A DNA stretch of 64,000 nt from Terriglobia bacterium (GTDB taxonomy: Bacteria; Acidobacteriota; UBA6911). The stretch is from positions 1-64,000 of the forward strand of contig JAIQGI010000008.1 of NCBI GenBank assembly GCA_020072565.1, read 5' to 3'. Below are positions 1-64,000 of this stretch, in pieces. The notes under the pieces were generated by a model. That model was not told the DNA's origin, did not search any database, and saw only the letters and a program-made list of their open reading frames with translations. A program made the translations under genes and the position numbers. Each line of letters begins with the position of its first letter. Position 1 is the stretch's first letter.

Positions 1-114
1 ATGTATCGTCGTCAACTTCCCGAAGGAAAACTGCGGCGTAAAATCGAGCGTCTTGCCAACCGCCTCCTCAAGGTGACCGCCGAGCTCGAAGCACTCTTCC
101 CAGCGGAAAAATGA
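1..114 (+). CDS. 3' end of an unidentified gene (partial)
   Basis: Frame 1 is open from the first base to a TGA at 112-114, giving 37 residues that are basic and then amphipathic (motif RRKIERLANRLLKVTAELEA). It begins with an ATG at base 1, but the window edge makes it impossible to say whether this is the true start or the end of a longer protein. The helical, charged character suits the C-terminus of a cytosolic protein. I do not recognise the family. From 115 to 313 I see no supported gene. Confidence 0.3.
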   Translation: MYRRQLPEGKLRRKIERLANRLLKVTAELEALFPAEK

Positions 115-313
115 GCAGAGATTGGCCGGTCAAGGCAAAGGACAACTACCCGGCAACACGTGGGCCGGGAATTCTCACTGGACACGGTGGGACAAGCCTG
201 TGATCGACTGTTGCGCCGGTTTGCAGGCGCGCGGTGCTCTCCCGTTGCTCACGCGCAGGAGCCATCGTAGCCGGTCCACAGCGGCATTCACGGCACTGCA
301 AATCCCTTCCTCG

Positions 314-990
314 TCAGCGCAGAAGCAGCAGGCCAATGGCAATGGTGGCAGCCGTAAGCGGCGCTCCGACCTTGAAGTACTCCCAGAACGAGATTTGTAC
401 TTGCGGGCGCGCCCGCTGGACCACGATCAGGTTCGCCACTGAACCGAGCACCGTCAGGTTTCCGGCAAGCGTGGAGGCCATCGCAAGAATCAGCCATGCC
501 TGCGTCGGATCTGCAAGGCGCGGCATGAACGGCTTGAAAACCAGCACTGCTGGTACGTTGCTGACAAGATTTGACAGGACAGCGTGTCGTTGACGAAGAA
601 CGCGGAAAATACGCCTGAAACACCGACGATTGCCGCGAGAAGCGCGAGCGGATGATGGGCATGTCGCACAACCCATTCGCTTACGGCAGTGAAGAATCCC
701 GAGAGGCGGAGGTTCGCCACGACGATCATCATGCCGAAGAGCAGGATGATCGTGTCGTAATTGATGGCAGCGTACGCCTCTTCAAAGGTCAGGGCGTTGC
801 ATCCGATCATCACGCTCGCGCCGATGATGGCCGCACCTGTGCGGTCGATACGGAAGCCGGGCACACGCCCGACAGCGATCACCAGATATGTAGCGACAAA
901 GATGAGAGTCGCAGGGAGCACGCCGAAGTCTCCTTCAAACAGGTTAACAGATTCAACAAGAGGATTGTTCCTTCGATCCTGCCTTCCCAT
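314..990 (-). pseudogene. SLC13/ArsB-type anion permease remnant, internally deleted and frameshifted
   Basis: The 5' part (990 to about 580) encodes an N-terminal half typical of the ion transporter (ArsB/NhaD/SLC13) superfamily: hydrophobic helices, then INYDTIILLFGMMIVVANL and SAFFVNDT, the end of the first repeat. At about 570-590 the reading frame jumps and continues as VLSNLVSNVPAVLVFKP, which belongs to the second, inverted half, running to a stop at 314. Together the pieces give about 225 residues, against roughly 420 for the family, so about 190 residues in the middle are missing as well as the frame being broken. This looks like an old internal deletion rather than a single sequencing error. 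A working transporter is very unlikely. Confidence 0.75.
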
Positions 991-1091
991 CCTTGACGGC
1001 TAAAGGCCGACAACTTCGATGGCCATATCCGTCAGCCTTGATCTTCATGCCGGGCTAGGGACAACTGCCGTTCAGAGAAGCGGAGGCGGTG

Positions 1092-1202
1092 TCACTTCTT
1101 GATCGCGGGCTTTTCCGCGCCCGGCATCTTGAATATGCCGTCGTCCATGGGCACGTTGATTTCGGTCTTATCGTAACTAATGTCCTTGAATCCGCAGCAC
1201 GT
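1092..1202 (-). pseudogene. 3' fragment of a gene, cut off by the hairpin repeat
   Basis: On the minus strand about 35 codons ending at 1092 read FKDISYDKTEINVPMDDGIF followed by KMPGAEKPAIKK. This resembles the last strand and tail of LolA-like or outer-membrane-lipoprotein-sorting-type proteins, where similar phrases (held open to a variable VPxDDxxFKMP ending) occur; that match is by eye. No start or upstream part is present: the reading frame runs straight into the repeat at 1203-1286 and then into the neighbouring regulator. The fragment is therefore a remnant, and the repeat sits at its broken edge. Confidence 0.4.
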
Positions 1203-1286
1203 AGACAAATCGGCATCGCCATCGCATTCGGAAGTCTTAACTGGCAAAAGCCGATAGCGATAGCGATCCCCACGTTCACCAACCGG
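1203..1286. repeat. Hexanucleotide-arm hairpin element, copy 1 (short form)
   Basis: An 84 bp element starting AGACAAATCGG and ending CGTTCACCAACCGG. Its left arm (1208-1231) is made of degenerate ATCGCN hexamers, followed by a 19 nt loop (1232-1250, ends GGCAAAAG) and a right arm (from 1251) that is the reverse complement of the hexamer arm. A second, longer copy at 48876-49007 keeps the same two ends and the same 19 nt loop length but has more hexamers in each arm. Conserved ends plus variable arm length indicate a genuine dispersed element rather than low complexity. Confidence 0.8.
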
Positions 1287-1360
1287 AGCACCTGGGCGTA
1301 TGTATGCGCTCGAGCGCACCGCGGCGCCTGGTGGACTGTTCCCGATGCGACACGGTGGCT

Positions 1361-2125
1361 TCACCATCCGAGCTGCACTTTCAGCGATGCGGCATGCCTG
1401 CGGCTGATGCTGATGCTCAGCCCGGAGCGAAGCCTCGCCATCGCTCCGCCGTTTGCCATAGGTTCGATTTCGGTGATGTGAGAAAGACCCACAATAGCCT
1501 GCCTGTGCACGCGGGCGAACTGATCGGGATTGAGCTGGGACTCGAGTTCCTTGAGCGTGCGGTTTATCAGGACCCGGCCCTGCTCCAGTATCGCAAAGAC
1601 CAGCTCATCCTCGGCAAGAAATGCCTGAATGTCGGAAACGGGAAGGATGCATATGCGGTGCGCACGACGCCCGACCACTCGCTGCAAATAGCCTGGGCGC
1701 GCGGCCGCGAGCGCCGCAGCCATTCGCCCATATTGTTCGGCGGCGAAAGACAGAGCCGCGGAGCTGGATTGCAGCACTTTCTCTGCTTTTGCCAGCGCCT
1801 GCCGCAGCCGCTCCTCCGATACCGGCTTGAGCAGATAATCCACGGCACTCACTTCGAAGGCTTTCAGTGCGTATTGATCATACGCCGTGACGAACACAAC
1901 CAGAGGGAGGCTGCTCCCTCGAAGCTCGGTCACGACCTCAAAGCCGTCCAGACCCGGCATCTGCACATCCAGAAGGACGACATCCGGCTTTGCGCGTTCA
2001 ATTGTCTCCAGCGCCTCTGCCCCATCGCTCGAAATCCCGCAGATCTCGATTCCCTTCATGGAATGCAGCAGCCTGGCCATCCGGTTGCGGGCGCGGGGTT
2101 CGTCATCGACGATCAGCACCTTCAT
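1361..2125 (-). CDS. LytTR-family response regulator
   Basis: A 254-residue cytosolic response regulator. Residues 1-120 are a receiver domain with the acidic pair D7-D8, phospho-acceptor D53 (LLDVQMPG), T80 and K100 (DYLLKP). Residues about 150-250 form a LytTR DNA-binding domain (VHRQAIVGLSHITEIEP). The start codon lies inside the end of the upstream kinase gene (4 bp ATGA overlap), so the two are translationally coupled and the kinase is the likely partner. LytTR regulators in this setting usually control a few genes of cell-surface or transport function; the target cannot be read from the sequence. The two downstream remnants at 314-1202 may once have been targets. Family assignment is secure. 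Confidence 0.93.
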   Translation of the reverse strand: MKVLIVDDEPRARNRMARLLHSMKGIEICGISSDGAEALETIERAKPDVVLLDVQMPGLDGFEVVTELRGSSLPLVVFVTAYDQYALKAFEVSAVDYLLKPVSEERLRQALAKAEKVLQSSSAALSFAAEQYGRMAAALAAARPGYLQRVVGRRAHRICILPVSDIQAFLAEDELVFAILEQGRVLINRTLKELESQLNPDQFARVHRQAIVGLSHITEIEPMANGGAMARLRSGLSISISRRHAASLKVQLGW

Positions 2126-4233
2126 TGCGGATCCTCTCCTCTCTGAGCGGGCATCTGGAGGGATACCTTCGTTCCGCCCTCAGGTGTGGATCTGATGGCC
2201 ATGCTTCCCGGCCCGGCGACGTGTTCGAGCCGCAGGCGCACATTCTCCAGCCCGACTCCCTGGCGCCGGAGACTCTCGAGAGACCTGGGATCGAAGCCGA
2301 TACCATCGTCCTCTATTTCGATACGAAGTGTCTCGTCTGCGACTGCCGCGTTGATTTTGACCATGCCCCCGTCGATCTTGCAGGAAATCCCGTGTTTCAC
2401 AGCATTTTCCACGACAGGCTGAATCAGCATCGGGGGTGTACGACAACTGCGCGCCTCCGCCGAAGCGGCGATCTCGTAGCGCAACCTGTCCTCAAAGCGC
2501 AAGCGCTCCACCACCAGATACGACTCGACGAAACTCAGTTCCTCATCCAGGATCACGCTTTCGCGCCGGCTGGCATCCAATGCATATCGAAACACATGAG
2601 AGAGGTGCAGGATCGCGGATTCCGCCGCTGTCGGATCTTCCTGGGTCAGATCCGCGAGACTGTTCAGGGCGTTGAACAGGAAATGCGGGTTGATCTGCGC
2701 GCGCAACGCCCGAAGCTCCGACTGTTGCGCAAGCGCCCGCAGGTGCTCTTCCCGTTGTTGTTGCGCCACCCTCTCCGATCGCAGCTCGAAGTTGTGGAGC
2801 ATTTCAGCCAAACGCCCGGCGACGGCCGTCATAAAGGCCAGGTCCTCGCTCTGATACCGGAACCTGCCGGTCCGTTCGCCGAATCTCAACACGCCGTAAA
2901 CTCTGTCGGCCGCGACCACCGGGATCTCAGCGGTGATCAACTGACGCTGGATCGAGCCGGCGCCGGAAACGAAACCCTGGGGAGCGCGGCCTGATTGCGT
3001 GAGCTCCAGTGGCACAAACTCAATGTCTTCGGCATCGACTGCAGAACGCAGCCGGTTCTTTACATCGTCCAGAAGCTGCTCGGGCTCGATGAACTGCTTC
3101 ATTGCAAGGTCTATTTCGGAAATGGCCGTTCCGTAGTCGGACCTCCTGAACAGATGGCGGTCAAGCATAAGGTTCAAACGGCCATAAAGAGCCAACCAAA
3201 CGCCCATGAACAATGTTGTCCCGGTGAACAGAGCCAGCGCGCCTGCCGCCGCGCTCCTGGAAGCCAGTCTCCCGTATGCCGGAACCAGAATCAGGCCGCA
3301 ATAGAGCGCGACGGAAGCCAGAAGTATGACCGCGATCAGACCGCGTTTGATCAAGACATCAAAGAATACGAACCGCATCTTGTAATAAATGAGCGGCACC
3401 ACAAAAACCGAAGGCAGCAAAAAACCGAGCATCCCCGAGAATTGACCCAAATCAATCGAACCGCCCAGGGACCTGAGTCCGACTACCATAAACATGAGCA
3501 TCCAGAGGGATAAGACCAGGCACGCCATCCAATCATCTCTACTTGCCGGGGCCGCGTTCCGCTTATATCCGGGATGATAGTAATCGCCGAGGTGAAGGAC
3601 ATAGTCGTGTTTTGGATATGTTCCCAACAGCGCCAGAAGGCTGTCGAGGATCGTGTTCTTTTTGAGGGTGGGTCCCTTCCGGTACAAGAGGCCCACGACC
3701 CGGAGTGTGAACATGAAAAACCAGAAAAAATTGACAGCATAAAAAAATTGCATCGACGGCATGGGTGGGAACACCATCTTGCCCGAGGGATGCTCCTGCC
3801 AGGACCTGAAAACCAGGTACGTGTATTTGCCGATGCTTGCCAATGGCAGTGAATAAATGACACAGACCCAGAACCAGTACTGACCCTTGTAATTCTGGAG
3901 TTGGGAAAAGGGATCGGTCAGCAGGCCGCTTTCGTCAAGAGCTCTGGAGAAAGTAAGGAAGACAAAATGAAAGACGGCGCCAAGAGCAAAAAGCTGAAGG
4001 CTGTTCTCCACTACCGAAAGAAGTGTATGGGATTGGTCCGCAACGATGCCGATGATGCCGAAAAGCAGAGCATCGAGGGATAGAAGCATGGACTGAAGAG
4101 AAAAAATCGCCAGCATTAGAAGCAAGACCTTTACTTCAACGTTGCGTGGTGCTCTCCGATATACGGCAATGCCCAGGCCGATAAAACCGGCGGTGACAAT
4201 CAAAAATGCTGTGACTGATATGTAGTAGATCAT
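2122..4233 (-). CDS. LytS-type membrane sensor histidine kinase
   Basis: A 703-residue kinase of the His_kinase (LytS/YehU) class. The first ~370 residues hold about eight hydrophobic segments with a large polar stretch around 190-235; then comes a GAF-like region (about 390-480) and the transmitter: QINPHFLFNALNSL with the phosphorylated His near residue 514, N-box VVENAVKHG, and G-boxes DDGIGFDP and GVGLENVRLRLE. All ATP-binding motifs look intact. The start has a ribosome site (AGGTG, 7 bases upstream). It overlaps the LytTR regulator gene by 4 bp. The multi-pass N-terminus recalls the 7TM/5TM sensor families but I cannot name the ligand. Function as partner kinase for the 1361-2125 regulator is a strong inference. 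Confidence 0.92.
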   Translation of the reverse strand: MIYYISVTAFLIVTAGFIGLGIAVYRRAPRNVEVKVLLLMLAIFSLQSMLLSLDALLFGIIGIVADQSHTLLSVVENSLQLFALGAVFHFVFLTFSRALDESGLLTDPFSQLQNYKGQYWFWVCVIYSLPLASIGKYTYLVFRSWQEHPSGKMVFPPMPSMQFFYAVNFFWFFMFTLRVVGLLYRKGPTLKKNTILDSLLALLGTYPKHDYVLHLGDYYHPGYKRNAAPASRDDWMACLVLSLWMLMFMVVGLRSLGGSIDLGQFSGMLGFLLPSVFVVPLIYYKMRFVFFDVLIKRGLIAVILLASVALYCGLILVPAYGRLASRSAAAGALALFTGTTLFMGVWLALYGRLNLMLDRHLFRRSDYGTAISEIDLAMKQFIEPEQLLDDVKNRLRSAVDAEDIEFVPLELTQSGRAPQGFVSGAGSIQRQLITAEIPVVAADRVYGVLRFGERTGRFRYQSEDLAFMTAVAGRLAEMLHNFELRSERVAQQQREEHLRALAQQSELRALRAQINPHFLFNALNSLADLTQEDPTAAESAILHLSHVFRYALDASRRESVILDEELSFVESYLVVERLRFEDRLRYEIAASAEARSCRTPPMLIQPVVENAVKHGISCKIDGGMVKINAAVADETLRIEIEDDGIGFDPRSLESLRRQGVGLENVRLRLEHVAGPGSMAIRSTPEGGTKVSLQMPAQRGEDPQ

Positions 4234-4577
4234 TATGATTCACCTGACTGATCGATTTCGACCCGTGCCCGCGCCGGTTTGAATCGCGGCACAAGTGCAT
4301 TATCCGCAGATCGGCTGCACTCCGTGAGAAAAAAGCGGTCAACGGTTGTTTTCGTGCGGCGAGCGGATGTGCCAAACAGAAATCAGGTCTGAAAATTCCA
4401 CTGGGTGTGCCGTGGTGGCAGCAGCCCACCCGATCCCTCCCATGCCCGGCTTATCTTCTTGCACTCGGGGCACCGTCGGGCGTATTGTTGCCTCAGAAGA
4501 GAGACATCGAGACCAGCACCATGGCCGGTTTACTTGTTCATGGGTGCGCAATCCTGACAGGACTTTGGAGGCCCATC

Positions 4578-5822
4578 ATGAGACGGAGTGCACTCGCACT
4601 TTTGCTGCTTGTGGGGGCCGCTGTGCTGGCATCGTCTGCATCGTTGCCGACCGAGCCGGCCGGTAAGATCGACCTGCAGATACTGTACGTCGGCCATCCC
4701 GATTCCGCCCGCGAGAAGGATTTCGTCGAGTTTCTCGACCAGCATTTCAGCCATATAAAGACCGGCGATCTTGCGCAGTTCACTCCCAGTTCAGCAGAGG
4801 GTTCTGATGTTGTGTTGCTGGATTATGACGGCGACGGGTTCAAATCTCCTCACCCGGAACTTCCCTCCAGCTATACGAAGCCAACGCTGACCATCGGCGT
4901 GACCGGCGGCATGATCAGCATGCAGCGCGGGCTGAAAACCGGGTATATGTGAAACTGCATGAGTGATGCGGCTCAAGGGGAGCCGATTCGACACGAAGTC
5001 TTCACCAGCCCTTTCAAGGTCGAGCCCGAGTACGAAATGTGGAAGACGCCGGGTAATTACCGGTCGTATCCCGGCGGCCGCGAACTCCCTGCCGAGCTCA
5101 AGGTCTGGCGGATCCAGAACACGGCCAAAAATGTCGGCGGTGTTGTCGCCGACCCCGACCGGTTCGATGGCTTCCCCGATGCCGAGATTCTCACGCCGGG
5201 CTTCAATGTCACCAAACAGAGCGGCGCTGCCGGCGTCAGCCGGCACGGAAACTTCCTGCAATGGGGATTCTCAGGCGCGCCCTCGCAGATGACTGCGGCC
5301 GGAAGGAATTTCTTCCTCAACTGCGTTTGCTACGTTCACAAGTTCGACGGGAAGCCGCCGCTCGTGAAGCTCAACGCCGCATCCCGGAACCGCGCCATCA
5401 CTACCGCATTTTTGATGAAGATAATTCGTGATTCGACGTACCTTCAGGCGGCCTTCCCTGCGGATCTGTTCGCCAGATACAAGGACGATCCGGATGGCCT
5501 GGCCAGGCACTACCAAGATAATCTCGAGCTTGTCTTCTACTCCGAAAAGCGGTACCTCATCGATGATGAGATGCGATCGCTGGGCCTCAACAGTAACCGC
5601 AGGCTGGAAACTCTCGAGAAGCTGATTGCCTTGCTGAAGGATCCCGAGAAGGCTCAGCCGGCCGGTAAGCTCCTGAAGCGATATACGGGTGAGTCGTTTC
5701 AAGACACGGCGCACTGGGAAGAATGGCTGAACGCCAACCGGGGGCGGATTTTCTTTACTGATGTCGGCGGCTACAAATTCCTCGTCATCCCGGCGGGATA
5801 TCTGCCAAGGGAGTTGCAGTAA
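4578..5822 (+). CDS. Secreted ThuA-like protein interrupted by one in-frame TGA (candidate selenoprotein or nonsense-broken gene)
   Basis: From ATG 4578 (GGAGG 6 bases upstream) a signal peptide (MRRSALALLLLVGAAVLASS) leads into a domain resembling the ThuA/class-I glutamine-amidotransferase-like fold (LQILYVGHPDS, DVVLLDYDGDGF, TLTIGVTGG). A TGA at 4950-4952 follows KTGYM, and the same frame continues (NCMSDAAQG...) without further stop to 5822, for 414 codons in all. The second half has an ATG at 4959 but no ribosome site, and its sequence reads as a direct continuation, so these are not two genes. If TGA is read as Sec the local motif is U-N-C, a redox-like pair. A small perfect hairpin lies 16 bases downstream (4969-4985). 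The alternatives are a real nonsense mutation or an assembly error. The biochemical role is unknown. Confidence 0.6.
4969..4985 (+). promoter_or_regulatory. Candidate bacterial SECIS-like hairpin after the in-frame TGA
   Basis: CGGCTC (4969-4974) pairs perfectly with GAGCCG (4980-4985) around a 5 nt loop AAGGG. The loop begins 22 nt after the TGA, within the usual 16-37 nt window for bacterial SECIS elements. However, such loops generally have a G among the first two bases, and this one starts AA, so the match is incomplete. Short GC hairpins also occur by chance in DNA of this composition. Confidence 0.25.
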
Positions 5823-5850
5823 CGGGCAGAATCATATCCTGACAGGAGTC

Positions 5851-6430
5851 ATGCGTGTGAATCTCGCTCCCGAGAAAGCCGGACTGTCGGCCAGGACGAG
5901 CATATTCCTTTTCCGACTATATCTGCCGGCACTGGTGCTGAGCATCTTTGTTATTTACTCACCGGCTCAGTCCCAGACGGCAAGCGCACGCTCGACACTC
6001 TCCTTTCCTTTAAGATATGCGGAAAAGGGCTCTTCCTGGACCTTCGGCATCGAGGTGGGAAAACAGGAGGTGAATCCTGGCAGGGAGGTGGTGCAGGAAA
6101 CATTGGAACGTCTTGCTCTTTACGGCACTATACTGTGTCTGGAGCCTCATATTCCTTTTTGCGCTGAGGCTGTTATACGTCGGGTCGCTGGCTGTCAGGG
6201 AACCTCAGATGCGCGCCGATTGGTGGAGCTTTCTGTTTCCTCGCGGCACTTACATCTGGGCTGGTGCGGCCGTCCTATTGGGGATTGTCCTTCCATTTAT
6301 TCTTACGGCTTTCCTGAGCCCTCTTTATCGCGAGCGGCTGATGACCGCTTTCAAAGCGGTCCGGCACATTCATCCGGAGCAGACCGACAATGATGCGCTT
6401 GAAAGCCGCAGTCCATCTACTTTACCTTAA
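5851..6430 (+). pseudogene. Frameshifted small membrane protein gene
   Basis: The first frame starts at ATG 5851 (AGGAG just upstream) with an N-terminal hydrophobic segment (SIFLFRLYLPALVLSIFVIY) and about 70 further sensible residues to VVQETLERL. Its sense is lost near 6100, where another frame, open from 6074 to a stop at 6430, carries two clear membrane segments (LLFTALYCVWSLIFLFALRL; IWAGAAVLLGIVLPFILTAF) and a charged tail. The simplest reading is one gene with a single frameshift near 6075-6110. The second part vaguely recalls the C-terminal helices of NrfD-like quinone-interacting subunits, but I would not name it. The 3' end overlaps the convergent VWFA gene by 14 bp. Confidence 0.4.
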
Positions 6431-7712
6431 TGTTCCGATATTTCCCATCCCAGTTTTCGTCCTTCGGATAGTATCCGAGCAGGTACTGGACGCGCGTGGT
6501 TTCATTCACGCGCGCGAGACCCTGCCGGGCATACTCGGTGATGGAAGCTCTCCCGCCCGTGAGCTGTGACATATTCCTCATGCTGGACATTACTTCCATG
6601 GACGGGCAGCACCCTCCGGTGTCGAATATGTCAATTGCCACGCGCGCATCATTGGCGAATGCCGCGATGCTCTCCTCGTATTCGATTCGCGGCAGCATGA
6701 GCCCGCGGTCAGTGAAAAAGAGCAGGTGTTTCTCCCCCTCCATAAAGCGCAGATAGTCGATGCAGGTATAGATGTTCTGGACATCCCCTTGGGTTGACGC
6801 GAACCCGGAAGCGTAATCCGAGAACGGCAAACTGGTGATGGCTTCCGCCGCCAGTGTGTCGAACTGCATCATGTTCAGCCTGAGCAGCGCAGCCGGATCC
6901 CCCTCCTTGGCTGCCTCCTCAGCGGCTGCCTTGCGCAGGAGCGTCTCTGTAACCCGGTCCGCTTCCCTGGTCATCTTCCCTTGGTCCGTCATCCGGTCGG
7001 GGATCAGCTGCCGGGATTCCAGCCCTTCGGGATCGGCAAAAATCCTGTCGATTCGGGGCTGATACGATTTGGGCATGGCCCAGCTGCCATAGATGCCACC
7101 CAGACCGCTCAGGCGCTGCGCCTCCAGGGCCTCGATCCACTCATGTTCCTTTTTGTAGCGCTCGAGCACCTGCACGATCCGCTCATGATTCGTCGTGAAG
7201 TTGGTGGCGCGGTTGAAAGCAAACACCGCCACGCGATCCTGCGGCAGAAGAGCCTTGCGCACAAACTGGATCAGATCGTCCAAGCTCCTGAACGGGATCT
7301 GGAACCTGCCGCGCCCCATCAGGATCAGAAAGGTACGGGAAGTCTGCGGCGCAAATTCGACGCTCGGAGCTGGTTGCGGCAGCTGCCGTGCGGCCGGTTC
7401 AGGCGCAGAGTCAGTGAGTTTCTGGAGGGTGAAGTGCCGGATCTCTTGCAGCTTCCCGTTTTCAAAAATCTGAAAGTCCTCCTGCTTCAGGTCCGTCACC
7501 GGCCTGCCTTTCGCGTCGGTCACGATCACATCCACCGGAACGAGCCGGACCTGGACGCGAATTGTCCCCGGGGGTCCGGGGCGTTGATTCCCGGCGCCTC
7601 CTTGAGTGGAGTTGGAGGATCCCGCCTGTTGGAAGCGAGGAGCTGCCACGGCGCAAAGTGCGCCGATCGAAAGCAGGGAGAGGTATCGCAAGAATCTCAA
7701 GATGCGCCCCAT
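6417..7712 (-). CDS. Secreted VWFA-related (acidobacterial type) protein
   Basis: A 431-residue exported protein. ATG 7712 opens a signal peptide (MGRILRFLRYLSLLSIGALC) and is preferred to upstream in-frame codons, which encode a non-coding-like His/Arg-rich stretch. Motifs VDVIVTDAKGRPVTDLKQED and DFQIFENGKLQEIRHF are diagnostic of the VWFA-related domain common in Acidobacteria. The von Willebrand A-like part follows (TFLILMGRGRF; LLFFTDRG), though the first metal-site motif DxSxS is not obvious. It ends LLGYYPKDENWDGKYRNIKVK, somewhat shorter than relatives that carry an extra 15-30 residues, so the C-terminus may be clipped. It follows the M56 gene by 89 bp on the same strand and probably belongs to the BlaI-controlled operon. 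Substrate or binding partner unknown. Confidence 0.85.
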   Translation of the reverse strand: MGRILRFLRYLSLLSIGALCAVAAPRFQQAGSSNSTQGGAGNQRPGPPGTIRVQVRLVPVDVIVTDAKGRPVTDLKQEDFQIFENGKLQEIRHFTLQKLTDSAPEPAARQLPQPAPSVEFAPQTSRTFLILMGRGRFQIPFRSLDDLIQFVRKALLPQDRVAVFAFNRATNFTTNHERIVQVLERYKKEHEWIEALEAQRLSGLGGIYGSWAMPKSYQPRIDRIFADPEGLESRQLIPDRMTDQGKMTREADRVTETLLRKAAAEEAAKEGDPAALLRLNMMQFDTLAAEAITSLPFSDYASGFASTQGDVQNIYTCIDYLRFMEGEKHLLFFTDRGLMLPRIEYEESIAAFANDARVAIDIFDTGGCCPSMEVMSSMRNMSQLTGGRASITEYARQGLARVNETTRVQYLLGYYPKDENWDGKYRNIKVK

Positions 7713-7801
7713 AGATGGGACCCGGTGTTTGTGTGCCGCGAAAAATCGGGAAGCCGCCGCACGGCAAGGCGCTCCCATGCGAGCATGGGAGCCCGCTTCC
7801 C

Positions 7802-10450
7802 TCACTTCTTGGCCGTGATCTGCATGGTGATGATGCCGATGTCGAGCGGTACGTCGCTGCAACCGCCCGGCATCTCCGGCACCGTGATCTCATGCGCGAC
7901 ACTGCCCAACCGTATCAGGCCGGTGGACAGGACGGGACTCGCGTCAGGCCGGGCAGGATCGTAGATCGGTTGCGGCACTGGTGCGCCCACCCAGATATTC
8001 AGGCGATAGGTGCCCGCGGGGACGTCCTCAATGCGGAAGGAACCATCCGGCGCGATCTCGAAACCATATCTGCGTTGAGCCTGATATGCAATTTTGTATT
8101 CCTCGCTCTGCAGATACGCACTCGCCGCTTCCGGCGTGCTCGGCCTCTGAGGTGGTGATATCACCAGCGTCATGTAGTGATTGCTCCCCGGCGCATCCCA
8201 GTCGATCGGGGAATCTGCTCCTGCAGCGACGACGCGCCCGATAACCGGGCGACCCGTGCCACCCAATGTGATCGAGGCCGTTTCCCCCGTCCCGACGAAA
8301 ACGGGCGTAGCCTGAGTTTCTATGCTGCGGGAAGCGTTGCCTTTGTATCCTGGCAGCCTGAGTGCGACCATTTGCATGCCGGGAGGGACCTTCGGGAAGA
8401 CGAACTTTCCCGTGGCATCAGTCTGAGCCGTCAGAGTCAGATTGAAATTCGGAGGGAGAGGATTCAATGCCTTCTGCGCCGTTCCCTTCGTCAGCGCAAC
8501 TGTCCGGTTCATACCCGGTTGATCGCCGATCCTGAGGAAGCCTTCCACTCGCCCCCACGGCTCGAGAATCAGGGCAGGGGATACTGCCAATCGTTCCACG
8601 CTGGCTGTCGCGAATCCCTTTTCGTGAATCACGACAACCGTGTGCGCGTCCGCCATCGGGCCGAAGGCAAATCTGCCGGATGAATCGGTGAAAACGGAGG
8701 CGGTCGAGCCGTAGGATTTGGATGAGTTCCTCAGCTGCTCCGGGCCCTCCATGGTAATCGCGGAAATCGATTTTCCGGGAATCTGTGTTGTGCCGCCAAC
8801 GACTCCGTCCACGATCAAGGTGCTCCCGCCGAAAAGCGAGACTGTGGCGCCAACGGCGGGTCCGCCACCCGGCAACAGCACGATGCCGGTAGGGCCGTCA
8901 CCCTGGACCAGCGCGAACTCCAGATTGCGGTCTCCCTTCCCCGTCTCCACGGACAGAACGGCGCTGGGAAAGTAGCCGAAAGCCTCGATCCTGATGCCAT
9001 AGTTGGGCAGGCTGTCATCCAGGTCGAGAGCAAACTTGCCTTTCTCGCCCAGGACAGCCCAGGCAAAGTCGACCCACTCACCGAAGACGTACCGCCGGCT
9101 TCTTGTGACACTGAAGCTATCAACGGGCAGCTTCGTCCCGGCATCGACAACCTTCCCGGTAACATGCGTTTGCGGCGGCCTGGGATTTGGAACGACCGCG
9201 ACCCGGCCGACTTGCTGCGGGCCGGTCCTGCCTTCTATCAACCTGGATGTCGCGGCCGGAGGGATCAGCACGAGAGCCTCCGTCGCCGACTGCACGGCTC
9301 GATCGCTTGCAGGCATGATGCTCCCTGCACTCGCGCCGGCGCTCACCGGGATCCCGTTAAAGGCACCCGGCTCGACACCTGGCAGGAGGAGCAGCCCCAG
9401 TGCCGACACGGCCAGGATCCCCGTCCTGGCGACTTTCGGAGTCCTTATGAAATCAGCGCCCATGATTCTTTGGAACCTCCTTTGTAGCGGTGGAGACTCG
9501 CTGATGTAGGCGAGGGAAGCACCTGCCATGGCGCTCCCCGATGCCACGCGCGCGGCTTGGAGGAGGGTCCGGCAATAGCCTTCCCCGGAGGTCAATCCCG
9601 AAGCCACAACCAAATCGTCACAACAATCCTCGCGGACAATTCGGATTCTTCGGACGAGCGCCCAATAGACAGGATTGAACCACCATGCGGCTGAAATCGG
9701 AATCTGCAGCCAGTTCAGCCAGAGATCCCACCGGCGGTGATGCGCCAGCTCGTGCCCGAGGATCACGCGAATTTCTGATTTAGGCAGGGCTGCCACCAGA
9801 TCCCGCGGCAACACAACCACCGGTCTCCAGGTGCCGAAAGTCATTGGGGCATGATTTTCCCTGGTCAGTAAAAGCCGGGGCCGGCGGACCGGCCTCATGC
9901 TTCGACACAGTTCGTCATGGATCTGGAGCAGTTCCGGATCGGTTGCCGGGATTGCGCTTGAAGAGAGGCGCAACAACCGGATCTTTTGCAGCAACACCCA
10001 GGCAAGGACCAGGAAGGCACCCAACAGATGAACCATCATCAACCAGGCTTTGGACGTCAGCGAATGTTTGGCTCTCGATGCAAGCGATAAGGCGGGATTG
10101 GAAGCCTTTTCCGACCTCGGATCCTGGGCAGAAATCGAGGCGGCTGTTTGATGCTCGGCAGGCCAGAGCGCATCCTGAACGATTGGCAGCAGATTGCGGC
10201 TCGTCATCGCGGACTCTGCCGGTGGGTTCGGCTTGAAATGACTGAACAGCCCTGTGGGCAGAGACAGCGCGGGCGGCATTACAAATTTGAGCAAAGCCAC
10301 CATCAGGAGCGCGTGGCGCAAAGCCGGAGACCAGCGGCGACCTGTGCAAACGATTCCGAGGATGGCTACCGCCAGCAGCGTCGCCTGCACGCCCGCGCTC
10401 GCCATGTTTCGAAACCAGATCTCGGCAGTTGAATTGACGGCCTCAATCAC
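7802..10450 (-). CDS. BlaR1-like M56 membrane metallopeptidase with large regulatory-like periplasmic domain
   Basis: An 882-residue membrane protein. The N-terminal ~340 residues are an M56 peptidase: membrane helices flanking a zinc motif HELAH at about 232-236 and further conserved EDCCDDLV, the likely third-ligand region. A helix near 345-365 is followed by about 480 residues of carboxypeptidase-regulatory-like / Ig-like modules (VTGKVVDAG..., GRFAFGP..., GKFVFPKVPPG, GSFRIEDVPAGTYRL) rather than the penicillin-sensor domain of BlaR1. It overlaps the BlaI gene by 4 bp, so both are co-translated. By family knowledge an M56 protease cleaves its BlaI partner on receiving an envelope signal; here the sensing part is probably the repeat-module region. 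Signal unknown. Confidence 0.9.
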   Translation of the reverse strand: MIEAVNSTAEIWFRNMASAGVQATLLAVAILGIVCTGRRWSPALRHALLMVALLKFVMPPALSLPTGLFSHFKPNPPAESAMTSRNLLPIVQDALWPAEHQTAASISAQDPRSEKASNPALSLASRAKHSLTSKAWLMMVHLLGAFLVLAWVLLQKIRLLRLSSSAIPATDPELLQIHDELCRSMRPVRRPRLLLTRENHAPMTFGTWRPVVVLPRDLVAALPKSEIRVILGHELAHHRRWDLWLNWLQIPISAAWWFNPVYWALVRRIRIVREDCCDDLVVASGLTSGEGYCRTLLQAARVASGSAMAGASLAYISESPPLQRRFQRIMGADFIRTPKVARTGILAVSALGLLLLPGVEPGAFNGIPVSAGASAGSIMPASDRAVQSATEALVLIPPAATSRLIEGRTGPQQVGRVAVVPNPRPPQTHVTGKVVDAGTKLPVDSFSVTRSRRYVFGEWVDFAWAVLGEKGKFALDLDDSLPNYGIRIEAFGYFPSAVLSVETGKGDRNLEFALVQGDGPTGIVLLPGGGPAVGATVSLFGGSTLIVDGVVGGTTQIPGKSISAITMEGPEQLRNSSKSYGSTASVFTDSSGRFAFGPMADAHTVVVIHEKGFATASVERLAVSPALILEPWGRVEGFLRIGDQPGMNRTVALTKGTAQKALNPLPPNFNLTLTAQTDATGKFVFPKVPPGMQMVALRLPGYKGNASRSIETQATPVFVGTGETASITLGGTGRPVIGRVVAAGADSPIDWDAPGSNHYMTLVISPPQRPSTPEAASAYLQSEEYKIAYQAQRRYGFEIAPDGSFRIEDVPAGTYRLNIWVGAPVPQPIYDPARPDASPVLSTGLIRLGSVAHEITVPEMPGGCSDVPLDIGIITMQITAKK

Positions 10451-10848
10451 GGCCTCTCCTTCCCGCGCTGCTTCGCCCTTAAGTCACTCAGCAGTTTTTC
10501 GAGCTTTGCCAGCTGCTCAGGGTCCGGCGGCTTCGTCTCGAATAAGGAAGCGACCAGGGACAGGCTGTCACCGCCAAAGACCCGGTTCAGCAGCCGGCTC
10601 AGCAGATTCCGGTATATCGACCCGGCCGCCTGCGTGGTGCTGTAAATAAACGCCTTGCCCACGTGCCCCTTCTTCCTGGTGACGAGCGACTTGGCTTCGA
10701 GCCGCTTGAGCAGGTTCACGACGGAACCGTGAGCCATCGGCCGGTACTGCTGCATACTCTCGCGGATCTCTCTGGCCGTCGCCTGCTCCAACCGCTGCAG
10801 GCAGGCGAGAACCTCCAGTTCTGCTGTGGGGACATTCTTACCGCTCAT
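10447..10848 (-). CDS. BlaI/MecI-family winged-helix repressor
   Basis: A 133-residue DNA-binding protein: winged-helix residues 8-75 (ELEVLACLQRLEQATAREIR; HGSVVNLLKRLEAKSLVTR) and a dimerising helical tail (FGGDSLSLVASLFE). It is the first gene of the BlaI-M56-VWFA unit and overlaps the protease gene by 4 bp. Directly upstream lie a near-consensus sigma-70 promoter and two copies of ATAGAC-N4-GTCTAT, one inside the promoter, which fits autorepression relieved by proteolysis. The start ATG 10848 is the natural one; the leader to the predicted transcription start is about 45 bases. Confidence 0.92.
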   Translation of the reverse strand: MSGKNVPTAELEVLACLQRLEQATAREIRESMQQYRPMAHGSVVNLLKRLEAKSLVTRKKGHVGKAFIYSTTQAAGSIYRNLLSRLLNRVFGGDSLSLVASLFETKPPDPEQLAKLEKLLSDLRAKQRGKERP

Positions 10849-10900
10849 GCGCCACCCTCGTTTATTAGATGAAGGGTCATGAAAAAACGGTTGATTGAAT

Positions 10901-10929
10901 TATATAGACCTACGTCTATTTTTTGTCAA
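10901..10929 (-). promoter_or_regulatory. Sigma-70-type promoter of the BlaI-M56-VWFA operon
   Basis: On the minus strand TTGACA (10929-10924) and TATATA (10906-10901) are separated by exactly 17 bases. Transcription would start near 10894, about 45 bases before the BlaI ATG at 10848. Both hexamers are near consensus, and an operator lies in the spacer. Confidence 0.8.
10904..10919. promoter_or_regulatory. Operator 1 for BlaI (ATAGAC-N4-GTCTAT)
   Basis: A perfect inverted repeat, ATAGACCTACGTCTAT, occupying the promoter spacer and touching the -10 box. An identical-arm copy lies 33 bp away (centre to centre, about three helix turns). The position would block RNA polymerase. Binding by BlaI is inferred from location; the arms differ from the TACA/TGTA arms of the staphylococcal operators. 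Confidence 0.75.
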
Positions 10930-10936
10930 GAAAGTA

Positions 10937-10952
10937 ATAGACGCCCGTCTAT
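10937..10952. promoter_or_regulatory. Operator 2 for BlaI (ATAGAC-N4-GTCTAT)
   Basis: Second copy of the same inverted repeat with a different 4-base centre (GCCC), placed just upstream of the -35 box. Same face of the helix as operator 1, suiting cooperative binding of two dimers. Confidence 0.75.
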
Positions 10953-11160
10953 AAGGGAGCAGAACTCACGCAGGCAATCCGTGCGACCGCCGGGCTCCCG
11001 TGCGCTCATCGTGGTCCTGGTCCGGCACAGCCGGGCGGCGCCATAACGGCCCGCTGCAATAATCTCAGGATTTTGTCGCTTGTTATGGGTAGAGCCTCTC
11101 GCTTGAGGCACTCGGCAGCCGTTGTGAAAGGCCGACGCTGGAGAAACATGGAGGTGCGCG

Positions 11161-12549
11161 ATGGCAAGGTTCACTCGAAGTTCTGTGTTTTTCATGTTCC
11201 TTTTGTTGGCGGCGCTTTTTGTGAGCGCTTGTGTTCCCGAGAAGACCGTTCAATGGTCCACGGACGGCGAGCAGGCAGCGGTTCTCAGCAACGGCAGGCT
11301 TTATCTTTGCGACAGTCGAGGAAAACTGTCGAATCCTCTGGCCGAGGGTGTTGCGCTTACAGCATGGCTCCCGGACTCGAATCATATGGTTATGGTGCGC
11401 AAGCAGGAGATCGACAGCTGGGAAGAGCTGGTCAAGGCTGCGCCCCTGGATTTCGACGAGAAGAAAACAATTGCTGCTGCCATGACCGCGCGCGACGAAC
11501 TGCTCAACTATAGTGGCGACCTGGATGACTTCAAACCCTCCAACGCGGGGTCGCTGAACATGGAGCAATGGGCCCTCGCTCTGTTTTACCTCAAAGAGCG
11601 GGGAGACGCGCCTTTCCTCGAAAGAACCCGCGAGGTCCTCACAAAACTGGATGACATGAAAGTCGAGGTTCGCACCGTGCAGGTGGCGGCTGCATTTCCA
11701 GATAGGACGAGTGTTACCGTGACTCTCTTCACCACGCTTGATGAAATCACTGATCTGCGCCTTTCGCCCGACGGAGGCGCCCTGGCATTCGTCTCACGGC
11801 ACGCGGAGGGCTGGGGTGGAAGCGAAGAGACATCGCTGATGGCTGTTCCCACGGAGGCAGGGGCGCCGCCCATCCATGTTGCGGCTGGCGTTTCAGCTCA
11901 CCCCGACTGGTCGCCCGACGGTCGCAGCCTGTATTTTGTCCGGTGCCAGGGCTCGAGGCCCGACTCAGCTTCTTTGGGCCGCATGACCAGGAGAATGGTT
12001 CGCGACGCCCGGGGAACCATTCTGGTGGAATTGCCCGCAGCTCAGGACATCGCAACCGTGGTCTTTCGCGACACAATTAAGGTTCGTTGCCTGCTCGATG
12101 GGCGTGTGCTGTTCGCGGCTAACGAGATCACGCTGCCGGCCGGAGAGCCGCAGATACCGGATAGACTTACATTGTTTATATTAGACCCTGCGACGCCGGC
12201 ATCGGTGCACCGGATCTGGCCACCCTCAATGGACCCGAAAATACCAGACCGGGCAGACCTTTTCGAGCTGAGCCCTGATCAGAACCGTGTTGCCGTACCC
12301 GGCAGCAAGGGGAGGGTCAGCGTGGTCACGCTGGCTACCGGAGAAAGCACGGCAATCATCGACAAGGATGGCAGTGACGACCTTCGAACAATCCCAGTAT
12401 GGCGGAATCCGGATCAATTGTGCCTGGTGGTGCCGGCAGGCTCCAGGTATGGTTCGCCGAGGCGCTCGGAGGTTGTGCTATGGTCGCCCGGCAAGGTCGC
12501 GCCCATCAGTCGGAACTGGCCGGACGAGGTAATAGCAGGCATCAAATAG
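11161..12549 (+). CDS. Lipoprotein with WD40-like (PD40) beta-propeller repeats
   Basis: A 462-residue protein with a lipoprotein signal (LLAALFVSAC, lipidated Cys 24). Starts at ATG 11161 with GGAGG 7 bases upstream. Several short propeller blades are visible: VQWSTDGEQAAVLSNGRLYL near the N-terminus, LRLSPDGGALAFVSRHAEGW, HPDWSPDGRSLYFVRCQG and LSPDQNRVAVPGSKGRVSVV, in the style of TolB-like PD40 repeats. An inserted helical region (about residues 85-170) separates the first and later blades. The likely place is the periplasmic face of the outer or inner membrane. I do not recognise a specific function. It is transcribed away from the BlaI operon. Confidence 0.75.
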   Translation: MARFTRSSVFFMFLLLAALFVSACVPEKTVQWSTDGEQAAVLSNGRLYLCDSRGKLSNPLAEGVALTAWLPDSNHMVMVRKQEIDSWEELVKAAPLDFDEKKTIAAAMTARDELLNYSGDLDDFKPSNAGSLNMEQWALALFYLKERGDAPFLERTREVLTKLDDMKVEVRTVQVAAAFPDRTSVTVTLFTTLDEITDLRLSPDGGALAFVSRHAEGWGGSEETSLMAVPTEAGAPPIHVAAGVSAHPDWSPDGRSLYFVRCQGSRPDSASLGRMTRRMVRDARGTILVELPAAQDIATVVFRDTIKVRCLLDGRVLFAANEITLPAGEPQIPDRLTLFILDPATPASVHRIWPPSMDPKIPDRADLFELSPDQNRVAVPGSKGRVSVVTLATGESTAIIDKDGSDDLRTIPVWRNPDQLCLVVPAGSRYGSPRRSEVVLWSPGKVAPISRNWPDEVIAGIK

Positions 12550-12572
12550 CGGACATCAAGGATCGAATGAGG

Positions 12573-12604
12573 CGAGGGGGCCAGGCCTGTTGTTGGGCCC
12601 CTCG
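12573..12604 (+). terminator. Hairpin after the lipoprotein gene
   Basis: CGAGGGG (12573-12579) pairs with CCCCTCG (12598-12604), extended by a GGCC-rich inner part. There is no run of T after it, so it could be a weak or Rho-dependent end, or an mRNA-stabilising hairpin. Confidence 0.35.
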
Positions 12605-12722
12605 ACTTAATCGTCTCAGCGGCGCTGACCTCAAATTCGTTAACTTGCCACAGTCCCAGGTTGCAGCACGCATGGAGGGTTGCAGAGTCCTCTGCAGCAG
12701 CCCGGATCACCAGATTTGTCCT

Positions 12723-13295
12723 TCAGGCTCTGCCGACAAATTCGCCGGTCTGGGTGCTCACGCGCACAACCTCGCCCTCCTTGATGTACAGAGGCACGCG
12801 CACCTGCAGGCCCGTTTCGAGGATGGCGGGTTTTGTCGCGCCGCCTGAGCCCGTATCGCCGCGCGCTCCCGGCTCGGTGGATGCCACTGCCAGCTCAACG
12901 AATGGTGGCAATTGCACTGCGATCGGGTCGCCGTTGTATTTGCGCACTTGCAGCGAGATGCCGTCTTTCAAGTAGAGCCGTTCATCGCCGAGTTGATCTC
13001 CGGTCAGACTGAATTGCTCAAAATTCCCCTCGTCCATGAAATGAAAACCTTCCCCATCCGCATACAGAAACGAAGCGGGGGTCAAGACAACGTCGGGCTC
13101 GTCAAACCTTTCGCTGGTTTTGAAGGTCTTTTCGAGCACCGCGTTGGTGATCAGATGCCGCAGCTTCGTCCGCACCATCGTGGATGCTCCGCGCGCGCTG
13201 GGCGAAGCGAAAAAGACATCCATTACGGTGAAGGGTTGACCGTCGACCGTGATCAGCATTTTGCGTTTCAGTTCATTAGCTCCGATGAGCGCCAT
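12723..13295 (-). CDS. efpL: EfpL/YeiP-like elongation factor P paralogue
   Basis: A 190-residue three-domain EF-P fold protein: KOW-like N-domain, central OB domain and C-terminal OB domain ending TGEFVGRA. The loop that reaches the peptidyl centre reads SPSARGAST with Arg 35 at its tip. This is the form seen in YeiP/EfpL (SPTARGAAT), not the PGKG or SGRN loops of standard EF-P, and the C-terminus (PAILETGLQVRVP...GRA) is also YeiP-like. It would relieve ribosome stalling at proline-rich or related motifs. Ribosome site GAGGTGG 7 bases before ATG 13295. A plain EF-P gene may exist elsewhere. A poly-proline protein occurs in this window at 27389-28231. Confidence 0.88.
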   Translation of the reverse strand: MALIGANELKRKMLITVDGQPFTVMDVFFASPSARGASTMVRTKLRHLITNAVLEKTFKTSERFDEPDVVLTPASFLYADGEGFHFMDEGNFEQFSLTGDQLGDERLYLKDGISLQVRKYNGDPIAVQLPPFVELAVASTEPGARGDTGSGGATKPAILETGLQVRVPLYIKEGEVVRVSTQTGEFVGRA

Positions 13296-13478
13296 CCGAT
13301 TCCACCTCGAAAATCTTGCATTTCAATTCCAGTGCCGTGAGGCCCACTAAAGATACGATCCACCTTGGAAAGGGCGAGTTCTTCCGCATCGCTTCGCGGG
13401 CAAAATTATATTCCTAAATGAACTAATACGGGATTAAGATCATCTCATTAGCGCAAGGTCCAAACCCAGGGCCCATAC

Positions 13479-14441
13479 ATGCGTCGGATTATATCAACTC
13501 GTGCGATCCCGCTATTAACTTTCGGTTTCGCCTGTATCGCATTTGCGACGGTCCCGATCGTGCGGTCACAAGGAATCGTTTCCCACGAACTTGCGGTTTA
13601 TGCGGAAGCGAGAAGCGTGGTTGACCTTACGGTCGAGGAACTCCTCCGAACTTACCCAGGTGAACTTGGCGATCTCGAATTTGCTGAGAACCAGGCGGAG
13701 CTGGGTTTTATGCTCCAAAAAACGGGCGAGAGCGTGGAAGCATTCTTCCGCGATTTTCCCAATACTGCTTCGAAAGAACAGGTCCGCCTGGAAAGACTGC
13801 GGGCCGATGGAAGGATCGATGACCACATCGAGCAGAATTTCAACTACTTGCTTGTGGTTCATCCCGACAAAGAGGGTATCAACTATGAGGAGTCCCGGAC
13901 CGACAGCGGAGGCCATCCGATCAGGCCTGCGCGCCTGAGAGGCTATTCTTCTCTGTCATCCGGATTCGCAGGCACATCGGTCTTCTTTCATCCACGTTAT
14001 CAATCCAGTTCCCGTTTCCGCTATCTGGGACGCCAGCGCTCGGAACCCAATTATTTTGCAATCGCCTTTGCGCAGAGGCCGGAAACCGGGATTTGCTTTG
14101 GGACCTTCAGAGTGGGGGAAAGGATGCTGCCCATTCCGTTGCTCTATCAGGGATTGGCATGGGTGGATCCGCTCACTTATCAGATTGTGCGCCTGCGCAC
14201 GGACCTGTTGGCGCCCAGGAGCGATGTCGGACTGACGAGGCAAACTTCCGAGATCTGGCTCAGCGAAGTGCGCTTCACTACCGTCACCAAAACCTTCTGG
14301 CTGCCCCGGGAGGTTCTGGTTACGGTCTCAAGCCTCGGCCAGATATTCCGGAACCGCCACCGCTATTCGGATTACCAGGTGTTTCTGGTGGAAAGCCACG
14401 ACAAGATTGAACCGCCGAAAGTAAAGAAGAAACCCCAGTAG
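13479..14441 (+). CDS. Secreted hypothetical protein
   Basis: A 320-residue protein with a signal peptide (PLLTFGFACIAFATVPIV). The body is rich in beta-strand patterns and ends WLSEVRFTTVTKTFWLPREV, then VTVSSLGQIFRNRHRYSDYQ. That last part resembles the C-terminal strands of LolA-like / outer-membrane-lipoprotein-sorting-like proteins, and similar secreted proteins are frequent in Acidobacteria, but I cannot assign a function. It stands alone, divergent from the EfpL gene. The ATG at 13479 lacks a strong ribosome site, so the exact start is uncertain. Confidence 0.65.
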   Translation: MRRIISTRAIPLLTFGFACIAFATVPIVRSQGIVSHELAVYAEARSVVDLTVEELLRTYPGELGDLEFAENQAELGFMLQKTGESVEAFFRDFPNTASKEQVRLERLRADGRIDDHIEQNFNYLLVVHPDKEGINYEESRTDSGGHPIRPARLRGYSSLSSGFAGTSVFFHPRYQSSSRFRYLGRQRSEPNYFAIAFAQRPETGICFGTFRVGERMLPIPLLYQGLAWVDPLTYQIVRLRTDLLAPRSDVGLTRQTSEIWLSEVRFTTVTKTFWLPREVLVTVSSLGQIFRNRHRYSDYQVFLVESHDKIEPPKVKKKPQ

Positions 14442-14557
14442 GCTGCTTGGTTCGGGTATAGCCGTTTCTTGAATTCGGAGCGCCGCCTCATTTCTATTGG
14501 CCTGTGCGCGGCTGGCCGCAGCCGGAACTCCAGCGGGCCATGTCAGACGGAGGAAAA

Positions 14558-15046
14558 ATGAAAAACAGAACGCCGGATCCTGAGATTGAGTTGTTAGTCA
14601 GGATCATGGATCAATCCTACGACAAGAAAGCCTGGCACGGCACGAACTTCAGAGGGTCACTCCGTGGGCTGACAGCGCAGGAAGCGTTATGGAGACCCGC
14701 GCCCCAACGGCACAATATCTGGGAAATCACGATCCACGTCGCTTACTGGAAGTACATTGTCCGCCGCAGAATTCTCGGCGAGAAGCGAGGATCGTTCCCG
14801 CTCAAAGGAAGCAACTGGTTTGCCCGCCCGGAATCGGCCACTCCAGATGCCTGGCGCCAGGATGTCCTGCTGCTGGATGAAACTCACCGGAGGTTGCGCC
14901 AGGCGATCCTGGAGTTGCCTGAGGTCAGGCTCTACCACACTCCGGCCGGCAGCAAGGTGAGCAACGCCGCCATGATCTATGGAAGCTCCTCCCACGATTT
15001 GTATCACGCCGGCCAGATCCAGCTCCTGAAGCGCCTGCAGCGTTGA
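14558..15046 (+). CDS. DinB-family four-helix-bundle protein
   Basis: A 162-residue cytosolic protein of the DinB/YfiT superfamily. The metal-binding histidines are visible: one in ITIHVAYWKY and two in SHDLYHAGQI near the C-terminus, the usual H...HxxxH layout. Typical PAPQRHNIWEITIH entry is also present. ATG 14558 is preferred to upstream codons because GGAGG lies 5 bases before it. Family members are metal-dependent enzymes or thiol transferases (for example bacillithiol- or mycothiol-dependent) but most are uncharacterised, so the substrate stays open. Confidence 0.85.
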   Translation: MKNRTPDPEIELLVRIMDQSYDKKAWHGTNFRGSLRGLTAQEALWRPAPQRHNIWEITIHVAYWKYIVRRRILGEKRGSFPLKGSNWFARPESATPDAWRQDVLLLDETHRRLRQAILELPEVRLYHTPAGSKVSNAAMIYGSSSHDLYHAGQIQLLKRLQR

Positions 15047-15082
15047 ATAGAGGCGGAAAAAGACATTCCCGACTTGTCGCCG

Positions 15083-15091
15083 TGATAGAAT
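15083..15091 (+). promoter_or_regulatory. Extended -10 promoter element for the GH172 gene
   Basis: TGATAGAAT matches the extended -10 pattern TGnTAnAAT, 31 bases before the GH172 start codon. No convincing -35 box is seen, as expected for extended -10 promoters. A similar TGCTAGAAT and TGATAAAAT precede the genes at 32947 and 62477. Confidence 0.45.
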
Positions 15092-15121
15092 CGCAGCCAA
15101 ACATAGAAAGGAGAGGGAACT

Positions 15122-16294
15122 ATGCCGCTGGATGGAAAGCAAAGAGGACGCAGGCCTTTTTTGCAGAAGTTAATGGTTTTGGGCGGCCTGGCTGCCGCTC
15201 CCGCCGGCGCCCAGGCACAGCAGGCGCGCAGAGAGACTGGTCCCGGCTACCTGCCGGGCTATGTGCGCGCGCAGAACTACCGGTCTCTGAAGCAATCGAG
15301 TTATGACAGAACGGGGGGCAACTCCGACCGCTGGCCCATTCAGGCGGGCCAGACCCTGGAGGTCTTTCAGGCCAAAGGTCTGGGCATGATCTCGCATATC
15401 TGGTTCACCATCTCCGCTCAGAGCATCAATCACTTGAAGGAACTTGTGCTCCGGATGTATTGGGACGGCAACGCCAAACCCAGTGTCGAGAGTCCCGTTG
15501 GCGATTTTTTCGGGCTCAACCTCGGTGAGTACACAATCTACGAGTCTGCCTATCTTGCCTGCTCTCCGGGGCGCTCGCTGAACTGCTATTTCGCCATGCC
15601 TTACCGGATCCAGGCGCGCATCACGGTTGCCAATGAAGGCAGACAGAACGTAGGCTCGTTTTACTCCAACATCGACTACATGGAGATGCCGTCGTTGCCG
15701 GAAGATGCCCTTTACTTCCACGCCGGCTACCGCCAGGCGGCGCCCAACAGGCCGGTTACCGGTCCGGACGGCAAGGATGTGCTCAATCCGGACGGCAAAA
15801 ACAACTACATTTACTGCGAAACCCGCGGCCGCGGCCACCTGATGGGCGTCACGCTCGGCGTCCTGCAGAACAACGAGTTCTGGATGGGCGAGGGCGACGA
15901 CATGATTTTCGTCGATGACGAAACGAAGCCGGTGATCAACGGTACCGGGTCGGAGGACTACTTCCTCGGCAGTTGGAACTTCGGCGGCCGGGACGGTGCG
16001 CGCCCCTTTTCACATCAAATGTACGGAGCCCAATACATTCAGCTTCCGGAGCGCACCGGCGGCCGCTACCTCTGCTACCGCTGGCATGGCGATAATCCAG
16101 TGACATTCACCCGTTACCTCAAGCACACGATGGAGCACGGCCACGCCAACAATCGCGGCGACAACTTCTATTCCTGTTGTTACTGGTACCAGGCCGAGCC
16201 TTATACCGATCTGCCGCCGTTACCGCCGGCCGCAGACCGGATCCCCGTGCTGCATGCGATGCCCGGACCAGGCGGCGTTCAGGTGAACGGCTAG
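15122..16294 (+). CDS. Tat-exported GH172 (DUF2961) glycoside hydrolase
   Basis: A 390-residue enzyme of the DUF2961 family, now GH172. The N-terminus carries a twin-arginine signal (GRRPFLQKLMVLGGLAAA) with cleavage after AGA, so it acts in the periplasm. The two catalytic glutamates can be placed: E257 in WMGEGDDMIF and E278 in GTGSEDYF. Their spacing of 21 equals that of the characterised bifidobacterial enzyme (E270/E291). Known GH172 members act on difructose dianhydride I or as exo-alpha-D-arabinofuranosidases. Ribosome site AGGAG before ATG 15122. It faces the GH116-ABC unit, which suggests shared use of a pentofuranose or fructofuranose substrate. Substrate is an inference. Confidence 0.9.
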   Translation: MPLDGKQRGRRPFLQKLMVLGGLAAAPAGAQAQQARRETGPGYLPGYVRAQNYRSLKQSSYDRTGGNSDRWPIQAGQTLEVFQAKGLGMISHIWFTISAQSINHLKELVLRMYWDGNAKPSVESPVGDFFGLNLGEYTIYESAYLACSPGRSLNCYFAMPYRIQARITVANEGRQNVGSFYSNIDYMEMPSLPEDALYFHAGYRQAAPNRPVTGPDGKDVLNPDGKNNYIYCETRGRGHLMGVTLGVLQNNEFWMGEGDDMIFVDDETKPVINGTGSEDYFLGSWNFGGRDGARPFSHQMYGAQYIQLPERTGGRYLCYRWHGDNPVTFTRYLKHTMEHGHANNRGDNFYSCCYWYQAEPYTDLPPLPPAADRIPVLHAMPGPGGVQVNG

Positions 16295-16503
16295 ATCCCG
16301 GGGGCAGCCGGTTGCAAGCCGGTTCTTCTGCCGGCCGCCGACAGCCTGCTGCCCTCGACAGGGTTTCCAGAGATCGCCGGTTGAAACGCGGCTGGACCGC
16401 GGCTAATTCTGCATTCATGATCCCTGCCTGTGGCCCGCCCGTGCCCGGGACGGCGGTTTTTGCGAATGCAATCGGCTGACACCCTCTCGAACGCGGGCTT
16501 GGA

Positions 16504-19074
16504 CTATGCCTTCGGCTGATATCGGATTTCGCGGATTTCTGGAACTCCGGCCGCAGGGTTGAAAAACGGCCGCCCGTTCTTCACGCCCACGGTTCCATAG
16601 CCGGTTGCCGTGGCAAGGAAACTGCGGAAATCCCCTTTGAGACTGGGCTCGAGGTAAAGGATCTTCTCCACCGCGTCATAGCGCGCGCCCGTCAAGCCCT
16701 GCAGCAAGGCGTAAGAAGACATGGCGCGGGCATACCAGTGCCCGCACTCGTACTCGTTGAAGGGATTGCGGACCCGGCCGTCGTATCGGTCGCGGCAGGC
16801 GCGCACAATCTCGAGTCCTTCCCCGATCATTCCCAGTGCCATCAAATGAGATGCGACCTGATACTCGATCCCGGTCCACACCTCGTTCGAATAGACGAAG
16901 GGCAAAGACGGCGCGCCGCTCTTGGGCCAGGTACAAAGCAGCAGGCCGCCTTCCCTGCCGCAGGCATAGGAGGGCCGCTGCGGATTGGCATGACTTGAAA
17001 GGTCCCTCTTCAAGTTATAGCGATGGACGGCTCTGAGGTGGCTCGCGACCTTGCCGCGATCGAACACTTGGCCGGCGCCGCAAACCAAGGCGAGCCAGGA
17101 TCCGAGCACGCCGTCGGAGAGGCATCCGTTTCCGTATTGATATTTCGGGCCCTCCTTCGCGAACAAGGCGACGGCTTCCGGTGAGTAACTCCCGACCATA
17201 CTTTTGTTCTCCAGCGGGTTCTGCGCGCGCAGGTTTTTCCATTCGATGCGCTGGATAAAGTATTCGCCGTTGAACAGCTCGGTCTCGGCGAAGCTCTTTC
17301 CTTTCGCATGAAGTTCCGCATAGAGGGGAACATCATCTCCCAGTGCTTTGGACATTGCCACGGCAGCCTGCAGTGCGCCGAGATAAAAGCTCGTGCACAT
17401 GCCATCCGGCCCCCAGAATTCGATGTCATAGGTATTGTGATGCGGTTCCTCGACCACCCCCTTGTGTCGAGGGTCCCAGGTCTCGATGCAATAATTGAGG
17501 CTCTGTTTGACTTTGGGCCACAGGCGCCGCAACCACTCCGTGTCCCCGCTGATACGCCAGTCCCGATAGACTTTCATGATGCCGCCGAGCTGGCCGTCGG
17601 CCGCGGCATAAAAGTCATGCTCAACTACACGGATGGGCAAAGCGCTGCGGAAGGTCTGATGGCCGGCCTCGCTCTGCGAAGGACCGGACTCGGTTTCCCG
17701 CAAGGTCCGTTCCAGAGCCGGAAACAAGTGGGGAATGGCCTGGGCATAATTCCATACGTGAGTGCAGGAGCCGGCGCAGCAACCCGCGCCGTCGGAGCAA
17801 CCTTCCCAGGCCCAGAGCCTGCCGTCACTCTGGCGCAGCACCGTGGGTGATTTGAGGATGGTGAGGTTTGCCGCAACGGCTTCGACGACTTCCATCGGCA
17901 GGGTGGAATCGAAAAAGCAGTCACTGAATCGTTTTGTATTTCGCCGCAGCTCATCATAGCGCTCGGTCCAATATTTCGTCACTTCCTGGATGTCCCGGAA
18001 GCGCGAAGCGTACCAGGGTTGGTAGGTCGGAGCGGTCTGGCCCGGTGCGGGAGCCAGGCCGGCGGGATCTCTGCCTACCCGCAGACTGGTGCGGCCCGTG
18101 TACCACGCCAGTCGCAGCGTGATGGTCCTGGCCGCACCAGGCTGGAGCCGGAAAGGAACGAACAGGGTGGCCCCCGGCGCCGCATCGCCTTCCTCGACCG
18201 GAGGCCGGTCATAACAGGCTCCTTCGGTAATGTCCTGCCATGCCATCGTAAGCGCGTCCCACCAGCCGCCGCGGAACCACGCATGATTCACCTTGACCTC
18301 CGGCTCAGCCACGGTTGCGGAAAAAGCGCCTTCCTCGTGAGGCCTGCCTTCGCTGCCGCCGCCCCAGAGAATGAAACCGCCAGGGACGGCGCGCACGGCC
18401 TGGGCGTTCCGGCCTACGGGCATAAAATTTTTGGCATTGAAGGAGAAGGTGGCCTCTTGCGGTACGGCCGACCGGTTGACAAATTTGTACTCCAGCGCAG
18501 CGACCGGCAGGGAGGAATTATCGGCATCGCCCGGCTCGAAAGGACTCCAGCCGGTGATCTCCACAATGAAGCCTATCCTGCTGTCCGCCAGGGTTACAGT
18601 CGCGAAGGGGAACCGTGACTGGAATGACGCCGAAGCGAAACGAGGCAGTCCGAAGGAGGCTCCCGAGGCGCCATTGCCGGTTCCCGGTGCACCAAAGATC
18701 TTCCACGCCGGCACCGGCCCTTCAAGCACGCGTGCCGTCCGGTTATCCCCTTTGATCGAAATGGCCGCGAAGGTGCACGGCTCATTGAATACTTCCGGCT
18801 TATTGCGCAGCGAGAAGTGCGACAGGGCTCCGGTTCCCTCGAGGCAGATCATGCCGGCTCCTATCCCTCCCATCGGGAATGCAACCCGATTCAGGGATTC
18901 GCCGGAGTAACGGCCGTTGTACGGGCGGCCCTGGGCGCGCACTGAAGCCGGCTGCCCCTGCTTTACCTGCGCAGCTTCGGTTGCGATCGTCCCCACCACT
19001 CCCACCGACAGGGCCGATGTCTTAAGGAATTCCCGACGGGGAATCCTCGCAGGTTTTCTCCCTCTCCGCGCCAT
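16504..19074 (-). CDS. Tat-exported GH116-family glycoside hydrolase
   Basis: An 856-residue enzyme with a Tat signal (PRREFLKTSALSVGVVGT). The N-terminal ~350 residues form the beta-sandwich domain (FPMGGIGAGMICLEGTGALS), followed by an (alpha/alpha)6 barrel. Asp 654 in CLSDGVLGSW matches the acid/base Asp of GBA2/TxGH116 (SDQ motif). The nucleophile Glu is less certain: E552 (YDIEFWG) or a Glu near 487 (VVEHDFYA) are candidates, so this is a divergent clade. GH116 includes beta-glucosidases, beta-xylosidases, glucosylceramidases and exo-beta-D-arabinofuranosidases. It is the last gene of the unit RbsA-RbsC-RbsB-GH116 (27 bp after the binding protein), so its product sugar is probably taken up by that transporter. 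Confidence 0.88.
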   Translation of the reverse strand: MARRGRKPARIPRREFLKTSALSVGVVGTIATEAAQVKQGQPASVRAQGRPYNGRYSGESLNRVAFPMGGIGAGMICLEGTGALSHFSLRNKPEVFNEPCTFAAISIKGDNRTARVLEGPVPAWKIFGAPGTGNGASGASFGLPRFASASFQSRFPFATVTLADSRIGFIVEITGWSPFEPGDADNSSLPVAALEYKFVNRSAVPQEATFSFNAKNFMPVGRNAQAVRAVPGGFILWGGGSEGRPHEEGAFSATVAEPEVKVNHAWFRGGWWDALTMAWQDITEGACYDRPPVEEGDAAPGATLFVPFRLQPGAARTITLRLAWYTGRTSLRVGRDPAGLAPAPGQTAPTYQPWYASRFRDIQEVTKYWTERYDELRRNTKRFSDCFFDSTLPMEVVEAVAANLTILKSPTVLRQSDGRLWAWEGCSDGAGCCAGSCTHVWNYAQAIPHLFPALERTLRETESGPSQSEAGHQTFRSALPIRVVEHDFYAAADGQLGGIMKVYRDWRISGDTEWLRRLWPKVKQSLNYCIETWDPRHKGVVEEPHHNTYDIEFWGPDGMCTSFYLGALQAAVAMSKALGDDVPLYAELHAKGKSFAETELFNGEYFIQRIEWKNLRAQNPLENKSMVGSYSPEAVALFAKEGPKYQYGNGCLSDGVLGSWLALVCGAGQVFDRGKVASHLRAVHRYNLKRDLSSHANPQRPSYACGREGGLLLCTWPKSGAPSLPFVYSNEVWTGIEYQVASHLMALGMIGEGLEIVRACRDRYDGRVRNPFNEYECGHWYARAMSSYALLQGLTGARYDAVEKILYLEPSLKGDFRSFLATATGYGTVGVKNGRPFFNPAAGVPEIREIRYQPKA

Positions 19075-19101
19075 ATCCTGCTCCTTTCCTTTTGCGCCTG
19101 G

Positions 19102-20040
19102 TCAGCGCACCGGAATCTGGTCCAGCCATTGGCCGCCCATTTTGATGTTTTCCGGGGTAAAGACCCTCGAGCGCAGGGTGATTTCTTTGGGCACTTTCTC
19201 TCCCTTCAGGATCCGGAGTGCGATCTCAACGGCTTCCTTTCCTCCCGTAGGGTATTCGAAACTGGCGGCGAGAATCCCCTGCTGCACGTAGATCTGGCCT
19301 TCCTGCGGCAGGCCGTCAATCCCGATGAAACGCATTTCCTTTTCGCGGCCGACCGCTCTGGCGGCCAGATAGGCGCCGTGAGCGCCCGGATCGTTGTGGG
19401 CATAGACGAGATCGATCCGCCTGTGCACCGCGAGGGCTGACTCCATCTCCTTCCGTGCGTCCGGCTCCAGCCATTTCATGTCCGCCTCGAAGATGATCTC
19501 GAGGCCGGTCCCCTTAATGCCTTCAAGGAAACCGCTGTGGCGGTCCTGCCCGGGGGTCGATGTCATCAGTCCCTTCAACTCGACAACTTTCCCCTTATTG
19601 CCGAGCTTTGCTGCCGCCCAACGGCCTGCCGCGAGTCCGATCCTTTTGTTGTCTGCACCGATGAACGCAGTGTAGTCGGTTCCCAGCACGCGACGGTCGA
19701 GAATGATCACCGGGATGCCGCGCCGATACGCCTCCGCTGTTGGTGCGGTCAGGGGAGCGGCTTCCTTCGGCGAGATGATCAGCAGGTTGACCTTGGAGCT
19801 GACGAACTCCTCCACATGCGCCCGCTGCTTCAGGGTGTCGTTCTGGGCGTCCTTGAAAACCACCGTCAACTCAGGGTGTTCCACGGCGGTTTTGCGTATG
19901 TCGGCATTCATCTGGACACGCCACGGTTCGCCCAGGTTGCACTGGCTCATCCCTATGATCCATTGCGGTTCTCTGCCCAGCGAGAGAATACCGGTAGTCA
20001 GAATTGCCGCGATCAGAAGAATCCGGGGGAACGCCCTCAT
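19102..20040 (-). CDS. Sugar ABC transporter periplasmic binding protein (RbsB-like)
   Basis: A 312-residue type I periplasmic binding protein (Peripla_BP_4). ATG 20040 starts a signal peptide (MRAFPRILLIAAILTTGILS); an upstream in-frame codon at 20061 is possible. Family signatures: IGMSQCNLGEPWRVQMNADI, DLVYAHNDPGAHGAYLAARA and FIGIDGLPQEG. The cluster-B fold is used for pentoses, hexoses and some polyols; the ligand cannot be read. It lies 17 bp after the permease gene and 27 bp before GH116. It should deliver sugar released by the periplasmic glycosidases to the permease. Confidence 0.9.
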   Translation of the reverse strand: MRAFPRILLIAAILTTGILSLGREPQWIIGMSQCNLGEPWRVQMNADIRKTAVEHPELTVVFKDAQNDTLKQRAHVEEFVSSKVNLLIISPKEAAPLTAPTAEAYRRGIPVIILDRRVLGTDYTAFIGADNKRIGLAAGRWAAAKLGNKGKVVELKGLMTSTPGQDRHSGFLEGIKGTGLEIIFEADMKWLEPDARKEMESALAVHRRIDLVYAHNDPGAHGAYLAARAVGREKEMRFIGIDGLPQEGQIYVQQGILAASFEYPTGGKEAVEIALRILKGEKVPKEITLRSRVFTPENIKMGGQWLDQIPVR

Positions 20041-20057
20041 CGCCGATTTCCTTTCTA

Positions 20058-21074
20058 TCAACTCTTTCTCTGCAGCAGGACGGCGGCAACGATGATGATG
20101 CCGGTCAGAATGAGCCGGCTTGCCTCGCTCACCGCGTTGATGCTCAGGATTTTCTCCAGATAGCCGATAGTCAGGGTCCCGAGCAGAGTGAAGGCAATGC
20201 GCCCCCGCCCACCCATCAGCGAGGTGCCGCCGATGACAACCATGGCGATGGCGCTGAGTTCATACGTCACACCGGCCTCGGGATCGCCCTGCTGTTCCTG
20301 GACCGCCTGGCAGATGCCGGCGACCGCCGCAAACGCCCCTGACAGCCCATATGCGAGCAGCTTGACCCAGCCGGTGGGGACCCCGGAGAGCCGCGCCGCT
20401 TCTTCATTGGCGCCCACGGCGTAAAGATAACGGCCCCAGCGCAGCTTGGCCAGGAGGACCCAGCAGATCAAGACGCAGCCCAGAAATATCAAGGTCACGA
20501 CGGCCAGGTTGCCGCCGAGGACCTTGTGGTCGATTCTCTGAAAAAAGACCGGCAGGTCCACATAGACATAGCTGCCGTCAGGCTGCAGCACGGCTCGCGA
20601 GATCTTCTCCCCTCCGGAAATCGATTTTGCGAGACCGCGGGCAAAAACCATGATCGCCAGGGTAGCGATAAACGGCTGCATCTTGAACCGGGCGATCACT
20701 GTGCCGGCGAGCGCGCCGCAGGCGATGCCGGCCATCAGGCAGGCGCCGACAGCAAGCAGCGGCGGCCAGGCCAGGCGCAACGAGAGCAGGGCAAACAAGA
20801 CCGCGTTCAAACCGAGGACGCTCCCCACGGAAAGGTCGATCCCGGCCGTGATGATAACCAGGGTCATGCCGCAGGCGAGGATGCCGATCACCGAGATCTG
20901 GCGCAGCATGTCCCGATGGGTTCCCCATTGGAAAAACGCTCCATCGGCGTTGAAGATCAGGCCAAGCAGGAAGACAAAGAGAAGGGCCGAAAGGGCGCGG
21001 ATCCAGGGGGCGCCGAGAAGGCCGCCTGGAGAAGATGGGGACGCGATATCGACCGGTTCACTCAATTCGTCCAT
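20058..21074 (-). CDS. Sugar ABC transporter permease (RbsC-like)
   Basis: A 338-residue inner-membrane permease of the BPD_transp_2 family with about ten hydrophobic segments. The signature GMTLVIITAGIDLSVGSVLG is the classic RbsC/XylH/AraH motif, and a second signature region reads SAIAMVVIGGTSLMGGRGRI. The start overlaps the end of the ATPase gene by 13 bp, indicating coupled translation. The N-terminal 20 residues are extra and rich in Pro/Ser. It pairs with the ATPase at 21062-22597 and the binding protein at 19102-20040. Confidence 0.93.
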   Translation of the reverse strand: MDELSEPVDIASPSSPGGLLGAPWIRALSALLFVFLLGLIFNADGAFFQWGTHRDMLRQISVIGILACGMTLVIITAGIDLSVGSVLGLNAVLFALLSLRLAWPPLLAVGACLMAGIACGALAGTVIARFKMQPFIATLAIMVFARGLAKSISGGEKISRAVLQPDGSYVYVDLPVFFQRIDHKVLGGNLAVVTLIFLGCVLICWVLLAKLRWGRYLYAVGANEEAARLSGVPTGWVKLLAYGLSGAFAAVAGICQAVQEQQGDPEAGVTYELSAIAMVVIGGTSLMGGRGRIAFTLLGTLTIGYLEKILSINAVSEASRLILTGIIIVAAVLLQRKS

Positions 21075-22597
21075 GAGTCCCCCATCGCAGCCCGCAGAAT
21101 TCCTTCCTGGGTGACTTGCTCACGGGAGTACTCGGCGCTGATCCTCCCGCGGTGCATTACCAGGATGCGGTCCGCAAGGCCGATGAGTTCCTGCAACTCT
21201 GAAGTGATCAGCACAATGGCAATGCCTTCCAACGTCCAGCGGCTGATGAGCGCGTATATCTCCTGCCTGGCTCCGACATCGATGCCGCGAGTGGGCTCGT
21301 CGAGCAGCAGGACCCTCGGCTGAGTCTCGATCCATTTGGCGAGCAGCACCTTCTGCTGGTTGCCGCCCGACAGGTTTTGCACCTCCTGAGCAAGGGAAGC
21401 CCCGCGGATTGCCAGCGATTTTACCTGCCTTTCAGCCATCTCTCGCTCTTTTTTTGTCTGCAGAACACCCCATCGCGAGATGCTCCTGAGTGAAGCCAAT
21501 GAGATGTTTTTGGCGACGTCCAGACCGAGGATCAGACCCGTTCCCTTGCGGTCGCTGGTCAGGTGGGCCAGGCCGTGTCGAATGGACCATTCTGGTGAGC
21601 GGACGGGAAAATAGCTGCCATCGAGATAGACATTCCCCTTGACCGCTTCCGGCCGGGCGCCGAACAGGCCTGCCAGGAGTGCGCTGTTTCCCGAGCCTTG
21701 CAGCCCCGCAATGCCGAGAACCTCGCCGGAGCGCAGCGCGAACGAGACGTCCCGCGCCAGCCAGCGCCCTCCATGAGGCGGGGAAGTGCCGGGCCTTCCC
21801 ACGGAAAAGTGCTCGACCCGCAAGCGCTCCTTGCCGGGCGTCGGCGGGCGGGAAGGGAAGCGCGTTCCCAGCTCCCGGCCGATCATCCACCGGACCAGGT
21901 CGACATCGGCAAGTTCTGACGCCGGCGCCGTCCCAATCCGCCGCCCGTCTCTGAGCACGGTGATCCGATCGCCGACCCGGTAAATCTCCTCCATTCTGTG
22001 GGTAATGTAAACGATCGCGCTGCCGCCGCGCTTCAGCTCGGCGATGATTTTGAAGAGTCTCTCGACTTCCGGGTCGCTCAGAGCGCTGGTTGGCTCATCC
22101 ATGATCAGAATGCGGGCGTTGGAGGCCAGCGCTTTGGCGATCTCGATGCGGTTTCTGACGGAAAGGGGGTAGTCGTCGACAGGACGCTGAAGTTCGATGT
22201 CAAGGCCGAGCAAGGCACACAGCTGCTTCGCCCTGGCCGCCTGGCGCTTGCGATCGACCAGAAAGCCGGCCGAGAACCGACTCGTCAATTCCCGGCCGAG
22301 AAAAATGTTGTCGATCGCAGGCAACGTCCCGACAAGAGACGTCTCCTGGTGAATTACGGAAATCCCCTTCCGGGCTGCGTCGTGCGGGGAGGTGAAGCGC
22401 TCTTTTCGTCCGTTCAACTCGATCTCGCCCCGGTAATCGGTATGGACGCCGGCCAGGATCTTTATGAGCGTGGTCTTCCCCGCGCCGTTCTCGCCTGCCA
22501 GGATGTGCACCTCGCCCGGGTTCAGGTCGAAGCAGACATCTCGAAGCACTGGAACACCTGAGAAAGACTTGTGAATGTTGCGCATAGAGAGCAGCAT
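21062..22597 (-). CDS. Sugar ABC transporter double ATPase (RbsA-like)
   Basis: A 511-residue protein with two fused nucleotide-binding domains, as in RbsA/MglA/XylG. NBD1 has Walker A GENGAGKTTL, signature LSVRNRIEIAKAL and Walker B ILIMDEPTSAL. NBD2 has a degenerate Walker A (GLQGSGNSALL, the Lys is lost, usual for this family), signature LSGGNQQKVLLAKW and Walker B VLLLDEPTRGIDVG. ATG 22597 follows AGGAGGGG at good spacing. It is the first gene of the four-gene unit ending with GH116, with the promoter probably in 22598-22703. Confidence 0.94.
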   Translation of the reverse strand: MLLSMRNIHKSFSGVPVLRDVCFDLNPGEVHILAGENGAGKTTLIKILAGVHTDYRGEIELNGRKERFTSPHDAARKGISVIHQETSLVGTLPAIDNIFLGRELTSRFSAGFLVDRKRQAARAKQLCALLGLDIELQRPVDDYPLSVRNRIEIAKALASNARILIMDEPTSALSDPEVERLFKIIAELKRGGSAIVYITHRMEEIYRVGDRITVLRDGRRIGTAPASELADVDLVRWMIGRELGTRFPSRPPTPGKERLRVEHFSVGRPGTSPPHGGRWLARDVSFALRSGEVLGIAGLQGSGNSALLAGLFGARPEAVKGNVYLDGSYFPVRSPEWSIRHGLAHLTSDRKGTGLILGLDVAKNISLASLRSISRWGVLQTKKEREMAERQVKSLAIRGASLAQEVQNLSGGNQQKVLLAKWIETQPRVLLLDEPTRGIDVGARQEIYALISRWTLEGIAIVLITSELQELIGLADRILVMHRGRISAEYSREQVTQEGILRAAMGDSWTN

Positions 22598-22703
22598 GGC
22601 CGGTGCTCCCCTCCTATATCACATTCTCAAGAGACAGGGATGAAAGCCGATGCGCAAGCACTCCGCCTGCACGTTTCGTGACAGGTTGCGCCTTCCGCAG
22701 GCG

Positions 22704-22994
22704 TCAAGGGATGCCACCTTCATCCGGAACATCGTCCACGTCCAGCTCGGCACTGCGCTCGTAGTCGCGCAGCAGCGCCTGGGCTGCTTCCAACTGCGAG
22801 TCCAGGACTTTGATCTGGATTGCGGCGAGTCCGTCGACAGTAAACGGATAGATATTGTGTGGAACCTGGGTCAGCAGGGCGCAATGAATGCCCGAGCCTT
22901 CAAGGATGCTCCTTACAATATTGGCTTCAGTTTCACTCTGGGTCTTCATCAACACGACGAGTTTGTCATGATCCAGATGTTCTTGATCGGACAT
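22704..22994 (-). CDS. DUF2007-family small protein
   Basis: A 96-residue cytosolic protein; ATG 22994 with GGAGGG upstream is chosen over a longer frame that lacks conserved character. The pattern LVVLMKTQSETEANIVRSIL, then EGSGIHCALLTQ and IQIKVLDSQLEAAQALLRDY is that of DUF2007 (putative signal-transducing, GlnB-like ferredoxin fold). The short domain usually binds nothing known. It sits between the TolC gene and the ABC operon on the same strand, 46 bp after the TolC stop in reading direction, but has no obvious functional link to either. Confidence 0.8.
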   Translation of the reverse strand: MSDQEHLDHDKLVVLMKTQSETEANIVRSILEGSGIHCALLTQVPHNIYPFTVDGLAAIQIKVLDSQLEAAQALLRDYERSAELDVDDVPDEGGIP

Positions 22995-23040
22995 GCGAAC
23001 ATTCCCTCCGCAGCTGAAGGCTCTCAAGGCTCGTGATCGC

Positions 23041-24732
23041 TCACTTGAAGCCGGGCATGCCCTTGCCGGTGGTCCTGGCAATCTCGAAATCGTTGGATTC
23101 GAGCAGGTTGTACATGTTCTGCTGCAAGGTGATGACTGCTTTTTTGTACGCAATCAAGGCCTGCAGCTGCGCGCCCTGCGCTGCAGAAAGATCGGCCTGG
23201 CGCTGGAGGACCTGGAAGTTCTGGCTCATGCCGGCCTCGAAGCGCTGGGTTTCACCGTCGAGTTGTTCCTGGGCAAACTGGAGCGAAACCTTGGCTGTTT
23301 CCACACGTTGACGGCTGGTTTCGAGGGCTTCCACCGCGTTGCGGACCTGGACGATGATGTTCTGCTCGGTCTTGGTCCTGTTCATGAGCAGCTGCCGCTT
23401 CGAGATTTGGGTCTGCGCCAGCTGCGAATCGACGGTCCTGTTCTTAAGTGGTATCTGGACGGCGAAGGCTACACTCCAGTTAAGGAGACCTTCAGTGAAG
23501 ATCGTCTTGTAGGCGTTGGGAATGCCGCCGACAAATTGAGGCGGGACACTGCCGCCGGTATTCTGAGGCCCTGCCGTGCCAGTGGAGCCGAATGTGCCGA
23601 TAAGGTCGAATTGCCATTTCCGCATGTTCTTCTGCAGCTGGTACGTAATGTCGTTCTGCTGCACCTGCAGATTGTATTGCTCCAATTCCGGCCGATTCTT
23701 GAGCGCAGCATTGATGGCCTCGTCGAGCTCGACGGTGTACTCCTTGAGTTCGGGCGATTCAGTAGGGACGATGGTTTGATGCCAGATATCGGAATTCCGG
23801 TCGCTCGAGATCATGTTTCTCAAGTTGTTTTCGGTGCTGACGATGGTTTCCCTGGCGCGAATCAAATCGATCTCACGGGTGGCCTGGGTAGCCAGAGCTT
23901 CCGTGACGGTAATGGTAGCGAGAGTGCCGATCTCGACTTTTGCCCTGTTCTGTTCCACCGTAAGTCTGGCCAACTCCACCGACTGGCGCTTGATGTTGTA
24001 ATCGCGTATCGCTCCCACCAGATCCCAGTAGAGGCTTTGAATCGATGCGATCGTGCTGGTGACGCTCTGCTTGAACTTGCTGTCGTTGCTCTTGAGGTCA
24101 AGATTGTAGAGCTTGATGTTGCTGCGCGTCTGGTCGATCCGGAAATTTCGCCGCAGCGGCTGTGTGAATTGGATCTGGGTGCTCGCCTGAAATTGAGGTG
24201 TGAACAGAGATGCCGCCTGGGTTGTGTCGATGCGGCTGGAGTTGTAGGTTGCCGTGATGCCGCCGCCAGTGGGGATGTTCTGTGTGATCGAGAAGTTCCA
24301 GACAGCAGTATCCCTCTGGTTGAAAGGGGACTTATCCTTGGACTGGTTTGTGATGTTCGTGTTTGCGGATTTCGTGCTTCCGGTCGACAGGCTCAGGTTG
24401 ATGGCAGGGTCATAGTATCCGTAAGTCTGGATCACCCTCTGCTGATACATCGCCTCGTTGGTGTCGGAAATCGCGATGTCCAGATTGTTCTGCAGGGCGA
24501 GTTTGGTCAGTTCCTTCAGGGAGATGTGCAGCGCCGTCCCGTCCTTCTCCGCCTGTTCGATGGGGTTCAGGAGAAAGCTCGGAATCTGCGTAGCCGGGGC
24601 ATCCTGCTTTTGCTCCTGCGCGAGCACTCCTCGCGAGGGCCCCCACGACACCAACGTAGAAAGTGACAAGATCGCCAAAACACCAATCTTAAAGCATTTG
24701 CCCCGCCCATGCGAGGCTTCCAAGATCTTCAT
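23041..24732 (-). CDS. TolC-family outer membrane efflux protein
   Basis: A 563-residue outer-membrane channel subunit. ATG 24732 has GGAG 8 bases upstream; a signal peptide follows a short charged leader (KIGVLAILSLSTLVSWG). Two OEP repeats are visible: LTKLALQNNLDIAISDTNEA in the first half, and ALKNRPELEQYNLQVQQND in the second, each starting the long coiled-coil hairpins typical of TolC. The C-terminus (LLESNDFEIARTTGKG) resembles many TolC homologues from Acidobacteria. No inner-membrane pump or adaptor gene is next to it, so its partner lies elsewhere in the genome. Ala/Gln-rich helical segments support the barrel-tunnel fold. Confidence 0.92.
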   Translation of the reverse strand: MKILEASHGRGKCFKIGVLAILSLSTLVSWGPSRGVLAQEQKQDAPATQIPSFLLNPIEQAEKDGTALHISLKELTKLALQNNLDIAISDTNEAMYQQRVIQTYGYYDPAINLSLSTGSTKSANTNITNQSKDKSPFNQRDTAVWNFSITQNIPTGGGITATYNSSRIDTTQAASLFTPQFQASTQIQFTQPLRRNFRIDQTRSNIKLYNLDLKSNDSKFKQSVTSTIASIQSLYWDLVGAIRDYNIKRQSVELARLTVEQNRAKVEIGTLATITVTEALATQATREIDLIRARETIVSTENNLRNMISSDRNSDIWHQTIVPTESPELKEYTVELDEAINAALKNRPELEQYNLQVQQNDITYQLQKNMRKWQFDLIGTFGSTGTAGPQNTGGSVPPQFVGGIPNAYKTIFTEGLLNWSVAFAVQIPLKNRTVDSQLAQTQISKRQLLMNRTKTEQNIIVQVRNAVEALETSRQRVETAKVSLQFAQEQLDGETQRFEAGMSQNFQVLQRQADLSAAQGAQLQALIAYKKAVITLQQNMYNLLESNDFEIARTTGKGMPGFK

Positions 24733-25104
24733 ATGACACTCCTTGCTCTGCTTCGACCTACGCGGCACGAAATTAATGGAACTCAATACGATAGGACAAG
24801 CAGCATCGTTTCAACAAGCAAAAAGCCGACAATACGGCTCGAAAACAGTTGAGAAGAGCCCGCGCGAATCCCGAGCCTGACCACACAGCGCCGCATCCTG
24901 TGATCGGACGCACACGGTTCACATAACATTTCAACGTCTTACTTCCTGCGATCTCAGCGTACCCTGGGTTGAGATTTTGGGGATGCGCTGTGCCGTGCAA
25001 TGCGTGGCTGATGTGGCCGGCAGGATCTGAAAGGCAGAATCGCCTTCCTTTATGTTTGGCCGGATACCATTCGTAGGCTACAATGCGCCTTATTTTTCCG
25101 GGGG
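24733..25104. other. Intergenic region between TolC and the MFS remnant
   Basis: 372 bp without a supportable gene. It holds the upstream region of the minus-strand TolC gene and, near its right end, a promoter-like pair for the plus strand (25056-25084). No repeat or RNA structure was recognised. Confidence 0.5.
25056..25084 (+). promoter_or_regulatory. Promoter-like sequence before the MFS remnant
   Basis: TTGGCC (25056-25061), a 17-base spacer and TACAAT (25079-25084), 20 bases before the GTG at 25105. The -10 is good and the -35 weak. It suggests that the remnant still has its promoter. Confidence 0.4.
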
Positions 25105-25392
25105 GTGTCGCGCACGGCTGTTGGTGCAAAACCGGCTCCGGTGGAACAGGCTTCTGAGGCAAAGGCCGCAATAGTGTTGCCGCGCCAGTCTGCGCTCCGC
25201 ACCGCTCTGGCGGGTCTGATCGGGAACGTGCTCGAGTGGTTTGATTTTGCCGTCTACGGTTGCTTTGCCAGCGACATCGGCAAGCAGTTTTTCCCGCAGT
25301 CGGATCATATCGCACAGCAGCTGTACGGGCTCATCGGCCTGGCATTGATGCTGCCGATGAAGGAAACCAGCCAGCGGCCGCTCGACGAATAA
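25105..25392 (+). pseudogene. MFS (ProP-like metabolite:H+ symporter) remnant, middle deleted
   Basis: A 95-residue open frame from GTG 25105. Residues 30-72 (LAGLIGNVLEWFDFAVYG, then ASDIGKQFFPQSD) are the diagnostic first helix of the MHS/ProP family of MFS transporters, followed at once by LYGLIGLALMLPMKETSQRP, which matches the last helix and tail of the same family. About 330 residues between them are absent, and the junction (near codon 73) is in frame. A normal member has 420-440 residues, so this short product cannot transport. A chance retained frame or assembly deletion are the alternatives. Confidence 0.7.
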
Positions 25393-25521
25393 ACTGGGTC
25401 CGCCCCCGATACCCGTCCACCTTTCGTCAATTTGGCTCTTGCAGGCATCCGGCTCTATGGTCTTTTCCTTTCCATGTGCTTCTGGTAGAGTCGCGCGCAG
25501 TTTCATAAGAGGAAACCGGGC

Positions 25522-27351
25522 ATGCATCTGCACCTTATCGATTGGGTCATCGTCGCCTTTTCCCTCGGCATCTGCTTCATCCCGGCGCTGTTTTTCGGCA
25601 AGCGCGCAGGCAGGAGCACATCGGAGTTCTTCGTTTCAGGCCGTTCCGTGCCCTGGTGGCTGGCGGGGCTGTCGATGGTGGCGACCACGTTCAGCAGCGA
25701 TACGCCGAATCTGGTGACCGATATCGTACGCCGCAACGGCGTGGCAGGGAACTGGGTCTGGTGGGCATTTGTGCTGACGGGCGTATCCACGGTGTTTTTC
25801 TACGCGCAGCTGTGGCGGCGCTCGGGGGTCATGACGGATCTCGAGTTCTACGAGATCCGCTATTCGGGAAAAGCCGCCGGCTTCGTGCGCGGGTTCCGCT
25901 CGGTCTACCTGGGGCTGTTTTTCAACTGCATGATCATGGCGACGGTGAATCTGGCGGCCTGCAAGATCGCCGGCGTCCTGTTCGGCCTGCCGCGCTGGGA
26001 GACACTGCTGATCTGCGGCCTGCTCAACGTGGTGTTTGCCGCGCACTCCGGGCTCTGGGGCGTGCTGGTGATCGACATGGTCCAGTTCTTCATCAAGATG
26101 ACCGCGGTCATCGCTGCAGCCTACTTTGCGCTCAGGCTGCCGCAGGTCGGCGGGCTGCACGGACTGGTCGAGAAACTGTCAGTCCTGAAGGGGCCGAACG
26201 GAGTGAATTACCTGAACATCCTTCCCGACTTCAGCAGTAACTGGGATATGGCAATCGCGGTCTTTATCATGCCGATCGCAGTCCAATGGTGGGCCGTCTG
26301 GTATCCCGGCGCAGAGCCGGGCGGGGGCAGTTACATTGCCCAGCGCATGCTGGCCTCGAAATCCGAAAAGGACTCCCTGGGCGCCGTGCTCTTCTTCAAT
26401 CTCGCGCACTACGTGCTGCGCCCCTGGCCGTGGATCCTGGTGGGACTGTGCTCGCTGATCATCTACCCTCAACTTTCCGATATTCGAGAGGCCTTTCCGC
26501 ACCTCGATCCGAGCCTGATCGGACACGACATCGCGTACCCGGCGATGCTGAAGTTCCTGCCCGTCGGTTTCATCGGCCTGATGGTCGGTGGCCTGATCGC
26601 CGCCAACTCCTCGACCATTCTGACCCACCTCAACTGGGGTGCCTCGTACCTGGTGCACGACTTCTATCAGCGCTTCGTCCGGAAAGACAAGCCTGAAAAG
26701 CATTACGTGCTCGCCGGGCGCGTCGTGACGGTCTTCCTGTTTTTATGCGCCTCGGGCACGGTCTACCTTCTTGATACCGCCAAGGACGCCTTCGACATCA
26801 TTCTCCAGGTCGGCGCGGGCACCGGCCTGCTCTACCTGGTGCGCTGGTTCTGGTGGCGCGTAAACGCCTGGTGCGAGGTAGCGGCGATGATCAGTTCGTT
26901 TGCGGTCTCGGTCGCACTGCTGTTGCTCCATAAGAACGGTGTGGCCGTCAGCACGCATAAGGGACTACTAATCACCGTCGGCGTCACCACGGTTTGCTGG
27001 ATGTCGACGGCGTTCCTCGGCCCGGAGACGGATCGAAAGACGCTGATCGACTTCTACAGGAAGGTAAAGCCGTTCGGCCCCGGCTGGTCCGAGATCCGCA
27101 AGGAAGCGGGGGTGTCGCCGGCAGAGGCCAAGGCGACGGGCCAGAACATCCCGCTGGGACTGCTCGGCTGGGTGTCGGGCTGCACGGTCATTTGGTCGGC
27201 GCTGTTCACCGTGGGCAACTTCCTGTACGGCCGCATGAACTACGCGCTGATGCTGCTGGGTGTGTTCGTAGTAAGCAGCCTGGTTCTCCTGCGCGTGATC
27301 AACCGGGTATGGGCCGACAACAGGACTCGCCTGGAGCAGACGGGACAGTAA
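25522..27351 (+). CDS. Sodium:solute symporter (SSS family)
   Basis: A 609-residue inner-membrane protein with about 13-14 hydrophobic segments. It begins HLIDWVIVAFSLGICFIPAL and shows the SSS core SEFFVSGRSVPWWLAGLSMV followed by ATTFSSDTPNLVTDIV, and GFIGLMVGGLIAANSSTIL in the second inverted half. The Trp-rich motif NWVWWAF and the sodium-site serines fit sugar- or organic-acid-type members common in Acidobacteria and Planctomycetes. ATG 25522 has GAGGAAA upstream. Substrate unknown; transport of a sugar is possible given the ABC/GH locus 3 kb away but is not shown. Confidence 0.92.
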   Translation: MHLHLIDWVIVAFSLGICFIPALFFGKRAGRSTSEFFVSGRSVPWWLAGLSMVATTFSSDTPNLVTDIVRRNGVAGNWVWWAFVLTGVSTVFFYAQLWRRSGVMTDLEFYEIRYSGKAAGFVRGFRSVYLGLFFNCMIMATVNLAACKIAGVLFGLPRWETLLICGLLNVVFAAHSGLWGVLVIDMVQFFIKMTAVIAAAYFALRLPQVGGLHGLVEKLSVLKGPNGVNYLNILPDFSSNWDMAIAVFIMPIAVQWWAVWYPGAEPGGGSYIAQRMLASKSEKDSLGAVLFFNLAHYVLRPWPWILVGLCSLIIYPQLSDIREAFPHLDPSLIGHDIAYPAMLKFLPVGFIGLMVGGLIAANSSTILTHLNWGASYLVHDFYQRFVRKDKPEKHYVLAGRVVTVFLFLCASGTVYLLDTAKDAFDIILQVGAGTGLLYLVRWFWWRVNAWCEVAAMISSFAVSVALLLLHKNGVAVSTHKGLLITVGVTTVCWMSTAFLGPETDRKTLIDFYRKVKPFGPGWSEIRKEAGVSPAEAKATGQNIPLGLLGWVSGCTVIWSALFTVGNFLYGRMNYALMLLGVFVVSSLVLLRVINRVWADNRTRLEQTGQ

Positions 27352-27388
27352 TACATAACTCCCGAAATACCGCTCACACAGCCAGATT

Positions 27389-28231
27389 CTAAAATAGCCG
27401 GAACGAGACCTCGACGTTTGCGCGCACGTTTACGGGCTGGCCGTTCAGCATTGCAGGTCGGTAGCGCCATTTCGTCTTCATAGTATCTGCGGCAGACTCG
27501 TCGAGGCCATATCCAAGGCCTCGGATAACCTTAACTTCGCCCACGCTCCCGTCTTTCCAGATCACAACCTGCATCACCATGGTCCCTTCGATTTTGGCTG
27601 CCCTGGCTTCTGGGGTGTAAGGAGGTCGGGGCGTGGCGACTGTCGTCGGCTCCTGGATCCCCGGCGTGGTCCTCAAGTCATAGATCTTCTCCACCGAAAG
27701 CGCAATCTCCTTGCTCATCTTCGCGGGCGGAGGCGGCGGTGGAGGCGGGGGTGGAGGAGGCGGAATCGCCCGATCCGTCCGCATTTTCTCGAGCCTGCGC
27801 CATTGATCCGCAGTCAGTACCCGGCGCATTTCGAGGGTCATGTCCGAATTCTCGGCCTCGAGCGCATTCCGCGCGGCGGTGAGCGCCACCCTCTGGGCGG
27901 CAAGCGCTCCTTCGCTCAGTCGCTCAGCCTCGAGCAGGACCTTGAGCTGTTCTTCTTCTCGGAGCAGTGCGGACCGGAGTTCGGCCAGCTGAGCCTGGTG
28001 CTGCAGGTAGGCGGCTTCGAGCTGCACCACCTGCGCATCGCTAAGCCCCAACGCACGCACGATCGCAGAGTTCTTCCACCACTTGCCCGAAGTCTGAGGA
28101 GGTGGAGGCGGCGGGGGCGGAGGCAGGGTCTGAGCTTGTGGCGGAAGTGGTGGCAGAGGTGGCGGCTGTTGGGCAAATGCAGCGAGCGGGATCAGCAGAC
28201 ACACAAGGCTGAGAATCAAAGAGCGTTTCAT
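27389..28231 (-). CDS. LTxxQ/Spy-like periplasmic protein fused to a TonB C-terminal domain
   Basis: A 280-residue exported protein. ATG 28231 follows a near-perfect AGGAGGTGAT. Order: signal peptide (MKRSLILSLVCLLIPLAAFA), a Pro-rich linker with nine consecutive Pro, a helical Spy/CpxP/CnrX-like domain (about 60-145: LGLSDAQVVQLEAAYLQHQA ... VLTADQWRRLEKM), a run of 13 Pro, and a TonB_C domain (about 200-280: PPYTPEARAAKIEGTMVMQV ... KWRYRPAMLNGQPV). It is the third gene after an ECF sigma gene and a small membrane protein gene, an order like cnrH-cnrY-cnrX, where the LTxxQ-type protein senses envelope stress. The TonB part normally contacts outer-membrane receptors. No transmembrane anchor other than the signal is visible. 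The poly-Pro runs would need EF-P activity. Confidence 0.85.
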   Translation of the reverse strand: MKRSLILSLVCLLIPLAAFAQQPPPLPPLPPQAQTLPPPPPPPPPQTSGKWWKNSAIVRALGLSDAQVVQLEAAYLQHQAQLAELRSALLREEEQLKVLLEAERLSEGALAAQRVALTAARNALEAENSDMTLEMRRVLTADQWRRLEKMRTDRAIPPPPPPPPPPPPPAKMSKEIALSVEKIYDLRTTPGIQEPTTVATPRPPYTPEARAAKIEGTMVMQVVIWKDGSVGEVKVIRGLGYGLDESAADTMKTKWRYRPAMLNGQPVNVRANVEVSFRLF

Positions 28232-28359
28232 ATCACCTCCTGCGGAATCTTGTTCATTTCGATTTCCGTTTTCCTGGTTAGGCACTGCGCACGCTTGAAC
28301 CCGGCCCGGTTCGCGCGCTCCTCACCGCGAGTCTGCAATCGGCCCATCCTACGCGTCCC

Positions 28360-28758
28360 TCAAGGTGCTTTGCGCGTTGCGATGCCCGCTTTGATCTCGT
28401 CGGCCAGAATCATCGCCGGTTCCAAGGCGAGCGGCATCTGAGAATCCGTCAGCCGCTCGACGTCCACGAGCAGGTCCTGGTCATATCCTGCCGCGAAATC
28501 AGGAGCCGGCAATGCTCGGGGACTCAGCAGCCAGATGCCCGCGACGGCGACAACGATGACGGCCGCCGTTCCCCAGGTCAGGAGCGGTCTCCAGGGAACG
28601 ACCTTGCGATGCTGCTCCATCCGTTCCAGCACCGCCTTGAGCTGAGCTGTCCAGAACGATTCGGGCCGCTCAACGGAGGCAAAAGCGGAGGCCCGGAACT
28701 CCTTCAAGGCGTCTTCCAGCTGCACATCCCCTTCATGATTGATTTCATCAGTATTCAT
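28360..28758 (-). CDS. Single-pass membrane protein, probable anti-sigma factor
   Basis: A 132-residue protein (from ATG 28758; an in-frame TTG at 28794 is an alternative start). Residues about 10-60 are a charged cytosolic helix pair (EDALKEFRASAFASVERPES), then one transmembrane helix (WGTAAVIVVAVAGIWLL), then about 55 periplasmic residues. It lies directly after the ECF sigma gene on the same strand, the classic place for an anti-sigma factor. No zinc motif HxxxCxxC is present, so it is not a ZAS-type. The role is inferred from order and topology. Confidence 0.7.
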   Translation of the reverse strand: MNTDEINHEGDVQLEDALKEFRASAFASVERPESFWTAQLKAVLERMEQHRKVVPWRPLLTWGTAAVIVVAVAGIWLLSPRALPAPDFAAGYDQDLLVDVERLTDSQMPLALEPAMILADEIKAGIATRKAP

Positions 28759-28831
28759 AGAATCTGTCAGCCTGTTTTCCTCTGTAACTTCCAAGGCCTC
28801 TTGCGGAATGAGGCTACCTTTTCCTTACCCC

Positions 28832-29380
28832 CTATCGCGCCAACTCGCGCCGGACTGCGTTGGTTGCGCTGGAGAGGTGGGCCTTCACGGTCCCTTCCCG
28901 CAGCTTCATGGCATCGGCGATCTCATGGAGTGCCATATCCTCGGCAAACCTGAGTGTAAAGACGGTTCGCTGCCGTACGGGCAATCTCTCGACCGCCGCC
29001 CAGACCGCAGCAACCCGCTCTTGAACGAGCATGGCAGCCTCCGGAGTGCGGCGCCGATCCGCCGGAGCCTGCTTGTTCCATTCCAGCCCGCGCCGAAGAC
29101 GCCTCCAGAACGAGGCACGCCGGCTCTTCAGCTGATCCTGTGCCAGATTGATGGCAATGCGGACCAGCCATGTTCCCGGGCCGGCTTCGCCGCGAAAACC
29201 GGCACGCCGTGAGAAAGCCCGGAGAAAGCACTCCTGGGTAAGGCTGTCCGCTTCATCGGGGTCACGAAGGAGTGAGAACAGGATCCGGTAGATGCGCCTT
29301 TGATGTTCCCGGACGATCGATTCAAAATCCTCCCTTCGAATCTGCCGGTGCGCAGCCTCGGATGCCACGGTCGCTTCCAT
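28832..29380 (-). CDS. ECF-family RNA polymerase sigma factor
   Basis: A 182-residue sigma factor. Region 2 is clear (FESIVREHQRRIYRILFSLL and ADSLTQECFLRAF), as is region 4 (LPVRQRTVFTLRFAEDMALH, then EIADAMKLREGTVKAHLSSA). The segment between is basic (SRRASFWRRLRRGLEWNKQ). ATG 29380 is preferred to a TTG further upstream. It heads a three-gene unit with the membrane protein and the Spy/TonB protein. By family logic it is held by the membrane protein and freed by an envelope signal. The N-terminal extension is short, typical of the RpoE-like group. Confidence 0.93.
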   Translation of the reverse strand: MEATVASEAAHRQIRREDFESIVREHQRRIYRILFSLLRDPDEADSLTQECFLRAFSRRAGFRGEAGPGTWLVRIAINLAQDQLKSRRASFWRRLRRGLEWNKQAPADRRRTPEAAMLVQERVAAVWAAVERLPVRQRTVFTLRFAEDMALHEIADAMKLREGTVKAHLSSATNAVRRELAR

Positions 29381-29694
29381 CAAGCCATGGTTCAATATAT
29401 CTGCCTCGTGTCCTGCATATATTGGACGAGTTTCGACGGAAATGGTTTAGCCAAACTCATGCTTGAGCTGATGACGGGCAGAAATGCGATTTCTCCGCTG
29501 TTTTCCGGACAGCACATGCCGCAATCCCACCTCTCGCTGGAGATTGCTGCATCTCCATCTGTAAACCCAAACCAGCGGATCGGAAAACGAGGATGTCAAT
29601 AGGATGCGAAGGCTGACCTCCGATCGGATATCAGTTGCGACTCAATTGTTGTTATTACCGCAAAGGACTTGTCGTGTGGTCCGTGGTAATGGTG
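29381..29694. other. Intergenic region upstream of the sigma factor
   Basis: 314 bp with no supported gene. It should contain the sigma-operon promoter on the minus strand, but I cannot single out a convincing -35/-10 pair. No repeat of the families described elsewhere in the window is present. Confidence 0.4.
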
Positions 29695-30220
29695 CTAATC
29701 CTGGCGGAGCGTGGTGGAGGGCTCCAGACGCGCGGCGCGATGAGCCGGCAAGAATCCGGCCAGGGAAGTCGTGCCGCCGAGAGCAAGCGTCGCCAGAACC
29801 AGGCTGGCCCGATCGCTGGGAGCAAGTTCAAATAGCAGCGACGACAGCACCTGGCTCGATACCAGGAAGGCGGCGAGACCGACAGCGCATCCGATCGCGG
29901 CCAGCAAGGAGACCTCCTTCAGCACCAGCCAGTGGATCGAGGCTCGTGTCGCGCCGAGGGCTATCCGCACTCTGTATGTCTCCTGCTACCGTGCCGGTGA
30001 AGCCGGGCGCCATGACCCCGACGATCGTCATCGGCAGCTGATTCAGGCGCACCGTGCGATTCAGAATGGATGGATCGCCGCCAAACTGCCGCTGCCAGAA
30101 GCCATGGCTGAGGACCACCGCCGGACTGCCGCCTGGCATCTTGTCGTCATCCGGCGTCAAGGCTCTGCCGAGAAACGCTTTGACCCCCAGAAGCTCCTGC
30201 CAGCGTGTATCTGCGTCCAA
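29695..30220 (-). pseudogene. ADOP-type FtsX permease remnant, internally deleted
   Basis: From 30220 down to about 29985 the frame encodes part of a MacB-like periplasmic core (LGVKAFLGRALTPDDDKMPG; VLSHGFWQRQFGGDPSILN; VGVMAPGFTGT). At about 29970-29985 a different frame takes over with the last FtsX domain (VRIALGATRASIHWLVLKEV ... AHRAARLEPSTTLRQD) and a stop at 29695. A complete ADOP permease has about 800 residues; the first ~90 and the central ~550 are missing. An intact relative lies next to it on the opposite strand (30364-32805), and its matching parts align well, so this is a decayed paralogue. Confidence 0.8.
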
Positions 30221-30363
30221 TTTTGTTGCCTTTTACCGGCGTTCGGTTCTGCTTCACGAATAATTCGGGCTGGTGCTTTGAACTTGGCTCCCCTCTTTTC
30301 CGTACAGTAGGTATGGTCGCGGCTGTGACATGGAACCGCACCGCATGATCGGGGGGAAACGGC

Positions 30364-32805
30364 ATGAAAGATCTGATCCAGGACTTGCGTTATGGTTGGC
30401 GCCAGCTGTGGCAGAGTCCGGGGCTTACTCTCGCTGCGGTTCTTTGCATCGCTCTGGGCATTGGGGCTAATTCCGCAACCTTCAGCATTGCCAACGCCGT
30501 TCTGTGGCGCAAACCCATGGTGGGCGAGCCCGATCGTCTGGTACGGATTTTTGTAACCTGGTCGAGCGGGCTGAAATACGGCTCCTTTTCATATCCCGAT
30601 TATGTCGACGTGCGCGACAGGAACGACGTCTTCACTGGGCTCGTCGCAAACAGCATCATGCCCTTCCACCTCACTGCAGGCGATCGCAATGAGAGGATCT
30701 GGGGAGCAGTTGTGTCGGGTAACTACTTCTCGGAATTAGGCTTGGAACCAATTCTTGGCCGGGCCTTCCTGCCTGAAGAGGACGGCATGCCGGGCGGCCG
30801 CCCGGTCGCCGTCATCAGTGATGGCCTCTGGCAACGCCGTTTCGGTGCCGACCGGGCTGTAATCGGCAGAACAGTACTGTTGAACGCCCGCCCATACACC
30901 ATTATCGGGGTTGCGCCGAGAGGCTTTTATGGCACAAACACCGGCTTAGGCCAGGAAATTTGGGTACCCATCACGATGGTGGGGCAAATGGGAGACGAAC
31001 GACGGGCCCTGACATCGCGCGGCAATCGCTGGATTCAGTCGATCATTGGCAGGCTGAAGCCCGGGATCACGATCGAGCAGGCAAGCGCTTCTGTGAACAG
31101 TTTGATGGTTCATTTGTCTGAGGAGTACCCCAACACCAACAAGGGTACCAGCGCTCAACTGCTCTGGGACGCTGACGCGAGCCTCCACCCGGAGGTGCGC
31201 GACGGATTCGTCAGGTTCATGCGACTCATGTTCGGGGTGGTTGGGGTCATCCTGCTGCTTTCCTGCACCAATGTTGCCGGCCTTTTGTTGGCCCGTTCCG
31301 CCTCGCGGCGCAAGGAGATCGGGATCCGGATGGCACTTGGGGCCAATCGTCTGCGCCTGATCCGCCAGCTGCTTTCCGAGAGTGTTCTGCTGTCGCTCTT
31401 AGCCGGCGGCGTCGGACTTCTCTTGGGGGTCTGGCTAATCGGGCTGGTTCGATCGTTCAGCCCGCCGAGTGATCTCCCCATCAGATTAGACATTGGCCTC
31501 GACGGGTCAGTGCTCGCCTTTACGTTTGTGGTCACGGTCGTCACGGGAGTCCTGTTCGGATCGACCCCCGCTCTTTCAACCACGAAGACCGATCTTGTCA
31601 CTGTCTTGAAGGAAGGAAGCCCGGTGCAACTGGCCGGGGCTTCTCGATTGCGCCGGATTCTCGTGGCCGGCCAGGTAGCACTCTCGCTTGCCCTTCTGAT
31701 TGCCGCCAGCCTGGTTGTGCGCAGCCTGCAGAATGCGCGCAATCTCGATCCCGGATTCAATCCGGAGCATCAGGTTGTTGCCGCCCTGGATCTGGGGCTG
31801 CAACAATATGACGAAGCCAAAGGCAGGCAGTTCATCCGGTCTCTCAGAGACCGGCTCAGGAGCTTGCCGGGTGTGGAAGCGGTTGGCTTTGCCGATAACC
31901 TGCCTCTGAGCCTCTCCAGTAGTCAGACGGGTGCGCGGCCAGAGGGTTATACTCCACCTCCGAGTGCGAACGACCCCCTCATCGATTATGCCACGGTCGA
32001 CTATGGCTATTTTGCCGCCATGGGGATCCCGGTATTGCGCGGAAGGGGTTTCAGCGAGACCGACAACGTAAGTGCGCCCCCTGTAATCGTGATCAACGAG
32101 ACCTTTGCGCAGCGCTTCTGGCCGGGGCAGGACCCGATCGGGAAGCATGTCAGGACCGGCAGAAAGGACCAGTTAGTCATTGGCGTCGTCAAGAACGGCA
32201 AGTATTTCAGTCTGGGTGAGGAACCCAAAGCCTTTTTATACCTTCCATTGGAGCAGAACCACCGAGCCAGTGTGTTCCTGCACGTGCGGACCGCCGTCGA
32301 TCCCGATGGCTTTTTACAGACAGTTCGCAAAGAAGTACAAAGTCTCGACGACAAGCTGCCACTGGCCGACCTGAAGACGATGCACGCGGCTATGGGCTTT
32401 GCGTTGCTGCCGGCGCGCATGGCTGCCGGGGTCGTCTCCGCCTTCGCCTTTCTCGCCTTGTTTCTTGCGGCTGTCGGCCTTTACGGTGTGATGGCCTACT
32501 CCGTCAGCCAGAGCATTCGCGACATCGGCATCCGTATGGCCTTGGGCGCGCAGGCTGGCGATGTACTCAAACTGATCCTCGGCGGCGGCATGACCCTGAC
32601 TTCGATCGGGTTGGGGATCGGGTTGGTGGTTGGTTTCTTTCTGACGGGCCTGATGAAGGGCCTGCTCTATGGAATCAGTCCCACTGATCCCCTGTCCTAT
32701 GGTAGTGCCATCGCGGTGTTAGCCATGGTCGCTCTTCTGGCTGTTCTCCTGCCGGCGCGCCGGGCCACAAGAGTCGACCCGATGGTCGCTCTGCGGGAGT
32801 ACTGA
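30364..32805 (+). CDS. ADOP-family ABC transporter permease (MacB/FtsX type)
   Basis: An 813-residue inner-membrane protein with the layout of the acidobacterial duplicated orphan permease family: helix 1 at about 20-42 (LAAVLCIALGIGANSATFSI), a MacB-like periplasmic domain (50-280), three helices of the first FtsX unit (KEIGIRMALGANRLRLIRQL), a second MacB-like domain (about 440-670), and a second FtsX unit (IRDIGIRMALGAQAGDVLKL) ending RRATRVDPMVALREY. Starts ATG 30364. No ATPase gene is adjacent, as usual for this family. A broken paralogue lies upstream in the opposite direction. The exported or sensed substrate is unknown. Confidence 0.93.
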   Translation: MKDLIQDLRYGWRQLWQSPGLTLAAVLCIALGIGANSATFSIANAVLWRKPMVGEPDRLVRIFVTWSSGLKYGSFSYPDYVDVRDRNDVFTGLVANSIMPFHLTAGDRNERIWGAVVSGNYFSELGLEPILGRAFLPEEDGMPGGRPVAVISDGLWQRRFGADRAVIGRTVLLNARPYTIIGVAPRGFYGTNTGLGQEIWVPITMVGQMGDERRALTSRGNRWIQSIIGRLKPGITIEQASASVNSLMVHLSEEYPNTNKGTSAQLLWDADASLHPEVRDGFVRFMRLMFGVVGVILLLSCTNVAGLLLARSASRRKEIGIRMALGANRLRLIRQLLSESVLLSLLAGGVGLLLGVWLIGLVRSFSPPSDLPIRLDIGLDGSVLAFTFVVTVVTGVLFGSTPALSTTKTDLVTVLKEGSPVQLAGASRLRRILVAGQVALSLALLIAASLVVRSLQNARNLDPGFNPEHQVVAALDLGLQQYDEAKGRQFIRSLRDRLRSLPGVEAVGFADNLPLSLSSSQTGARPEGYTPPPSANDPLIDYATVDYGYFAAMGIPVLRGRGFSETDNVSAPPVIVINETFAQRFWPGQDPIGKHVRTGRKDQLVIGVVKNGKYFSLGEEPKAFLYLPLEQNHRASVFLHVRTAVDPDGFLQTVRKEVQSLDDKLPLADLKTMHAAMGFALLPARMAAGVVSAFAFLALFLAAVGLYGVMAYSVSQSIRDIGIRMALGAQAGDVLKLILGGGMTLTSIGLGIGLVVGFFLTGLMKGLLYGISPTDPLSYGSAIAVLAMVALLAVLLPARRATRVDPMVALREY

Positions 32806-32877
32806 GTGATGAGTGACGAGTGGCGGTGATGGCTAAGGCCATCTAACCCCAGGACTCACCACTCATGACTCATCACT
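32805..32877. repeat. TGAGTGA palindrome, copy A
   Basis: Left arm AGTGATGAGTGACGAGTGG (32805-32823) pairs with CCACTCATGACTCATCACT (32859-32877), 17 of 19 positions, around a 35 nt centre. The arm starts within the stop codon of the ADOP gene and places TGA in all three frames within 14 bases (32803, 32807, 32810, 32814). Related elements are at 42824-42881 and 63855-63906, also right after stop codons. Confidence 0.75.
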
Positions 32878-32899
32878 TGTCATTTAGTACTCGTCTGTG

Positions 32900-32908
32900 T
32901 GCTAGAAT
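32900..32908 (+). promoter_or_regulatory. Extended -10 promoter element for the serine hydrolase gene
   Basis: TGCTAGAAT (TGn plus TAGAAT) lies 38 bases before the GTG start at 32947. No clear -35 at standard spacing. The same pattern is seen before the genes at 15122 and 62477. Confidence 0.4.
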
Positions 32909-32946
32909 TCTTCCCCATACAGGATGTTCCTTGATCAGGAGGGTTT

Positions 32947-34623
32947 GTGACCAACCGCGCTCGAATCTTGTGTGTCCTTGCTGTGATCCTGCTGCTTCCG
33001 GTTTCGATTGTCCACGCCCAAACCGGCGTCAATCTTCTGGGGGACAGTGCCGCAGCGCGGGTGGACAAGATTTTCGAACGTTACAGCAGGCAGGATTGCC
33101 CCGGGTGTTCCCTCGGAATCGAGCAGGACGGCAAGGTGGTCTACACCCGAGGGTACGGCATGGCCAACCTCGAATACTCGGTGCCGATCACTCCCGCCAC
33201 CATCTTCGAGGCGGGCTCGGTCTCGAAGCAGTTCACGACCGGGGCGATACAGATCCTGGCCCGGCGGGGGAAGCTTTCGCTCGATGATGATATCCGGAAA
33301 TATCTTCCGGAGGTCCCCGATTTCGGGTCGAAGATCACCATACGCCATCTGCTGAGTCACACGAGCGGATTGCGAGACCAGTGGGAGCTGTTCACCGTGA
33401 TGGGGCGGCCGCCGGGCAGCGCCGTTCACACCCTCGACGAAATTCTCGATCTCGTGAGCCGGCAAAAAGAGCTGAACTTCCCTCCAGGCACGCAGTATCT
33501 ATATAGCAACACAGGGTTTGCGCTGCTGGCCTGGATTGTCCGGCGAGCAAGCGGCGTCTCGCTTGCCGAATTCGACTCGAGGGAGATTTTTCAGCCGTTG
33601 GGAATGACAAGCACACAGTGGCGCGACGACCACACGCGCATTGTGAAAGGACGCGCCACAGCTTACAGCACCGGTGCACAGGGGGAGTACCACTCCAACA
33701 TGCCCTTTACCAACGTTTATGGCAACGGCGGGCTGCTCACTACCGCGGGCGACCTGTTGATCTGGAACCGGAACTTCGAAAATCCGCGTGTGATTGGCCG
33801 GGAATCCCTCGACGAGATGCAGATACGCACCAGGCTGAATGACGGAAGCTCGATTATTTATGGCCTCGGCCTCCAAGTTGCCGAGTACAAAGGAGTGCGC
33901 GAAATCAGCCATAGCGGTTCCACCGCCGGCTATCGCGCGTTTCTGGCCCGCTACCCCGATCAGCACCTTTCAATTGCGCTTCTGTGCAACCTGGCCAACG
34001 TCAATGCGGGCGCGCTGGCGCACCAGGTGGCAGAGGTATTCCTGGAGGGCAAGATCAAAGACCGCGCAAAGCCTGTGCGTGTTGAGGTCCCGGCGGAGCA
34101 GATTCAGCGCGCCGCAGGGCTTTACCGCAACTTGCTGACGGATGCGGTGCTGCGCCTGACCGTGCAGGACGGAAAGCTGATGCTCGGGATGGGACAAGGG
34201 AACGAACTGGTGCCGGTCGGTGAGAACCGGTTTGAGGCGTCCGGCGGCGCGCAGTACCTCTTCGTGCCCGGGCAACCGATTCGGCTCGAAGTAGTTACGG
34301 CTGGGGAGCGGCCGGCAATCTACCATGTCGTACCGGCCGTTACCCCTTCGGCGCAGCAGTTGGCCGAATATGCCGGAAACTACTACAGCGAAGAACTTGA
34401 GGTGTCCTATAACTTCAGCGTGCGCGACGGCAGGCTTTTTCTCAAGCGGCGGCTGATGCCTGAAGTGGCGGTCACTGCAACCTATGCCGATGCCTTCAAC
34501 GAAGGCGGGAGGAGCATCCGCTTCACCAGGAATCGGGCGGGAGAGGTCGACGGTCTCAGTCTCTCCAGCGGCCGCGTGCTCCACTTGCGGTTTATCCGGC
34601 GGCCGAATTTGCCGCCGCGATAA
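32947..34623 (+). CDS. Secreted serine hydrolase (beta-lactamase/class C-like family)
   Basis: A 558-residue periplasmic protein, GTG start 32947 with AGGAGGG upstream and a signal peptide (LCVLAVILLLPVSIVHAQ). Catalytic motifs of the penicillin-binding-like fold: S91-V-S-K94 (GSVSKQFT) and Y186-S-N188 (YLYSNTGF); the HSGSTAGY segment supplies the third motif in place of KTG. The last ~190 residues are extra, a beta-rich domain of the lipocalin-like type frequently found after these hydrolases (AAGLYRNLLTDAVLRLTVQD; LAEYAGNYYSEELEV). Roles in the family include D-aminopeptidase, esterase and beta-lactamase-like activity; the substrate is not predictable. It is monocistronic, with its own promoter-like element upstream. 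Confidence 0.92.
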   Translation: MTNRARILCVLAVILLLPVSIVHAQTGVNLLGDSAAARVDKIFERYSRQDCPGCSLGIEQDGKVVYTRGYGMANLEYSVPITPATIFEAGSVSKQFTTGAIQILARRGKLSLDDDIRKYLPEVPDFGSKITIRHLLSHTSGLRDQWELFTVMGRPPGSAVHTLDEILDLVSRQKELNFPPGTQYLYSNTGFALLAWIVRRASGVSLAEFDSREIFQPLGMTSTQWRDDHTRIVKGRATAYSTGAQGEYHSNMPFTNVYGNGGLLTTAGDLLIWNRNFENPRVIGRESLDEMQIRTRLNDGSSIIYGLGLQVAEYKGVREISHSGSTAGYRAFLARYPDQHLSIALLCNLANVNAGALAHQVAEVFLEGKIKDRAKPVRVEVPAEQIQRAAGLYRNLLTDAVLRLTVQDGKLMLGMGQGNELVPVGENRFEASGGAQYLFVPGQPIRLEVVTAGERPAIYHVVPAVTPSAQQLAEYAGNYYSEELEVSYNFSVRDGRLFLKRRLMPEVAVTATYADAFNEGGRSIRFTRNRAGEVDGLSLSSGRVLHLRFIRRPNLPPR

Positions 34624-34793
34624 GAGCAAGAGTCAGCTTCCTGCCGCGATTTTCCTGAGTGGAGGATAGAGGTGACGACGCGGCGATGTCGCCCTAAAGC
34701 TAATCTTTCCTCTGAATTTGCCGATCCTTCATGCTGTGGGGAGGCGTGGTGTCTCGGGGTCCCGCCTAACTGGACTGTGAGAGGGCCGTCGAC

Positions 34794-35330
34794 ATGGTGA
34801 AACGCAAACAATCGGTGCAGGAGGGGGAGGCAAAAAGAGGGAGAGACCGCAGAACGGCGCCCCGGCAGCCGCCTTCGGTGATTCCGTCCCTCCAGAGTGT
34901 CGAGTTGACTAACGGCAACGCGGTGAACCTGGTCAATATTTCCCGCGGCGGCGCACTCGTTGAAACGGAAGCACGCATGATACCAGGAGTATCGATCTGC
35001 ATCCGGTTGGTTGCGGCCGATGCTGTTTTCATGCTTCGAGGCAGGGTCCTGCGGTCGCGCGCCCTGTCGTTGCGAGGGTCCACCATCCTCTATGAGTCTG
35101 CCATCGCGTTTAATGAGGAATTGCCGTTACTTGCGGGTGAATTTGACGAGCCCGCGGTGGAGAAGGAGCCCGCGGCTGCATTTCCTGCGGTGGAAGAAGC
35201 CGCTGCGAGCCAACCAGACAGTCAGCCAGGGACGGCTGTGGAAGAACGGCCGATCATGTTCACGCTGACCGTTCCTATCCCGCCGACGGGTCCCGACCTT
35301 CGTCAAATATTTGGGCTCAACAAGTGGTGA
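34794..35330 (+). CDS. PilZ-domain protein
   Basis: A 178-residue cytosolic protein. Residues about 19-110 form a PilZ domain: RDRRTAPRQPP (the RxxxR c-di-GMP arm as RRTAPR) and NLVNISRGGALVETEA (the D/NxSxxG motif as NISRGG). The tail (110-178) is acidic and Ala/Pro/Glu-rich, ending IPPTGPDLRQIFGLNKW. Start ATG 34794. It precedes the giant receiver/coiled-coil protein by 160 bp in the same direction, so the two may be co-regulated and c-di-GMP could link to that scaffold. Binding of c-di-GMP is expected from family knowledge. Confidence 0.85.
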   Translation: MVKRKQSVQEGEAKRGRDRRTAPRQPPSVIPSLQSVELTNGNAVNLVNISRGGALVETEARMIPGVSICIRLVAADAVFMLRGRVLRSRALSLRGSTILYESAIAFNEELPLLAGEFDEPAVEKEPAAAFPAVEEAAASQPDSQPGTAVEERPIMFTLTVPIPPTGPDLRQIFGLNKW

Positions 35331-35491
35331 CTGGGAATCGTCCTTGAGGTGGACCAATTTGGGAGATGCCGCGAGTTTGCGCGCGCTTTCCGCTGCTGAG
35401 CCTTCGACCCGTGTCAATCCACAGTGTTGGCATGATGGACACATGCGGTATGATGTGATGTATCAGATGTATGCCTGATCGTGCCTGAGTC

Positions 35492-38400
35492 ATGACCATG
35501 AATGTCTTATACGTGACAGGATATCTCAGGGACGCAGATTTCCTCGAGCGCGAGCTTCGCAAGGTCGCGCCACAGATCCGTATCGAGGTGTCTCCCGGGG
35601 ACGACGACGCTCTCGCGCGTCTAGCCACACCTGGCCGCTTTGACGTTGTCCTGATCGATCCTGCTCACCCCGGCAGCGAGAGCTTGAGCATCATCCCCCG
35701 CCTCCGCGAGCGGGAACTGCCTCTTCCTGTCGTGGTGATGGTCAGTGCCGCTGATGAGGATACCCCTCTCCATGTGCTGGAAGCAGGGGCGGACGATTAC
35801 ATCGTCAAACGGCCTCAGTTCATCAAGAGCCTGCCGTCGCTGTTGCAGCGCGCCGTCGAACGCCGCCGCACGGAAGCGAAGAGGCGCGTTCAACCGCTCA
35901 AAGTGCTATATGCGGGCAACGTGGAGATCGTGCGCCGCCACCTCTCCGGCACTTCCTTCATTGAGCTCGAGGGGGCTACTTTCAACCCGGACGGATCCTG
36001 CTGCCTGCCTTCCGATACGCCCGGCAATTTTCCCTATGATGCCGTGGTGCTGGACGATTCGGCTCCCGGGCTACGCATGATGCACGCTCTCAAGGAGACC
36101 GTCGCCGTCGCTCCCGATACTCCGGTCATCCTCCTGATTGAACCCGGCTCCGAGAATGCTGCCGTGCAGGCGATCAAACTGGGCGCGGATGATTACATAG
36201 TCAAGAGCGGCGAATACCTGCAACGCCTGGTCCCCAGTCTGGAGAACTCCATCCGCGAGCGCGACCTCTTGCGCGAAAAGTCCGTGCTGAGCTCGACGGA
36301 AGCGCGCCTGCGGCTTCTTATCGAGACGATCCCTGCCTGCGTTACCCTCCTGACGTGCGATGGGATCTTCCAGGCCGTCAACTGGATGGGGCTTTCGCAC
36401 CTGGGCGCGACGCGTGTCGACCAGATTGTCGGCAAGAATCTGTTCACCTTGGTAGGGCCCAAGCATGAGGACCAGCTCCGCGCCTTTATCGGCCATGTCT
36501 GTGCAGGTAAGAGCGGCTCCATAGAGTTTGAGTGGGACGGGCTCGATGGCATCGCGCGCAGGCTCGAGCTCCGAGGGGTTCCTTTCCGCCGGGAATCCCA
36601 GACTGCGGTCCTGGGCGTCATTCACAACCTGACTCAAGATGAAGCCAAACGGTCGGGAACCGAGCGTCGAGGGGGGGAGCAGGGCGAGCCGACTTTGACA
36701 GATACGCGGTTCGTGGCGGCGGCCGGATCTGCGGAGTCGGAAGTCCCGCAGGCGCCGTCAGTGCAGCCACCGCGCGCTGCGCAAGAAAGCCGGGTGGGGC
36801 GCGGCCGGGAACACCCGTTCCCGCAGGAGCTGGAAGCACAGCGTGCCGCTTTGGAAGCAGCTCTCCGCATCGCTGAGGCCAATTGCGCCAGGCTTGAAGA
36901 GGATCTGCGCAGCAAACAACTGCAGTGGGAATCAGAGCGAACAAAGTACGAAGGGGAACGCTCCGCACTCCTGGATGCGGCACGGGCAGCGGAAAGTGAG
37001 CGCCATAGCGGACAGGCGGAATGGCATTCGGCGCGCCAGGAAATGGACTGGCAGCGAATCGCCCTGGAAGAGGCCTTGCGGGCAGCAGAAGCCGGACAGT
37101 CGCAGTTGGAGGAGGCGAATCGGAACGAGCGAACGCAATGGGAGAAGGTCCGGTGGGACCTGGAACGAAAACTCGGTGAGGCTGAGGAGCACGGAGCCGC
37201 GCTCGGCGATACGATTCGTGCACTCGAAGAACGCCAGGCCGGACTCGAAAAACAGCGCCTGAGCGAGCGTGCCGAGTTGGACAATGCGCGCCTCGAGCTG
37301 GAGCGGCACCGCGTGGCAGCGGAAGGCAAGCGTGCAGAGGCGGAAGGCCTCTCTGCCTCGCTTGCAAAGTCGCTGCATGAAACGGAGACGCGTCTCGCCG
37401 AATGTGAGAATCAGCGCCGGGCCGAACAGGCGGAATGGGAGAAGAACCGTCAGGAGCTGGAGCAGCAGCGCCGCGAGGCTGAAGAGCGAACAACCCCCCT
37501 CGAGGAGACGGTTCGCAGACTCGAAGAGCGGCATCGCATCGAGGGCGCCGAGTGGGACAATGCGCGCCTCGACCTGGAGCGCCGCCGCGAGGAAGCGGAG
37601 CGCCTGTATGCTTCGGCGGCAGAGTCGCTGCGCGCACTGGAGATGCGCCACGTCGAGTTCGAGAATCAACGCCGGGCCGAACAGACGAAATGGGAAAAGT
37701 CCCATCAGGAACTGGAGCAGCAGCTCCGTGAGGCTGACGAGCGAAGAGCTTCCCTCGAGGAGACTATTCGCCGACTCGAAGAGCAGCATCGCGTCGAGCG
37801 CGCCGACTGGGACAACGTGCGCCTTGATTTGGAGCAGCGCCTCGAACAGGCGGAAGGCAGATGCGTGGAGGCAGAAGGCCTGTGTGCCTCGCTGAAGGAA
37901 ACACTGCACACACTGGAGATGCGCCTCGCCGAGTTTGAGAATCAAGACCGGGCCGGGGCGGCGGAGTGGGAGAAGACCCGTCAGCAGCTGGAGCAGCAGT
38001 GCCGTGAGGCAGATGCGCGGAGAGCTTCCCTCGAAGAGACTGTTCGCGGACTCGAAGAGCGGCATCGAGCTGAGCAGGCCGAGTGGGACAATGTGCGCCT
38101 CGACCTGGAGCGCCGCCGTGCGGAGGCGGAGGGCCTGTATGCTTCGGTGGCCGAGTCGCTGCGCGCACTTGAGAAAAGGCACGCTGAGTTCGAGGATCAA
38201 GGCCGGGCCGGGCAGGCGGAAAGGGAGAAGATCATCCAGGAGCTGGAGCAGCAGCGCCGCGAGGCTGAAGAGCGTCGCGCTTCGCTCGAAGAGACTATTC
38301 GCGGACTCGAAGAGCAGCATCGCGCCGAGCATGCCGCGTGGGACCATGCGCGCGTCGAGCTGGAGCAGCAACGCGAGCAGACGGAGGGCAGGTGTGCGGA

Positions 38401-40669
38401 TGCGGAAGGCACCTCTGCCTTGCTGGCAGGGTCGCTGCACGCACTGGAAATGCGTCACACCACGTTCGAAAATCAGCGCAGGGTCGAGCAGGCAGAATGG
38501 GAGAAGGCCCGCCGGGAGCTGGAGCAGCAGCGCCGTGAAGCCGAAGAGCGACGCGCCTCGCTTGAAGAGACGATCCGCGGACTCGAAGAGCAGCATCGCG
38601 TCGAGCATGCCGCGTGGGACAATGCGCGCGTCGAGCTGGAGCGGCAACGCGAGCAGACGCAGAGCAAGTGTGCGGAGGCGGAAGGCGTATCTGCCGCGCT
38701 GGCAGAATCGCTGCACGCACTGGAAACGCGCCTCACCGACTTCGAAAATCAGCGCGGGCTTGAGCAGGCAGAATGGGAGAAGACCCGTCAGGAACTGGGG
38801 CAGCAGTGCCGTGATGCGGAAGAACGACGGCGTTCCCTTGAGGAGGTCATTCGCGGACTCGAAGCTCGTCAGGTCGCGCAGGCGGACGGGGACGAAACAC
38901 GGCGGGATTTGGAACGAAAACTCCGGGAGGCTGAGGAACGCGCGGCTGCGCTCGGGAATACCATTCGTGGACTCGAAGAACGCCAGACCGGACTCGAAGA
39001 ACGTCGCCGGATTGAGCGAGCCGAATGGGAGAAAACACGTGTCGAACTGGAGCGATGCCGCGAGGAAGCCGAAGGCAAGCGTGCGGAGGCTGAAGGCCTG
39101 TGTGCTTCGCTGGCAGAATCGCTGTACGCGCTGGAGATGCGCCACGCCGAGTTCGAGAATCAGGGCCGGACCGGCCAGGCGGAATGGGAACAGACCCGTC
39201 AGGAGCTGGAGCAGCAGCGTCAGAGGCAGCAATCCAGAGTTGTGGAGCTCGAAGATGCTCTCGCCGCCGCGGAAGAGCGTGCCCGCCTTCTAAAGGAAGA
39301 GCACAAGGTCGTACAAGCCGACTGGGGGGTGACGCGCCAGGACCTGGAACGGCGCCTGGCATCGCTCGAGGAGGTGCTGCATAGACTTCAGGCACGGCAC
39401 GGCGAGATTCTGGCACAGGCGCAGGTCGAGCGGGCAGGCTGGGAGGCGGCGCGACAGGAGTTGGTGCGCCGGCACGAAGCAGCAGAGACAACACGAGCCG
39501 CCTTGGCAAAGGACCTTCATGCAGTGCAGGCACGCCTGGCGGAACTCGAGGATCTCAAACATGTCGAAACGTCAGCCTGGGACAAAGAGCGCCAGGAACT
39601 GAAGCGGCAGCAACGCGAGATTGAGACGAAGATCGTGATGTTGGAGAAAGCACTGGCTGTGTCGGAAGAAAGCCTGACCCGATTTCTCGCGGAGCAGCAG
39701 TCGGAACGGGCCGATCGCGCGAAGTTGCAGGAGGAACTGGAGCATCAGCGTGCCGCGCGGGTGGCCATGGAAGATACGCTGCGCGCCTCCGAAGCCCGGC
39801 AGATTGGGCTTCTGGACGAGCAGCGCGCGGAACAGGCGGAGTGGCAGACCATGCGCGAAGAACTGGATCGCCAGAGGACCGCACGGCTGGCGCTCGAAGA
39901 CGCACTCCGGGCCGCGGAAGCACGGCTGGCCAGGCTGGCGGAGGAACAACAGCCCGGGCGGGCGGAAATTGAGGCGTTGCGCCAGGAGCTCGAGGGGCAA
40001 CGTGCAGCACGCCTGGCGCTCGAACGCGCGCTTCGGGCTGCGGAAGCCCGGCAACGGACGGAGCCGGTCACAGATCTAGCCACCGCGGCGGCACAGACCC
40101 TCTCCGAACTGGTGCAGCCTGTAACCGACTGCGGCAAGATGCTCATGGAATGCCTGGACCAGAACGACCCGCGCCGCATGCGCGCCCTGCGCCTTGTGGA
40201 GATCGCAAACCAGGCGGGCAAACTCGCACGCCGCTTGCTGAATCTCGGCTCCCCGCAGGAGGCGCTCGACCTCAACCTGGCGGTGACACAGATGACAGGG
40301 ACGTTACGCCGCCAGGCCGGCGAAAGTGTTGAGCTGCTCACGATCCTGTCTCCACGTCTGCCGCGTATCCTCGCCCCCAGGGCTCTGGTCGAGCAGCTGC
40401 TCATTGGGATGGTGAAGCAGGCGCGCGATTCGTTGCCGTTAGGGGGCACGGTCATGGTGGAAACCGCACTCTCCGCTTCTGACGCGGCTCCCGGAACCGG
40501 ACTCCTTATTCTGTTGGCCGTTACAGCTTCGGGAAGCAGCGTTCAACCTCTTGCGGAAACTTCGGCGTTGGAGCCGCTGGTCGCCGCATGCGGAGGTAAG
40601 CTGAGTACCGCCGGCGACTCCGAGACCAGCGCCTCCATCGAGATTTCTCTGCCATCGGAACCTAAATAA
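35492..40669 (+). CDS. Giant scaffold: two receiver domains, PAS, ~1080-residue coiled coil, degenerate histidine-kinase end
   Basis: A 1725-residue protein. Order: receiver 1 (about 4-125; VVLIDPAHPG, DDYIVK), receiver 2 (about 133-265; AVVLDDSAPG, DDYIVKSG), PAS (about 275-395), a continuous Glu/Arg/Ala-rich coiled coil (about 440-1520), then a C-terminal region like the DHp/HATPase of hybrid kinases (1525-1725). The kinase part appears dead: no phosphorylatable His (AAQTLSELVQ instead of AHDFNNLL), the N-box Asn is changed (MVKQARDSLPLGG), and the DxGxG box is absent. Both receivers lack the usual N-terminal acidic pair. Residues 642-1224 are tandem repeats of 85 or 92 residues. No signal or membrane segment, so cytosolic. 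A filament- or polarity-type scaffold is my inference. Start M1 at 35492 or M3 at 35498. Confidence 0.88.
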   Translation: MTMNVLYVTGYLRDADFLERELRKVAPQIRIEVSPGDDDALARLATPGRFDVVLIDPAHPGSESLSIIPRLRERELPLPVVVMVSAADEDTPLHVLEAGADDYIVKRPQFIKSLPSLLQRAVERRRTEAKRRVQPLKVLYAGNVEIVRRHLSGTSFIELEGATFNPDGSCCLPSDTPGNFPYDAVVLDDSAPGLRMMHALKETVAVAPDTPVILLIEPGSENAAVQAIKLGADDYIVKSGEYLQRLVPSLENSIRERDLLREKSVLSSTEARLRLLIETIPACVTLLTCDGIFQAVNWMGLSHLGATRVDQIVGKNLFTLVGPKHEDQLRAFIGHVCAGKSGSIEFEWDGLDGIARRLELRGVPFRRESQTAVLGVIHNLTQDEAKRSGTERRGGEQGEPTLTDTRFVAAAGSAESEVPQAPSVQPPRAAQESRVGRGREHPFPQELEAQRAALEAALRIAEANCARLEEDLRSKQLQWESERTKYEGERSALLDAARAAESERHSGQAEWHSARQEMDWQRIALEEALRAAEAGQSQLEEANRNERTQWEKVRWDLERKLGEAEEHGAALGDTIRALEERQAGLEKQRLSERAELDNARLELERHRVAAEGKRAEAEGLSASLAKSLHETETRLAECENQRRAEQAEWEKNRQELEQQRREAEERTTPLEETVRRLEERHRIEGAEWDNARLDLERRREEAERLYASAAESLRALEMRHVEFENQRRAEQTKWEKSHQELEQQLREADERRASLEETIRRLEEQHRVERADWDNVRLDLEQRLEQAEGRCVEAEGLCASLKETLHTLEMRLAEFENQDRAGAAEWEKTRQQLEQQCREADARRASLEETVRGLEERHRAEQAEWDNVRLDLERRRAEAEGLYASVAESLRALEKRHAEFEDQGRAGQAEREKIIQELEQQRREAEERRASLEETIRGLEEQHRAEHAAWDHARVELEQQREQTEGRCADAEGTSALLAGSLHALEMRHTTFENQRRVEQAEWEKARRELEQQRREAEERRASLEETIRGLEEQHRVEHAAWDNARVELERQREQTQSKCAEAEGVSAALAESLHALETRLTDFENQRGLEQAEWEKTRQELGQQCRDAEERRRSLEEVIRGLEARQVAQADGDETRRDLERKLREAEERAAALGNTIRGLEERQTGLEERRRIERAEWEKTRVELERCREEAEGKRAEAEGLCASLAESLYALEMRHAEFENQGRTGQAEWEQTRQELEQQRQRQQSRVVELEDALAAAEERARLLKEEHKVVQADWGVTRQDLERRLASLEEVLHRLQARHGEILAQAQVERAGWEAARQELVRRHEAAETTRAALAKDLHAVQARLAELEDLKHVETSAWDKERQELKRQQREIETKIVMLEKALAVSEESLTRFLAEQQSERADRAKLQEELEHQRAARVAMEDTLRASEARQIGLLDEQRAEQAEWQTMREELDRQRTARLALEDALRAAEARLARLAEEQQPGRAEIEALRQELEGQRAARLALERALRAAEARQRTEPVTDLATAAAQTLSELVQPVTDCGKMLMECLDQNDPRRMRALRLVEIANQAGKLARRLLNLGSPQEALDLNLAVTQMTGTLRRQAGESVELLTILSPRLPRILAPRALVEQLLIGMVKQARDSLPLGGTVMVETALSASDAAPGTGLLILLAVTASGSSVQPLAETSALEPLVAACGGKLSTAGDSETSASIEISLPSEPK
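37415..39163 (+). repeat. Tandem coding repeats inside the giant coiled-coil gene
   Basis: Consecutive units begin with a motif like RRAEQAEWEK and end with ALEMRHAEFENQ. The first five units are 85, 92, 85, 92 and 92 residues long (255 or 276 bp); long and short forms differ by exactly seven residues, one heptad, next to EAEG. The last unit is enlarged by insertion of a different segment. The repeats arose by in-frame duplication and keep the coiled-coil phase. They also create long open frames on the other strand, which are not genes. Confidence 0.85.
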
Positions 40670-40914
40670 GACCGCAAGAACCTCCACTCCTGACATGCGC
40701 GTGCTTTGACAATCCCCAGCGGCGGTCTTGAAGTGTCTTTTTTCTTTCACGTCCAGTACCCGGCAAAGCCTCTCAGATGCCGTCAGACCACAATATCCGG
40801 TTTGACTTTTGGTTCTGGCTTTCATATTCCCCGCTTACTTCTGGTACAGTTGTCTGAGCGCTGCCCTCGGTCGGGGCTTCCTGCCGGCGGCAAACGTTTC
40901 CAAGAGGAGTGTCG

Positions 40915-42816
40915 ATGATCGGACAACACAGCCTGCTCACAGCCGATGATCTGTACATGTTCAACGAAGGCACGCACTACCGGCTTTACAACAAGCTCGG
41001 TTCTCATCTGTGCCGGCTCGGTGGCGTGGAGGGGAGTTATTTTGCGGTATGGGCTCCAAATGCGCAGTATGTGTCGGTCGTCGGTGACTTCAACGGTTGG
41101 GATCGGACTTCCGTTCCACTCTCCCACCAAGGGCATTCGGGGATCTGGGAGGCCTTTGTCCCTGGAGTGAACAAAGGGACGCTCTACAAATATCGCATCG
41201 AGTCTCGCTACCACCTCTACCGTGTAAACAAGGCCGACCCTTTCGCCAACGCGACCGAAATGCCGCCCGGGACCGCCTCGGTGGTATGGGATTTGACATA
41301 TTCCTGGAACGACGCGGATTGGATGGCGAACCGGGGCGCCAAGCAGGCGCTCGACCGCCCCTTCTCCATTTATGAAGTCCATCTCGGCTCCTGGCGGCGC
41401 AGCATCGAAGAGCAGCACCGATCGCTGTCCTATCGGGAGCTTGCACTGGATCTCGTCGAGTATGTGAAGAAAATGGGATTCACCCATGTGGAGCTGCTTC
41501 CGGTGATGGAACATCCCTTTTACGGCTCATGGGGTTATCAAACCACATCCTATTTCGCCCCGACGCGGCGATACGGGGAGCCCCAGGACCTGATGTGGCT
41601 GATCGACTGTCTGCACCAGAACAATATCGGAGTCATCATGGATTGGGTACCGTCCCATTTCCCCTCAGACGAGCACGGGCTGGCCTATTTCGACGGGACG
41701 CATCTCTACGAGCATTCCGATCCACGTCAGGGTATACACCGGGACTGGAATACGTTCGTCTTCAACTACGGCCGCAATGAGGTGTGCAGTTTCCTCATCA
41801 GCAGCGCTCTTTTCTGGCTCGACAAGTATCATGTGGACGCGCTTCGCGTGGATGCGGTTGCTTCGATGCTTTACCTCGATTACTCAAGACAGCCAGGCGA
41901 GTGGATCGCCAACGAGTTCGGAGGCCGGGAGAATCTTGAAGCGATCCGGTTTCTGCGCACCCTGAATGAACAGATCTACAAGAACTACCCTGACGTTCAG
42001 ACCATCGCCGAGGAATCAACCGCGTGGACCATGGTTTCGAGGCCGACCTATGTCGGGGGTCTGGGATTTGGCCTCAAATGGGACATGGGCTGGATGCACG
42101 ATACGCTGGACTACATGTCCCGCGATTCCGTCTTCCGCCGCTATCACCACGATCAGCTGACATTTCGCGGGATTTACGCCTTCAGCGAGAATTTCGTCCT
42201 GCCGCTCTCCCATGACGAAGTGGTGCACGGCAAGGGGTCACTGCTCGCCAAGATGCCCGGTGACGACTGGCGCAAGTTCGCGAACCTGCGCCTTTTGCTG
42301 GCGTACATGTACGCACAACCCGGTAAGAAGCTTCTTTTTATGGGGGCGGAATTCGCGCAGCGGGATGAATGGGGACACGACCGGAGCCTGGATTGGCACC
42401 TTCTGCAGTATCCTCCGCATCTTGGGGTGCAGAAATGCGTTGCTGATCTTAATCAACTCTATCGGAGCGAGCCCGCCCTTTTCAGGCTCGACAGCCATCC
42501 CGACGGGTTCGAATGGATCGATTGCCACGATGCCGATAAGAGCGTGCTCATTTTTTTGCGCAAAGCAGCTGAGAGCCGCACGATCATGGTGGTCTGCAAC
42601 TTCACTCCCGTGCCGTGGCAGGACTACCGGGTCGGCGCACCGCACCCGGGATTCTGGCGTGAGATCATGAACAGCGATGCGGCCATCTATGGCGGAAGTG
42701 GGCATGGCAATCTTGGAGGCCAAACGACCACATCCACCATCGCGCATGGCCGGCCGCAGAGTCTCCTGCTCACTCTCCCGCCCCTCGCCGCAATCTTTCT
42801 CCGTCACGAAGGCTGA
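40915..42816 (+). CDS. glgB: 1,4-alpha-glucan branching enzyme
   Basis: A 633-residue GH13 enzyme that makes alpha-1,6 branches in glycogen. An N-terminal CBM48 ([20 protein letters not shown]) precedes the barrel. Catalytic residues: nucleophile D313 ([12 protein letters not shown]), acid/base E366 (TIAEESTAW), a spacing of 53 as in E. coli (D405/E458), and the conserved [13 protein letters not shown]. Compared with E. coli GlgB (about 728 residues) it lacks the first N-terminal CBM48-like module, as in many bacteria. ATG 40915 is favoured over GTG 40909 because GGAG overlaps the GTG and is 5 bases before ATG. No other glycogen gene is adjacent. Certain assignment. Confidence 0.96.
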
Positions 42817-42823
42817 CAGCGAC

Positions 42824-42881
42824 AGAGTGATGGGTGATGAGTGAAAGACTTCGGTCCCCTCACCCCTCAATCACGACTCAA
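42824..42881. repeat. TGAGTGA palindrome, copy B (degenerate)
   Basis: Just after the glgB stop, a segment GAGTGATGGGTGATGAGTGA is followed by TCACCCCTCAATCACGACTC, an imperfect inverted copy (about 14 of 20). It matches the elements at 32805-32877 and 63855-63906 in sequence and position. It separates glgB from the amidohydrolase gene. Confidence 0.55.
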
Positions 42882-42953
42882 ATTCTTGAGGTCACGGGGG
42901 CGGGTTGCGGTAAGATACCTGCCACAAGCAACTTTCATCCGGAGGTAAGTGCT

Positions 42954-44663
42954 ATGAGAGGATGCATGCTCCTTTTGGCCGGTCTTTCTCTGACGGTCCT
43001 GATATCTGCCTGCAAGCCCGGGGTAGAGCCTGCCGACATGGTTTTGCACAACGGCAGGGTCGTAACCGTCGATCCGGCAAGGCCCGAGGCGCGCGCGATC
43101 GCAATCCGCGGGGGCATTATTGCCGCCGTTGGAACTGAGGAAGAGATACTCCCCTATATTGGCCCGGCAACGGAAAAAATCGACCTCGCCGGCATGCTGG
43201 CGATCCCGGGTTTGATCGAAAGCCACGGTCACTTCACGAGCTTGGGCGAAACCAAGATGGAGCTGGATCTCACGCGCGCTGCAAACTGGGATGAGATCGT
43301 TGCCATGGTAGCCGACGCTGCCAAGCAAGCGAAGCCGGGCGCATACATCCTGGGACGGGGTTGGCACCAAGAGAAATGGGATAAGACACCGTCGCCCAAT
43401 GTGGAAAAATTTCCCGTCCACGATGCGCTCAGCAAGGTTTCGCCCGACAATCCGGTGCTCCTGGTTCACGCCAGCGGGCACGCCACCTTAGCCAACGCCA
43501 AGGCCATGGAACTTGCGGGCATCACCCGGCGCACTCCCAACCCTCCGGGCGGCGATATCCTTCATGATGCCAGAGGAAATCCCGTCGGTGTTTTCCGCGA
43601 GAGGGCCGCAGGGCTGCTGGAAAAGACACTGGAGGAGGCGCGCAGCAAACGCACTCCGGCGGAAGTCGAAGCCGAAGCCCGTAAGGTGGTGGAGTTCGCC
43701 AGTCAGGATTGCCTGTCCAAGGGGATCACCACATTCTATGATGCCGGCCAGTCTTTCCAGACCATCGATCTGTACAGGAAACTCGCGGACGAGGGGAACC
43801 TCCGCCTGAGACTCTGGGTGATGATTCAAGAAGATAACAAGAGCCTCGAGCTGAACCTCGCGAAGTACAAGCTCATCGACTACGGTGACAAGCGCCTCAC
43901 CGTGCGCTCGATCAAGCGCCTCATGGATGGCGCACTTGGGTCGCGCACGGCCTGGTTGCTCGAACCCTATGCGGATCTCCCTTCCAGCACCGGCCTGAAC
44001 ACCTACACGGCCGAGAATCTCACCGAGACCGCCCGCCTGGCGATCGAAAACGGCCTTCAACTCTGCACCCACGCCATCGGCGATCGCGCCAACCGTGAAG
44101 CCCTGAACGTATACGAAGCGGCCTTCAAGGCTCATCCGGACAGGAAGGATCTGCGCTGGCGCATCGAGCATGCCCAGCATCTGAACGCCGCCGACATCCC
44201 GCGGTTCGGAGCTCTGGGAGTGATCGCGGCCATGCAGGCCATCCACTGCACTTCCGATGCACCTTACGTCCTGGCCCGCCTCGGCGCCAAACGCGCGGGG
44301 GAAGGAGCCTATGTCTGGCAGAAGCTCATGAAATCAGGTGCGGTTGTCAGCAACGGGACCGATGCTCCGGTGGAGGATGTGAACCCGATTGCATGCTACT
44401 ATGCGTCAGTCTCACGCAAACTCAAAGATGGGACCGTGTTTTATCCGGATCAGCGCATGAGCAGGGAAGAGGCGCTGAAATCCTACACTCTGAACGCGGC
44501 ATATTCCGGGTTCGAGGAGAACAGCAAGGGCTCGCTGACCCCTGGAAAACTGGCGGACATCACCGTTCTCTCCAAAGACATCCTGACCCTGCCTGAGGAT
44601 GAAATCCCTACGACCGTCGTGAAGTACACGATCGTGGGAGGTAAAGTCATGTTTCAGAAATAA
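42954..44663 (+). CDS. Lipoprotein amidohydrolase (YtcJ-like, amidohydro_3)
   Basis: A 569-residue exported metal hydrolase. ATG 42954 has GGAGG upstream; the signal (LLLAGLSLTVLISAC) gives a lipidated Cys 20. Then comes the composite domain (VLHNGRVVTVDPARPEARAI) and the TIM barrel with IPGLIESHGHF (HxH), CTHAIGDRA, RIEHAQHL and SNGTDAPVEDVNP as metal and catalytic motifs. YtcJ-like members hydrolyse N-acyl or formamide-like bonds; the exact substrate is unknown. Being a lipoprotein suggests action at the periplasmic face of a membrane. It ends 58 bp from the convergent phosphatase, with a bidirectional hairpin between. Confidence 0.92.
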   Translation: MRGCMLLLAGLSLTVLISACKPGVEPADMVLHNGRVVTVDPARPEARAIAIRGGIIAAVGTEEEILPYIGPATEKIDLAGMLAIPGLIESHGHFTSLGETKMELDLTRAANWDEIVAMVADAAKQAKPGAYILGRGWHQEKWDKTPSPNVEKFPVHDALSKVSPDNPVLLVHASGHATLANAKAMELAGITRRTPNPPGGDILHDARGNPVGVFRERAAGLLEKTLEEARSKRTPAEVEAEARKVVEFASQDCLSKGITTFYDAGQSFQTIDLYRKLADEGNLRLRLWVMIQEDNKSLELNLAKYKLIDYGDKRLTVRSIKRLMDGALGSRTAWLLEPYADLPSSTGLNTYTAENLTETARLAIENGLQLCTHAIGDRANREALNVYEAAFKAHPDRKDLRWRIEHAQHLNAADIPRFGALGVIAAMQAIHCTSDAPYVLARLGAKRAGEGAYVWQKLMKSGAVVSNGTDAPVEDVNPIACYYASVSRKLKDGTVFYPDQRMSREEALKSYTLNAAYSGFEENSKGSLTPGKLADITVLSKDILTLPEDEIPTTVVKYTIVGGKVMFQK

Positions 44664-44674
44664 CCCTTCAAACC

Positions 44675-44717
44675 ACGAAACACACGAAACGGCCGAAACC
44701 GCTTTCGTGTGTTTCGT
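44675..44717. terminator. Bidirectional CACGAA-type hairpin between convergent genes
   Basis: ACGAAACACACGAAA (44675-44689) pairs perfectly over 15 bp with TTTCGTGTGTTTCGT (44703-44717), loop 13 nt. It lies 12 bases after the amidohydrolase stop and 5 bases from the phosphatase stop, so it can end both transcripts. Similar hairpins are at 53205 and 54873. Confidence 0.75.
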
Positions 44718-44721
44718 TGCC

Positions 44722-45849
44722 CTATTTTGCCGCTCGAGCTTTCACCTCAAACGAATCAAGGACCTTCCCGTCCAGATCGACGGCTTCGAACTGTGCGGTT
44801 GTTCCCTTGACATGGACACGCACATAGTTGTCCGCCACGACGCCTTTCACCATGGTCTCGGGCGTGGGGCTCAGATTATAGAGGGGTGCGCCTCCACCAC
44901 CGCTCACCACGTAGTCGATCCCGGCATGCACGTGATGTTGATAGTTGTGGTCATGGCCGCCGAATACGGCCGCTGCTCTGCCTTTCAACAACACCGGCTC
45001 CAGCACTGCAGCCAGCCTGGCCGAGGCCGCCTTGCGATCCGCGACGCCTGAAAATACCGGGTGGTGCAACCACACGAAAACGAGCGGGTTGCTGTTGCGG
45101 GCGAGGTCACCCTGCAGCCAGTCCAATTGTTCCTGGCGAAACGCGGTGCGTTCCTGTGAGTTCTTCCCGATTTCGTTGGAATCGATTGCCGCAAAGTGGG
45201 TGCCTCCCCAATCGAAAGAATAATGGTGCCCGTCGTCGTTGGAAAATGCGAAGTACTTGAAGAAGACCGGCGTGTTTTGTTCGTGATTTCCGGGCGTTGG
45301 GTAAAACGGGATATTGCGCAGGAGGTCCTTTTCAATTTCGAAAAACGTGTCCCAGAGCCCGGCTTGATTTCCGTTGTCAACCAGATCGCCGGTGTGCACT
45401 ACAAAGGCCGGCTGATCCTTAATGATCTTCGCCACGATCTTCCTGTGAACTTCATGGCCCGTCCGCGTGTCTCCGAAGATGACGAAATCGAAGGGAGTCT
45501 CATTCGACGACGGAGCGGTGCAGAACGTTCCCGAGGCATCGGTCCCGTACGGGCTCAAACTGTACTGGTAGCGGGTGCCGGGCTCGAGCTTTGTCAGCTC
45601 CAGCTGATGATAGATCTCCTCGCTGATGGGAACCTGCGGACCGCCGCTCTCCTTGCTATATTGCCCTGCGGACTTCCGGGTTACCCATGTCAGCGTGGCC
45701 CGATCCTTCTGCACGTTTTGAACCAAAGGGCCCTTGATCAGGTCTTCCGCAGGGGATTGGGCTCCACTGCGCGCCCCCGTAAAAACGAAGCCCGCGAGCA
45801 ACAAAGCCGGCGCCGCGGCCAGCGCGAATTTCGACTGCGATTTTTTCAT
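44722..45849 (-). CDS. Exported purple-acid-phosphatase-like metallophosphoesterase
   Basis: A 375-residue protein. ATG 45849 starts a signal peptide (KFALAAAPALLLAGFVFTGA); further upstream in-frame codons encode non-conserved Arg-rich sequence. Residues about 35-120 are a fibronectin III-like domain (LVQNVQKDRATLTWVTRKS; LEPGTRYQYSL) as in purple acid phosphatases. The calcineurin-like domain has all metal motifs: FGDTRTG, HTGDLVDNG, GNHE, LHHPVF and GGHDHNYQ. It would hydrolyse phosphate esters outside the cytoplasm. A phosphate-scavenging role is likely, but no Pho box or transporter is nearby. Confidence 0.9.
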   Translation of the reverse strand: MKKSQSKFALAAAPALLLAGFVFTGARSGAQSPAEDLIKGPLVQNVQKDRATLTWVTRKSAGQYSKESGGPQVPISEEIYHQLELTKLEPGTRYQYSLSPYGTDASGTFCTAPSSNETPFDFVIFGDTRTGHEVHRKIVAKIIKDQPAFVVHTGDLVDNGNQAGLWDTFFEIEKDLLRNIPFYPTPGNHEQNTPVFFKYFAFSNDDGHHYSFDWGGTHFAAIDSNEIGKNSQERTAFRQEQLDWLQGDLARNSNPLVFVWLHHPVFSGVADRKAASARLAAVLEPVLLKGRAAAVFGGHDHNYQHHVHAGIDYVVSGGGGAPLYNLSPTPETMVKGVVADNYVRVHVKGTTAQFEAVDLDGKVLDSFEVKARAAK

Positions 45850-46268
45850 GATTGGCGACACCCCCATGTACAAGGCGAAGCGAAAAGGAAGGGAAAACAT
45901 AGCGCAAATCCACCTCCTTGTCGATCCTGCGCTTCCGGCTTGCTTGCGTGAGAATGCAGGCCGGGTGGCCGTAGTTCGCGATCGCGGCTGGCCGCTATCG
46001 GCTCCAATCCGGCCTTGGGTCAAACAGACCAAGCGGGACGAATCCCCGGCCCTGTCGTCGAGCCTATCTTGGGGCTGGAAGGAACAACGAAAGGGGTATA
46101 GCATAGAAACAAACAACCTGTGGGTCGACATGGGTGCTTTTCCTCCTTCCGGTCTCGCTGCCGGTGATGCTTCTCTTACGTACAGGTTCGCCAGAAGGCG
46201 GCGCGCGGGCGCGCCAGGGCTGTCGTGTCGACCGAATTCAAGCGGCTGTATAGCCGGGGAGAGATAGC
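45850..46268. other. Divergent intergenic region
   Basis: 419 bp between the phosphatase (minus) and the BCAM0308-family gene (plus). The minus-strand phosphatase frame stays open through it but the encoded sequence is Arg/Pro-rich and lacks family similarity, so I treat it as leader. Promoters for both genes should lie here; none is convincing. A GGGGAGA ribosome site precedes 46269. Confidence 0.45.
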
Positions 46269-46769
46269 ATGGCAAAACGGTTTCGGGTGAGCGACACGTT
46301 CCGCCTGGACAAGCGCGTTGATCTCGAAAACCCCTACGGGCGTCCGGAGAAGTATCCCTCCGATACCAGATGCCCGGAGTGCGGGCTCCTGTTCCATGAG
46401 GGGGTCTGGAAATGGAAAGCTCCTGATGCCGGGCACGCCGGGCAGACGAAACTCTGCCCTGCATGCCTTCAGATTCGGGGCGGCCATGCCGGCGGCGTGG
46501 TTGAACTGGGCGGGAGCTTCACCGTGAGCCACCGGCAAGAGTTGCTGAATCGCATCCGCAACGTGGGGAAGAACACCTTGGGCGAACGTCCTCTGGAACG
46601 CATCATCAGCATCAAGGAGGGCAAGAGCCGAATTGTCGTGTCCGCAACCACCGAGCACCTGATCGCCAGAATCGGCAAGGCGATCCAGCGGGATTTCGGG
46701 GGCACTCTGGACTTGAAGTATGCGCCCGAGGACAAGTTCGCGACCGCGCGCTGGCATCGTGATGTCTGA
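46269..46769 (+). CDS. BCAM0308-family zinc-ribbon protein
   Basis: A 166-residue small cytosolic protein. It starts MAKRFRVSDTFRLDKRVDLE and has two CxxC knuckles, TRCPECGLLF and TKLCPACLQI, about 30 residues apart, forming a zinc ribbon; this and the following part (IRNVGKNTLGERPLERIISI; SRIVVSATTEHLIARIGKAI, then FGGTLDLKY) recall NMD3-like proteins. The family is defined by sequence only and occurs in proteobacteria and Acidobacteria, often with stress or anaerobic genes. RNA binding is plausible through the NMD3 resemblance but unproven. It stands alone here, upstream of a NarL-type regulator. Confidence 0.8.
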   Translation: MAKRFRVSDTFRLDKRVDLENPYGRPEKYPSDTRCPECGLLFHEGVWKWKAPDAGHAGQTKLCPACLQIRGGHAGGVVELGGSFTVSHRQELLNRIRNVGKNTLGERPLERIISIKEGKSRIVVSATTEHLIARIGKAIQRDFGGTLDLKYAPEDKFATARWHRDV

Positions 46770-47150
46770 GCAACGCGGCCCGCGCCAGCAGGAAACCTGC
46801 CATTGAGAGCAGCTGATCCGGGGCATTTGTGGGACCTGCCCGGGCTCCCGGCCCGGCAGAGAAGATATTTATACCTGGAGTATCCGCACTCCCAAACTCG
46901 CACTTGAGTAAGAGTAGCCGGTGGGTAATACTAAATTTCAGAGTTCTGTTTGAGAGTTTTTCCTGCAGGCGCGATTGTTCCTCTGCGCCGCCGACAGAGC
47001 GGGCCATTTTAATGGTCTGAGCAAACACTTTTTTAAGATTGGAATTCTCATGTCAAATGGAATATCCAGGCGAGTTGCCAAGAGTCGGCCCGTGCGATGT
47101 CCCCTGAGCCCGGCTTTGTCTGTTTCCATTTCCCTCAGTGAGGCCGCCTC
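46770..47150. other. Intergenic region upstream of the NarL-type regulator
   Basis: 381 bp without a supported gene. A GC-rich hairpin-like stretch (about 46836-46859, CTGCCCGGGC ... GCCCGGCAG) could end the preceding transcript. An A+T-rich part from 46860 to 47060 probably holds the promoter for the regulator. No partner histidine kinase gene is found. Confidence 0.45.
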
Positions 47151-47747
47151 ATGACGCGCCCCCGTATCCTTCTGGCCGACGATCATCGTCTGATGCTCGA
47201 AGGCTTGCAACGCCTGCTGCAAGGCCAGAGCGAGGTCGTGGGTGCTGTTGAAGATGGTCGGGCGGCCGTACGGGCCGCGCAGGATCTTAAGCCGGACCTC
47301 ATCCTGCTGGACATCTCGATGCCCATCATGAACGGTCTGGAGGCGGCACGCCAACTGAGGTCTCTGGTGCCTGAATCCAAGATCATCTTTCTGACCATGC
47401 ACGCGGACCCGATGTATGCGATCGAAGCGTTCCATGCCGGCGGAGCCGGCTATGTCCTGAAGCGTTCGGCGGCTACGGAGTTGATCCAGGCGATTCAGGT
47501 GGTTCTCAAAGGCCGGCATTACGTTACTCCGATCGTTGTCAAGGACATGCTGCGCTCCCTGGTCAACGGAACAGTCAAGCCCGAGATTTCCGATGCGCTT
47601 TCAGCTCAGGAAAGGGCGGTCTTGCGTCTGATGGCGGAGGGAAAGTCGGCGATTGAAATCGCGGAGGCGCTGGATATCACGGTCAAGGCCGCCGTCTGGA
47701 ACATCTCAAAAATCATCGAGTTTCTTGACCTGTGCCGGGAGCAGTAA
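47151..47747 (+). CDS. NarL/FixJ-type response regulator with altered DNA-binding end
   Basis: A 198-residue regulator. The receiver domain is intact: D10-D11, phospho-acceptor D54 (LLDISMPI), T in IIFLTMHAD and K in GYVLKRSA. The C-terminal LuxR-type HTH starts normally (LSAQERAVLRLMAEGKSAIE) but the recognition part reads VKAAVWNISKIIEFLDLCRE and stops about ten residues earlier than usual, with WNISKIIEFL in place of the common THxxNIxxKL. DNA binding may be changed or dimerisation reduced. It is orphan, with no kinase nearby, and lies 26 bp before a threonine aldolase gene. Confidence 0.85.
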   Translation: MTRPRILLADDHRLMLEGLQRLLQGQSEVVGAVEDGRAAVRAAQDLKPDLILLDISMPIMNGLEAARQLRSLVPESKIIFLTMHADPMYAIEAFHAGGAGYVLKRSAATELIQAIQVVLKGRHYVTPIVVKDMLRSLVNGTVKPEISDALSAQERAVLRLMAEGKSAIEIAEALDITVKAAVWNISKIIEFLDLCREQ

Positions 47748-47773
47748 CAGCATACCCATTCATGGAGGACCTG

Positions 47774-48853
47774 GTGAAAAAGGATGTGATTGATCTGCGC
47801 AGCGACACGTTGAGCATGCCTACGGAAGAGATGATTCGCAGCATAATGAGCGCGAAACTCGGCGACGATTCCCGGGACGGTGATCCGACCGTTCTTGAAT
47901 TGGAGGCCCTCGCCGCCGGCATGCTGGGAAAGGAAGCTGCGCTTCTGACGGTCAGCGGCACCATGTCCAACCTGATTGCGATGCGCACGCACACCGAGCC
48001 CGGAGGGGCGGCCGTTGTCGAGCAGAGTGCGCACCTCTACGGATTGGAATTCGGAGGCATCGCGGCCGCATGCGGGCTGCTGGTCCTTCCCGTCCCCGGG
48101 CGGCTGGGCGCCATGCTGCCGGAGCCGCTGCGGCTTGCCGCTCGCCGTGCGGGTGCCGGTTTTCCATCCCGCGGATTGGTCTGCCTGGAGAACACCCACA
48201 ATACCGCAGGCGGCACGGTCATCTCACCCGAGCACACCGACGTCTGCTGCGAGATCGCTCACGCGCACGGCCTGCCGGTGCATCTCGATGGCGCGCGCAT
48301 ATTCAACGCGGCGGTCGCGCTCCAGATCGACGCGCGCGCGCTCACGCGGTCGGTGGACTCGGTCAGCTTTTGCCTGTCGAAAGGACTCTCTGCGCCGGTC
48401 GGGTCCTTGCTTGCCGGGAGCCGGCCCTTCGTCGAACGCGCGCGCAAAATCCGGCGCGCCCTCGGCGGAGCGATGCGCCAGGCCGGCATCATTGCCGCAC
48501 CGGGCCTCGTTGCCCTGCGCACCATGGTCGCCAGGCTGGCCGAGGACCATGAGAACGCGCGCATCCTGGCCGGTGGTCTTGCCTCCATTCCGGGGCTCTC
48601 GATCAATCTGGAAGCCGTCCAAACCGATATCGTCAACGTCGATGTAAGGGGTCTCAGCATGGATGCTGCAACCTTCGCCCGCCATCTCGATGTGCGCGGC
48701 ATCAGAGGACTGCCGGGCATGGAGACGATCATACGTTTTGTGACCTATCGCGGCATTACGCGGTCGGATGTTGAACGCGCCGTCGCCGTCATAGGCGAGC
48801 TGGTTTCGCAACGGCCCTGGGCAAATGAGCAGAGGGAAATCAGAAGGATCTGA
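47774..48853 (+). CDS. ltaE: Low-specificity L-threonine aldolase
   Basis: A 359-residue PLP enzyme (beta-eliminating lyase family) that splits L-threonine or allo-threonine to glycine and acetaldehyde. It starts at GTG 47774, chosen because GGAGG lies 5-6 bases upstream; earlier ATG codons lack a ribosome site. Motifs: VIDLRSDTLSMPTEEM at the N-terminus, the cofactor-ring stacking region, LHLDGARIFNAAVAL (Asp that contacts the pyridine N) and FCLSKGLSAPVGS with the PLP lysine K203. Length is normal (E. coli 333). It follows the response regulator by 26 bp, perhaps in one transcript. Confidence 0.93.
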   Translation: MKKDVIDLRSDTLSMPTEEMIRSIMSAKLGDDSRDGDPTVLELEALAAGMLGKEAALLTVSGTMSNLIAMRTHTEPGGAAVVEQSAHLYGLEFGGIAAACGLLVLPVPGRLGAMLPEPLRLAARRAGAGFPSRGLVCLENTHNTAGGTVISPEHTDVCCEIAHAHGLPVHLDGARIFNAAVALQIDARALTRSVDSVSFCLSKGLSAPVGSLLAGSRPFVERARKIRRALGGAMRQAGIIAAPGLVALRTMVARLAEDHENARILAGGLASIPGLSINLEAVQTDIVNVDVRGLSMDAATFARHLDVRGIRGLPGMETIIRFVTYRGITRSDVERAVAVIGELVSQRPWANEQREIRRI

Positions 48854-48875
48854 CCGCACCCCCTGTTCCGAAAAC

Positions 48876-49007
48876 AGACAAATCGGTATCGGAATCGCAA
48901 TCGCCATCGCAATCGCCATCGCAATCGGAACTCTTAGCCGGCAAAAGCCGATAGCGACCTCGATAGCGATTGCGATCCCGATGCCGATTCCGACGTTCAC
49001 CAACCGG
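48876..49007. repeat. Hexanucleotide-arm hairpin element, copy 2 (long form)
   Basis: A 132 bp element with the same ends as the copy at 1203-1286 (AGACAAATCGG ... CGTTCACCAACCGG). The left arm (48881-48928) has eight ATCGNN hexamers; a 19 nt loop (48929-48947) is followed by a right arm (48948-48989) of seven complementary units. The arms pair along about 42 bp; differences are mostly transitions. It lies 22 bp after the threonine aldolase stop, in the intergenic space. Confidence 0.85.
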
Positions 49008-49298
49008 ATAACATGAGCTTTTCATGCGTCGCAGGGTGCGCCCCGGCGCATGACAGGCTGCTTCGAAAACACTAATGAAAAGCAGGAGACTGACGCGGAG
49101 GGCGCGGATGGGCGCAAAGCGCGCAGAGGGTTCGAAACGGAGGCGATCGAGGCGTTGCGTGCTCCGCTACCGCTCTGCGTGGAGCCGCGGAGGCCCGTGG
49201 CAGTGTATGTGTGCCTGGGGGCTATTATGAATTTTGCTTGCTTTTTCCCGCGATTTCTGCGATCTCTGCGGCAGGATTTGGGAATATTGAGATTGAGC
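49008..49298. other. Intergenic region with CG-rich dispersed motifs
   Basis: 291 bp between the hairpin element and the second BlaI gene. It contains GACGCGGAGGGCGCGGATGG with CTCTGCGTGGAGCCGCGGAG further on, and CGCGATTTCTGCGATCTCTG. These are inverted, G+C-rich short motifs of the kind often found between genes of environmental bacteria. No operator like that at 10904-10952 is visible. Confidence 0.4.
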
Positions 49299-49742
49299 AT
49301 GAAGATACCTGCATTTACGTTGCGAGGATTCAAACGGCCGCGCGAGGTTGTGGGCGTGGCGCTTGGCAAGCTCGAGCGCGAGGTCATGAACCTGACCTGG
49401 CAGCGCGGCGAAATCAGCGTGCGCGATGTTTTTCAGGCTTTTGAGGAGCGCATCGCCTATACAACGCTGATGACCACGCTGCACCGCCTTTACCGGAAAG
49501 GGGTGCTCGACCGGCGCAAACAAGGGCGCGCGTTCATCTACACGCCACGAGTCTCACCTCTCGAATTCGAGCAGGGTATTGCGAGGGATCTGATCGCGGG
49601 GCTGATCGGTCGCGCGGAAGATGGCGTCGAGCCTTTGCTGGCTTGCATCGTGGACGCGGTGAGCGAGCACGACCGCACCTTTCTGGACGCGCTCGACCGC
49701 CTCATCAGGGAAAAGAAGGAAGAGTTGCGGCGCAGCCACTGA
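49299..49742 (+). CDS. Second BlaI-family repressor
   Basis: A 147-residue winged-helix regulator. ATG 49299 is taken as start, since the upstream open frame runs through repeat-like sequence. Winged helix: LGKLEREVMNLTWQRGEISV, then TLMTTLHRLYRKGVLDRRKQ and GRAFIYTPRVS. Unlike the BlaI at 10447-10848 it has a basic N-terminal arm (MKIPAFTLRGFKRPREV). It precedes an M56 protease gene by 7 bp, forming the second repressor/protease pair of the window. Confidence 0.9.
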   Translation: MKIPAFTLRGFKRPREVVGVALGKLEREVMNLTWQRGEISVRDVFQAFEERIAYTTLMTTLHRLYRKGVLDRRKQGRAFIYTPRVSPLEFEQGIARDLIAGLIGRAEDGVEPLLACIVDAVSEHDRTFLDALDRLIREKKEELRRSH

Positions 49743-49749
49743 GGGACAC

Positions 49750-50751
49750 ATGTACGAGATGCTGGGCATTTGCCTGTCGCTTGCAGGAGTGCTGGTGCTC
49801 ACCAGCCTCGCCTCGGCGCTGGCAGTCGTGCTTTGGCGACTGAGCTCGCGGGCCGCGGAAACCTGGAAGGCCTCGACCCGCGCACAATTCCTGTTCCTCT
49901 TGCGTATCGGTCCCTCCCTCGCGGCGCTCCTTTGTGTCGGCGGCATCTTCATACCGGCATACCTGGCCAATGAACCTCGGCATACCGGAGAGATTGTCAC
50001 TGCAAAGCTTGGCCTGGTGGCTGCAGTATCGCTCTACGGGATCGGCTGCACGCTCTGGCGCGCATGTGCGACGTATATCGCAACCCGCCGGCTGGTTCGA
50101 GACTGGATGCGGCATGCCGAGCCCGTTCGGATCGAGGAGGTTGCTATCCCTGTTTTCCGCCTTCAGCACCAATTCCCTCTCATTGCGATCGTGGGTGTGT
50201 GGCGACCGAAGTTGTTTATCGCCGACCAGATATTTTGCTCGCTCAATGGAGAAGAAATCTCAGCGGCGATAGCGCATGAAGAGGCGCATCTGGGTGCGTG
50301 GGACAATGTCAAACGAGGCTTGCTGCGGGCGTGTCGGAATTATCTGACCGCTGTTCCCTTGGGACGGTGTCTCGACCGCGCGTGGTTTGGGGCAGCCGAA
50401 CTGGCTGCTGATGAGCATGCGGCCAGGAGTGGACCGTCTGTGGCACTCGATCTCGCTTCGGCCCTGGTAAAAGTTGCGCGCCTGGTGCCCAGAGGCTCCT
50501 CGCCCGTCATGCTTGCGGGCGCGGCTCTCATTGCGCAAGATTCAGGCAATATCCGTTCGCGAGTGCTGCGTCTGACTCATCTGGCCGCCCACCCCAATTG
50601 CCTGACGAGAACGGGAAATCATGGCCCCAACCTCGCCATCGGCGCCGGCCTCTCCGGACTCTTGCTCGCTGCCGTCCTCATGGTTTCCAGTCCCAGCTTC
50701 CTGGCCGCAATTCACGCTGTGATGGAATGTGTCGTTTCCGCCCTTCAATAA
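49750..50751 (+). CDS. Second M56-family (BlaR1-like) membrane metallopeptidase
   Basis: A 333-residue membrane protein with about four hydrophobic segments and a zinc motif H176-E-E-A-H (AIAHEEAHLGAW), with the third ligand region ELAADEHAARSG. It is short: there is no long C-terminal sensor domain, only a final membrane helix (GAGLSGLLLAAVLMV) and about 25 more residues. It therefore probably senses its signal through the membrane part or another protein. It is 7 bp after the BlaI gene, so cleavage of that repressor is the expected role. Confidence 0.88.
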   Translation: MYEMLGICLSLAGVLVLTSLASALAVVLWRLSSRAAETWKASTRAQFLFLLRIGPSLAALLCVGGIFIPAYLANEPRHTGEIVTAKLGLVAAVSLYGIGCTLWRACATYIATRRLVRDWMRHAEPVRIEEVAIPVFRLQHQFPLIAIVGVWRPKLFIADQIFCSLNGEEISAAIAHEEAHLGAWDNVKRGLLRACRNYLTAVPLGRCLDRAWFGAAELAADEHAARSGPSVALDLASALVKVARLVPRGSSPVMLAGAALIAQDSGNIRSRVLRLTHLAAHPNCLTRTGNHGPNLAIGAGLSGLLLAAVLMVSSPSFLAAIHAVMECVVSALQ

Positions 50752-50987
50752 TCAGCTGCAGTACTTCCCTGGCCTCCAAGTCGCGACATAGGGCCGGGTT
50801 TTTTCCCATGAATCGGTCCTGTGACTTCTGAGCCGGCTTGCCTGGCCGTGCCTTTCAATTACGAACGCTGGTAGTAGTTCACGTGACCCTCTAACATCGC
50901 GGTTGATCTGATGTCGGCGATGAGGGGCAATCTCGTGAGGATGCCCCTGCCCTATTTGGCGTGCCAGCGTGCTTACGGAGGACTCAG

Positions 50988-53174
50988 ATGTACCGCATCG
51001 AAAACCCACGATTCAAAAAATCATCAAATGCGCATTACTTTCCCTTTCTTGCCGGCGTTGTTCTAGTCATCCTGTGCGTCGGCCCTGGCAGTCTATGGTC
51101 CATGCCCCAACGAGGGACTGATAAACCGGCGCAGGGGCAGGGGACTACCGGCCAGCAGAAGCCTGCCGGCCAAGTTCAAGGCGCGAATGAGGTCGTTGTA
51201 GTCACGGCGCCACGCATCGAAATCCCCCTTAACGAAACACCCGCAGCCACAACCGTGATACCTGCGGAGATTCTGAAAGGCATGCCGCGCGGGATTGCGG
51301 CCGAGGAAGCGCTCAAGACTGTTCCAGGGGTCAAAGTCGACAACCAGGCGGACGGCGAGCGTGTGCACCTGTCCATCCGTGGGCAGGGGCTACTGACCGA
51401 ACGAGGCATCCGCGGCATCAAGGTCCTCCTTGATGGCCTGCCACTCAATGATCCGACCGGATTTGCACCGGACCTTTTCGATGTCGACTGGTCCGCGGTC
51501 CAGCATATTGGGATCTTCAGGGGACCCGCGTCGGCATTGTACGGCGGCGGCGCCGCCGGGGGCGTGATCGATATCGCAACGCGCGACGGCGGCACGAAGC
51601 CTGTTTCCGGCGATGGATCGTTCACCTACGGAACTTATGATTTCTACAAGGTGTTTTCGGAGGTGGGGGGCACCAAAGGCGACATGAATTACCGGATCTC
51701 CGCTTCAAATACCGCAGGAGACGGCTATCGGGTGCACACGGCCTTTCGGGCCCTTAACCTCTACAGCAAGTTCAGCTGGAAACTCGGCAAGTCCGGGCGC
51801 CTGACGGCAATTGTCGGAGGCACCAATTTCTTCAATGAGAATGCCGAAGGACTGAATCTCGCCCAACTGGACAACCCGCGGCAGCCAAATCCGGATGCCC
51901 TGACCTTTAACGAGTACCAGCGCACGCGCCGAGTTACCACAGGCCTTACGGGTCAGTTCCAGGTTGCCGGCAATCAGGATTTGTCCTTCAGCGTTTATTA
52001 TCGCAACACGGCCTGGCGCGAGTCAGTCCCTTCTTCTGTCCAGCACCGTACCTACAACACACCTGGCGCTATCATTCAGTATACGATCCACAGCGGTCAA
52101 GGTGATCTGAAGAACCACTTCACACTCGGATCCGACATGGATTGGCAGACGATTTGGGACTACCGCAATATCAACCTCGGCGGGGCGCTCGAAGGGGCAA
52201 AGGCTTCAGATGGCGACATCTACCAGCGTGGTGTCGGTATCTATGCCCTGGACCGCATCGAATTCGGCCCCAAGGTGAACCTGCTGTTCGACGTGCGCGG
52301 CGACCTCATTCACAATGATCTGACCGACAATATGAAAACAGGCGGTGTCGATCTTTCGGGATCCGCCGATTTTAAAAAGGCCACGGGGCGCGTCGGCCTC
52401 TCCTGGAATCCCAAGTCGAGCGTGGGCCTGTATACGAGTTTTGGGCAAGGCTTTCTGCCGCCTGCCACCGAGGAATTGGCGAACAATCCCGCTCATCTGG
52501 GCGGATTCAACACCAATCTGGTACCGGCCACCTCCTTGGGAGAGGAGATCGGCATTCGCGGCAATGCCACGAAGCGTTTTTACTATGATGTGGCTTTCTT
52601 CCATCTGGGCACCAAGCACGATTTCGGCCGCTATCGCATAGCCAGCCGCCCGCTGGAAACCTTCTACCAGAATGCGGGCAATAGTCGCAGGTACGGCCTG
52701 GAGACGGCTGCCTCGTGGTATCCGATGGATTCGCTGGTCGTGCGGCTCAATTACACGTACTCCGATTTCAAATATGAAAGCGCGCAGGCCCAGCTCGGCA
52801 ATACTTTGTCTACCTTCTACAATGTCTGGATGCCGAACTCTCCGCGCAACCAGGCTTACGTGGACGTGGAATATACCTACCGTTCCCGGCTGTTTGTCGG
52901 GTTTGGGGAAGACATGGTGAGCCGCGCCTATGTGGATCCGTCCAACGTGGGCTATGCATGGGGTTATGCACTCTTCAATCCGAGGCTGGGATTTCGCTGG
53001 AACAGCGACAAGGTGAGCGGCGAGATCATGGTCTCTGCCCGCAATGCCTTTAGGAAGTATTATATCGCCTTTACTGAGCCGGATATGGATGGCAACTCCT
53101 ATCAGCCGGGGCCGAAGGACGAAGTGTTCTTCAGCGCCCGTTTCTACCTGGGAGGAAAGCCCGCCGGCTTCTGA
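50988..53174 (+). CDS. TonB-dependent outer membrane receptor
   Basis: A 728-residue outer-membrane protein. ATG 50988 has GGAGG 6 bases upstream; an N-terminal signal (LAGVVLVILCVGPGSLWS) precedes the TonB box region (NEVVVVTAPRIEIPLNETPA) and a plug domain (ALKTVPGVKVDNQADGERVH; GIKVLLDGLPLNDPTGFAPD; FRGPASALYGGGAAGGVIDI). The rest is a beta-barrel with alternating aromatic strands, ending NSYQPGPKDEVFFSARFYLG. Related receptors import siderophores, vitamin B12 or metals. Neither a metal centre nor a ligand can be read. A rho-independent terminator follows. The Spy/TonB protein at 27389 is a possible energiser. Confidence 0.94.
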   Translation: MYRIENPRFKKSSNAHYFPFLAGVVLVILCVGPGSLWSMPQRGTDKPAQGQGTTGQQKPAGQVQGANEVVVVTAPRIEIPLNETPAATTVIPAEILKGMPRGIAAEEALKTVPGVKVDNQADGERVHLSIRGQGLLTERGIRGIKVLLDGLPLNDPTGFAPDLFDVDWSAVQHIGIFRGPASALYGGGAAGGVIDIATRDGGTKPVSGDGSFTYGTYDFYKVFSEVGGTKGDMNYRISASNTAGDGYRVHTAFRALNLYSKFSWKLGKSGRLTAIVGGTNFFNENAEGLNLAQLDNPRQPNPDALTFNEYQRTRRVTTGLTGQFQVAGNQDLSFSVYYRNTAWRESVPSSVQHRTYNTPGAIIQYTIHSGQGDLKNHFTLGSDMDWQTIWDYRNINLGGALEGAKASDGDIYQRGVGIYALDRIEFGPKVNLLFDVRGDLIHNDLTDNMKTGGVDLSGSADFKKATGRVGLSWNPKSSVGLYTSFGQGFLPPATEELANNPAHLGGFNTNLVPATSLGEEIGIRGNATKRFYYDVAFFHLGTKHDFGRYRIASRPLETFYQNAGNSRRYGLETAASWYPMDSLVVRLNYTYSDFKYESAQAQLGNTLSTFYNVWMPNSPRNQAYVDVEYTYRSRLFVGFGEDMVSRAYVDPSNVGYAWGYALFNPRLGFRWNSDKVSGEIMVSARNAFRKYYIAFTEPDMDGNSYQPGPKDEVFFSARFYLGGKPAGF

Positions 53175-53204
53175 GGTGTGAAAGTCCCCCTGCTCGAGAC
53201 ATGA

Positions 53205-53258
53205 CCGCGAAATCCACGAAGAACACGAAAACCGGCGTGTGATTCGTGGATTTCGTGG
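53205..53258 (+). terminator. CACGAA-type hairpin terminator of the receptor gene
   Basis: CCGCGAAATCCACGAA (53205-53220) pairs with TTCGTGGATTTCGTGG (53243-53258), 16 bp with one wobble, followed by TTTTTCTTCTT. Lies 30 bases after the receptor stop. Matches the hairpins at 44675 and 54873 in motif. Confidence 0.8.
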
Positions 53259-53330
53259 TTTTTCTTCTTGTACTGCCGTCCCCACCCGGCTACAAATACC
53301 CCGGACCTCATAACGGGAAAGGAAAGAACC

Positions 53331-54854
53331 ATGGCTATTATCCTGGATGGATCCTCATTGACCATCGAAAAGCTCGTCCGCACCGCGAGATATGGCGAAG
53401 AGGTCGAACTGGACCAGGCTGCTGTGGAGCGCATCAAGGTCTGCCGGGCGATGCTCGAGGATAAGATTCGTGCCCACGAAATCATGTACGGAGTCAACAC
53501 CGGCATCGGCGAGTTTTCCGAAGTGGTCTTGAACGACGACCAGGTGCAGCAGTTCCAGAAGTACCTGATTTACAACCATGCCGCCGGCATCGGGGAACCG
53601 GCGCCCATCGAATATGTGCGTGGGGCCATGGCCGGCAGGATCAACGTGCATGCTCACGGCAATTCAGGCGGCCGCCCGGAAATCACGATGACGTTGGTGC
53701 AGATGCTCAACCGGGGTGTGACGCCGGTAGTCTGCCAAAAAGGCTCGGTCGGAGCCTGTGGAGATCTTGCGCCCATGGCACAGCTGGCGCTGCTGATGAT
53801 GGGCGAGGGCGAGGCATTCTACCGGGGCGAGCGTCTGCCGGGACGGGCGGCCCTCGAACGCGCCGGCATCGCCGTTCCGGGGCTGCAGGCGCGGGACGGC
53901 CTCGCTACCATCAACGGCTCCAACCTGCTGACCGCGATGAGCGCCATTCATCTGTACGACATCAACCGCTGGCTGAAGCAGGCGGAGATCGCATGCTCGA
54001 TGACGCTGGAAGCGCTCATCGCCAACCTGAAGCCCTACGATGTGAGGCTGCATCAATTGCGCGGCTTCCCCGGGGCGGTGCGAAGTGCCAGGGCCATCAT
54101 GAAGTGCATCCAGGAAAGCGACCTGCTGGCGGGCAGGATCAAGACCAAGGTCCAGGATGCCTACTCCATGAGATCGACCCCCCAGGTGATAGGGGCGGCG
54201 CACGATGCTGTTGCCTATGCGGTCAAGCAGGTCGAGATCGAGCTCAACGGCGTGGGCGACAATCCGATTTTTCTGCCCGAGGCAAAGCTTACCCTGACTG
54301 GGGCCAATTTCCAGGGCACACCGGTTTCACTCCCCATGGATCTGATCGGGGCTGCCGTGACCATGGTCTGTGTGCTCTCGGAACGGCGTCTGAACCGTCT
54401 CACCAACCCGGCGCTGAGCGTAGGCTTGCCGGCATTCCTTTCCAAAGGTGCAGGGATGTTCTCCGGCTATATGCTCAGTCAGTACACGGCCGACTCACTC
54501 ATCGTCGAGCAGCGCATTCTCTCCGCGCCCGCTTCCATCTGTTCGATCCCTGCGGCTGCCGACCAGGAGGATTTCGTCTCCATGGGCATGAACACGGCAA
54601 TAAAAAACGCCCAGATCCTGGACAATGCGTACGGCGTGCTCGGGATCGAGTTCATGGCTGCCTCCCAGGCGCTGGACTTCCGCGAATTCACGCCGGGGCG
54701 CGGTGTCAGGAAGGCTCTGGAGATCGTGCGCCGGCATGTTCCCCACCTCGAGGAAGACCGGCCGCTGTTCCCGGACCACAACACCATGAAAGAACTGGTC
54801 AAGTACTGCGAGATCCTGGAGCAGGTTGAAAAGGAAGTCGGCTCTCTGGAATAG
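53331..54854 (+). CDS. hutH: Histidine ammonia-lyase-like enzyme with Ala-Cys-Gly MIO precursor
   Basis: A 507-residue MIO-family lyase, which removes ammonia from an aromatic amino acid (histidine to urocanate in HutH). ATG 53331 is preferred for its AAGGAAAG site. Key positions coincide with Pseudomonas putida HAL numbering: Y53 (YGVNTGIGEF), H83 (NHAAGIG), the MIO triad A142-C143-G144 (GSVGACGDLAP) and E413 (DQEDFVSM; HAL has E414). The triad carries Cys where Ser is standard; an S143C mutant of the P. putida enzyme is known to form active enzyme. QEDF replaces the usual QEDH. No hutU, hutI or other hut gene is adjacent, so a different substrate is possible. Confidence 0.88.
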   Translation: MAIILDGSSLTIEKLVRTARYGEEVELDQAAVERIKVCRAMLEDKIRAHEIMYGVNTGIGEFSEVVLNDDQVQQFQKYLIYNHAAGIGEPAPIEYVRGAMAGRINVHAHGNSGGRPEITMTLVQMLNRGVTPVVCQKGSVGACGDLAPMAQLALLMMGEGEAFYRGERLPGRAALERAGIAVPGLQARDGLATINGSNLLTAMSAIHLYDINRWLKQAEIACSMTLEALIANLKPYDVRLHQLRGFPGAVRSARAIMKCIQESDLLAGRIKTKVQDAYSMRSTPQVIGAAHDAVAYAVKQVEIELNGVGDNPIFLPEAKLTLTGANFQGTPVSLPMDLIGAAVTMVCVLSERRLNRLTNPALSVGLPAFLSKGAGMFSGYMLSQYTADSLIVEQRILSAPASICSIPAAADQEDFVSMGMNTAIKNAQILDNAYGVLGIEFMAASQALDFREFTPGRGVRKALEIVRRHVPHLEEDRPLFPDHNTMKELVKYCEILEQVEKEVGSLE

Positions 54855-54872
54855 TGCCGCCCTGGGTAGGTA

Positions 54873-54913
54873 ACCGCGAAAAACATGAAGACGGTCCTCG
54901 TGTTTTTCGTGGT
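54873..54913 (+). terminator. CACGAA-type hairpin after the lyase gene
   Basis: ACCGCGAAAAACATGA (54873-54888) pairs with TCGTGTTTTTCGTGGT (54898-54913) with two G-T pairs, loop 9 nt. It lies 18 bases after the lyase stop. Because it overlaps an in-frame ATG at 54885, the next gene is annotated from 55014. Confidence 0.65.
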
Positions 54914-55013
54914 GGTTTCCCGCGGACTATGTTTGACCGATCAGCTTTTCCGCCTCTTCACTGAACACCCGCCTTCGAGTTGTCCTCGAGGTGGGCTGCT
55001 GCGAGGTCTTTGT

Positions 55014-56450
55014 ATGGCACAGCGGGGACGGATCGGACTGAGGTTCTGGATGCTGCGCGCCGTCGCGGAGTGCACGCGGGCCGCCCGCGACTTTGATGCG
55101 GGCGCCGTTCATGACCTGCGTGTCGCGCTGCGCCGCTGCCGCTCCATGGCCGATGGATTCATGACATTTGATCCCCACCCCGGTTGGAGAGAAATGAAGA
55201 AGGAGGGCAAGCGGCTCTTCAACCGGCTGGGAGACTTGCGTGACACTCATGTGATGATCGACTGGGTGCAACGTCTCGGCGCCGCCGGGGATGCGGCCGC
55301 CGCCATGCTCACCGGCTATTTGACGACCCAGGAGCAGCGCCTGAGAGAACTTGCACTCGACGCCCTTCAGGAATTCGACGCCAGGAAATGGCTGTCGTGG
55401 AGCAGCCAGTTGAGCGTCCGGGCAGCACGTATTCCGGCAGCGAGCCTTGCTTTTAAGCACTTGGCGCTTGAACGCTGGCAGGAGGCCCATGAACTTCATC
55501 GCCTGGCTCTGCGCAACCGGAGCCAGGTCGCCTTCCACAGGCTTCGAATCGGGCTGAAGAGGTTCCGTTACACCGTCGAGAACTTTCTGCCGAACCGCCA
55601 GAATGAATGGGATGCAGACCTGAGAGATCTCCAGGATCTGCTGGGTGAAACCCACGATCTCTACGTTCTCTGGCGCACGGCACTGAAAATCGGAGCGCTC
55701 AAAGACAGCGAGGTGCGCCAACGCTGGCGCGATCGGATCGTCCAGGAGCGGGGCCAGCGCCTGACTCTCTATCGCCAGAAGATGTGCGGCCGGGGATCGT
55801 TGTGGTGGGCTTGGCGGGCCGGGCTGCCGGCCGGAGGTGATGTAACTCTATCCGCCATGGCCGGAATCGAGCAATGGGCGGCCTATCGCGATCCCGATAT
55901 CACGCATGCGCGACATGTTGCCATGCTGGCATTGCAGCTGTTCGCAGGGCTGGCAGGCGATATGCTCCCTGGCGGGATGAGCGCAGAGGTTGCCCGCTCC
56001 ATCCTGCAGGCGGCGGCGCTCATGCATGACGTCGGTCGCGCCCAGGCCACCAGGAAACATCACCGGATCTCCGGCCGCATGATTCGCAAGCTCGATCCAC
56101 CGCTCGGAATGGATCCGAAATATTTCCCATTGGCGGCTCTGGTGGCCCGCTATCACCGCGGCGCCCTTCCTCGACTCGCCCACAAACGTCTGGCCGGGCT
56201 CCCGGACGAGCAGCGCAGGTTGGTCATGTTCCTGGCCGGAATCCTGCGCCTTGCGAACGCCTTTGACCTGGCTCACGACCGGCGCATCCGCCATTTGGAA
56301 ACACAGCGAAGCTCCGAAGTGCTCCTGATCCGTGCACACGGCTACTCCGCGCGCGATCCGCTCGCTCCGAAGCTGGCCTGCGCCAGACACCTCCTGGAAG
56401 TGGTCTGCGGCATGCCCGTGTGGTTCGACGAAGGAGCGGCGTCCGGTTAG
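55014..56450 (+). CDS. CHAD domain fused to a Ppx/GppA-type HD domain
   Basis: A 478-residue cytosolic protein. Residues about 10-265 are a CHAD domain, a helical bundle with two His-containing basic motifs (HDLRVALRRCRSMADGF and HRLRIGLKRFRYTVENF), known to bind polyphosphate. Residues about 290-460 resemble the C-terminal HD domain of exopolyphosphatase/GppA enzymes (LMHDVGRAQATRKHHRISG; VMFLAGILRLANAFDLAHD). CHAD proteins usually stand alone or with CYTH; joining to an HD domain suggests a polyphosphate- or nucleotide-processing role, but the N-terminal Ppx/GppA phosphatase half is missing. ATG 55014 is preferred because the upstream frame crosses a terminator. Gene follows the lyase by 159 bp. 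Confidence 0.85.
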   Translation: MAQRGRIGLRFWMLRAVAECTRAARDFDAGAVHDLRVALRRCRSMADGFMTFDPHPGWREMKKEGKRLFNRLGDLRDTHVMIDWVQRLGAAGDAAAAMLTGYLTTQEQRLRELALDALQEFDARKWLSWSSQLSVRAARIPAASLAFKHLALERWQEAHELHRLALRNRSQVAFHRLRIGLKRFRYTVENFLPNRQNEWDADLRDLQDLLGETHDLYVLWRTALKIGALKDSEVRQRWRDRIVQERGQRLTLYRQKMCGRGSLWWAWRAGLPAGGDVTLSAMAGIEQWAAYRDPDITHARHVAMLALQLFAGLAGDMLPGGMSAEVARSILQAAALMHDVGRAQATRKHHRISGRMIRKLDPPLGMDPKYFPLAALVARYHRGALPRLAHKRLAGLPDEQRRLVMFLAGILRLANAFDLAHDRRIRHLETQRSSEVLLIRAHGYSARDPLAPKLACARHLLEVVCGMPVWFDEGAASG

Positions 56451-56604
56451 ATCCCGAAGCGCATCTGTCGTATGACCAGATCGCACAAGGCTTGCATAGC
56501 GCGGCGGATCGGGCAATACTCAAGCCGCCGGCCGAGTATCTGCCGAACGCCCACTTAGCGAGGCGGAGCCGTCGGGGGAATCATTGCCGGCAAGGAGATA
56601 GCCT

Positions 56605-57201
56605 GTGCTGAAGCGACGATGGCTTTTGTTTTTCCTGGGTCTTGGTCTGCTTTCCTTCAAGGTCCTGGCGGGAGTGAGTTCCCCGCATGCGCGCGCCTCG
56701 GAACCACCCAGCCGTCAAATAATCCTGGCGCCGTATGTTCCGACTCCTCAGGATGTAGTGGAGAGGATGCTGAAGCTCGCGGAGGTAAAAGCCGGCGACA
56801 CCGTCTACGATATCGGCTGCGGTGACGGCCGGATTGTCATCACGGCAGCCAAGGAATATGGCGCGCACGCAGTGGGCATCGATATTGACCCGCAGCGCAT
56901 TCGCGAGTCGAAGGCGAACGCCAAGAAGGCTGGAGTGGAAGAGCTGGTCCAGTTCATCCAGCAGGACGCGACGACGGCGGACTACTCCAAGGCTACCGTG
57001 GTCACGCTTTACCTTCTGCCCTTGTCGAACACGCGCCTGCGGCCGATCCTGACCAAGCAGCTCAAACCCGGTGCGCGCATCGTCTCACACATGTTCGACA
57101 TGGATGACTGGGAGCCGCTCAAGGTCGACCAATTCAAGGATCGCTCGGGCAGGGACCGGACGTTGTATCTTTGGAAGGCCGACGGTAAGATCCGAAACTA
57201 G
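56605..57201 (+). CDS. Membrane-anchored or exported SAM-dependent methyltransferase (FAM173-like)
   Basis: A 198-residue protein from GTG 56605 (AAGGAG upstream). An N-terminal hydrophobic segment (WLLFFLGLGLLSFKVLAG) could be a signal or anchor. Then YVPTPQDVVERMLKLAEVKA leads into the Rossmann methyltransferase motif I (VYDIGCGDGRIVI) and acidic motif (AVGIDIDPQRIRESKA), with YLLPLSNTRLRPIL later. The pattern PTPxxVVxxML plus D-GCGDGR resembles the FAM173/ATPSCKMT lysine-methyltransferase group. A methyltransferase beyond the membrane would lack SAM, so cytosolic anchoring is more likely. Target unknown. Confidence 0.8.
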   Translation: MLKRRWLLFFLGLGLLSFKVLAGVSSPHARASEPPSRQIILAPYVPTPQDVVERMLKLAEVKAGDTVYDIGCGDGRIVITAAKEYGAHAVGIDIDPQRIRESKANAKKAGVEELVQFIQQDATTADYSKATVVTLYLLPLSNTRLRPILTKQLKPGARIVSHMFDMDDWEPLKVDQFKDRSGRDRTLYLWKADGKIRN

Positions 57202-57314
57202 CCTGCTGAGGAATTCGGCGGCCGGCACTGCAATATGCGATTCGACTCGTCTCGATCCGCCCTGAACAATGCCATCCGCATCCGTGCCTGCCGCGGAATC
57301 CCTGGGGCGTGTTT

Positions 57315-57722
57315 TCAGGCGGCTCGGGACGGTCTCGACAAAACCGAACGCTGCGCGGCGGACCGGATATCCTTGAGCAGCGCAGAGATCTCGTTCGAGG
57401 ATTGAGTCAGATTCTGCTGGATAACGTCCGTCGTTTGACCGAGCCGTTTCAGAGCGTCATTGATGACCACTTCAGCCTTGGCTTTCTGTTCGCTGCCGAG
57501 CCGCACGAGCTCATGCACAAGCCGGTCGACTTCTTCCGTCCGCTTCCGGAGCGTCGACAATGCGCTCTGAAGGTCGCCGAGTGTTTTGCTTACCTTGGCG
57601 CCTGCCTCGCCTAGAAAGCTGCGGGCCCCCGCCGCAGATTTGGCGTACCGCAGCCAGACCAGCGCTGCAGCCGCGGTACCTCCCGTTGCCAGACAGATCG
57701 CTTTCTGCTTCCTTGAAACCAT
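57315..57722 (-). CDS. Small membrane-anchored coiled-coil protein
   Basis: A 135-residue protein: short hydrophobic N-terminal segment (ICLATGGTAAAALVWLRYA) then a helical coiled coil with heptad-like spacing (VSKTLGDLQSALSTLRKRTE; DALKRLGQTTDVIQQNLTQS). Resembles DUF948/YtxH-like proteins in layout, a weak match. ATG 57722 is preferred over 57728 because its spacing from AAGGA is better. It is divergent from the permease gene and close to nothing functionally clear. Function unknown. Confidence 0.7.
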   Translation of the reverse strand: MVSRKQKAICLATGGTAAAALVWLRYAKSAAGARSFLGEAGAKVSKTLGDLQSALSTLRKRTEEVDRLVHELVRLGSEQKAKAEVVINDALKRLGQTTDVIQQNLTQSSNEISALLKDIRSAAQRSVLSRPSRAA

Positions 57723-57863
57723 ACGCATCTTCCTTTCCTTTTACCCACTCACTACATATTATAGACCCCGCCCGAACGCAGTGGGAGAATCCCGGTACCG
57801 GCAAGAGCGGGGATGAATGGCAGTGGCAGGCCTTACTGTTCACGTTGAGATTTAGGAGACGCG

Positions 57864-59228
57864 ATGATTTCAGTGAATAAGGGTGCGGCTTTCTCGGGTC
57901 AGGTGGCCAGGAAGATCGGTCCGTTTACCGCCACCAGCATCGTTGTGGCCAACATGATCGGTGCCGGCATTTTCACCACCTCGGGGATCGTGGCCGCACA
58001 GGTCCCCGGAGCCGGATGGGTCCTGGGCTGCTGGATCTTCGGCGGATTCATCGCTCTTTCGGGCGCTCTTTGTTATGCCGAGTTGGCAACGCGGATGCCC
58101 GAAGAGGGGGGCGAATATGTCTATCTCAAAAAGTTGTACCACCCGGCGCTGGGATTTCTGACCGGCTGGACCAGCTTTCTAGCCGGTTTTTCTGCGCCCA
58201 TCGCCGCTTCCGCCCTCGGTTTCTCGGCGTATGTTTTCAGCGGGGCCCAAAGTCGGCTGCCTGCGCTGTCGGACGCGGAATTGTCGCTCATCAAAAAGGG
58301 GAGCGCCATCCTCATCATCCTGGCGCTCACGGGTGTGCACTATCTCGGTGTTCGCTTCGGATCAGCCGTTCAGAATGTGCTGACGAGCCTCAAAATCGCC
58401 ATCGTCCTCGGCCTCGCCTCTTTTGGATTGATCATGGTGTGGTCGCATGGGCCGGCGTTGACTCTCAGCAACGGCGACCCGCCCGGCGGAATCGCATTCG
58501 GGACGGCGATGATGCTGGTGATGTTCGCCTACAGCGGATGGAACGCCAGTGCCTACATCGCCGGCGAGCTGAAGGAGCCGCGGCGATCCTTGCCCCTTTC
58601 TCTGCTGGTCGGCACGGGGATCGTGATTGTTCTGTACCTTGCGGTCAACCTCTTTATTCTGCAGTCGGTGCCCTATCAGGAGCTGAAGGGCATGGAAGAA
58701 GTCGTTAAGGAAGCCTCCGTCAGGGCCTTCGGGAGTTGGGCGGGCAACATTTTGGGGCTGCTCGTGGGCCTGGCACTCCTTTCCTCCTTGAGCGCCTATA
58801 TCATCCTCGGGCCGCGTGTCTATTACGCGATGGCCCAGGATCGGCTCTTCCTGCCGCTGGCTGCCAAGGTGCATCCGCGCTATGGCGTGCCCGGCATTTC
58901 CATTCTGATACAGGGACTGATCGCCATTTTCATGGTGGTCACCGGGACTCTCGAGCAGATCATGTATTACGTCGGCTTCGCCCTGGGTGTGTTCCCCTGG
59001 CTGGCGGTCGTGGGCCTTTTCCTGGCGCGAAAGAAAGGCATCGGAGATACATCGGCCGCAAGAGTGTGGGGATATCCGGTAGTTCCCGTGTTCTACTTGA
59101 TCAGCAGCCTGGGGCTCATGATCGTTGCTTTTACCAACCGGCCCTTCGCGTCAACGGTGGCACTGATCACCATAGCTTTGGGTGTCCCCTGCTATTACCT
59201 CTGGGTGAAGGGAATCAAGGCCGAATAA
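57864..59228 (+). CDS. APC-family amino acid permease
   Basis: A 454-residue inner-membrane transporter with 12 predicted helices. The family signature at helix 1, IVVANMIGAGIFTTSGIVAA, and CYAELATRMPEEGGEYVYLK in helices 2-3 are typical of the LAT/AdiC-like APC superfamily; FAYSGWNASAYIAGELKEPR marks helix 6. The start ATG 57864 has GGAGA upstream. Substrate likely amino acid or polyamine; with a histidine lyase, threonine aldolase and tryptophanase in the same window, an amino-acid uptake role is sensible. No adjacent antiporter partner. Confidence 0.93.
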   Translation: MISVNKGAAFSGQVARKIGPFTATSIVVANMIGAGIFTTSGIVAAQVPGAGWVLGCWIFGGFIALSGALCYAELATRMPEEGGEYVYLKKLYHPALGFLTGWTSFLAGFSAPIAASALGFSAYVFSGAQSRLPALSDAELSLIKKGSAILIILALTGVHYLGVRFGSAVQNVLTSLKIAIVLGLASFGLIMVWSHGPALTLSNGDPPGGIAFGTAMMLVMFAYSGWNASAYIAGELKEPRRSLPLSLLVGTGIVIVLYLAVNLFILQSVPYQELKGMEEVVKEASVRAFGSWAGNILGLLVGLALLSSLSAYIILGPRVYYAMAQDRLFLPLAAKVHPRYGVPGISILIQGLIAIFMVVTGTLEQIMYYVGFALGVFPWLAVVGLFLARKKGIGDTSAARVWGYPVVPVFYLISSLGLMIVAFTNRPFASTVALITIALGVPCYYLWVKGIKAE

Positions 59229-59263
59229 CGATCCGCGCCGGCAATCCATGGTGTTTTCGATCG

Positions 59264-62227
59264 TCAATCCGCATGTAACAGGGTATTCATCAACTGCGTG
59301 GCCGCTACGATTTCGGGCGCTCCTTCATCGGCCGTGGCCCATTGGGTGCGAAACAGCCTGAGCTCATCCCGTGCTTCCACCTTTCTCCCGATTCTGAGCA
59401 GCAGCCGGGCCAGATGAAAGTGCGTGAGCGCGAATTGGGGGTTGTAGGAGAGCGCGTTCCGGTAGGATTGTTCGGCATTTTGTGGGGAACTCAGCTTTTC
59501 GTAAATCTGGCCGACGCTGTCCATCATGAACGCATAATCGTAGGGCGTGCTCCAGTAGCCGAGTTTCTCCTTCACATACTCCAGATCGCTGATGGCTTGG
59601 AGAGCCTCATCCCGCTTCCCTTCGTCGGACCTGACACTGGCAAGGAGATGCAGGTAGTGCTTGTAGATGGGCTTGAAGTTCCGATCGTTGATGGAACTGG
59701 CATCCAGCATCCGGCGCAGGCGGGCCAGCGCCGCCTGGGCGCCAGGCATGTTCCTGCGCGCAAGCTCGATCAGCCCCTTGAGCCACACGAGTTCGTCGTT
59801 CGGCGGGTCGCTGCTCAATCCGTCGTCGAGCAGCAGAAGCCCCTGTTCACAGGCCTGCAGTGCGGGAGCCAGTTCGCCCATGCGATAGCGGAAGAACGAC
59901 TGGACGGCGAGGAAGCGGGCCCTTTCCACCGGGTCGGCGAAATTCTGGCTCAGCAGCACATCGAGCTTTTTCTGCGCAGCGCGGTTGCGGCCGCGCAGGA
60001 TGTCCAGGAAGACCAGGGTGCGCTTGACGTAGTACAGGCTTGATCCGATCTTCTCCGCTTCCTTCGCGGCCTTATTCTTCATTTCCTCGGCCTTGTCGTA
60101 GTTACCTGCCATCATATAGACATCGCCGAGACTGTCGTAGGCATTGATGCCGGGATCGATCTTGAGATATTGGGTCAAAGCCTGGAGTGCGCGCGCATGG
60201 TCCCCTTTCCACGAATAGCACAATCCCAAATGGTTATAGGCCTTGAAGTAGGTGTCATCGAGAGCCAGCGCCTCCAAGTACTTGTTGATTGCCTCCTCGA
60301 CGTCGGCAGTGTGGAAGTAGGATTCCGCCAGCTCGTATCTGTATTCCACCCGGTGCGGCTGGCGGCCGACGAGCTTTTCCAGCTCCGCGCGCTCCTCGAA
60401 GATTTTGCCGGAAACCCGAGCGAGCAGGGCGTCGATGCGCAGCCGATCCAGGTCCGTCAGGGAGCCGGACTGCTCGCGGGCAGCCTGGATTTCCCACTGA
60501 GCCGTATTCCACTGATTCTGGAACACTCGCACCTCGGCAAGGCCCAGGCGCGCCAGGGCAAAGGTAGGATCGATCCCGAGCGCTGCGCGGAACTCATTCT
60601 CCGCCGATGCCGGATCGAGATGGTCCCATGCCAGCGCCCCTTTCCAATAGTGGCGCAGGGCGTCGAGCATGTGTGAGAGCAGCAGCACGGCCGGCCGGTA
60701 GTTTTGCGGGTTAGCCTCTATCCCGGCTTCCAACCGGGCGTCATAGGATTTCAGGATTTGCCCGACCAGGTCATCTACTCCCTTGGTGATCAGCGGGTCG
60801 ACACCCCGATAGCGGTTGGTGAAAGATTCGGACCGGCCGCGGTTCGTGAGGTTCACTCGCAGCTCAATCGCTCCCATGGATTGGCGGATCTCGCCCGACA
60901 CCGAAAGAGCAGGATCGCGAACCGACTCGGACCGGGTCAAAAACTTCTGCACGACTCCAGGGCTGCCGCGTTTCTCGGGCTGCCCCTTGAGCGCGGCTTT
61001 CTCCAGCCTCAGCACCTGCTCGAACTCGCGCTGATCGTAGACCGAAATCTCCTCAAACTGGGAGAGGGTCCTCTTAACGGCAAATTCGACCAGGCCGGGA
61101 CTCAGCAGTTCGGGATCGACCCGGAACTCCTTGATTACGATGCACGGGAAGTAGTTGGTGTTGACAGTAAACAGCAGGTATCCGGCCGTCGCCGCGAGCA
61201 CGGCCGCCCCCGTCCAGAAGGCTACGCGCAGGGCGCGCCGCGGCTTGCGCGGTGCCGCCAGCCCGACCTCGGATTGCCCGACCGACGGGTCCCCGGCGTG
61301 CGTGCGCGGGACATCCGCACGCTTGGGCGCTGCTGCCACACTCGCGGTGAAGATTCCGGAGTCCCTCTCGAGCTTCAGGTTTCTGAGATCGGAGCGCAGG
61401 CCGGCCGCACTCTGATAACGTGCCTCGAGCGCTTTTTCCAACGCCTTCTGGATCACCCCCTCCAATGCGGGAGGCAGGGCCGGATTCCAGACACGTGGGG
61501 CGATCGGGGTACGATTCAGAATCGCCTCGAAGATGACGCCGCACGTCGGACCCTCGAACGGTGGACGCCCCGCTGCCATTTCGTAGAGCACGACGCCCAG
61601 CGAGAAGAGATCACTGCGCGCGTCGGTCTCCTCCCCGCGCACTTGTTCCGGAGACATATAGGCTGCGGTCCCGACCGGCATTCCGGGTGTGGTCAAAAGC
61701 GCTTCTTCAGGCTGTGGCGTGCGTTCCGGTGCCGCCCCTGTGCGATGTTGATCGGGCATGCCTACCTTGGCGAGGCCGAAATCCAAAACCTTGACCTGTC
61801 CCTGGGCGGTCACGAAGATATTGGCCGGCTTGATATCCCGATGGACGATCCCTTTGGCGTGAGCGGCGTTCAGGGCGTCGGCGATCTGAATCCCGATCTC
61901 GAGGATGGAGTCGACGCCCAGCGGTTCTCCCGCGATGATGTGATCGAGCGAACGGCCCTCGAGGAGCTCCATGACCATGAAGGGATAGCCCCCCTCATCA
62001 CAGATGTCGTAGAGCGTGCAGATGTGCGGGTGATTCAAGGCCGACACGGCGAGAGCCTCGCGCTGAAAGCGCTTCAGCGCCTGCTCGTCTCCCGCAAGCT
62101 CTTTGGGCAGAAACTTGCATGCGACGGTTCGCCCGAGCCTGATGTCTTCGGCCCGGTAGACGACGCCCATGCCGCCGCCTCCCAGCTTCTCGACGATTCT
62201 GTAATGAGAGATGGTCTTGCCTATCAC
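59264..62227 (-). CDS. Membrane Ser/Thr protein kinase with TPR-rich periplasmic or cytosolic tail
   Basis: A 987-residue protein. Residues 1-280 are a Hanks-type kinase: glycine loop [12 protein letters not shown]38 ([10 protein letters not shown]), [22 protein letters not shown] and [21 protein letters not shown] linker follows and a transmembrane helix near 340-365 ([20 protein letters not shown]). Beyond lies a region (370-520) and an array of TPR-like helices (about 560-980; e.g. [40 protein letters not shown]). The domain order kinase-TM-TPR is characteristic of Acidobacteria. Substrates unknown. All catalytic residues are present. It is convergent with the permease gene (35 bp). Confidence 0.93.
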
Positions 62228-62422
62228 GCTCTCCCTCCGGACGTTCCGGCGAGAACGATCTTACGGTTACAGGCCCCTGAAAACAATGGGAAAGCGCCCT
62301 GCCGGCACATCCTCAGAATTCTGTAATCTTCGGCGGGCTGGTGATCCGGGTCTTGCATCCGCGTCCCAAAAATACGTGGCCGTACTTGTGCACCACAGTG
62401 CTTAGTGGATTTGTCTGACTCC

Positions 62423-62431
62423 TGATAAAAT
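62423..62431 (+). promoter_or_regulatory. Extended -10 promoter element for tnaA
   Basis: TGATAAAAT (TGn plus TAAAAT) lies 45 bases before the tnaA ATG at 62477. No good -35 at standard spacing. No TnaC-like leader peptide with the Trp codon arrangement was seen in the 249 bp upstream. Confidence 0.45.
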
Positions 62432-62476
62432 GAGCGAGCTTTCCTGATCCCCCGTGCCGCACAATAAGGAGCGAGT

Positions 62477-63859
62477 ATGAAGACAATCATCGAGCCGTTC
62501 AAGATCAAGGTGATCGAGAGTATCCGCATGACGACTCGCGAGGAGCGCGAGGCGATGCTGCGCCGGGCGGGCTACAACCTGTTCCTCATTCCTGCCGAGG
62601 ATGTCCTCATCGATTTGCTGACCGACAGCGGAACCGCTGCCATGAGCTCCAGGCAATGGGCGGCCATGATGGACGGCGACGAAGCCTACGCGGGGAGTCG
62701 CTCCTGGTATCACTTCGAGGAAACGGTGCGGGACATCTTCGGTTTCACATATATCATTCCTACGCACCAGGGGCGTGCCGCCGAGCGCATCCTTTTCAGT
62801 CTGACCTGCAATCCAGGCGATATCGTGCCCAGCAATACCCATTTTGACACCACGCGTGCGAATATCGAGTACCGGGGAGCAAGAGCAGTGGATCTCGTCA
62901 TTCCTGAAGGCAGGGAACCGGCGCTGATCCATCCGTTCAAGGGGAATATGGACCTGGAGGCCCTGAAGGGGGTCATCCGGGAGTACGGCAGAGAGAAAAT
63001 TCCCCTCGTGATGCTTACGATCACGAACAACTCGGGCGGAGGCCAGCCGGTCTCGATGCGCAACATCCGCGAGGTGAGTGAGCTCGCCCGCAGCCATGGT
63101 ATCCCCCTTTATATTGATGCCTGCCGCTTCGCCGAAAACGCCTACTTTATCAAGCTGCGCGAGCCCGGTTACGAGTCCAAGCCCATTCCCGAGATCGTGC
63201 GCGAGATATTCTCCTATGCCGACGGGTGCACCATGTCGGCGAAAAAAGATGGCATGGCCAACATCGGCGGATTTCTCTGTACCAACAACGCCAAACTCGC
63301 CGAGCAGGAGAAGGAGTTGCTGATCCTCACTGAGGGTTTCCCCACCTACGGGGGGCTGGCGGGGCGGGACCTGGACGCGATCTCCGTCGGCCTCAGGGAG
63401 ATCATGCATGAGGACTATCTCAATTACAGGATCGTCTCGACAAGCTACCTCGGCACCCACATTGCCGAACGGGGTGTTCCCATTGTTCAACCCCCCGGAG
63501 GGCATGCGATTTATATTGATGCCAAAGGGATGCTTCCCCACATCCCCCCTTGCCGTTATCCGGGGCAGGCTCTCTGCTGCGAACTTTACCGCGCCGGCGG
63601 CATCCGATCCGTGGAGATCGGGTCGGTGATGTTCGGCCGGCGCGATGCCGAGACAGGCCAGGAGATTCCCGCGGCCATGGAGCTTGTCCGTCTCGCCATA
63701 CCTCGCCGGGTTTATACCCAGAGCCACATCGATTACGTGGTCGAGATCATCCTGGACGTTTTTGCACGAAAAGGTTCGCTTCCGGGCTACCGGATTACCT
63801 ATCAGACCCCGTTTTTGCGTCACTTTACAGCCCGGTTCGAACCACTCAAAGAACAGTGA
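62477..63859 (+). CDS. tnaA: Tryptophanase (beta-eliminating lyase)
   Basis: A 460-residue PLP enzyme. ATG 62477 has AAGGAG upstream. The PLP lysine is K257 in MSAKKDGMAN. Discriminating residues favour tryptophanase over tyrosine phenol-lyase (TPL): D124 (THFDTTRAN; TPL has Thr, E. coli TnaA has Asp) and H449 (LRHFTARF; TPL has Phe, TnaA His). Some features such as FDTTR and overall length (TPL 456, E. coli TnaA 471) are TPL-like. It breaks tryptophan to indole, pyruvate and ammonia. No TnaB transporter is adjacent; the APC permease at 57864 is 3.2 kb away. The downstream palindrome begins at its stop codon. Confidence 0.93.
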   Translation: MKTIIEPFKIKVIESIRMTTREEREAMLRRAGYNLFLIPAEDVLIDLLTDSGTAAMSSRQWAAMMDGDEAYAGSRSWYHFEETVRDIFGFTYIIPTHQGRAAERILFSLTCNPGDIVPSNTHFDTTRANIEYRGARAVDLVIPEGREPALIHPFKGNMDLEALKGVIREYGREKIPLVMLTITNNSGGGQPVSMRNIREVSELARSHGIPLYIDACRFAENAYFIKLREPGYESKPIPEIVREIFSYADGCTMSAKKDGMANIGGFLCTNNAKLAEQEKELLILTEGFPTYGGLAGRDLDAISVGLREIMHEDYLNYRIVSTSYLGTHIAERGVPIVQPPGGHAIYIDAKGMLPHIPPCRYPGQALCCELYRAGGIRSVEIGSVMFGRRDAETGQEIPAAMELVRLAIPRRVYTQSHIDYVVEIILDVFARKGSLPGYRITYQTPFLRHFTARFEPLKEQ

Positions 63860-63906
63860 TGAGTACTGACTTAATCACTTCGGACGGTTGTCTTTCACTC
63901 ATCACT
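63855..63906. repeat. TGAGTGA palindrome, copy C
   Basis: AGTGATGAGT (63855-63864) pairs perfectly with ACTCATCACT (63897-63906), loop 32 nt, and the right flank continues CATGACTCA as in copy A. The left arm begins at the tnaA stop codon. Confidence 0.65.
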
Positions 63907-63934
63907 CATGACTCACGACCAAGGTCGATAGCTC

Positions 63935-64000
63935 ATGTCGGAAGACTATGCTCGTTATATTGCGGAGCACACGGTAGCGGAGGATGATTTTCTACGCACC
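63935..64000 (+). CDS. 5' end of an unidentified gene (partial)
   Basis: ATG 63935 opens 22 codons to the window edge: MSEDYARYIAEHTVAEDDFL and then RT. The acidic, aromatic opening with AEDDFL recalls the N-termini of some O-methyltransferases of the caffeoyl-CoA type, but this is a guess from too little sequence. No ribosome site is obvious, so the start is only likely. Confidence 0.35.
   Translation, partial: MSEDYARYIAEHTVAEDDFLRT

Follow-up and report, generated by a model that had tools for sequence, protein, structure and literature searches.

In Myxococcus xanthus, FrzS and AglZ carry an N-terminal receiver without phosphorylation residues, followed by a coiled coil, in keeping with the logic of a non-catalytic scaffold, and the FrzS receiver is described as atypical (PMC1974792; PMC11580455). 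Domains that keep the receiver fold without key active-site residues have been defined as pseudo-receivers, about 80% of which have a non-acidic residue in place of the second acidic one (PMC12632262). In the FimX-PilZ-PilB system of Xanthomonas and Pseudomonas (PMC11580455), a PilZ protein goes together with a larger pseudo-receiver-bearing protein, and Pseudomonas FimX is described as carrying a pseudo-receiver (PMC1974792). On the kinase side, DivL of Caulobacter has a CckA-related DHp-CA fold that is catalytically dead, and the kinase-like region of RetS from Pseudomonas acts on another kinase by direct contact. DivL also contains a PAS domain, and RetS, a membrane hybrid, carries a sensor of its own. 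Then, could such parts be joined in one protein with a PilZ partner? Our literature search found no paper that brings PilZ together with a coiled coil and a histidine kinase in Acidobacteria.

Here, we analysed a window of DNA, that is, the whole stretch of 64,000 nucleotides from a Terriglobia bacterium, in which the gene of a giant scaffold protein directly follows a PilZ gene. By analogy, the scaffold would resemble FrzS/AglZ in plan, FimX-PilZ in pairing, and DivL and RetS in the kinase fold used as a regulator. It has the atypical N-terminal receiver and long coil of the FrzS/AglZ-type architecture, and the likeness drawn here is one of architecture. However, FrzS and AglZ have one receiver and the scaffold has two, the FrzS coil counts 258 residues against ~1080 here, and no PAS domain, kinase end or PilZ partner gene is mentioned for FrzS/AglZ in the descriptions compared (PMC1974792; PMC11580455). 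FimX is a c-di-GMP-binding protein of the GGDEF/EAL type, whereas here the PilZ protein keeps the c-di-GMP motifs and the scaffold is without GGDEF or EAL. Unlike the scaffold, DivL, with which it shares the PAS domain, has neither receivers nor a giant coil, and in DivL only the His is replaced whereas the scaffold has its ATP lid deleted; RetS has neither coil nor PilZ partner, and the scaffold is not such a membrane hybrid. The features of the locus, in window coordinates, are listed below.

34794..35330, + strand: PilZ-domain partner gene, 178 aa, with RxxxR and (D/N)xSxxG c-di-GMP motifs kept (Pfam PilZ E 0.0047)
35250..35327, + strand: C-terminal tail of the PilZ protein (...GLNKW), a candidate docking peptide with the C-terminal -N-[DKNS]-W pattern
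35427..35454, + strand: weak sigma-70-like site between the PilZ and scaffold genes (1 found, 0.8 expected)
35498..40669, + strand: gene of the giant scaffold, 1723 aa if counted from its probable start (first-ATG frame from 35492)
35501..35884, + strand: pseudo-receiver 1 (Pfam, alignment, model), acidic pair replaced by T9/G10, D56 and K106 kept
35897..36277, + strand: pseudo-receiver 2 (Pfam, alignment, model), G142/N143 at the acidic pair, D188 and K238 kept, E217 for Thr/Ser
36305..36637, + strand: PAS domain (Pfam and AlphaFold2 model)
36806..40057, + strand: continuous coiled coil, residues ~439-1522 (core path, 46/92-residue periodicity, Trp spacing)
37625..38864, + strand: 276-bp (92-codon) tandem repeat array within the coil, 4.6 copies (TRF)
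40061..40246, + strand: DHp-like helical hairpin without phospho-His (Q1535; alignment, model, Foldseek)
40259..40654, + strand: CA-like domain with ATP lid and G2 box deleted (alignment, model, Foldseek, sequence search)

The scaffold frame at 35492-40669 (+) runs through 1725 codons without interruption. Since homologues begin at an aligned M-N-[V/I/L], translation probably starts at the second ATG, 35498. The single sigma-70-like site ahead of it is close to the chance number and gives no evidence of function. On the opposite strand, a 766-aa open frame lies over the coil (36932-39232, −); this frame, like the marked GC and AT skews at 37-40 kb, is probably a by-product of the E/A/R/L-rich coil codons. 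Among the neighbours, the gene at 30364-32805 encodes a permease of the ADOP family, well above the cut-off, and such permeases are typical of Acidobacteriota. The gene at 32947-34623 (+) encodes a serine hydrolase related to D-aminopeptidases and class C beta-lactamases, under every family cut-off shown.

The domain search suggested by the initial annotation returns two Response_reg stretches at the N-terminus and a PAS domain at residues 272-378 with Pfam, and CckA with NCBIfam at the C-terminal end, where Pfam gives no match. In the AlphaFold2 model of residues 3-389 (pLDDT 83.5), both receivers are complete (beta-alpha)5 folds followed by a PAS fold, in agreement with the single PAS domain claimed at the outset. 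The alignment bears out that the metal-binding acidic pair is gone from both receivers, replaced by T9/G10 in receiver 1 and G142/N143 in receiver 2. What had been overlooked is that the phospho-Asp (D56 and D188) and the Lys (K106 and K238) are retained in receivers 1 and 2, respectively; some phosphate chemistry is therefore conceivable. At the Thr/Ser position, receiver 1 has S85 and receiver 2 has E217; D188 is invariant across 8 aligned sequences. Both domains thus keep the receiver fold without key active-site residues, and they fit the published concept of the pseudo-receiver. In two homologues (L052 and L051, in genomes G006 and G007), much of one or both receivers has been lost while the PAS domain, the coil and the PilZ neighbour are kept, and consequently the receivers appear dispensable.

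The very long coil described initially is confirmed by a core path through residues 439-1522 (own script), with z = 14.2 against shuffled sequences, a mean core step of 3.534 and 20 four-residue stutters; skips are absent. If its 1084 residues were fully extended, the rod would measure ~160 nm by simple arithmetic (0.1485 nm per residue). The coil sequence has periodicities of 46 and 92 residues, seen in the DNA as the 276-bp array, and most close Trp anchors are spaced by 39, 46 or 53 residues, all of them 7n+4. Elsewhere, the repeat units count 32 residues (G008, G009), 46/92 (G001, G013) or 74 (G010). Since 32, 46 and 74 all equal 7n+4, duplications can preserve the register of the coil. 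Coil length ranges from ~170 to ~1080 residues across homologues, and the short-coil and coil-free versions in G326 indicate that it has been altered lineage by lineage.

Sequence searches relate the C-terminal end to CckA, ZraS, KinB and DivL, the profile query having been built from pseudokinase ends only. Its AlphaFold2 model consists of a DHp hairpin and a CA domain, so that the kinase fold is kept, and the Foldseek matches include structures of ZraS, RetS, CckA, NtrB and DivL. The hallmarks of an active kinase are lost, as had been noticed from the sequence: Q1535 stands in place of the phospho-accepting His (Q, K, T, R or P among homologues in f1, the family of the window, and in G050), G1639/Q1643 replace the N-box Asn pair, and DxGxG has become A-S-G-S-S (1679-1683). 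The alignment, which might have uncovered intact motifs in the window protein, reveals none there; the ATP lid and the G2 box are missing as well, both here and in all 13 aligned homologous ends. This end is therefore a pseudo-histidine kinase, its fold kept and its catalytic residues gone. An N-box Asn is still present in G006, G008 and G009, perhaps as a relic. In an unrooted tree, 13 pseudokinase ends lie on one side of a branch (support 100/98) and 24 motif-keeping kinases on the other, a split consistent with the catalytic parts having been lost once. A second PAS domain precedes the pseudokinase in genus g3 and in G050; it is absent from the window protein and from G001, where the coil thus joins the DHp helix directly. 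Judged from these alignments, the protein lacks the residues for catalysis and for normal phospho-switching, as first proposed.

The PilZ gene noted upstream of the scaffold has turned out to be a conserved partner, lying directly upstream on the same strand in 12/12 homologous loci with a gap of 15-179 bp. All ten of the scaffold-linked PilZ proteins compared keep the motif columns of RxxxR and (D/N)xSxxG. The window PilZ scores 17.7 bits against a Pfam gathering threshold of 22.5; of eight proteins scanned, five pass and three fall below. Beyond a variable linker, the protein ends in -N-[D/K/N/S]-W in 12/12 scaffold-linked PilZ proteins, and such a tail occurs in 0/24 other PilZ proteins from the carriers G000, G008, G013 and G087. 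This tail is a new observation of the present analysis. From these sequence patterns, the PilZ partner probably binds c-di-GMP, and its N-x-W tail is the foremost candidate docking peptide. GGDEF genes occur in 6/6 carrier genomes tested.

Some further PilZ genes deserve mention. A second PilZ protein of G007 (contig C112; L119:4583-5098, +) ends in LNDW with no scaffold adjoining, and may dock in trans on the same scaffold. In G014, whose genome is 76% complete, a PilZ partner domain (L113:3187-3516, +; 128-aa frame) was found and no scaffold. The window's genome also has a 311-codon frame (L054, G000:C20:71131-71955) that fuses an N-terminal related receiver to a PilZ domain. When the PilZ alignment was run against the PDB, the hits, mostly polyubiquitin, were essentially at chance level, and they were set aside.

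Homologues were searched for in the window's family and in 396 genomes of the phylum. As for the phylogenetic spread raised by the initial annotation, the architecture occurs in 9/15 f1 genomes and in G050 (f24), G087 (f40) and G326 (f61), that is, in 12 genomes (11 besides the window's own) of four families of the phylum. A scan of named genomes of close relatives with the scaffold N-terminus yielded nothing beyond a weak match in Desulforhopalus. In most drafts, contig ends cut the gene within the coil and so probably hide it in annotations; the N- and C-terminal halves of such homologues were joined by inference only. Apart from PilZ, nothing is common to the neighbourhoods compared across genera, save synteny among close relatives, and the idea of a larger conserved operon was dropped; the genes around the pair do not point to any pathway. 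In G326, three PilZ and two pseudokinase genes stand in tandem (L115:1666-9139, −), including a coil-free pseudokinase-PilZ pair whose PilZ protein ends in LAEW. The coil-free gene has a single receiver-like domain, and it is possibly an ancestral or a reduced form.

Between G008 and G009 of genus g3, dN/dS is 0.06 for the PAS domain, 0.37-0.53 for the receivers and 0.41 for the coil. For the pseudokinase in this genus it is 0.5-0.6 (0.60 for G008 vs G009), and the pseudokinase is weakly constrained there. Between the window and G001, it is ~0.21 at the N-terminal and ~0.22 at the C-terminal end, with synonymous sites nearly saturated. PilZ values are not counted here; for the PilZ genes of the window and G001, synonymous sites were saturated. 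Values below 1 in every part tested, together with the kept DHp-CA fold, argue against decay.

Which reading, then, fits the locus best? The pseudokinase end could pair with a real kinase of the CckA/NtrB type and toggle it, as in DivL or RetS, the coil and receivers only positioning it. This is a serious possibility, though short of an even chance: the end is nearest to CckA, ZraS and KinB in sequence and also matches DivL, structures of RetS, CckA and DivL are among its Foldseek matches, and intact members of this kinase family occur several times in the window's own genome. Moreover, CckA is under the control of the inactive kinase DivL, and RetS forms heterodimers with GacS and so inhibits it (PMC12189002). 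However, no conserved kinase gene is found in the neighbourhoods compared, the DHp sequence is poorly conserved, and such a role would not need a coil of ~1000 residues. Alternatively, the protein could be a c-di-GMP-tuned landmark, polar or focal, that serves type IV pili or gliding in the manner of FrzS/AglZ, whose layout of an N-terminal pseudo-receiver and a long coil it shares. At the pole, FrzS recruits SgmX, and the polar targeting of FrzS and FimX involves receiver-like domains (PMC1974792; PMC11580455). Every carrier tested has PilB-type genes. PilB is, however, equally present in relatives without the PilZ-scaffold pair, so that its presence or absence does not discriminate, and the polar landmark first suggested finds no backing there. 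As the neighbours tested in the window include no recognisable pilus or gliding gene, and FrzS as described lacks a PAS domain and a kinase end, we consider a landmark rather unlikely.

Could the protein simply be a decaying kinase without function, drifting while its repeats expand? The missing catalytic residues, repeats that grow and shrink, a pseudokinase dN/dS of up to 0.6 and the receiver parts lost in some homologues point that way. Yet the frames are open in all homologues over four families, the fold is retained, the coil register is kept, and the PilZ partner adjoins in 12/12 loci with its fixed tail; a pseudogene was rejected on dN/dS and on the grouping of the pseudokinase ends in the tree, and decay is very improbable. 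An error of assembly or reading frame in repetitive DNA, suggested by the contig breaks inside the coil in most relatives, can practically be dismissed. The window coil has no exact repeat of at least 40 bp and that of G003 no repeated 20-mer, which argues against repeat collapse, and three genes on single contigs have long coils (1725, 1648 and 1317 codons). The initial annotation had reasoned that a frameshift-free homologue with a short linker would expose the long coil as such an error. A homologue of this kind exists in G326 (906 aa, coil ~170 residues), yet assemblies made independently also have long coils, and its short coil is therefore a lineage-specific change of length and not a sign of an artefact.

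We consider it probable, on balance, that the PilZ protein and the giant protein form one non-catalytic signalling unit, a scaffold paired with a predicted c-di-GMP receptor; a scaffold, as originally proposed, is the best reading of a protein whose catalytic residues are absent and whose coil is very long. The small PilZ protein would bind c-di-GMP and use its N-x-W tail to dock on its giant partner, which probably forms a parallel coiled-coil dimer as long as ~160 nm, with two pseudo-receivers and the PAS domain displayed at one end and the pseudokinase DHp-CA module at the opposite end. The dead domains may offer surfaces to which partners bind (real kinases, response regulators or a surface machine, for instance), and the rod may fix the distance or position of these two dead two-component modules. 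Control by c-di-GMP via the PilZ partner would be the most economical reading; as for the earlier suggestion that the protein reads two signals, c-di-GMP through PilZ would be a likelier input than receiver phosphorylation. A bolder version, which we regard as a long shot, is a c-di-GMP-gated molecular ruler built wholly of dead two-component parts, in which c-di-GMP-bound PilZ would plug its tail into a scaffold pocket, possibly the lidless, ATP-free CA cleft, and thereby couple or uncouple partners up to 160 nm apart, with lineages tuning the rod length by duplicating register-keeping coil units.

Such genes are easily missed in draft genomes, being cut at contig ends. With this locus, the poorly understood pseudo-receivers and pseudokinases gain a partner gene that is conserved and whose product has a likely ligand, the three-residue tail of the PilZ protein is directly open to mutation, and the natural series of rods, from ~170 to 1080 residues, lets the purpose of coil length be tested.
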